Shown here piece by piece: positions 1 through 20,278 of a stretch of 20,278 nt of DNA. A model generated the notes under the pieces. It was not told where the DNA came from, ran no database searches, and saw only the letters and a list, made by a program, of their open reading frames with translations. Location: the IMG/VR virus record IMGVR_UViG_3300048541_000001, positions 1-20,278 of that record; one strand, written 5' to 3'. The position numbers were made by a program, and so were the translations under genes. How positions within the stretch are numbered: the stretch's first letter is position 1; each line of letters starts with the position of its first letter. The stretch comes from a virus.

Positions 1-165
1 AAATATTTTATTTGACGAAGATGATGGTGTTATATTAATTGTTAATGTATTTGAAGCAGTTACAAATGAATTTGATGTTGTTGTTCTTTCTACAGTATTT
101 GTAGCTGTAATAACTTGCAAAATCTTACCTTTACCAGAGTTTGCTCCTAATGTGATTAATGCCAT
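1..165 (-). CDS. Tail fibre-like protein, truncated by window edge
   Basis: The gene starts at ATG 165 with an AGGAG site 9 nt upstream and remains open to the edge for 55 codons. The visible sequence (MALITLGANSGKGKILQV, then TTTSNSFVTASN and ITPSSSSNKIF) aligns with the C-terminal domain of the fibre at 433-1203 (GKVLQV ... VTSNQSLSITPSSTSSKI), so this is another fibre with the same domain, here placed at the N-terminus without an MxYLG attachment module. The rest of the protein lies outside the window, so its full architecture cannot be given. Confidence 0.75.
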   Translation of the reverse strand, partial: MALITLGANSGKGKILQVITATNTVERTTTSNSFVTASNTLTINITPSSSSNKIF

Positions 166-169
166 ATTG

Positions 170-433
170 TTATACTCCTATTAACGCTTGGATTTCGTCA
201 TCATCTAATCCCAAGTCTTTTAGTTTTTGTTTGCCAGATGCTTTTTTAGTTTCTTTGTTTGCTTCAGCGTCTTTTAATTCTTGTTCAACAACTGGTATCA
301 TAGCTTCAATATCTTCTTTTGATATTGGAGTTGTGTCTTCTAACCATTTTATTAAGGATGTATTAATATTCCCAGTATCTTCAACTAATACTTTAGCATT
401 TGGATTAATTTTTAAAATAGCTTGTATAATCAT
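170..433 (-). CDS. Small fibre-chaperone-like protein (XkdW N-terminal type)
   Basis: This 87-residue protein (MIIQAILKINPNAKVLVED..., then SLIKWLEDTTPISKEDIEAM) looks like the N-terminal half of XkdW-like tail proteins in marine phages, followed by a Lys/Ala-rich charged helix (EVTKETK-type, actual ELKDAEANKETKKASGK) and a short end, LGLDDDEIQALIGV. It lacks the 'EEQLDxLY' half, which appears instead in the gene at 1207-1536, so the two could be complementary pieces or simply two related helpers. Its start overlaps the fibre stop (TAATG). Function is inferred only. Confidence 0.65.
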   Translation of the reverse strand: MIIQAILKINPNAKVLVEDTGNINTSLIKWLEDTTPISKEDIEAMIPVVEQELKDAEANKETKKASGKQKLKDLGLDDDEIQALIGV

Positions 434-1203
434 TATGCTCCTATCTCCATTAAATGTAATCTTCTTTTACTTAAATTTACTGTTCCAGCTAAGGCATCTT
501 CTTTAAAAAATACTTCATAAGTGGTAGCTGAAGTAGTGTTTGGTGTATCTAAAAATGATGTACTTCCCATTGTGGTTAAATTTCCACCTACTTGAGCAGT
601 ATACATTGATGTATCAAAATCAGATATTGCACTTCCACCTCTTCTAATTTCAATCGATATACCAGTATTTGCGGCTAAAGTAGAAACTCTGCAATTAAAA
701 AGAATTAATATTTTACTTGAAGTAGAAGATGGTGTTATTGATAAACTTTGATTAGATGTTACATAAGTTCCAGATGTTGTTGAAACTGTAGCATTGCTAT
801 TATTAAACAGAACTTGCAAAACTTTTCCATTATCAGTAGGAGTTGCAAAAGTATTATCTCCTCTTAAAAAAGTTGTAGCATCTTTAGTTCCTGTTGCAGA
901 AAGTTTATCAAGTGTAACAGAGCCATCACTAGGTACTGTCATAACTCCTGTTCCATAATGTAAAAAGAAATTACAAGTTGATGTGCTTGGTACTGCAACG
1001 CCAAAGTTTATTGTAGAACTTGAAACTGTAAAATTAGTAGCTTGAACCACACCATCAATACTAATCAAACATGATTGAGCAGAGTTTGGTGTAAATGCTA
1101 CTGAACCTTTTGTAATAGAATAAGAACTAGAGCCATCAAAGGTAATATTATCTAGTACCTCTATGTTTGATATTTTATCTAATCCTCTGCCTAAGTATGC
1201 CAT
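433..1203 (-). CDS. Tail fibre protein with LRGD module and GKVLQV domain
   Basis: This 256-residue protein starts MAYLGRGLDKISN, similar to the N-terminal attachment module of the fibre at 2029-2787 (MSYLG, then a beta-rich repeat with 'YS...V...F...S'). It then has the fibre collar motif TTFLRGDNTFATP (110-122) and a C-terminal beta domain beginning GKVLQV (126-131) and continuing through SLSITPSSTSSKILILF. The GK(V/I)LQV domain recurs in the truncated gene at 1-165. Receptor binding or attachment of further fibres is likely. Its stop overlaps the next ATG as TAATG. Confidence 0.8.
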   Translation of the reverse strand: MAYLGRGLDKISNIEVLDNITFDGSSSYSITKGSVAFTPNSAQSCLISIDGVVQATNFTVSSSTINFGVAVPSTSTCNFFLHYGTGVMTVPSDGSVTLDKLSATGTKDATTFLRGDNTFATPTDNGKVLQVLFNNSNATVSTTSGTYVTSNQSLSITPSSTSSKILILFNCRVSTLAANTGISIEIRRGGSAISDFDTSMYTAQVGGNLTTMGSTSFLDTPNTTSATTYEVFFKEDALAGTVNLSKRRLHLMEIGA

Positions 1204-1206
1204 GTA

Positions 1207-1536
1207 TTAACCTTTTGGATTTGCGTCTTTAATTGATTTAATTCTAGCTTTCCAACTATCTATATCTTTATAGATTTCGTCTAGCTGTTCTCCAATATCT
1301 CCATAAGCAATACGTCTTGTATTTCTTACAGTATTATTGGCTTCTTCTGTGTTAGCTGAAGTTTCTTGCTCTGTTAATTGTGCATCAGTTGGTTGTGCAA
1401 TATCTAAATTCCACTCCTTAATGTAAGCACCATTTCCATCGCTATCATTTTGCAACATAACATCTTTTGTAAAATCTACATTTGAAACACCATTTGCTTC
1501 GCAGTAGAGTTTTATTTTAGTTGATAGATTTGCCAT
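1207..1536 (-). CDS. Small XkdW/tail-fibre assembly-like protein
   Basis: This 109-residue protein has an acidic, helix-rich sequence. The central WNLDIAQPTDAQLTEQE and C-terminal YGDIGEQLDEIYKDIDSWKA with IKDANPKG resemble XkdW-like or tail-fibre chaperone-like proteins seen downstream of fibre genes ('YPSIxEQLDxLYxDI...' pattern). The N-terminus has a single cysteine and a helix (STKIKLYCEANG). A role as fibre-folding helper or linker is inferred from that pattern and position between two fibre genes. The ribosome site AGGAGG lies 9 nt before the ATG. Confidence 0.68.
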   Translation of the reverse strand: MANLSTKIKLYCEANGVSNVDFTKDVMLQNDSDGNGAYIKEWNLDIAQPTDAQLTEQETSANTEEANNTVRNTRRIAYGDIGEQLDEIYKDIDSWKARIKSIKDANPKG

Positions 1537-1549
1537 AGTTTGTTCCTCC

Positions 1550-2026
1550 TTATTCTATAATTCTGTGTCCTGAAAAAAATGTTGATCTATCTCCACCAGT
1601 TGTGCCTTGAACATTTACAGATGTACTATGACCATTATAAATATGAACATCTAAATAATCACCAGCTACAAGAGGTACACAATGAGTTATTGAAACTCCT
1701 TGCCTAAATTCATTTCTTTCAGCATTAAATAAAAATCCAGAACCATTCTTTTTTATGTATATGTATAAACTGTCAAAATCAGCTGAACTACCAACTCTAA
1801 TTTGTGCAGTTACAAAATAATTACCAGCTTTACCACTAGGAACAGTAAATCTATTTGTGCTTGTATCAAAAGCACTATCAGTATCAAAATTTTCTTGGTT
1901 CATTGTTACTTTGGTTACAGTACCATTAGCAACACTTTGATCTGCATTTAAAAAAGCTGACCAAGATGGAGAGTTAGCTATCGCACCACTTGTAATACTA
2001 TCTGCTATTAATTTTGTTATTGCCAT
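1550..2026 (-). CDS. Small C1q-like fibre/receptor-binding protein
   Basis: This 158-residue protein is almost entirely one C1q-like domain: FDTDSAFDTSTNRFTVPSG (47-65) followed by AGNYFVTAQIR and FDSLYIYIKKNGSG. It aligns with the C1q-like part of the preceding fibre protein (FDTDSA and the following xxxTxxxF core), so the two are recent or diverging paralogs. It has only a short N-terminus (KLIADSITSGAIANSP), so it probably attaches through another protein or forms a separate tip. It likely trimerises and binds a receptor, but this is inference. Confidence 0.78.
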   Translation of the reverse strand: MAITKLIADSITSGAIANSPSWSAFLNADQSVANGTVTKVTMNQENFDTDSAFDTSTNRFTVPSGKAGNYFVTAQIRVGSSADFDSLYIYIKKNGSGFLFNAERNEFRQGVSITHCVPLVAGDYLDVHIYNGHSTSVNVQGTTGGDRSTFFSGHRIIE

Positions 2027-2028
2027 AA

Positions 2029-2787
2029 TTAATCTCCTATCCTATATGCACCGAAAATACAGTTTGAACCATTTTGATTTGATGTTAATAAATCAGCACT
2101 AGCACCAGAAACTTGTTTAGTGTATAATTCTACATAGTCACTTGAACCATTTAAATCAGCAACACCATAAGCATCTATTTCAGTATAAAATTCATTTCTT
2201 CCTAATGTACTAGAAAAATCTGAACCATTTTTTGCTAATGCTATTTGTATATTATCAAAGTCTCCTGTTTTATTGTAAGCTAATCTTCCATAACAAAAGT
2301 ACTTTCCAGCTACTTGTGGTGTAAATTTTCCTGTAGAAGTATTGTAAGCACTATCAGTATCAAATTTTTCAACAGTAAATGTAAGTTTTGTCAATGTACT
2401 ATTTGCTATGCTAACTGTTACTCCATTACTAAATACTTCAAAAGCTGGATACATAAGATTTGAAACTTTATCTTTTGTTACTGCATCATTAATAAGTTGT
2501 GCAGTTCCAACACTAGCGTTTGGTGGATTAACAGTTTGAATTGCTTTTCCTAGAAAAATTGCATACATGTCATCTGAAGATGATGTAGCTTCTGTTAATG
2601 TTAATGTAGTACCACTTGCAGAATATGCAGTTGTAGGCTCTTGTCTTACAAAGTTAATAAATAATGCTAACTCATTTGCATTAGCAACAGGGTGGTCTAA
2701 AGAATAAGATGTGGTTGCAGTTACTGAAAAATCTTGTTTAACAAAACTTGTGTATGCTAAAGCTGGTGCGTTGCCCAAATAACTCAT
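2029..2787 (-). CDS. Tail fibre protein with C-terminal C1q-like domain
   Basis: This 252-residue protein has an N-terminal attachment module beginning MSYLGNAPALAYTS (about 1-90, beta-rich with QTVNPPNASVGTAQL), a short linker, and a C-terminal module (about 118-252) with KFDTDSAYNTSTGKFTP (141-157) and GKYFCYGRLAY (161-171). This 'FDxxxxYxxxTGxFTxxxxGxYxF' pattern is typical of the trimeric C1q/TNF-like jelly roll. In a phage fibre this domain would face the host receptor. The same C1q-like module occurs again in the next gene, and the N-terminal module is shared with the gene at 433-1203. It overlaps the previous stop. Confidence 0.82.
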   Translation of the reverse strand: MSYLGNAPALAYTSFVKQDFSVTATTSYSLDHPVANANELALFINFVRQEPTTAYSASGTTLTLTEATSSSDDMYAIFLGKAIQTVNPPNASVGTAQLINDAVTKDKVSNLMYPAFEVFSNGVTVSIANSTLTKLTFTVEKFDTDSAYNTSTGKFTPQVAGKYFCYGRLAYNKTGDFDNIQIALAKNGSDFSSTLGRNEFYTEIDAYGVADLNGSSDYVELYTKQVSGASADLLTSNQNGSNCIFGAYRIGD

Positions 2788-3107
2788 TACGATACATCTG
2801 TTAAAAGTTGTAAGTGAACATCAGCATGGCCAGAAGCATTATCTGATTGTGCCTGAATTTTGTCAGAAGTTTGTAAAACTATTTTAGGAAGTTCAATAGA
2901 TGAGCCTGTAGGCAGAGGAATATTCTCAAATATAAATTTACCAGCAGTTGCTGAGTTATCATATTTTTTTAAACTAACTAAAATTGAAGTTGTTGTAGTA
3001 TTTGAAATAGTACCAGCAATAACAAGTGATTTATTAGTTGCAGTATAAACATCAGTTAAAGTTGCATCAGTTAAACTTATTTGTGCGTCATTAAAATTAT
3101 TAGCCAT
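2787..3107 (-). CDS. Small beta-rich tail structural protein
   Basis: This 106-residue protein is beta-rich throughout (AQISLTDATLTDVYTATNKS, SLVIAGTISNTTTTSILVSL, FENIPLPTGSSIELPKIVLQ, KIQAQSDNASGHADVHLQLL), with a Leu/Thr/Asp pattern like small tail-base or fibre-attachment proteins of marine siphophages. Stop and next start overlap as TAATG (2787), so it is translated with the C1q-like fibre gene after it. A structural role on the tail is probable; no receptor or enzyme motif can be claimed. Confidence 0.7.
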   Translation of the reverse strand: MANNFNDAQISLTDATLTDVYTATNKSLVIAGTISNTTTTSILVSLKKYDNSATAGKFIFENIPLPTGSSIELPKIVLQTSDKIQAQSDNASGHADVHLQLLTDVS

Positions 3108-3118
3108 ATTTTATCCTT

Positions 3119-3427
3119 TTATCCTAAAGCGATTGCAAATGGAATAGCACTTGGGTCAGTTTCTGTAACAGAAATACCACTAGGAAGCGTTATTGCATTT
3201 GTTGATGTGTTAATTGAAAATAATTCTAAATCATCAGAACCATCAAACAATTTCATAGAAATAGTGTTTGTTGCAGAATTATCTAGCCATATCGTTCCAG
3301 CTACAGCAGATGATGGTCTTGATGAGCCTATGTGTTGTGAGTTTAAAGCATTAATACTATTATTTAGATTTGCTCTAAATGTGCTAAATGCTTGGTTGTC
3401 TAATGTTACTTGTGATACTTGTGCCAT
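3119..3427 (-). CDS. Small tail/fibre-associated structural protein
   Basis: This 102-residue protein has a helical Asn-rich start (FSTFRANLNNSINALNSQH), then a beta region with SSRPSSAVAGTIWLDNSATN and MKLFDGSDDLELF, and a Thr/Pro-rich end. The pattern 'SxPSSAVAGTxWLDxxxx...LKxFDGxD' is a frequent phage tail module in marine phages, usually a short collar or fibre-base domain. It directly follows the J-like gene, starts after a 2-nt gap and is followed by another small structural gene. It carries no enzymatic motif. Likely an adaptor or small fibre component. Confidence 0.75.
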   Translation of the reverse strand: MAQVSQVTLDNQAFSTFRANLNNSINALNSQHIGSSRPSSAVAGTIWLDNSATNTISMKLFDGSDDLELFSINTSTNAITLPSGISVTETDPSAIPFAIALG

Positions 3428-3429
3428 AA

Positions 3430-6400
3430 TTAAATTATTACTTGTCCTACTCCTTGTGCTATAAAATCAAAGGTTCTGTCAATACTTGTACCAGAACTAT
3501 TAAAAAATTCAATAGTGAACTGTGTTGTTGATTTAGAAGTTATTGAATAAAAATCTCCTGTATTCATAGATTGTGCAGAGATACCTATTGCTGGATTTAA
3601 TTTAAAACCAAAATCATAAGTAACTGTTTTACCACCTGTACCAGAACTAATATCATTTCCACTTTCTGTTCTTTTAGATAAACTTGCAGTAACAGATAAG
3701 CTACTAATTAACGATCTAGCTTTCTGGTCATCTGATGTTAGCTTAACTCTAAATTTAAAATAACGACCTATATGTTCTCCTGTTACAAACTGATTAAAAT
3801 TTGAAAAAGTAGAATTATCATCACTTGTTGCAATTTGTAATATAGTGTGTGCTTTAGCTGGAGAAGTACCATCAAAAGGGTTTGGTCGTCCATCATCAAA
3901 TAATGTTGAAGCAGTTGGTCGTCCACTATCAAAATTTTCTGATACATCTTCTGTTAATTGTGTAACTGAGGCTGAAAATTGTCCTTTAAATTTTGCACCT
4001 AAATCTATAGAATTCGCAAACTCATAAATACCACTTGAGGGTACAGTAGTTGAACTTTCTCCAACAGTTCCTGTTGCAGTTAAACCTAAAAAATTTGTAC
4101 TATTTCTTGTTATGACACTTGAATTAGTTTTAGTTCCTGTAAAGGCTGTATGTTCATTAATAGTTGTTTGACTTACAAAATCTGTAGAGGCTATGTTTGT
4201 TGATATAATAGTTTCATTTGCAGATTGGTTTCCTAATTTATCATTTGCTTTGATAAGATAAGAGCCTGTTTTTAAAGGTACTGTAATATTAGTTGCTGGT
4301 CGTCCTACTCTAGTTACAAGATCAAAACTGTTAGCCCAAGATGGATTAGACAAATCTGTACTAAATCTAACTGTATAAAAATCCAAATCAAGATCAGATA
4401 TAGCTGTCCAACTTAATAATGCTTGATTTCCTATTACATTGATTGCAAAATCTTCTACATCACTAGGAACTGCTGTTTGACCTACTATCTGTCTGGTTTC
4501 TGTTAAAAATGTACTTGAAACTCCTAAACCATTAATAGCTTTACATCTAACTTGATACTGAGCATTATCTATTACATTTAGTAATTGATAATTAAATGAT
4601 GAACCTTTACCAATAGTTTTAAAACTATCTGTAACTGCATTTCCATTTCTATCAGTTAATTGTTTTACTTCTACTTGGTATTGATCAACAAATTTATCAG
4701 GAGAAGCAGAAACTAAAACTGACAAACGAGTAATAACTGTTCCATCATTATATTCAACAAGATCATCTGATAATGTAATCCCAGCTGGTGGTTGGATAGT
4801 AAAAGGATTAGGAAGATTAGTAGCTGGTACTGTTGGTGCTTGTGTTTTAGTTGCCCAAGTATAATGTGCGTCTTGATGTTCTACTAAATCTAAACCAATT
4901 GTAAAATCACGATTAAATCTTATAGATAAAACCCTAAAAGGCTTGGCACTAAAACCAATTGAACTATGCGTTATATTTACAATATCTCCAATGGCTAAAT
5001 CGTAAGCACTAAAAGAAACATTAACTGACAATCTTATAGAATCTCTTGTTCTTCTCAAAATTACTTCTGCCATTTCTTCTGCTTGATAAGTATTTGTTAC
5101 AACTTTGCCAAAATCAAATCTTCCCTCAAGTAAGAATCCACCATCATCAGCTTTCATAGTTGCATGGCGATCTGCACTAGGTAATCCACTATCATCAATT
5201 GGTGGAAACTGTACTTCATCAACTTGATAATTACGATCTGGATTTACATAACTAACTATAACTCTATTATATTTTTCATTTTTTGCTGGTGTTTGTAACG
5301 TATAACCACCAATAATATCATCTTCTGTTAGTGTTATTGAGGCACTTCCTGTTGTTTCAATAATTAAATTATATTTACCTTGTGTGTATGGTAGATAGCC
5401 TCTACACCCTTTTAAAAGTTCTCTTACATTTTCTAATAATTTTTTAGAAGTATCTATAACTGCATTAGTATCAAATATGTTTATATCACTACTTCCAGAA
5501 TATGGTGTTACTTGAGTTTCACAAACAACTGAGGCATCATAAAAAGATTGTAAATCTATTTCATTAATTGATAGTCCTTTTCCATATCTTTCATTTGTTA
5601 GATAATCTAATAAGCACCATGATGGATTGGTTTGATAACTTGCAGATTGCTCTACTAAACTTGAGTTATAAGTTCTTATTTTTCGACCTTTTATTTTAGC
5701 TTGAACCTTAGGGATTCCTGTAAATGCGTCTTGATTCCATTTAAACCTTAATGCCAAATAACAAAGACCAGATAATTTATGATTGCTTCCCCAGTTTGAT
5801 AATGCTGATAATATTCCTGACGCAGATTGCCCATCTGTTCCAAAGTGAGGCTCTATTCTAATTAAACTTTCTGCACTTGAACCCTCTACATTTGGGTCAG
5901 CTTTATAGAAATTACTATCTGAACTATTTACTTCTACTTCTGTTCCATCTGATAATGCACTTGCCCAAGTAACAGCCTTATCATCTATTTTTATTTCTTC
6001 AATTGAGTTTATTTCTCCCTCTGCCATTACGATAGCCATATAAAGATATTGGTTTGTATTGCCACCACCAGAATCTAAAAAAACACGTGTACCACCAACT
6101 AATCTTTCTCCATAAATTACAGGAATATTAGAGTCGTTAGATTGTTTGTTTAAAAGAACTCCTGTTTCAAAATCATCTGCTTCGTTAAGTCCAAAATCAG
6201 GTATCTCAGGAACTTTTGGTCTAAACAACCATGCTATTGCTAAAGTTGTAATTAATGCGACAACTTTATTTTTTACAAAATAACTAACTGCTGCCGAAAT
6301 TAGTGCAGTAAAAAAGAAAGATTTAATTTTAGTTTTTTTTACTTCTAATCCAGCACCACCATATTGTTTTAAAAGTTTTTCTTCTCGTTTATTTATATAA

Positions 6401-6483
6401 GCAAGGAACTCTCCTTTGGGTGCGTGTTTGTTTAAAATTTTCTTTGCTAATTTGATTAGTAATTTTTCAAACCATTTAAACAT
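3430..6483 (-). CDS. J-like central tail-tip/host-specificity protein
   Basis: This 1017-residue protein is the likely tail-tip hub and host-recognition platform. A basic N-terminus is followed by two hydrophobic segments (56-70 and 74-87), then the J-type sequence IPVIYGERLVGGTRVF (120-135) and NQYLYMAIVMAEGEI (144-158). Later segments (AEEMAEVILRRTRDSI, GDIVNITHSSIGFSAKPFRV) belong to the tip ring domain. Fibronectin-like strand regions follow from about 560, and the C-terminal third is beta-rich (GRPNPFDGTSPAK and a Ser/Thr/Phe end). The N-terminal hydrophobic pair is an extra, likely for membrane insertion or peptide anchoring, as in lambda gpI/J regions; this is inference. Position after the DUF2163-like gene fits. 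Confidence 0.88.
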   Translation of the reverse strand: MFKWFEKLLIKLAKKILNKHAPKGEFLAYINKREEKLLKQYGGAGLEVKKTKIKSFFFTALISAAVSYFVKNKVVALITTLAIAWLFRPKVPEIPDFGLNEADDFETGVLLNKQSNDSNIPVIYGERLVGGTRVFLDSGGGNTNQYLYMAIVMAEGEINSIEEIKIDDKAVTWASALSDGTEVEVNSSDSNFYKADPNVEGSSAESLIRIEPHFGTDGQSASGILSALSNWGSNHKLSGLCYLALRFKWNQDAFTGIPKVQAKIKGRKIRTYNSSLVEQSASYQTNPSWCLLDYLTNERYGKGLSINEIDLQSFYDASVVCETQVTPYSGSSDINIFDTNAVIDTSKKLLENVRELLKGCRGYLPYTQGKYNLIIETTGSASITLTEDDIIGGYTLQTPAKNEKYNRVIVSYVNPDRNYQVDEVQFPPIDDSGLPSADRHATMKADDGGFLLEGRFDFGKVVTNTYQAEEMAEVILRRTRDSIRLSVNVSFSAYDLAIGDIVNITHSSIGFSAKPFRVLSIRFNRDFTIGLDLVEHQDAHYTWATKTQAPTVPATNLPNPFTIQPPAGITLSDDLVEYNDGTVITRLSVLVSASPDKFVDQYQVEVKQLTDRNGNAVTDSFKTIGKGSSFNYQLLNVIDNAQYQVRCKAINGLGVSSTFLTETRQIVGQTAVPSDVEDFAINVIGNQALLSWTAISDLDLDFYTVRFSTDLSNPSWANSFDLVTRVGRPATNITVPLKTGSYLIKANDKLGNQSANETIISTNIASTDFVSQTTINEHTAFTGTKTNSSVITRNSTNFLGLTATGTVGESSTTVPSSGIYEFANSIDLGAKFKGQFSASVTQLTEDVSENFDSGRPTASTLFDDGRPNPFDGTSPAKAHTILQIATSDDNSTFSNFNQFVTGEHIGRYFKFRVKLTSDDQKARSLISSLSVTASLSKRTESGNDISSGTGGKTVTYDFGFKLNPAIGISAQSMNTGDFYSITSKSTTQFTIEFFNSSGTSIDRTFDFIAQGVGQVII

Positions 6484-7049
6484 TATTCTCTACCCCACTT
6501 AACATCTTGTACTGTTTCTGATGAAAAATCCATACCAATATCTGTGCTAAAAAATCTTTGTTGTGATGTGTTGTTTGTTTTACGACCATTTTTTTTTTCA
6601 AAGTCAGCCCAATGAGAAACTACTGTTAGATTAACAATGCTTGAGTTTGTGTTTTCATTTATGGCAAAGGATTCAATATTTCCTTTGTAAAGCATAAAGG
6701 GGTCAGCAATAATACTATTATTAGTATCTAATAAACCTCTAAATATAGTTACTTCATCATTAGTTACATTTTCGTTTAATACTGTTGAAATAAATGTTTG
6801 ATCAGCACCAGATAAAGATATTGATAAAGTAGATTTAGTTATATCTATTTCTTCTGTAAAATCTGAGACACCAATTATAAAATCTGACGGATTATAGGTA
6901 ACACTAGAGCCTGAAACAGAAGAAGTTAAAGAAAAAGAACAATCAGTAATATTGACAGGAGTACTAAAATTAATTGTAAGTAAGTGAATAGGTCTAATAT
7001 CATTAGTCGCTAGTGCGTTTTTTATCGCTGTTGTTAGGCTTCTCGTCAT
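6483..7049 (-). CDS. DUF2163-like tail-tip protein
   Basis: This 188-residue protein begins MTRSLTTAIKNALATNDIRP, then strands (IHLLTINFSTPVNITDCSF), a central beta-rich segment with YNPSDFIIGVSDFTEEIDI and STLSISLSGADQTFISTVL, and ends with WADFEKKNGRKTNN and a short Trp/Gly region. This order (short N-terminal helix, 'R.IHLL.I.F', later 'L.G..' strands and 'FRG.L') matches the N-terminal part of DUF2163-type tail-tip proteins that precede the J-like tip gene in many siphophages and gene transfer agents. Its stop overlaps the next ATG as TAATG. No Shine-Dalgarno is evident, so translation is probably coupled to the preceding gene. Confidence 0.68.
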   Translation of the reverse strand: MTRSLTTAIKNALATNDIRPIHLLTINFSTPVNITDCSFSLTSSVSGSSVTYNPSDFIIGVSDFTEEIDITKSTLSISLSGADQTFISTVLNENVTNDEVTIFRGLLDTNNSIIADPFMLYKGNIESFAINENTNSSIVNLTVVSHWADFEKKNGRKTNNTSQQRFFSTDIGMDFSSETVQDVKWGRE

Positions 7050-7230
7050 ATAGTTCGTAATTAGTTTGGGTTACACTTTCTGTACCTTTTAACATAGTAT
7101 ATTCAAATTTGCTATTAGGTTTCTTGTATTCTTTAAGGTCGTTAATACTAGCATCTATTTGATCTTCATTAACAATAATTTCAGCTACAAAGTCGGCAGT
7201 TATCTTGTGGGTTATTTTATATTTTTTCAT
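7003..7230 (-). CDS. Small tail-region protein, unknown
   Basis: This 75-residue protein sits between the distal tail protein and the tail-tip gene. It has a beta-like N-terminus (KYKITHKITADFVAEIIVNE), a helical acid-base mixed middle and a basic end (NNSDKKRTSD). No signal, membrane span or catalytic motif is visible. Its end overlaps the next gene by 47 nt in another frame, so the two are tightly linked. A small tip-assembly or stabilising role is only inferred from position. Confidence 0.65.
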   Translation of the reverse strand: MKKYKITHKITADFVAEIIVNEDQIDASINDLKEYKKPNSKFEYTMLKGTESVTQTNYELYDEKPNNSDKKRTSD

Positions 7231-7233
7231 TTA

Positions 7234-7854
7234 TTAAAGTGCTTCTTCTACATCAAATTCAAATTGATACAACAAAGCACCATCATTAGCAGTACCAACA
7301 GCACCAAACTCTTGCATATCATTAGTTAGATGTACTGTAAAAGGAACATTATCATAAGTTACTGCTGAATCATCTGCTACTGTTTGTAAAAGAGGTGGCT
7401 CGATAGTTACTGTTGAAGCACCACTAGAAGCCTGAACATCTGCAACAATCATATAAACTTTATCGTGACTAGCAAACTTAATAAAATCTCCTGACTTAAA
7501 TGCGTGTGGATTATCATTGTGGTGTCCGTCCATAGCAATCGTTGTATCTCCTACTGCGTGAGCACCATTAACTAATACAGTATTAGTTTCATTACCTCTA
7601 GCATTTGTAACTTCTGGTGGGATAATAGTAAAGTTTTCTTTGCCTGATCTTTGTTTAATTATAAAAGCCATTAATTCTCCATAAACATCTGATCTAGTTC
7701 CTGTAACTATTCTAATAGTAAATGCAAATCTTTGATTGTCTATTTGTCTAGCAAGTTTTTTACCAGATACACTTTTTGAAATAATAGTATTCTGAATAGA
7801 CTTTATTCCTAAAGATTCAAATTTAGCAGAAGATATTGGAAAAGCACCTGACAT
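7234..7854 (-). CDS. Distal tail / minor tail protein (likely)
   Basis: This 206-residue protein follows the tape measure directly (TAATG overlap), where distal tail or DUF2460-like tail-tip proteins are found. It is beta-rich: strands around RFAFTIRIVTGTRSDV, GELMAFIIKQRSG, then a compact loop-rich domain (DTTIAMDGHHNDNPHAFKSG, FIKFASHDKVYMIVADVQA) and a final strand region ending LLYQFEFDVEEAL. The 'F..GDFIKF...KVYMIV' segment resembles an OB-like or hub insertion domain used in tail hubs. Exact family is uncertain; a tail hub or minor tail protein joining tube and tip is the best reading. Confidence 0.7.
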   Translation of the reverse strand: MSGAFPISSAKFESLGIKSIQNTIISKSVSGKKLARQIDNQRFAFTIRIVTGTRSDVYGELMAFIIKQRSGKENFTIIPPEVTNARGNETNTVLVNGAHAVGDTTIAMDGHHNDNPHAFKSGDFIKFASHDKVYMIVADVQASSGASTVTIEPPLLQTVADDSAVTYDNVPFTVHLTNDMQEFGAVGTANDGALLYQFEFDVEEAL

Positions 7855-9797
7855 TAAATTAAACTCTCCTGACCTCTTTCATTAACTGCGTTATTAATTA
7901 ATTGAGTTATAGTTCCTCTTGATCTTACAAGTAATTCTTCAAAGCCAGAAGCATCTACTGTGTTAATATTAAAATTAACTGTAGTACCACCACCAGTTCC
8001 TGTGCCTCTAGCATTTTGTGTAATTTGTCCTGTTTGGTTTGGTACAAATAATTCAGGCCCTTGTTCTCCAACTAAAATTGGTCTTCCTTTTGATACTGCA
8101 CCACCTTGAGCATGAGAACCACCAATATCAATACTTGAACCACCACCACCACCACCACCCATCATCATAAGTAGTGCTTGAAGCATAACTTGTTTTCTTT
8201 TTTCTTTTGTGATGTTTTTTTCTATATCTAGTTTTTTAGTGTCTTGTTTAAATATTTTTTCTATAATAAATTTTTCTATTGTAAGTAACATTATTCTTTC
8301 AATCATTTTAGCAAGTACATCAACTAATAATTGTTGTGCTAGTTCTTTAAATGACATATTTAAAGATTTACCTAATACAACTGCTTCTGCTATTGATCTT
8401 GAAATTTTACTTGTAAAAGATGTTATTGTACTAACTATTTCTGATGATAAAGAAAACTCTGAATTTTGTTCTTTTATTTTTTGTAATACTTGTCCTTGAA
8501 TATCATTTTGCTCTTGAAATTTTTTAACTCCCTCTGTTTCTAATTCATGGAATTTTAATCTCTTTTCATTCGCTTCTTCTAATAAGAAATTTTGTAGTTT
8601 TAATTCTTTTTCTTTTGCTTTTGCAATAGCTTCTTCTGTTTTAGCAATATCTACTATTGATTCTTTTGTTCGTATCATTGTTTTGTGTAAATCTCTTGCA
8701 TCAGGTAAAGCATTTTTGACACTATGTGAAAAATCTTCAAATCCATCTTTCATGTCATCAAATAATTTCTCCATACCTTTAAATGCTAAAAATATTGCAC
8801 CACCTTTAGCTATGGCTTTTGCAATTCCTAATAAGCTACCTTTTGTAAATAAAGTAGCAAAACCAAATGACATCATGGCTTTAGCAACATTAGTTACTGC
8901 TACTGCAAGGCTAGTAAATAGTGTAACAACTTTAACAGATATTAATATTTGTATTAATGTTACAAAGGTATTCATATTATTTTTCATAACAATCACTGCA
9001 TCTGCAACTTTTTTAATTGCAAAACCTAAAGCAATTCCAATATCTTCTGCAATACGATCTATTTCTTTTGAGTTTTCTTCTAAAAATTTATCTAATGCAC
9101 CAAACTCTTTTTTAAGACTTTCAAATAAACCAGCCTCTAAAATAGTTTTCTTAAAGTTAAATATTTTATCTCCAATCATTGATAAAGTTCCTGTAAAAGT
9201 TTCTGCTAATTCATCAGTAGCTTTTCCAAATCTACCACCCTTACCAAATACTTTTTCAAATGCTTTAACTGTATCTTCAATAGAAACTGTTGCTCCAGCT
9301 TTAAAGCCAAGCATATTTCTTACACCTTTTTCTCTGAATAAATCTGCCGCACCAATACCAGCACTAAATGATCTTTGTATTTGTTCAGCAGTAGTTCTAA
9401 AATCTAATCCTGTTACTGCCGCAACATTACCTGTGATTTCTAACATATTTTGTAGATCATCAGCATTGTCTGTGACAGTTGCTAAAATACCTGAACCTCT
9501 TGATATTTCTTCTAATGAAAATGGAACTTTAGATGCAAATTCTGACATATTGTCAAAAGCCTTTGCACCCTCATTTGTATCTTTAAGTAAAAATTTTAAT
9601 CTTACTCTTAAATTTTCAATATCTTTACCTGTGTTAATTAAATTTCTTGCTACTAACCCAGCACCTAAACCTAAAAAAGCATTTCTAAGATTAAATACTG
9701 CACCTTTTACTTTTGCTAAACCTTTTTGGACATTGTTTAAAGCCTGTTTCGACTTATCCTTTGCTACAATATCTATGTCTAACTTTTGACTTGCCAT
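7854..9797 (-). CDS. Tape measure protein
   Basis: This 647-residue protein sets tail length and is likely involved in DNA ejection. It starts with a helical region and a hydrophobic segment near residues 30-50 (FNLRNAFLGLGAGLVARN), contains further hydrophobic stretches around residues 250-350 (TFVTLIQILISVKVVTLFTS, GGAIFLAFKG), helical coiled-coil segments (EEANEKRLKFHELETEGVKK) and a C-terminal Gly-rich patch with the lambda-type ending motif GEQGPELFVPNQTG. At 1.5 angstrom per residue it would specify a tail near 97 nm. Seven consecutive GGT codons encode a Gly run. Start ATG overlaps the G-T stop. Confidence 0.92.
   Translation of the reverse strand: MASQKLDIDIVAKDKSKQALNNVQKGLAKVKGAVFNLRNAFLGLGAGLVARNLINTGKDIENLRVRLKFLLKDTNEGAKAFDNMSEFASKVPFSLEEISRGSGILATVTDNADDLQNMLEITGNVAAVTGLDFRTTAEQIQRSFSAGIGAADLFREKGVRNMLGFKAGATVSIEDTVKAFEKVFGKGGRFGKATDELAETFTGTLSMIGDKIFNFKKTILEAGLFESLKKEFGALDKFLEENSKEIDRIAEDIGIALGFAIKKVADAVIVMKNNMNTFVTLIQILISVKVVTLFTSLAVAVTNVAKAMMSFGFATLFTKGSLLGIAKAIAKGGAIFLAFKGMEKLFDDMKDGFEDFSHSVKNALPDARDLHKTMIRTKESIVDIAKTEEAIAKAKEKELKLQNFLLEEANEKRLKFHELETEGVKKFQEQNDIQGQVLQKIKEQNSEFSLSSEIVSTITSFTSKISRSIAEAVVLGKSLNMSFKELAQQLLVDVLAKMIERIMLLTIEKFIIEKIFKQDTKKLDIEKNITKEKRKQVMLQALLMMMGGGGGGGSSIDIGGSHAQGGAVSKGRPILVGEQGPELFVPNQTGQITQNARGTGTGGGTTVNFNINTVDASGFEELLVRSRGTITQLINNAVNERGQESLI
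8139..8159 (-). repeat. (GGT)7 trinucleotide repeat in the tape measure gene
   Basis: Seven perfect GGT codons encode a run of glycines just after MMM in the C-terminal third of the tape measure. The tract is in frame, so slippage would change glycine number without disrupting the gene. It probably serves as a flexible linker before the C-terminal GEQGPELFVP region. Confidence 0.8.
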
Positions 9798-10326
9798 TAT
9801 TTTAAATTCCTTGCTTCTGCTAGTGATTGACTTGTTTTATACTGTTCTTGCTCTTTTTTCAAGTAAGCTAACCAAAGATTATAATGGCTAACAGGCATAT
9901 CAAGAACTTCTTGAATTGTAATGTGGAGTCTATCTGCAACAATTAAAAGCGACCTAACATCTGGGTCGCTATTTACTTTTTTTCAGCTTCCTCGTGGCTA
10001 GTATCTAAAAGAATTTGATTTGCAATATTTGAGATAACATTAGTATCTGCTTTTTTTCTTAGTGCAAATTTATCTTCTGGGCTAAATGCTTTTATCATTT
10101 CTCCTTTGTCATTTTTGACTTGGAGTTTCATTATAAGCAAATCAACAAGAATAGTTAAATCTTGAAAGTTGTTAGACTTCTTAAAGATGATGTTTTTTTC
10201 TTCAAGGGTTAATGGCTCTGAATAGAATACACTAGCTTTACCATGCTCGTCTTTCCACTCCTCAACTTCAATAGTGATAGTTTTAAGAGTTTCAAAATGA
10301 GATTTAACTCTATCAATAACTGACAT
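9797..10326 (-). CDS. Tail assembly chaperone, frameshifted long form (gpG-T-like)
   Basis: A -1 shift at A AAA AAG (9982-9976) lets ribosomes continue past the G stop in another frame. After 117 G residues the product would add 59 more, starting VNSDPDVRSLLIVADRL and containing DMPVSHYNLWLAYLKKEQ, then a helical end (SLAEARNLK) and TAA at 9799-9797, giving about 176 residues. The extension has no own start and matches lambda gpT in position and character: a short domain rich in Trp/Tyr helices that contacts the tail tube. The final stop shares an A with the tape-measure ATG (TAATG). Confidence 0.85.
9948..9982 (-). promoter_or_regulatory. Programmed -1 ribosomal frameshift site with stem-loop
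   Basis: Minus-strand reading from 9982: slippery heptamer A AAA AAG in the correct G frame (codons GAA AAA AAG), then TAA directly, a 5-nt spacer, and a 7-bp stem AGCGACC (9970-9964) pairing with GGTCGCT (9954-9948) across a 9-nt loop. Slippery heptamer, spacer and hairpin match known bacterial -1 frameshift elements, such as the dnaX-type AAAAAAG. The new frame stays open for 59 codons. Confidence 0.85.
9973..10326 (-). CDS. Tail assembly chaperone, short form (lambda gpG-like)
   Basis: This 117-residue protein comes between the tail tube and tape measure genes, the position of the lambda G/T chaperones. It is helical and charged (KSHFETLKTITIEVEEW, LTLEEKNIIFKKSNNFQDL, FALRKKADTNVISNIANQIL) and terminates at TAA (9975-9973) right after a slippery A AAA AAG heptamer. 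The G-type chaperone coats the tape measure and must be produced in excess over the frameshifted longer form. No catalytic motif is expected. Unshifted translation ends ...EEAEKK. Confidence 0.85.
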   Translation of the reverse strand: MSVIDRVKSHFETLKTITIEVEEWKDEHGKASVFYSEPLTLEEKNIIFKKSNNFQDLTILVDLLIMKLQVKNDKGEMIKAFSPEDKFALRKKADTNVISNIANQILLDTSHEEAEKK

Positions 10327-10335
10327 AAATTAAAA

Positions 10336-10722
10336 TTAGACAGTACCTATAGTTAATGCACCAGTTCCTTGAAAAGTAACAGTTCTTGAAACGATTGCGT
10401 CCATTGAGTTATTAACTGACATTCCTGTAACAATTCCTGTACCAGCAAAACTTCTGTCGCCACTTGCATTACCCTCTGGGAGTAATATAAATGAGATTGA
10501 AGCACCAGCAACTAGGCTTGTTTGTGGGCTATCTGTTTCGTCAAAGTGCATTTCTAATGTTCCAGAGAATGAAGTTCGACCAGCAACAAATGATTTAGTA
10601 GCATCTGTTAAAGCTGTATCTTCTACAACATCTCCTGTAGTTTCAAGTGTGAATGATGTTAGTTCCCCAACAGCAGTTCCACCAGCAGTAACTACGCCTT
10701 CTTTTCCGTGATGTGTTGCCAT
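10336..10722 (-). CDS. Major tail protein (tail tube)
   Basis: This 128-residue protein is the likely tube subunit. It has the usual beta-rich composition, with repeated Thr/Ser/Gly and strands such as GVVTAGGTAVGELTSFTLET, SFVAGRTSFSGTLEMHFDET and MDAIVSRTVTFQGTGAL, and no helix-rich or membrane region. Tail tube proteins of this small type in siphophages show a start GxxGxVxxGGxxVGELxxF followed by 'SGT..' strands, as here. Position just before the G/T chaperones and tape measure is diagnostic in gene order. It probably polymerises as hexameric rings around the tape measure. Confidence 0.88.
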   Translation of the reverse strand: MATHHGKEGVVTAGGTAVGELTSFTLETTGDVVEDTALTDATKSFVAGRTSFSGTLEMHFDETDSPQTSLVAGASISFILLPEGNASGDRSFAGTGIVTGMSVNNSMDAIVSRTVTFQGTGALTIGTV

Positions 10723-10856
10723 TTTTTATCCTTGTTAGATTTAGTTTGTTTAGTTTCTTTTTCTTGCTTATAGCCTAAAGTTAAAAAATGTTCAAGATTA
10801 GATTCATTAATAACTATCTCTGAATTACCTTTATATAATTTAATATCCTTAGCCAT
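10692..10856 (-). CDS. Hidden 54-aa small basic protein
   Basis: The frame MAKDIKLYKGNSEIVINESN...TEKKA is 54 residues and covers the gap before the major tail gene. It has an AGGA site about 4-5 nt before its ATG, and its 3' end overlaps the first 31 nt of the tail tube gene in another frame. The N-terminal half is beta/helical (ESNLEHFLTLGYKQE) and the second half is lysine-rich and disordered-looking. The phrase 'LxxFLxLGYK' recurs in small phage proteins of unknown role. It may be a tail accessory protein. Confidence 0.6.
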   Translation of the reverse strand: MAKDIKLYKGNSEIVINESNLEHFLTLGYKQEKETKQTKSNKDKKWQHITEKKA

Positions 10857-10864
10857 AAGTCCTT

Positions 10865-11098
10865 TTACAATTTATCGTCTTCTTCGTCAATATCTTCTTC
10901 ATCTTCTTCAAAATCTTCTTCAAAGTCATCTGATACATCTTCTTCTTCCCAAGTACCATCTTCATCTTCTAAAGAGTTTTCTCTAATTTCTTCTACTAAG
11001 TCTTTTACTTCCTCGCAAAGCATAGACTCTTTATCGTGTAACTTTTCGATCTGATCCATTTTCTTAGAAATTTTATCTAATAGTTTTTCGTTTTTCAT
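10865..11098 (-). CDS. Highly acidic small protein, unknown
   Basis: This 77-residue protein has a charged helix (residues 1-40, KLLDKISKKMDQIEKLHDKE and on) and a very acidic tail: about 24 of the last 35 residues are Asp or Glu. Such tails occur in DNA-mimic proteins, chaperones and charge-shielding proteins. It lies between the tail terminator and the tail tube genes, within the operon, with a TATG-type start context and no membrane span. The function is unknown. It could be a tail-assembly helper or an anti-defence mimic; neither is shown by the sequence. Confidence 0.75.
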   Translation of the reverse strand: MKNEKLLDKISKKMDQIEKLHDKESMLCEEVKDLVEEIRENSLEDEDGTWEEEDVSDDFEEDFEEDEEDIDEEDDKL

Positions 11099-11106
11099 AT
11101 TTTATC

Positions 11107-11544
11107 CTATGGTGTTCCAGCTTGATATTCGTACATACACCTAATTGTCATTCTTATTCCACCAACAGGAAATAAAGAACCCTCATCAGTTTCTACTTGG
11201 ATAACTTCAGAATCAAGTGCATTACCATTTCGAGTAATATCAGTTTCTAATGCAGTTTCAATAGCTGTAATTAATTCATTTCTTTTTGTATCTATATTGG
11301 CCTCTGCACCTTTTACAAATCCTAGTATTACAAAGTCTATCGTACCATGCCTAGTTTTAGCACCACTACCTAACTCAGAGTCATCTCTATTTTCTTCTGA
11401 TGTTTGAACTATTACTGCTGGATATTGTTGCTCTGATAACTCATCTAATAAAAAAGGTTGTCTAGTCGCTTTTCTTATATCTGGGCTAGATATAGCAGAT
11501 ATAACTGACAATAAATTACTTGCTATGTTTTCTCTTATACTCAT
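11107..11544 (-). CDS. Tail terminator / tail completion protein (likely)
   Basis: This 145-residue protein has the pattern of lambda gpU-like tail terminators: a helical N-terminus (SIRENIASNLLSVISAISS), a buried hydrophobic strand YPAVIVQTSEE, a strand-rich middle (HGTIDFVILGFVKGAE), a helix with Asp/Thr (IDTKRNELITAIETALETDI) and a final strand region (FPVGGIRMTIRCMYEY). Such proteins cap the tail tube and contact the head. Position directly before the tail tube gene and after the head-tail joining gene supports it. Sequence identity alone would not decide it, so the call relies on length, predicted fold and order. Confidence 0.7.
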   Translation of the reverse strand: MSIRENIASNLLSVISAISSPDIRKATRQPFLLDELSEQQYPAVIVQTSEENRDDSELGSGAKTRHGTIDFVILGFVKGAEANIDTKRNELITAIETALETDITRNGNALDSEVIQVETDEGSLFPVGGIRMTIRCMYEYQAGTP

Positions 11545-12023
11545 ATTCTTGCTCTCCTAAATTCCTTTGCAACAAATCTGTTAAATTGTTTTCTTATTAT
11601 ATTTGCTGTTCTATCATTAAATCCAAAAAATTCCCTCTTATTTTTTCCTAATACTTGATTAAATACTGCTCTTTGCCTCATCTGTGAATTACTAAAATTA
11701 ACAGTAATTTTATTAGTTCCTGTTTTTTTTAAAGTTCTACCAGATGGAGTTAATGCACCTAACATACGACCAGAATAAAATAAATCAACTTTTGTAGATT
11801 TACCCTCTCTTTGTAATTTTTTTAAATAACCAGAAGAATATGGAACAAAAGGTATATCTCTAAAATCTATTCCTTTTTGTGTCTTAGTTCTAATAATATC
11901 TAATAATTGAAACCCAGCTTGTAAAATACCTTTTTGGATTATTCCTTTGAACTTTTTTTCTATTCTTTTAAATCTTTTTTCAACAAATTTAGCATTAGTT
12001 TTAATCTTTAAATCTAAAGCCAT
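11541..12023 (-). CDS. Virion morphogenesis / tail completion protein (Mu gpG-like)
   Basis: This 160-residue, very basic protein (many Lys/Arg) carries a region with the phage virion morphogenesis (PF05069-like) flavour: a basic helical N-terminus (FVEKRFKRIEKKFKGI), a central SGRMLGALTPSG segment and, near the C-terminus, a REFFGFNDRT motif followed by a long basic helix. The 'FFGF(N/S)xxD' turn is characteristic of that family, whose members attach the tail to the head or complete the tail. Position between adaptor and tail terminator agrees. Its stop overlaps the next start as ATGA. Confidence 0.72.
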   Translation of the reverse strand: MALDLKIKTNAKFVEKRFKRIEKKFKGIIQKGILQAGFQLLDIIRTKTQKGIDFRDIPFVPYSSGYLKKLQREGKSTKVDLFYSGRMLGALTPSGRTLKKTGTNKITVNFSNSQMRQRAVFNQVLGKNKREFFGFNDRTANIIRKQFNRFVAKEFRRARI

Positions 12024-12508
12024 TATCTAGTCAATCTTCTAAATCCATGTAAAGGTTCTCTCTCGTTAGATACAATAGTTCCATCAGCATCAACATCATA
12101 CTCTACACCATCTTCTAATATCATTCTCCATTCGATATTGTATTGGCTCATATAATATTCTGCCATTCTTTCAAATCTATCTTTTTCTGTTTCTGGTCTA
12201 AACTTAGTTAATGCTGGTAAATAAAATCTTCCAAGAAATAAATAAACACCAGCACGTTCAAACTGATCTAAATTAACTTTTGTATTAACCATCTCAGCAG
12301 TATTTAGAACTGTAATATCTGTAAATATATTTGTCTTATATACAGGCCACCACTCAACTCTTAATGCTCGTAAAATATCATTAGTAGTTTGTGCTAAAAA
12401 ATTAACTGTTTCTGTAGCAGTTGTAGATATACCAAAATCAAAAGCATCAGGTTGATACTTCTGAACATCTGATGTGGTAATAACATCTGCACCTGTATAA
12501 TTAGCCAT
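12023..12508 (-). CDS. Head-tail adaptor/connector protein (likely)
   Basis: This 161-residue protein begins a four-gene neck and tail-joining block after the capsid genes. It contains a helical bundle-like part (TVNFLAQTTNDILRALRVEW, LNTAEMVNTKVNLDQFERA) with aromatic residues (EWWPVYK, FYLPALTKF) and an acidic region, VEYDVDADG, near the C-terminus. Size and position fit adaptor proteins that bind below the portal (gp6/gp15-type), although the sequence is not diagnostic. The stop overlaps the next ATG as TAATG, so translation is probably coupled. Alternative: another neck protein of the same block. Confidence 0.6.
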   Translation of the reverse strand: MANYTGADVITTSDVQKYQPDAFDFGISTTATETVNFLAQTTNDILRALRVEWWPVYKTNIFTDITVLNTAEMVNTKVNLDQFERAGVYLFLGRFYLPALTKFRPETEKDRFERMAEYYMSQYNIEWRMILEDGVEYDVDADGTIVSNEREPLHGFRRLTR

Positions 12509-12511
12509 AAT

Positions 12512-12634
12512 TTACTTCCAAATTAAATAAGCAATTATTAAAACTAGAGGAATAGAATACATTGGGTTATTAATGCTTTTTCTCCAAACCCATTTTGACC
12601 ATTTTCTAGTTTGTTTCCAAATCCACTTGTTCAT
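12512..12634 (-). CDS. Hidden 40-aa membrane protein gene
   Basis: The frame MNKWIWKQTRKWSKWVWRKS...YLIWK fills the otherwise empty gap between the 80-aa gene and the next head-tail gene. It has an AGGAAG ribosome site 7 nt before its ATG, which lies inside the preceding gene. The N-terminal half is basic and tryptophan-rich and the C-terminal half is a hydrophobic span (about residues 26-39, YSIPLVLIIAYLIW). Trp-rich basic helices before a transmembrane segment suggest membrane association. The function is unknown. Its size is below many ORF cutoffs, but the ribosome site, overlap and stop at the gap end support it. Confidence 0.6.
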   Translation of the reverse strand: MNKWIWKQTRKWSKWVWRKSINNPMYSIPLVLIIAYLIWK

Positions 12635-12848
12635 CTTTTTTCTTCCTTGTTTTTCGTTTCTTTTTTAAAGGTACTACATTTTCTGCAACAACTTCTTTAA
12701 CTTCTTTTACAACATCTTGTTCTAGTTTAAAACCTCTAAAATCATACATACCTTTATTAGTTTGATAATCTAATTCACTTCTTGTGATTGTTTTGTTACC
12801 TCTTTTTAAAGTAACCATCTTCTCATTTGATAATACTAATTTTACCAT
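12606..12848 (-). CDS. Small basic protein after the capsid gene, unknown
   Basis: This 80-residue protein follows the major capsid gene after a hairpin-containing gap, with an AGGAG ribosome site 6-7 nt before its ATG. The first half looks like a small beta-rich fold (MVTLKRGNKTITRSELDY, GMYDFRGFKLEQ); the second half has a KEVKEVV helix and a strongly basic run (LKKKRKTRKKK), then an acidic end. The basic run could contact DNA or the capsid interior. The gene order fits an accessory head or neck protein, but I recognise no family. The 3' end overlaps a hidden 40-aa gene by 29 nt. Confidence 0.75.
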   Translation of the reverse strand: MVKLVLSNEKMVTLKRGNKTITRSELDYQTNKGMYDFRGFKLEQDVVKEVKEVVAENVVPLKKKRKTRKKKDEQVDLETN

Positions 12849-12868
12849 TTTATTCTCCTAAGTTAGTT

Positions 12869-12892
12869 GCGAGGGCAGTTTCCCACCCTCAC
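12869..12892 (-). terminator. GC-rich stem-loop after the major capsid gene (weak terminator or mRNA-stability hairpin)
   Basis: The minus-strand RNA can form a stem of about 8-10 bp between GAGGGTGG and CTGCCCTC closed by a GAAA tetraloop, with two wobble pairs and optional outer GT/GC pairing. It stands out in AT-rich DNA and occupies the largest gap near the capsid gene. No U-run follows (the next bases are AACTAACTTAGG), so it is not a classical intrinsic terminator. A capsid-mRNA stabilising or partial attenuating element is more likely. Confidence 0.55.
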
Positions 12893-12897
12893 AAAGT

Positions 12898-12915
12898 ATC
12901 CAATTATTATTGGAT
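12898..12915 (-). repeat. Perfect 7-bp inverted repeat across the capsid gene stop
   Basis: On the minus strand ATCCAAT and ATTGGAT are separated by a four-base AATA loop, and the stop codons TAATAA of the capsid gene lie in the loop region. It is an AT-rich hairpin of modest stability. Followed within a few bases by a stronger GC hairpin, it may protect the 3' end of the capsid mRNA; that role is inference. Confidence 0.5.
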
Positions 12916-13752
12916 TGATGAATCAAAATGTAACTCAACACCATATGAATCATGGATTTCTCCAACACCATATACTGAAGTAGCAACAATCTCGTCTGCT
13001 CTAAGAGAAGCATCTCTTTGAGTTTCGATTTTAACATCTTCCATCATAGCGATTGCTAGTGCATCTCTGTGGAACGCACCACCTTTGTAATCTCCAGCAT
13101 TACCAGTATTAGCAATGTTTGAAGTTTCAAAGACAGGCATACCAGCTAATCTACCAACAAAACCTGATCTTAATGCTTCGTTTGATAAGTCATTTGCATT
13201 TGCGTTTGCAAAAGTATTAGTCAAACCAGCTTTTAAGTCATAAGCGATTTTAGGGTGTAGAACAACTGCACAATCGTCAATGTTAAGAGCATTTTCTCTT
13301 AAAGTTGAAAGTGCTTGGAAGATTGAAGCAGATGAAATAGCACCTGTACCATCTCCTAATGCACTTGAAAAGCCATCAAACAATGCAGTTAAATCTGCGT
13401 CTTGTTTTCTTGCTAGTGCTTCTCCAAACAATTTACCAATATCTCCAGCAACATTTCTTGGTGCTGAATTTCTTGCTAAGTCAGTTAGAGTAGTCATAAC
13501 ACCAACCTCAGATGCAGTAATAGTTACTGAACTAGGGTTGATTGCTGTGTTAGATAAGTCAGTTGCTTCTGCTACTGCTGATGCTGATACATTTGCATAA
13601 ACAGGAACTTCAACTGCTTTTCCACCACCAGTGATCGCATAGTTTTTAACTAAGTTTCTCATGATGGATTTTTCAGAAGCTACGAATTGTGCTTCAGCTA
13701 CTATCTCTGTGTATAGTTCCGATAGCGTAGAACTTGTGCTTTCGTTTGCCAT
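12907..13752 (-). CDS. Major capsid protein (HK97-fold)
   Basis: This 281-residue protein is the main capsid shell subunit. Features seen are a Ser/Thr-rich start, an N-arm followed by a beta-rich E-loop-like region (ITGGGKAVEVPVYANVSAS), the helix-rich P-domain (LTDLARNSAPRNVAGDIGKL, ALARKQDADLTALFDGF), the conserved A-domain stretch VLHPKIAYDLK, then GRLAGMPVFETSNI and a C-terminal segment with repeated valines and acidic residues. The 'Gly-x-hydrophobic-Pro-Val' turn near the end of the A-domain is typical of HK97-fold coats. Position after the scaffold and before head-tail joining genes supports the call. It has an AGGA ribosome site. Two hairpins lie at and after its stop. No dedicated maturation protease is visible nearby. 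Confidence 0.93.
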   Translation of the reverse strand: MANESTSSTLSELYTEIVAEAQFVASEKSIMRNLVKNYAITGGGKAVEVPVYANVSASAVAEATDLSNTAINPSSVTITASEVGVMTTLTDLARNSAPRNVAGDIGKLFGEALARKQDADLTALFDGFSSALGDGTGAISSASIFQALSTLRENALNIDDCAVVLHPKIAYDLKAGLTNTFANANANDLSNEALRSGFVGRLAGMPVFETSNIANTGNAGDYKGGAFHRDALAIAMMEDVKIETQRDASLRADEIVATSVYGVGEIHDSYGVELHFDSSIQ

Positions 13753-13770
13753 TTTATTATCCTATTAAGG

Positions 13771-14469
13771 TTATTTTGTTAAATTAATCTCAACAGCACC
13801 TGAATCTCTTTTCTTCCTATATTCTGCATAGGCTTTACGATCTTCTGGCTTTGTTAAGTCCAAGTCCTGTAGGTTAAAAGGTTTAACAGTTTTACCACCA
13901 ATAGCACTCTGGCTTCCTGAACCAGACAACGACCCTTGACGGAAATGTGGGTTGCTATCTAAAAACTCCTTAACTCGATCTTCAATTGTAAGTAGTTCTC
14001 CTTTTGCGTTATATCGTACATTAGAATTATTATCAACTACTTCTATTCTACCATCATCTGTGTACTTCACTTCATCTTTTAGTAAAGATACGACTTGTTG
14101 TGCGTTGATAGACTTTTCTCTATTAGCAACAGATAGTATTGAATTATCTACTTTTTCTTTTTTGATCTGGTTTTTCATCTTTAACAATTCTTGTTCTTTT
14201 TCAGATAATCTTTCTTGCATTATCTTTTCCAAGTCTTGTTTAGTCTTAGCTTCTTCTAATTGTTTTTGTTTTAAGATTTCTTGTTTTTGCTTTTCTTCTT
14301 CTTGAAGTTTTTTCTCAAACTTATTTTTTTCTGCTTCAAGTCTTGTTTTGATTATGTTGTCTATTTGTTCTTGTGTAAAAGTTTTTTGTTCTGGTGTTTC
14401 TACTTTTACTTCTTCTTTTGTTTCTACTTGTTCGTTTGTCGGCTGAACTGCCTCTGTTTCTTGCGTCAT
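13771..14469 (-). CDS. Capsid scaffolding protein (coiled-coil, DUF4355/gp20-like)
   Basis: This 232-residue protein sits directly before the major capsid gene, where scaffolds usually are. It has a Thr/Glu-rich flexible start, then a long Glu/Lys/Gln coiled coil (about 30-105, e.g. LQEEEKQKQEILKQKQLEEA), a central mixed domain (EVKYTDDGRIEVVDNNSN) and a C-terminal low-complexity Gly/Ser linker (GSLSGSGSQSAIGG) followed by a short basic helix. A basic C-terminal helix commonly binds coat protein in scaffolds. This fits a protein that directs coat assembly and leaves the procapsid. The major capsid protein has no obvious N-terminal delta-type domain, in agreement with a separate scaffold. The ATG has a clear AGGAG site 5-6 nt upstream. 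Confidence 0.82.
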   Translation of the reverse strand: MTQETEAVQPTNEQVETKEEVKVETPEQKTFTQEQIDNIIKTRLEAEKNKFEKKLQEEEKQKQEILKQKQLEEAKTKQDLEKIMQERLSEKEQELLKMKNQIKKEKVDNSILSVANREKSINAQQVVSLLKDEVKYTDDGRIEVVDNNSNVRYNAKGELLTIEDRVKEFLDSNPHFRQGSLSGSGSQSAIGGKTVKPFNLQDLDLTKPEDRKAYAEYRKKRDSGAVEINLTK

Positions 14470-14512
14470 AAGACTCCTATTGGTTAATTGTTGTGCTATA
14501 TCAATATTATTG

Positions 14513-14740
14513 TTAAATTACAATACCCTCTGTTGTAGGGTAAAATTTTTCTATATCTTTTTTTGTTACTTCTTTTTTATTTGAAATCGAAGATTCTAAT
14601 AAGTTAATAAGTTTTTTTTGTAAAATCTTATCTCTATTAATAAAAATTGTTACTAATTCTAATGGTTTTTTAAATGTTTTGTTATACTCAGCTAATAATT
14701 CATTAACTTTAAATTTATCTAATTTATTTTTCTTAACCAT
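14513..14740 (-). CDS. Small basic protein directly after the MuF-peptidase gene; unknown
   Basis: This 75-residue protein (MVKKNKLDKF...TTEGIVI) is lysine-rich and predicted mostly helical, with no signal peptide or membrane span. Its ATG overlaps the end of the MuF gene by 8 nt and has a strong AGGAG site inside that gene, so translation is coupled to it. Its DNA is also very AT-rich (about 20% GC by hand count), like the insert in the MuF extension and unlike the scaffold gene after it. By analogy to polymorphic MuF toxins, where an immunity gene follows the toxin, it is a candidate immunity protein or chaperone. It could equally be an unrelated capsid accessory protein; no family is recognised. 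Confidence 0.7.
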   Translation of the reverse strand: MVKKNKLDKFKVNELLAEYNKTFKKPLELVTIFINRDKILQKKLINLLESSISNKKEVTKKDIEKFYPTTEGIVI

Positions 14741-16730
14741 CTATTTCTCCTATTCGTTGAACCAATGTATCAAACCCTTTTGTAGTATTAGGTGCATAAT
14801 AATTCATTAATTTTCTTTCAATTACTGTCATTTCCTTAATAGGGTTTATACTCATAGATGAGTGTTCTGCCCATGCTTCAAGTGATTGTCCTTGTGTAAA
14901 TTGTTTAATACCAGAATTTTCAAGATAACCGAATTTATTATAGTAATCTACACCATGACCATAACCTAATGATTCTTTTGTTATTGAACCAATGTAGTCA
15001 TTAAATGTTTCACTAAATTGATAATCATAATTTTTGCTAGTATTATCAATAAATTTATTATTTAGTTTTAGCTTAAAATTTAAAACAGCACTATCATTAT
15101 CTGATAAACTATTATTTTTTAAATAATATTTTATTTCATCATCTGTTAAAATATCTGATTTAATTAAGCTATTTTGTTTTTTGTAATATTCATTATATAA
15201 AGGATTAATTTTACCATCAACAACTAATTCAGGTGCATTTTTTTCTATATTTTTTAATTGTGTTTCATATTTCAATTTATTTTTAGAATAATTTCTACTT
15301 AATATTTTATCATCATCAATCATATTTTTAATATTGTATGAAGATAATATCTTGTCAGATGCTTTTTTAGTAGTAATACCTGTGGGTATATTAAACCCTT
15401 TTAAAACAATTTTTCTTTTATTTGGGTTGTTTAATAAATATTCACTTAACTTAATATCTATTCTATGAGTATATTCATGTATCATAGTTAATTGTCTTGC
15501 GTTTTTTGAACTCTGCACACCTAATTCTAATATATCTCCATCAGAAGCACCATAATATGGACTTCTACCTTTTGTTTGCAATATAGATTTAGTAGGTGCT
15601 AATAAACTTATAGCATTTGAATATGGTGTTCTTTCTTTACCAAAACTTTCTTCTAATAAATTTCTTTCTTGATCTCCAATTTCTCCATAAATATTTCTTG
15701 AGATTTCTGTCGGTTTTACATCTGTAATATTTGAAACTGTTTCATCAAATCTATCATCTTCTTCGTACCAATCAGGATTAACATATGAAAACTGATGCCT
15801 ACAATTATAGCCACCTCTTACAATCATAGGGTTTCCACCTTTTTTACCTGACCAACTTCTAGTAGACCAAATATCTTGTATTTCTTCTATAGTAAATAAT
15901 CCATTGGCTCGTTTGTTTAGACTTCCACTTACCATTCTTCTACATAAATCTCTTGTGGTTGGTATCACATCTCCATAATATTTAACAAATGTAAGTCCAG
16001 CATCTTTAGACTTATTAAAGTTTAGAGTGGCATCAAAATCTCTTAATGAATCGTTTAATATTTGACCAGCATATCTTTTCATATTCTCGCCAACTCTTGT
16101 TCTTGCATATTTACTTTGAAGTATCTTAACTGCACTATCTACTCTTGATGCTAACGCTGGGTTATCTCTATTGTTCTTAACATAATCTACCAATCTATTT
16201 ACTGCTGGGTCGCTAGAAGTAGCATAAATTCCATTGATTGATTCCCTTAATTCTTTTTCTAATACAGTAAATTCAGTTCCAACCAATGTGTTTTGATAGA
16301 CTTTATCTGATAGTATTCTTGTGAAGTTATTAGATACATCTTTAAACTGTGTGTAATATTGTTGTTTTAAGTTCTGTACTAAAGCTAAATCTCCCTTAGT
16401 TAATTCTTGAAATTCAGGTGGTATAAGGCCAATAGTTTTAAACTGTCTTTCTACTCTTTTTGCTTGTTCTCCAAATCCTTTTCTAACAACCCTATCTGCA
16501 AATGGTAAATATTCTTTATCAAGTATTGCTTTGATCTTTGGTCTTATTGCTATTGCACTTTGTAACTCAATTAATTTACCAGCTTGTCTTGGAAGTTGTT
16601 GATCAGCAAGTGCTACGATCTGTGCTTCTATCCTATCAAGTGTTTGTGTGAGTTGTTTGTAGTATTCTATTTCGGCTCGTTCTATGCCTTTAATTCGATA
16701 ATTCGTTAAATCTTTTACTATATCTGACAT
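14733..16730 (-). CDS. MuF-type minor capsid protein with C-terminal zinc metallopeptidase-like domain
   Basis: This 665-residue protein is much longer than a plain Mu gpF-like head protein. The N-terminal helical part (1-220) and the region at 225-322 (LNDSLRDFD, LCRRMVSG, GGYNCRHQFSYVNPDW) match the MuF head morphogenesis pattern, including the Cys/His-containing end; these proteins bind near the portal and can be injected. From about 330 an extension contains LTMIHEYTHRID (H418, E419, H422), a gluzincin-type HExxH, and LEAWAEHSS (E618/E622), which resembles the third-ligand ExxAE helix of anthrax lethal factor-like zincins. Between these motifs, residues about 457-577 are Lys/Asn/Ile-rich and coded by DNA of about 17% GC, against about 33% at the 5' end of the gene. 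It could be a virion-delivered toxin or effector (MuF polymorphic toxin type), or a capsid-internal protease. Confidence 0.85.
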   Translation of the reverse strand: MSDIVKDLTNYRIKGIERAEIEYYKQLTQTLDRIEAQIVALADQQLPRQAGKLIELQSAIAIRPKIKAILDKEYLPFADRVVRKGFGEQAKRVERQFKTIGLIPPEFQELTKGDLALVQNLKQQYYTQFKDVSNNFTRILSDKVYQNTLVGTEFTVLEKELRESINGIYATSSDPAVNRLVDYVKNNRDNPALASRVDSAVKILQSKYARTRVGENMKRYAGQILNDSLRDFDATLNFNKSKDAGLTFVKYYGDVIPTTRDLCRRMVSGSLNKRANGLFTIEEIQDIWSTRSWSGKKGGNPMIVRGGYNCRHQFSYVNPDWYEEDDRFDETVSNITDVKPTEISRNIYGEIGDQERNLLEESFGKERTPYSNAISLLAPTKSILQTKGRSPYYGASDGDILELGVQSSKNARQLTMIHEYTHRIDIKLSEYLLNNPNKRKIVLKGFNIPTGITTKKASDKILSSYNIKNMIDDDKILSRNYSKNKLKYETQLKNIEKNAPELVVDGKINPLYNEYYKKQNSLIKSDILTDDEIKYYLKNNSLSDNDSAVLNFKLKLNNKFIDNTSKNYDYQFSETFNDYIGSITKESLGYGHGVDYYNKFGYLENSGIKQFTQGQSLEAWAEHSSMSINPIKEMTVIERKLMNYYAPNTTKGFDTLVQRIGEIDG

Positions 16731-16733
16731 TCA

Positions 16734-18140
16734 TTAAATTTCTTCTTCAGCTACTGTTTCTTGTTGTACTTCGTCTTGTGTGAACTGACCTACTTCTGAT
16801 GCTTGATCTATCTCATCAAATATATCATTTAATTTAGCATCATCATCAACAACTGCTCTAGCAATTTCTTTATCAACTTCTTTAGCAAAAGTTGGAGAGC
16901 CAATGTTTAATGCTTTAGCTTGTTGGAAGTACACTAGGTCACTTGCGTAATCTCTAATGTTAAATGAATCTGGATAATTTATTTCTCCATCAAATGTAGC
17001 ATTTTGGAATAAAGCATATAATCTAAATAGTTGTTCTTCTGCAATTTGTAAGTTGTCAGCTTTCTCAGATAGTCTAGCATTTAATAATTCAAATTCTGTT
17101 TGTAGTGCAACACCAGATGTTATCCCTGTCTTTTGAGTTCTTACTGCACCTGTATGTGCAATCCTATTTATAGAATCTACTTTGTTATTTATAGACTCCA
17201 TAATAGCTTGTAAGTTCTGGCCAGATGGTTGAAGTAAATATGGTTTTAAGTTTGGCTCTAATTCATCAGGCATTTCTATTACTGCACCAGCACCAGCACT
17301 TGCATTTACGCTTGGAGTTTTAACTAATGATGGGTGGTTAGTTAATCTGATTAGTTGTTCCATTTCAGAGTATTCGTTGTAGATAGCTTTTTGTAGATCA
17401 GCAATATCAGTTAAATCTGATTGACCAATTCCTCTTTTGTGAGATTTAGAATTGTATAAAATAACTGCTGGTATTTTGCCAATCATGTTTGGTACAGTAT
17501 CTATCAATCTAGGCTCTGATCTTTCTTCCATGTAAATAGTATCTATTCGATCAGGATACCAAATTCTCATGTAAGTTCCCCCGTTCTTATCTACTTCTTC
17601 TCTAACTTTTAAATAGTTTAATTCATACTTACCATTAACTTGTCTTTCAAAGTTCCAATCTAAAACATTCTCTGGAGTAACGATTGATAAGTATGGTCTA
17701 ATATCTTGATCTAATTCTTCTGCTCTAGTGTTTGTAGTTACATTTGGTTTATCTAACATTAAAAAACAATGACCATAAATAGAAGCATAGTTTTGTGCTT
17801 GTTTAATTACTGAGTTTAAATTGTTACCCTCAAGGTCAGCATCTTTTAAGAATGATTCTAAACTAGGTTCATCTTGCATAGAACCAAAATCTCTACTTGG
17901 TCTAACTCTAAATAAGAATGATGAATAAATTTGAATAATATTTTTACAATGATTATCGCATGGAGTATTAGCAAGTCTTTGATTAAACTCGTTGTCTAAT
18001 TCTAAATTATATCTGTTTAGATATTGGCCAATCATATAGTCATAGCCACCATTATATGATCTAATGTAATACTCCCAATTATTAATTGTTTCGGAATAGT
18101 CTTTGTGAGTGTCTATTGCTTGATCTCTAGTGTATGCCAT
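16734..18140 (-). CDS. Portal protein
   Basis: This 468-residue protein most likely forms the dodecameric portal ring at one capsid vertex, through which terminase packages DNA and to which the neck attaches. Position directly after terL and before a MuF-type gene is the classical portal position. Length is typical. The C-terminal helical region (SGVALQTEFELLNARLSEKA and the following helix) resembles the conserved long-helix region of portal proteins. The N-terminal region is rich in aromatic and acidic residues (WEYYIRSYNGG, DYMIGQYL). It may belong to the DUF4055 or SPP1 gp6-like portal group; the precise family is uncertain. The C-terminal end is acidic (EEEI). The stop is followed after 3 nt by the MuF gene. 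Confidence 0.88.
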   Translation of the reverse strand: MAYTRDQAIDTHKDYSETINNWEYYIRSYNGGYDYMIGQYLNRYNLELDNEFNQRLANTPCDNHCKNIIQIYSSFLFRVRPSRDFGSMQDEPSLESFLKDADLEGNNLNSVIKQAQNYASIYGHCFLMLDKPNVTTNTRAEELDQDIRPYLSIVTPENVLDWNFERQVNGKYELNYLKVREEVDKNGGTYMRIWYPDRIDTIYMEERSEPRLIDTVPNMIGKIPAVILYNSKSHKRGIGQSDLTDIADLQKAIYNEYSEMEQLIRLTNHPSLVKTPSVNASAGAGAVIEMPDELEPNLKPYLLQPSGQNLQAIMESINNKVDSINRIAHTGAVRTQKTGITSGVALQTEFELLNARLSEKADNLQIAEEQLFRLYALFQNATFDGEINYPDSFNIRDYASDLVYFQQAKALNIGSPTFAKEVDKEIARAVVDDDAKLNDIFDEIDQASEVGQFTQDEVQQETVAEEEI

Positions 18141-18143
18141 AAA

Positions 18144-19379
18144 TTACTTCATTGTCCATCTTGTAGGAGCATTAAATCTTGCCTGAGTAGTTAATGGTTT
18201 TAAATAATCAATCATATAACCAAGTGCGTCATTCATATGATCGAATCCATCTTCCTTATCAGGAATATTTGTATTCTCCTTGTATATTTGTCTTTGTAAA
18301 CCTTTTATCAATGTTTTGCAAGAATGTGAAACAAAAATGTGTCTTTCGCCATTAGAATCTTTTAGCCTTGCATTTACTGAATTGACTCTATCTCGTATTG
18401 CTGGGTGTTTGTGTTTGACCTTAACTTTAAAACCACCATTTTGTAAAATAGATAAATCAGTTCTACCACCAGCAGAGGTTTTTCTTTGCCTACAAGCTGG
18501 GTCTGGATAAATAGTAATAGGCATTTTAGTTCCATATCTATCTTTTATTTCTTGCACCATTTCATCAGTATTAGAGCCATATATAACTATCTCATCTATA
18601 AAAAAAACTTTATCTTTTTCTAATTGACTTACACAAGCTGACATTGGGTCAACATTCATATCTAATCCAATGTGTAAAGGTTTTGTCCAATCTATTTGTT
18701 TTTTTACAACATTATCTACAGGGTGGAAGTTATAATAGACAGCACCAGCATAGTTCTCAAATGTACCCTCAAACTCTTGTCTAAAGGTTCTAATATCTAT
18801 ATCCTGTTTAGCTTGTTCTATTTCCTCTGATGTAACCATACCACCCTCAATAGTCGTATACTGAAAAGATTCCCAATCATTATCTTGCTTACCTTTTAAG
18901 TATAATTCATAAGACCAATTACCATATCCCTTTGGAGTACCACAAAATAATACATGGCCTAATCTATCAGATATACTTGCTCTTAATACTTCATACCAAG
19001 TTCGCTTATCAATATCTGCAAACTCATCTAATATTAAAAAGTCTAAGCCTGTTCCTCTAAGACTATCATAGTTATCAGCACCCTTTAATGAGATTGTACT
19101 ATTCGATTGTCTTATCGTAATAGTCATTGTAGTTTCGTTTATATCCTCAATCCAATTAAACTGATTAAGCATTTCTTTAAGAGTACCCCATACGATCTCT
19201 TTAGCCATTTTAAATGTGGGTGCTACATACCAGATTCTTCTATTTGGCTGACACGCATATTTCATCATCTCAGTTACAGCTAAATAAGTTTTACCAAATC
19301 TACGACCTGATATTAAAACTCTGAACCTTGATTTGCTTGATGATACTTTAAGCTGGGGTTTTGTGAGAGTGATCTTCAT
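18144..19379 (-). CDS. terL: Terminase large subunit (ATPase-nuclease)
   Basis: This 411-residue protein is the DNA-packaging motor: it cuts concatemeric DNA and pumps it through the portal into the procapsid. Visible motifs are Walker A GRRFGKT (25-31), Walker B LILDEF with D118/E119, and the coupling motif FCGTPKG (145-151). The C-terminal RNase H-like nuclease shows GLDMNVDP around D240, YPDP (291-294) and DGFDHMNDALGY with D380 and D384. The length fits compact terminases. The ATG at 19379 lies inside the end of the preceding gene and has no clear Shine-Dalgarno, yet no later Met would retain Walker A. No small terminase subunit is recognisable in the window; it may lie further upstream. 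The portal gene follows after 3 nt. Confidence 0.95.
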   Translation of the reverse strand: MKITLTKPQLKVSSSKSRFRVLISGRRFGKTYLAVTEMMKYACQPNRRIWYVAPTFKMAKEIVWGTLKEMLNQFNWIEDINETTMTITIRQSNSTISLKGADNYDSLRGTGLDFLILDEFADIDKRTWYEVLRASISDRLGHVLFCGTPKGYGNWSYELYLKGKQDNDWESFQYTTIEGGMVTSEEIEQAKQDIDIRTFRQEFEGTFENYAGAVYYNFHPVDNVVKKQIDWTKPLHIGLDMNVDPMSACVSQLEKDKVFFIDEIVIYGSNTDEMVQEIKDRYGTKMPITIYPDPACRQRKTSAGGRTDLSILQNGGFKVKVKHKHPAIRDRVNSVNARLKDSNGERHIFVSHSCKTLIKGLQRQIYKENTNIPDKEDGFDHMNDALGYMIDYLKPLTTQARFNAPTRWTMK

Positions 19380-19572
19380 TACAGAAATAAGTAATATACA
19401 ATTTATCCTTATTTACTTTTTCTTCCATTTTTTCTGCATAAGCAATAGTTAATTGACTACCACCTATAACACATTCTGACCAATTGTTAAATTTTTTATC
19501 TATTGTCATTGTATTATCACAGTATCCACTAATTGCAGAACAGATTGAGAAAGCTAAAATAAATTTAGTCAT
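19348..19572 (-). CDS. Small cysteine-containing protein with possible signal peptide
   Basis: This 74-residue protein begins MTKFILAFSICSAISGYC, a short basic start, hydrophobic core and small residues that look like a signal peptide or lipoprotein-type leader, although no strict lipobox is evident. The remaining domain contains further cysteines (SECV and YFCN), which suggests an exported, possibly disulfide-bonded protein. The start is set by the ATGA overlap with the upstream stop. The 3' end overlaps the terminase start by 32 nt in another frame. The role is unknown; a periplasmic lysis or superinfection-related function is possible but is only inference. Confidence 0.6.
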   Translation of the reverse strand: MTKFILAFSICSAISGYCDNTMTIDKKFNNWSECVIGGSQLTIAYAEKMEEKVNKDKLYITYFCNEDHSHKTPA

Positions 19573-19793
19573 TTTAATATTAGTTTTTTAATAGATTTTG
19601 CACCTAAATAAATTTCTATTTCAGCTTCACTTTTGATACATTGATATTCTACATTATTACCTGTGTTGCTACGCATAGCAATTCTTTTTCCTTTTAAACA
19701 ATTACTCATGGATTCTTGTATTCTATGTTCTTTTATTTCTCCATTAACTATCATTAATAATGCTACAACTATCTCAACCATGCCCATTACCAT
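19569..19793 (-). CDS. Conserved small phage protein, function unknown
   Basis: This 74-residue protein starts with a hydrophobic segment (about residues 5-16, MVEIVVALLMIV) and continues into a mixed polar domain with two cysteines (in SNCLKGKR and YQCIKSE) and a basic end, SIKKLILK. The N-terminal segment could be a signal or a membrane anchor. If it is exported, the two cysteines could pair. The start at 19793 overlaps the upstream coding end by 20 nt; ATGs at 19787 and 19781 are alternatives. The stop overlaps the next ATG as ATGA, so the genes are probably co-translated. The general pattern resembles small proteins often seen beside terminase genes in marine phages, but no function is known to me. 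Confidence 0.65.
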   Translation of the reverse strand: MVMGMVEIVVALLMIVNGEIKEHRIQESMSNCLKGKRIAMRSNTGNNVEYQCIKSEAEIEIYLGAKSIKKLILK

Positions 19794-20145
19794 TTGAAAA
19801 ATCTCTCTGCTTATCTTTTAATTTTTCTACATCTCTTTGTAGCTTTTCAACCTGATCTTTTAAAAACTCAATATTAACTTTGTTAGTCATATTTTGTTCT
19901 TGAGTAGTTTCTAACTTTTCAGTTGTTTTATACAAATCTTCAATAAGCATAAATTGTTCTTGGTCTATGGGTTTCTGCGTACTAGCTTCTAATAAGTCTT
20001 GTTCAAATAATTGGTTCTTAGTTTCTAAATTATTAACTCTTTCAATCACACCAAAGTAAGCCCAAACACCTAACGCAACTGTTCCTATAATTGCAATTAG
20101 ATTTCTTAATGGTAATGCAACAGATGTATTGTCAGATATTTTCAT
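19774..20145 (-). CDS. Membrane-anchored coiled-coil protein, possible lysis/holin-like
   Basis: This 123-residue protein has a short N-terminus, one hydrophobic span (about residues 13-32, NLIAIIGTVALGVWAYFGVI) and then a long heptad-like, charged coiled coil to about residue 115, ending GNGHG. I chose the ATG at 20145 over an upstream TTG at 20160 because it has a good GAGG ribosome site 5 nt upstream and forms an ATGA overlap with the preceding peptide gene. Similar one-span plus coil proteins are frequent in AT-rich marine siphophages near the terminase. The topology would suit a holin-like or spanin-like protein, but that is inference. It overlaps the next gene by 20 bases. Confidence 0.75.
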   Translation of the reverse strand: MKISDNTSVALPLRNLIAIIGTVALGVWAYFGVIERVNNLETKNQLFEQDLLEASTQKPIDQEQFMLIEDLYKTTEKLETTQEQNMTNKVNIEFLKDQVEKLQRDVEKLKDKQRDFSNGNGHG

Positions 20146-20225
20146 AATGGCCTCACACAAAAGGCAAGAAACACAAAACCTAAAATTAACATTCCTGTAA
20201 AGTAATAGTTCATTGTCCTACCCAT
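20142..20225 (-). CDS. Small single-span membrane peptide (27 aa)
   Basis: The reading frame MGRTMNYYF...CVRPL is 27 residues long and is almost entirely a hydrophobic span (about residues 6-24) ending in a basic RPL tail. An internal ATG at 20213 would give a 23-residue version. Its stop TGA overlaps the ATG of the next gene as ATGA (20145-20142), which suggests translational coupling and supports it being real. The ribosome site for the next gene (GAGG) lies inside its last codons. The function is unknown. A membrane peptide next to a membrane-anchored coiled-coil protein is compatible with a holin, antiholin or lysis accessory role, but no family is recognised. Confidence 0.5.
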   Translation of the reverse strand: MGRTMNYYFTGMLILGFVFLAFCVRPL

Positions 20226-20227
20226 AA

Positions 20228-20278
20228 TTATTTCTTTTTTTTCTTTTTAAATTTACTTTCTAGCCATGCAAAACAGTT
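20228..20278 (-). CDS. 3' end of an unidentified small protein (partial)
   Basis: An open frame enters from the high-coordinate edge and reads NCFAWLESKF followed by six lysines, then TAA at 20230-20228. Only 16 residues are visible. An aromatic segment before a poly-lysine tail is common at the end of small membrane-associated phage proteins, but function cannot be assigned. The stop lies two bases before the ATG at 20225, in keeping with the tight packing of the rest of the window. It could be a chance open frame because so few codons are seen. Confidence 0.4.
   Translation of the reverse strand, partial: NCFAWLESKFKKKKKK

Follow-up and report, generated by a model that had tools for sequence, protein, structure and literature searches.

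The window analysed here is the whole of IMG/VR virus record IMGVR_UViG_3300048541_000001, a stretch of 20,278 bases, and the feature under study lies on its minus strand. In the order of transcription, the tail module comprises the gene for the major tail protein (10722-10336), a small gene referred to as G (10326-9973), an open reading frame in the -1 register referred to as T (9976-9797) and the tape measure gene (9797-7854). The G and T site occupies the same place, between the major tail protein and the tape measure protein, in the five annotated phages matched by G. The elements of the locus, all on the minus strand, are the following:

10336..10722, minus strand: major tail protein, given as context (phrog_10528, E 1.2e-8)
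9973..10326, minus strand: G, predicted zero-frame tail assembly chaperone of 117 aa (PHROG matches of relatives; AlphaFold model compared with HK97 2ob9)
9990..9993, minus strand: Shine-Dalgarno (SD)-like GAGG of uncertain role (7 nt 5′ of the heptamer; GAG codon preference)
9983..9985, minus strand: TGA in the -1 frame, just 5′ of the heptamer (sequence)
9976..9982, minus strand: slippery heptamer A AAA AAG within a run of exactly 7 A (in frame; 97/97 distinct close relatives)
9973..9975, minus strand: zero-frame stop TAA adjoining the 3′ end of the heptamer (TAA or TAG here in 97/97 close relatives)
9948..9970, minus strand: stem-loop, putative stimulator, with arms 9970-9964 and 9954-9948 (9-nt loop, 5-nt spacer to the heptamer)
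9797..9976, minus strand: T, 59-codon -1 extension plus TAA stop (open frame; dN/dS 0.18; PHROG matches of relatives)
7854..9797, minus strand: tape measure protein, given as context (PF20155 TMP_3, E 3e-7; phrog_3779, tape measure)

Elsewhere in the window, a gene adjoining the portal gene (14733-16730, minus strand) encodes a protein of 665 aa with a metallopeptidase-like HEYTH motif in its second half. Searches of Pfam and PHROG with this protein returned no match; it may be a head protein to which another domain is fused.

The -1 frame

The -1 frame extends for 59 codons, from GTA (9976-9974) to AAA (9802-9800), and is closed by TAA (9799-9797), the last A of which is also the first base of the tape measure ATG (9797). 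The first-pass annotation of this DNA had described a 59-codon open frame running up to the tape measure start, and this holds to the base, stop and start codon overlapping by a single nucleotide. Its further statement that T lacks a start codon stands for the first 26 codons, but an in-frame ATG (9898) and an in-frame TTG (9862) follow.

Protein-level purifying selection acts on T in the -1 frame and in neither of the other two. The dN/dS ratio in this frame is 0.18, 0.25 and 0.24 across the three clades of relatives described below, and no stops occur, whereas the same region gives 0.65-0.86 when read in the zero frame and about 2 in the +1 frame. Members of the T family match phrog_337 (‘tail protein’) and phrog_16513; the alignment of T with lambda T is weak.

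Standard gene calling had been expected to miss this extension, and T is indeed absent as a feature from all four pelagiphage GenBank records. The records of HTVC112P and HTVC111P carry an antisense hypothetical ORF over T (L082:2406-2552 and L083:2406-2558, both minus strand), which is probably spurious. The record of Sinorhizobium phage phi3LM21 assigns the end of T to a hypothetical protein of its own, 36 residues long, that begins at an internal start.

The slippery heptamer and its flanking elements

The 3′ end of G reads GAA AAA AAG TAA, so that tandem -1 slippage on A AAA AAG (9982-9976) would be in register. The first-pass annotation had pointed to an in-frame heptamer immediately followed by a stop, and both are found, the TAA at 9975-9973 (minus strand). 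Since a TGA of the -1 frame lies just upstream (9985-9983), T can be reached only by a shift at this heptamer. Both the heptamer and the length of the A run are constant, A AAA AAG being unchanged and the run being exactly A7 in 97 of 97 distinct close relatives. The main genes of the window contain 69 in-frame heptamers of the form X XXY YYZ, and only A AAA AAG at 9982-9976 is accompanied by a qualifying stem, defined as one of at least 7 bp with at least 5 GC pairs that starts 4-9 nt downstream of the heptamer.

A further heptamer in the frame of G, A AAA AAA, is located 75 nt before the G stop (window 10057-10051, minus strand). It is present in most, not all, close relatives, and a -1 slip there would stop at the TGA at 9985-9983.

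Downstream of the slippery site, the spacer TAAAT (9975-9971, 5 nt) leads into AGCGACC-CAGATGTTA-GGTCGCT, in which the 5′ arm AGCGACC (9970-9964) and the 3′ arm GGTCGCT (9954-9948) form seven perfect pairs around a loop of 9 nt (9963-9955). Spacer, stem and loop are all as the first reading of the sequence had described them (9975-9948, minus strand). When the start of T was recoded synonymously 20,000 times with the codon usage of the window, no recoding yielded a stem of at least 7 bp with at least 5 GC pairs, while 7-bp stems of any composition arose in 11% of trials. Compared with dinucleotide shuffles, the RNA fold has a z score of -2.5; an equally good fold arises in 5 of the 200 shuffled sequences.

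Within the clade of the window, no other GC-rich conserved helix lies near the site; the stem has all seven pairs in 88 of 97 relatives and six of seven in the remainder. Its codons are held constant even where they are rare. Arg AGG is invariant (96/96) though it makes up 1% of Arg codons in G and 8% in the window, Ser TCG is invariant (97/97) though it accounts for near 0% of Ser codons in G and 2% in the window, and Ser AGC is found in 96/96. The stem is so nearly invariant in this clade that covariation is uninformative there, neither for nor against it. A search of Rfam at gathering thresholds gave no match in the window or in three relatives carrying the other signals described below.

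Upstream of the heptamer, GAGG is kept in 84/97 regions of the window clade and 26/35 of the DSL-LC06 clade (0/122 in the HTVC202P clade). The codon for Glu -6 is GAG in 84/94 cases in the window clade against a background of 35%, and in 30/34 in the DSL-LC06 clade against a background of 14%. GAG is thus preferred over GAA at this place far above background, a conservation at the level of the codon; binomial values computed for it take no account of relatedness among the sequences and should not be read as probabilities. An SD-like motif positioned 9-14 nt upstream of the shift site has been reported to stimulate -1 frameshifting (PMC5009743). The GAGG is only 7 nt from the heptamer, below the reported range, and its action as an upstream SD-like stimulator, suggested by its sequence, is for this reason rated as possible only.

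Relatives of the locus

Searches with G match the Pelagibacter phages HTVC112P (92%), HTVC111P (82%), HTVC202P (49%) and HTVC026P (47%) and also Sinorhizobium phage phi3LM21 (28%). Phage DSL-LC06 was matched via its capsid protein and has a chaperone region of the same layout. From five scans of viral contigs and the phage records, 255 distinct regions with G and a complete T were collected, of which 97 are close kin of the window. All 255 contain an in-frame A AAA AAG or A AAA AAC no more than 12 nt from the G stop, and all 255 have a -1 ORF of 45-64 codons. A broken heptamer next to an intact T frame, which the first-pass annotation had named as evidence against frameshifting, is found in none of them; because the relatives were gathered by similarity of G, not by the heptamer, they provide a fair test of this point. 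The conservation of heptamer and stem, which had been proposed as a check, extends to the close kin (heptamer in 97/97, all seven pairs in 88/97), but in the other clades the stem differs or is absent.

A further scan of viral contigs added relatives with the site, one of which (L375) has A AAA AAA AGT. Two very distant relatives of G (L376 and L377) have no heptamer, and their -1 frame closes within 10 codons. T-like residues (LAKELGM...) are seen downstream in another frame in both, and from this arrangement it is possible that they use a +1 or -2 shift. With the G of phi3LM21 as query, no relatives were found among genome contigs.

Three clades with three signals

In a tree of G-T proteins the clades of the window, HTVC202P and DSL-LC06 are separate and the first two are sisters (98/88); the deep joins are uncertain owing to long branches. 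The signal of the window clade consists of A7G, the local 7-bp hairpin and GAGG.

The HTVC202P/HTVC026P clade comprises 122 distinct regions (including L084:2326-2339 and L085:2326-2339) with the sequence GTA AAA AAA AAC, in which the run is exactly A9 in 122/122. The upstream A is retained even in the single case where Val is changed to Ala. This clade has no GC-rich conserved helix and no SD-like GAGG. An AU-only conserved helix at +29/+46 was considered as a stimulator and rejected (one GC pair, far from the site). Judged by its sequence, the A9 site could be a set of tandem ribosomal heptamers or a site of RNA polymerase slippage.

The DSL-LC06 clade carries A AAA AAC, and half of the clade has A6 only. 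The heptamer is followed after 6 nt by a long-range stem of 10 bp with 62 nt between its arms (L087:9670-9763). Across 41 distinct sequences (alignment A5), 97.3% of cells pair. Both sides have changed in 33 cells, compared with a mean of 8.3 in shuffled alignments and at most 16 in slid versions of the stem, and the covariation score is 0.344 versus at most 0.075 in slid versions. Some of the paired changes also alter amino acids.

A single conserved recoding site may have swapped its stimulator, and perhaps its mechanism, among these related clades, with a local hairpin in the window clade, a covarying long-range stem in the DSL-LC06 clade and, in the HTVC202P clade, an exact A9 without stem or SD-like motif where RNA polymerase may slip. 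This idea is tentative and rather doubtful.

Identity of G

A set of 32 diverse G proteins yields 25 matches to phrog_344 and 18 to phrog_16513, two profiles described as ‘tail assembly chaperone’. The G of the window taken alone falls short of a phrog_344 match; single-sequence profile matches of its G and T are weak, and searches of Pfam and NCBIfam with the single proteins gave no match above the curated cut-offs. The AlphaFold model of the window G (pLDDT 79.7, pTM 0.70) has two best matches in the PDB. One is 2ob9, the tail assembly chaperone of HK97, with a Foldseek E of 0.034 at a probability of 0.98 and a VIA Z of 8.4 (rmsd 3.9 over 101 residues, with 17% identity over the aligned part); the other is YqbN (3klu), with a Z of 6.4. 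The lambda gpG family PF06894 is not matched by the G of the window, phi3LM21 or DSL-LC06, although lambda G itself scores 207 bits, and hhalign of G against lambda gpG returns a probability of 0.1, that is, no recognisable sequence relation. From the PHROG profiles and the predicted fold, G is best placed with the HK97-type chaperones and is not detectably a lambda gpG. The first-pass reading of a -1 frameshift joining G and T is supported by the gene position, the heptamer, the stem, the selection on the -1 frame and the chaperone-like fold predicted for G, but G appears to be of the HK97 type and does not match gpG.

Proposed mechanism and alternatives

The features of this locus argue with high confidence that an HTVC111P-like pelagiphage uses programmed -1 ribosomal frameshifting, which would yield two tail assembly chaperones, G and G-T. 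Most ribosomes would translate the 117 codons of G and stop at the TAA. A minority would slip back by one base while two lysyl-tRNAs occupy A AAA AAG. The slip would be aided by the hairpin of 7 bp that begins 5 nt further on, by the adjoining stop codon and perhaps by the upstream SD-like GAGG, and the slipped ribosomes would read 59 further codons to produce G-T. By analogy with lambda, G would bind the tape measure protein and the T part would recruit the tail tube protein. The anatomy of the site, its conservation, the selection on the -1 frame and the predicted fold of G are computed here; what we infer is the slip, how often it happens, what the hairpin and GAGG each contribute and what G and G-T do. 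The slip rate is possibly higher than in lambda.

Access to T could also be gained during transcription, if RNA polymerase slipped on the A7 run and added one A to some mRNAs, in which T would then be read normally. Such slippage is known in bacteria on A9 or T9 (PMC5009743), and the constancy of the run in the window clade (A7 in 97/97) and in the sister HTVC202P clade (A9 in 122/122, without a stem) would suit it. However, A7 falls short of the A9 on which slippage is known, stretches of at least 7 A are common elsewhere in these loci and half of the DSL-LC06 clade has only A6. Nor would polymerase slippage select for invariant rare codons that build a stem 5 nt downstream, and this explanation is quite improbable for the window. 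Intrinsic termination or attenuation of transcription at the stem-loop, between G and the tape measure gene, with T as an independent gene that starts at ATG 9898, is very improbable. The GC-rich stem is followed by CTTTTAATT, the ATG is in frame within T and the end of T in phi3LM21 is annotated as an ORF of its own from an internal start. Yet 15/97 relatives retain the stem but have an interrupted T-run (CTGTTA or CTATTA), a terminator scan finds no match on the gene strand, its sole terminator-like match being on the opposite strand, and a terminator at this place would sever the tail operon. The residues of T that precede the ATG are conserved in protein sequence, and no SD-like sequence lies 5′ of ATG 9898. 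An intrinsic terminator at the stem was rejected, as no conserved U run directly 3′ of the stem is present among the 97 relatives.

The chance is slighter still that T is unexpressed, the antisense ORF of HTVC111P and HTVC112P being the real gene and the heptamer a chance poly-A. Although this ORF is annotated in two GenBank records, it is free of internal stops in just 8/97 relatives and has a dN/dS of 1.45, compared with 0.18 and no stops for T. An antisense gene over T was rejected on the internal stops in most relatives and on this ratio.

Read as a programmed ribosomal frameshift, the locus is very probably a further case of the known phage G / G-T system, and its interest comes chiefly through its relatives. 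A literature search on pelagiphage frameshifting did not find the topic in titles or abstract openings of the papers listed. The analysis corrects how a tail gene is annotated in marine phages of a widespread group: T is missing from their records, and two of these contain a probably spurious antisense ORF. Across the relatives the same two predicted products persist under differing slip signals, a natural series that would allow testing of stimulator turnover and of whether polymerase slippage can replace ribosomal slippage.

Comparison with known systems

The closest phages, HTVC112P and HTVC111P, have a G that is 92% and 82% identical, respectively, and share the heptamer, the stem and a -1 T frame reaching the tape measure gene. 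Their records differ from the present description in that T is unannotated and overlaid by the antisense hypothetical ORF.

G-T frameshifting and the chaperone roles of its products are established in lambda and the arrangement is widespread; in lambda, the binding partner of G is the tape measure protein and that of the T part is the tail tube protein, the ratio of the two products being about 30:1 (PMC5009743). The window resembles lambda in its gene order, a -1 shift near the end of G, a T that ends at the tape measure gene and two predicted chaperones from one gene. Its G differs in having no recognisable sequence relation to lambda gpG, and its site is A AAA AAG with a hairpin. Certain tailed phages are counted among the frameshift cases without evident stimulators (PMC5009743).

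The predicted fold of the window G matches the structure of HK97 gp13 (2ob9), and HK97 gp14 is annotated as a -1 frameshift product. The two systems differ in that a moron gene sits between the chaperone and tape measure genes of HK97, and identity over the aligned part is 17%.

In E. coli dnaX, a stem-loop is located 5-6 nt downstream of A AAA AAG. The window site has the same element, with a spacer of 5 nt, and like dnaX it carries an SD-like motif upstream, 7 nt from the heptamer compared with 10 nt in dnaX. The outcome of the shift is different. Whereas frameshifting in dnaX leads to early termination, the shift in the window would bypass a stop codon and extend the protein.

What the first reader, a model, noticed from the sequence alone, without database searches (positions are those of the whole stretch)
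14733..15740. MuF capsid protein fused to a predicted zinc-metallopeptidase domain
Directly seen: after a normal MuF-type region (to about residue 322) the protein continues for about 340 residues and carries HEYTHRID (H418/E419/H422) and LEAWAE (E618/E622). Established: MuF proteins are capsid components that can carry C-terminal toxin domains, and anthrax lethal factor-type zincins use HExxH with a downstream Glu in an ExxAE helix. Inference: this phage may load a peptidase into the virion and inject it into the host, or use it inside the procapsid. The combination in an AT-rich, marine-like phage may be undescribed.
Basis: partly seen in the sequence, partly recalled or inferred. Interest (0 to 1): 0.8.

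Follow-up and report, generated by a model that had tools for sequence, protein, structure and literature searches.

The report
Swappable peptidase on phage head protein
A phage related to viruses of the ocean bacterium SAR11 carries, on a predicted internal head protein, a zinc-peptidase domain that is swapped between phages together with a tiny partner gene, which looks like an enzyme meant for injection into the host and its built-in inhibitor.

Summary
Gene 14733-16730(-) encodes 665 aa: a MuF-like head protein (1-325), a disordered linker and a C-terminal zincin (domain model pLDDT 92.9). HEYTH is mid-helix; H418, E419, H422, D425 and E618 are invariant in 41 of 41 relatives, E622 is not. 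Foldseek found no significant PDB match; in a second-look alignment lethal factor and Pro-Pro endopeptidases rank first. The nearest isolates are HTVC111P-type pelagiphages.

Related MuF backbones carry zincins of four BLAST-unconnected classes, or none. Of 80 distinct genes with a C-terminus, 78 are followed at once by a 51-80 aa ORF (two broken zincins excepted); 68 of 69 without it lack that ORF, though 58 of those 69 are one clade. Zincin and small-ORF classes correspond; zincin identity tracks the small ORF, not the backbone.

Best reading: a MuF-type effector/immunity pair, a packaged and probably injected zinc endopeptidase with its cognate inhibitor. MuF-metallopeptidase toxins are known but were reported from temperate phages; 20 cassette-bearing records here lack integrase matches. 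Packaging, injection, activity, inhibition and target are inferred.

The parts
14733..16730 (-). MuF-zincin fusion gene, 665 aa
   Evidence: ORF; located directly after portal (16734-18140) and TerL (18144-19379), which hit SPP1_portal and terminase families
15756..16730 (-). N-terminal MuF-like head-protein domain, residues 1-325
   Evidence: 63.5-89.0% identical in 4 pelagiphage isolates (H1-H4); BFVD matches of the whole model to phage minor capsid / head morphogenesis proteins (query range not given there); near-identical backbone with different C-termini
15699..15761 (-). disordered linker, residues 324-344
   Evidence: pLDDT below 50; contains the 5' swap junction at 15755
14736..15698 (-). 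zincin domain, residues 345-665
   Evidence: models; second-look structural alignment
15465..15479 (-). HEYTH (H418, E419, H422), predicted zinc ligands and general base
   Evidence: invariant 41 of 41; helix 409-433; roles inferred from the zincin family
15456..15458 (-). D425, invariant Asp of HExxHxxD
   Evidence: 41 of 41
14940..14957 (-). H592 ... Y596 Y597 (GHGxxYY), invariant, perhaps active-site pocket
   Evidence: 41 of 41 each; role inferred
14877..14879 (-). E618, predicted third zinc ligand
   Evidence: 41 of 41; residue 622 is E in only 9 of 41; helix 613-628
14513..14740 (-). 75-aa partner ORF, predicted cognate inhibitor/immunity protein; 8-nt overlap with the zincin gene
   Evidence: co-occurrence and co-inheritance
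14746..14751 (-). AGGAGA, Shine-Dalgarno-like site of the partner ORF inside the end of the zincin gene
   Evidence: read from sequence
14513..15755 (-). swappable cassette (zincin + partner ORF); 5' junction at 15755, 3' junction near 14503-14518
   Evidence: blastn of flanks against L034, L031, L013 (other class or subclass) and L065 (no C-terminus)
13771..14469 (-). scaffolding protein, not part of the cassette
   Evidence: phrog_2303 E 1.1e-9; zincin identity uncorrelated with scaffold identity

Best explanation
The gene encodes a MuF-type internal head protein whose C-terminus is a zinc-dependent endopeptidase of the lethal-factor/PPEP-like zincin fold, followed by a translationally coupled small gene for its cognate inhibitor. 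Proposed cycle: in the producing cell the small protein binds the zincin and keeps it inactive; the MuF domain takes the peptidase into the head near the portal without the inhibitor; at infection it is ejected with the DNA and cleaves a protein in the new cell (a defence or housekeeping protein, or a competing phage's protein). Shown by computation: the fused domain, its conserved active-site set, the zincin-like predicted fold, the nearly obligatory partner ORF, their co-inheritance, and their swapping as a cassette on a conserved backbone. Inferred: packaging, injection, proteolysis, inhibition, and the target.
For: Fold: domain model pLDDT 92.9, pTM 0.91. In the second-look alignment of Foldseek's 152 best chains, rows 1-16 are entries of one protein, anthrax lethal factor (best Z 8.9, 158 residues, 3.9 A, chain residues 568-776, recalled as its catalytic domain); then PPEP-3 (Z 6.7) and a putative zinc peptidase 4l7a (Z 4.4). 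A profile of the family finds lethal factor at E 0.0037. Catalytic set invariant in 41 of 41. Head protein: gene follows the portal; BFVD matches to minor capsid/head morphogenesis proteins; homologous zincins sit on canonical Phage_Mu_F proteins (L100 55.6 bits, L127 60.7, L129 60.3, cut-off 29.6). Cassette: with C-terminus 78 of 80 distinct genes are followed by the small ORF; without it 68 of 69 lack the ORF. ATLF-like class fetched separately: 66 of 66. Class matching 78 of 79; the exception L103 is cut at the contig end, where its proper small ORF begins. Zincin vs small-ORF identity rho 0.82 (0 of 500 permutations reach it); zincin vs MuF 0.03 (103 of 500), vs scaffold 0.005 (192 of 500); MuF vs scaffold 0.40 (0 of 500); 36 loci. 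Within classes: 0.81 (27 genes) and 0.77 (23). Loci chosen by the MuF part alone: 55 of 55 C-termini hold HExxH, 67 genes have none.
Against: No experiment shows packaging, injection, peptidase activity or inhibition. Foldseek gave no significant PDB hit for the domain (best E 3.5); Z 8.9 is only just above the level the tool calls uninformative, 158 of 329 residues align, and three lower lethal-factor rows align to other, N-terminal residues (within 30-257) instead. The window protein passes no Pfam, PHROGs or NCBIfam threshold. The small ORFs match no known immunity family in Pfam (10 tested). Most are acidic (71 of 79), but the window's own is net positive (17 K+R, 10 D+E). Its dN/dS is 0.49 and 0.93, from 21 and 5 changes, so constraint on it is not shown. 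58 of the 69 genes without C-terminus come from one scan of close HTVC111P relatives, so those counts are not independent. Two of the four classes have only 2 and 1 genes. Within classes zincin identity also follows MuF identity (0.47, 0.49) and in one class so does the small ORF (0.65), so shared descent contributes. The small ORF could equally be a folding partner or packaging adaptor. For a phage without lysogeny the need for an immunity protein is less obvious.
Confidence: 0.6

Rival explanations
1. Head-maturation (procapsid) peptidase: the zincin cleaves scaffold, capsid or MuF itself during assembly, and the small ORF is a timing inhibitor.
For: Gene lies between portal and scaffold. 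6 of 10 relatives scanned match phrog_595, labelled 'head maturation protease': L100 E 7.3e-22, L127 4.6e-18, L129 7.2e-18, L096 2.2e-6, L103 6.9e-5, L124 0.0011; in L129, L096, L103 and L124 the matched stretch runs past HExxH. Polyvalent-protein zincins are proposed to process their own polypeptide (PMC5512222, passages).
Against: The strongest phrog_595 match, L100, lies within residues 39-348, before its HExxH at about 450, and the window has no such match. Isolates HTVC111P, HTVC112P and HTVC202P lack the domain and have matching scaffold and capsid genes. Zincin identity is uncorrelated with scaffold identity; L034 and L013: MuF 99.7%, scaffold 90%, zincin 10%.
Confidence: 0.15
2. The zincin is a virion-delivered effector, but the small ORF is a chaperone or packaging adaptor rather than an inhibitor.
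For: Strict pairing, class matching and coupled translation fit any cognate binding partner; one class-3 small ORF shows a sub-threshold SHOCT-like stretch (L030, E 0.0022).
Against: [quoted passage not shown] opposite mean net charge of the partners, -7.0 and +9.6.
Confidence: 0.17
3. The domain keeps the zincin fold but is a structural or adsorption module without peptidase activity.
For: No substrate or activity known; sequence classes diverge to about 10% identity.
Against: H418, E419, H422, D425 and E618 are invariant in 41 of 41; HExxH kept in 55 of 55 C-termini of loci fetched by the MuF part.
Confidence: 0.05

Closest known systems
MuF polymorphic toxins of temperate phages (Jamet et al. 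2017, PMC5576092)
   Same: MuF N-terminus after the portal gene, variable C-terminal toxin domain (20% of 191 are metallopeptidases), small ORF immediately downstream (passages)
   Different: Reported there as exclusive to temperate phages/prophages (in its phage set the association of toxin genes with temperate phages was p = 0.055); here 20 cassette-bearing records show no Phage_integrase match. Here every C-terminus counted on this backbone holds HExxH (55 of 55).
[quoted passage not shown]
   Same: Same architecture in cultured SAR11 phages: MuF-like protein, class-3 zincin, small overlapping ORF
   Different: Annotated only as hypothetical or putative head morphogenesis proteins; zincin of another class than the window's
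PHROG families phrog_4728 (head morphogenesis) and phrog_595 (head maturation protease)
   Same: phrog_4728 matches L100 over residues 11-726 and L127 over 115-660, that is, MuF plus zincin
   Different: Neither matches the window protein; the labels are annotations, not tested functions
Anthrax lethal factor catalytic domain and Pro-Pro endopeptidases
   Same: Best structural neighbours in the second-look alignment; HExxH helix and Glu on a later helix in the model
   Different: Sequence similarity marginal, Foldseek not significant; the window misses the Pfam ATLF model; the carrier is a phage head protein
MPTase zincins of polyvalent proteins (PF18818; Iyer et al. 2017, PMC5512222)
   Same: Phage-borne zincins predicted to be packaged and delivered; an Asp three residues after HExxH is described for one clade (passages)
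   Different: Sub-threshold matches only (4 of 41 members, best E 0.0051; window none); here a single terminal domain with a partner ORF

Membership tests
Zincin metallopeptidases | HExxH on a helix, with a further ligand on a later helix | tested here: met
   HEYTH in helix 409-433, E618 in helix 613-628; invariant in 41 of 41. Zinc geometry was not measured.
Zincin metallopeptidases | zincin core fold | tested here: met
   Predicted model; the top 23 entries of the second-look alignment are lethal factor, Pro-Pro endopeptidases and one putative zinc peptidase. Foldseek itself had no significant hit, so this rests on a moderate Z.
Zincin metallopeptidases | zinc binding and proteolysis | not testable with these tools
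   needs a bench assay
ATLF (PF07737) | match above the curated cut-off | tested here: not met
   Window: no hit. Class 3: 14 of 15 members match, best E 6.9e-6, scores not listed; the scored rows (16.8-19.7 bits) are below the 27.4-bit cut-off.
MuF head proteins (PF04233) | match above the curated cut-off | tested here: not met
   Window: no hit. Relatives carrying homologous zincins: L100, L127 and L129 of 9 scanned are above the cut-off.
MuF head proteins (PF04233) | gene next to portal; fold like phage minor capsid proteins | tested here: met
   Portal at 16734-18140 directly upstream; 24 BFVD matches at E <= 0.001, several named minor capsid or head morphogenesis proteins (the matched part of the model is not listed).
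MuF polymorphic toxins | conserved MuF N-terminus with variable C-terminal toxin domain | tested here: met
   34 of 630 pairs of 36 loci have MuF identity above 95% and C-terminus below 30%
MuF polymorphic toxins | small putative immunity ORF directly downstream | tested here: met
   78 of 80 vs 1 of 69; 66 of 66 in class 3
MuF polymorphic toxins | association with temperate phages | tested here: not met
   0 of 20 cassette-bearing records match Phage_integrase (cassette checked in all 20); positive control HTVC019P matches at 7.2e-25. Many records may be fragments, and other integration routes are not excluded.
MuF polymorphic toxins | toxicity neutralised by the immunity protein | not testable with these tools
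   needs co-expression assay
MPTase-PolyVal (PF18818) | match above the curated cut-off | tested here: not met
   window none; 4 of 41 relatives, best E 0.0051; the scored rows (12.7 and 17.3 bits) are below the 27.5-bit cut-off

The most novel reading that the evidence does not exclude
Integrase-less marine phages deploy a polymorphic capsid-delivered peptidase with cognate immunity, and because no lysogen exists to protect, the system serves phage-versus-phage competition (a resident expressing the matching small protein survives an incoming zincin; a mismatched one does not) or sets the non-lytic, steady-state infections seen in SAR11 cultures.
Probability: 0.25. Interest if true: 0.82.

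Novelty: new variant of a known kind. Interest (0 to 1): 0.62.

Why it matters
MuF toxins were described as exclusive to temperate phages (PMC5576092, abstract passage). A closely paired, cassette-swapped zincin system in phages of SAR11 and relatives, without integrase matches, challenges that rule and asks what an immunity gene is for in such phages. It also offers two cultured phage populations (HTVC026P; Kolga/Aegir) in which it can be tested. In the study that isolated Kolga, infections of its isolates often ran to a steady state, and the authors suggest genes of unknown function might control this (PMC8163748, section 13; Kolga is not singled out there).

Tried and rejected
Chance motif: rejected (0.18% of shuffles; invariance). 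Sequencing or assembly artefact: rejected; an identical copy lies in another contig (L002) and the C-terminal part is under purifying selection. Bacterial relatives: none found; 0 of 55 candidate stretches in genome contigs encode a relative of the zincin and 0 of 29 of the MuF part (pattern-seeded scans, distant relatives can be missed). Small ORF as a frameshifted tail of the same protein: rejected; it has its own SD-like site and ATG, and the start lies on the last stop base (offset 0) in 26 and 8 to 11 nt after it in 5 of 79. Full-length fold search in the PDB: uninformative, filled by helical bundles matching residues 1-246, so the domain was modelled alone. Profile comparison of this zincin family with class 3 aligned only 50 columns around HExxH (probability 57.5, E 1e-4), so common descent of the classes is likely but not proven. 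Resolvase (0 of 15 records) and rve (0 of 12) searches found nothing. L127 and L088 zincins have no match in cultured phages. Literature: searches for pelagiphage+MuF, phage+MuF+metallopeptidase, pelagiphage+metallopeptidase+capsid and polymorphic toxin+SAR11+phage listed no paper that by title and abstract start treats this system in these phages (listings only). Searches for HTVC026P and HTVC111P listed 1 and 2 papers, none the isolate description. Selection bias: loci were fetched with patterns containing active-site residues, so HExxH counts from them are partly by construction; one search uses loci fetched by the MuF part. Rows dropped before counts: 3'-cut, duplicate, lacking the CRH motif, or with under 150 nt downstream. 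The 36 loci are those of 79 with a MuF part of at least 300 aa and over 60% identical to the window and a scaffold of at least 180 aa. One search examined 160 loci and set aside 28 duplicates, 9 cut genes and 1 without CRH.

Full report
What is there. The window is a 20,278-base IMG/VR virus record. Gene order on the minus strand is TerL, portal, the gene in question, a 75-aa ORF, scaffold, major capsid protein, then further genes. Its nearest named relatives are pelagiphages: HTVC111P matches 57% of the window at 84.7% identity, and all 9 records found by megablast are Pelagibacter phages.

Domain anatomy. AlphaFold2 on 44 relatives gives a helical N-terminal part, a disordered linker at 324-344 and a confident C-terminal domain. 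The domain alone, with 41 relatives, reaches pLDDT 92.9 and pTM 0.91, with three short strands before the HEYTH helix and E618 on a late helix. H418, E419, H422, D425, D473, D578, H592, Y596, Y597, E618 and A621 are among the residues invariant in 41 of 41; residue 622 is E in only 9. Foldseek found no significant PDB match. The second-look aligner ranks anthrax lethal factor first (Z 8.9, 158 residues, 3.9 A, chain residues 568-776, which I recall as its catalytic domain), then PPEP-3 (Z 6.7) and a putative zinc peptidase (Z 4.4); the many lethal-factor rows are one protein, not independent support. The profile search agrees weakly (lethal factor, E 0.0037). I take the zincin fold as well supported and membership of the ATLF family as not established.

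The head-protein part. Pfam and PHROGs do not recognise the window protein, but the model matches phage minor-capsid and head-morphogenesis proteins in BFVD (24 matches at E <= 0.001) and the gene follows the portal. Homologous zincins are fused to canonical Phage_Mu_F proteins in L100, L127 and L129, and phrog_4728, a head-morphogenesis family, matches L100 and L127 over MuF and zincin together. Kolga and Aegir carry a MuF part 89% identical to that of L100 but with a zincin of another class, so swapping also happens on a second backbone.

The cassette. Scans of viral contigs show the same backbone with different C-termini. L034 and L013 have MuF parts 99.7% identical, scaffolds 90% identical, zincins 10% identical. 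Junctions map to window 15755 and about 14503-14518, enclosing the zincin plus the 75-aa ORF. [quoted passage not shown] The two others have broken zincins: L024 keeps the small ORF further down, and L008 has a shortened one of 54 aa in a contig whose scaffold ORF is also short. Of 69 without C-terminus, 68 lack the small ORF, and in 66 of 68 measured the scaffold starts 8-17 nt after the stop; 58 of these 69 are close HTVC111P relatives from one scan, so they count as few independent events. For the ATLF-like class, fetched separately, the count is 66 of 66, of which 55 have a MuF part that this backbone's profile recognises. Zincin and small-ORF classes correspond in 78 of 79, the exception being a contig end; two of the four classes hold only 2 and 1 genes. 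Identity of zincin and small ORF correlates at rho 0.82 over 36 loci, while zincin against MuF or scaffold does not (0.03, 0.005), although MuF and scaffold correlate with each other (0.40). Within classes the pair correlates at 0.81 and 0.77, but there the zincin also follows the MuF part (0.47, 0.49), so common descent contributes. Choosing loci by the MuF part alone reduces motif bias: 55 of 55 C-termini hold HExxH and 67 genes have no C-terminus.

Lifestyle. Phage_integrase was not found in 20 cassette-bearing records: 11 IMG/VR records and HTVC026P, 7 further records and Kolga; all 20 were checked to hold zincin and small ORF. It was also absent from 5 records without the cassette. The control pelagiphage HTVC019P was found (7.2e-25). 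The window record also has none, but it is probably a fragment. Resolvase (0 of 15) and rve (0 of 12) were absent too. Pattern-seeded scans of the GTDB genome collection found neither half of the protein. Jamet et al. state that MuF toxins are exclusive to temperate phages and that virulent phages contained none with a known toxin domain, though the association in their phage set had p = 0.055 (PMC5576092, passages). The phages here look like exceptions, with the caution that many records may be incomplete and that some SAR11 phages persist in culture without known lysogeny genes (PMC8163748, section 13).

How it probably works. The pattern of conserved delivery part, exchangeable enzymatic tip and cognate small gene is that of an effector with its immunity protein. 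A peptidase that must be silent in the producing cell and active in the next explains the pairing and the swapping of both genes together. The procapsid-processing rival has support from phrog_595 matches in 6 of 10 relatives but is weakened by isolates lacking the domain and by similar scaffolds with unrelated-looking zincins. Whether the protein is packaged, injected and active, and what it cuts, remains to be measured.

Novelty. MuF-metallopeptidase fusions with downstream small ORFs are known as a kind. New here, as far as the searches went, are the zincin family of the window (no match above threshold in Pfam, PHROGs or NCBIfam), the zincin-only repertoire on this backbone, the measured co-inheritance with the partner ORF, and the occurrence in apparently non-temperate phages of SAR11.

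Noticed in passing
L008:2662-5143, L024:654-2853, L130:4973-6780: Zincins interrupted (L008, L024), or MuF and zincin on separate ORFs (L130); L008 also has a shortened small ORF and a short scaffold ORF, so sequencing errors are likely there.
   Followed up: partly
L169:3568-5762: MuF without C-terminus but with 444 nt before the scaffold, unlike the usual 8-17 nt; possibly a remnant of a lost cassette.
   Followed up: no
L083:5427-5885 (HTVC111P gp32), L085:5639-5851 (HTVC202P gp29): Antisense ORFs between portal and MuF genes in zincin-free isolates.
   Followed up: no
L030:2170-2349: Class-3 partner ORF with an N-terminal stretch resembling the SHOCT domain, below cut-off (E 0.0022).
   Followed up: no
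window 14778-14814: A 37-nt stretch 97% identical to L013 (another zincin subclass), over codons of the conserved LMNYYAPNTT motif; possible internal recombination point.
   Followed up: no
window 845-2846: Similarity to the podovirus-type pelagiphage HTVC019P (80.6% over 2% of the window), a sign of module exchange between pelagiphage groups.
   Followed up: no
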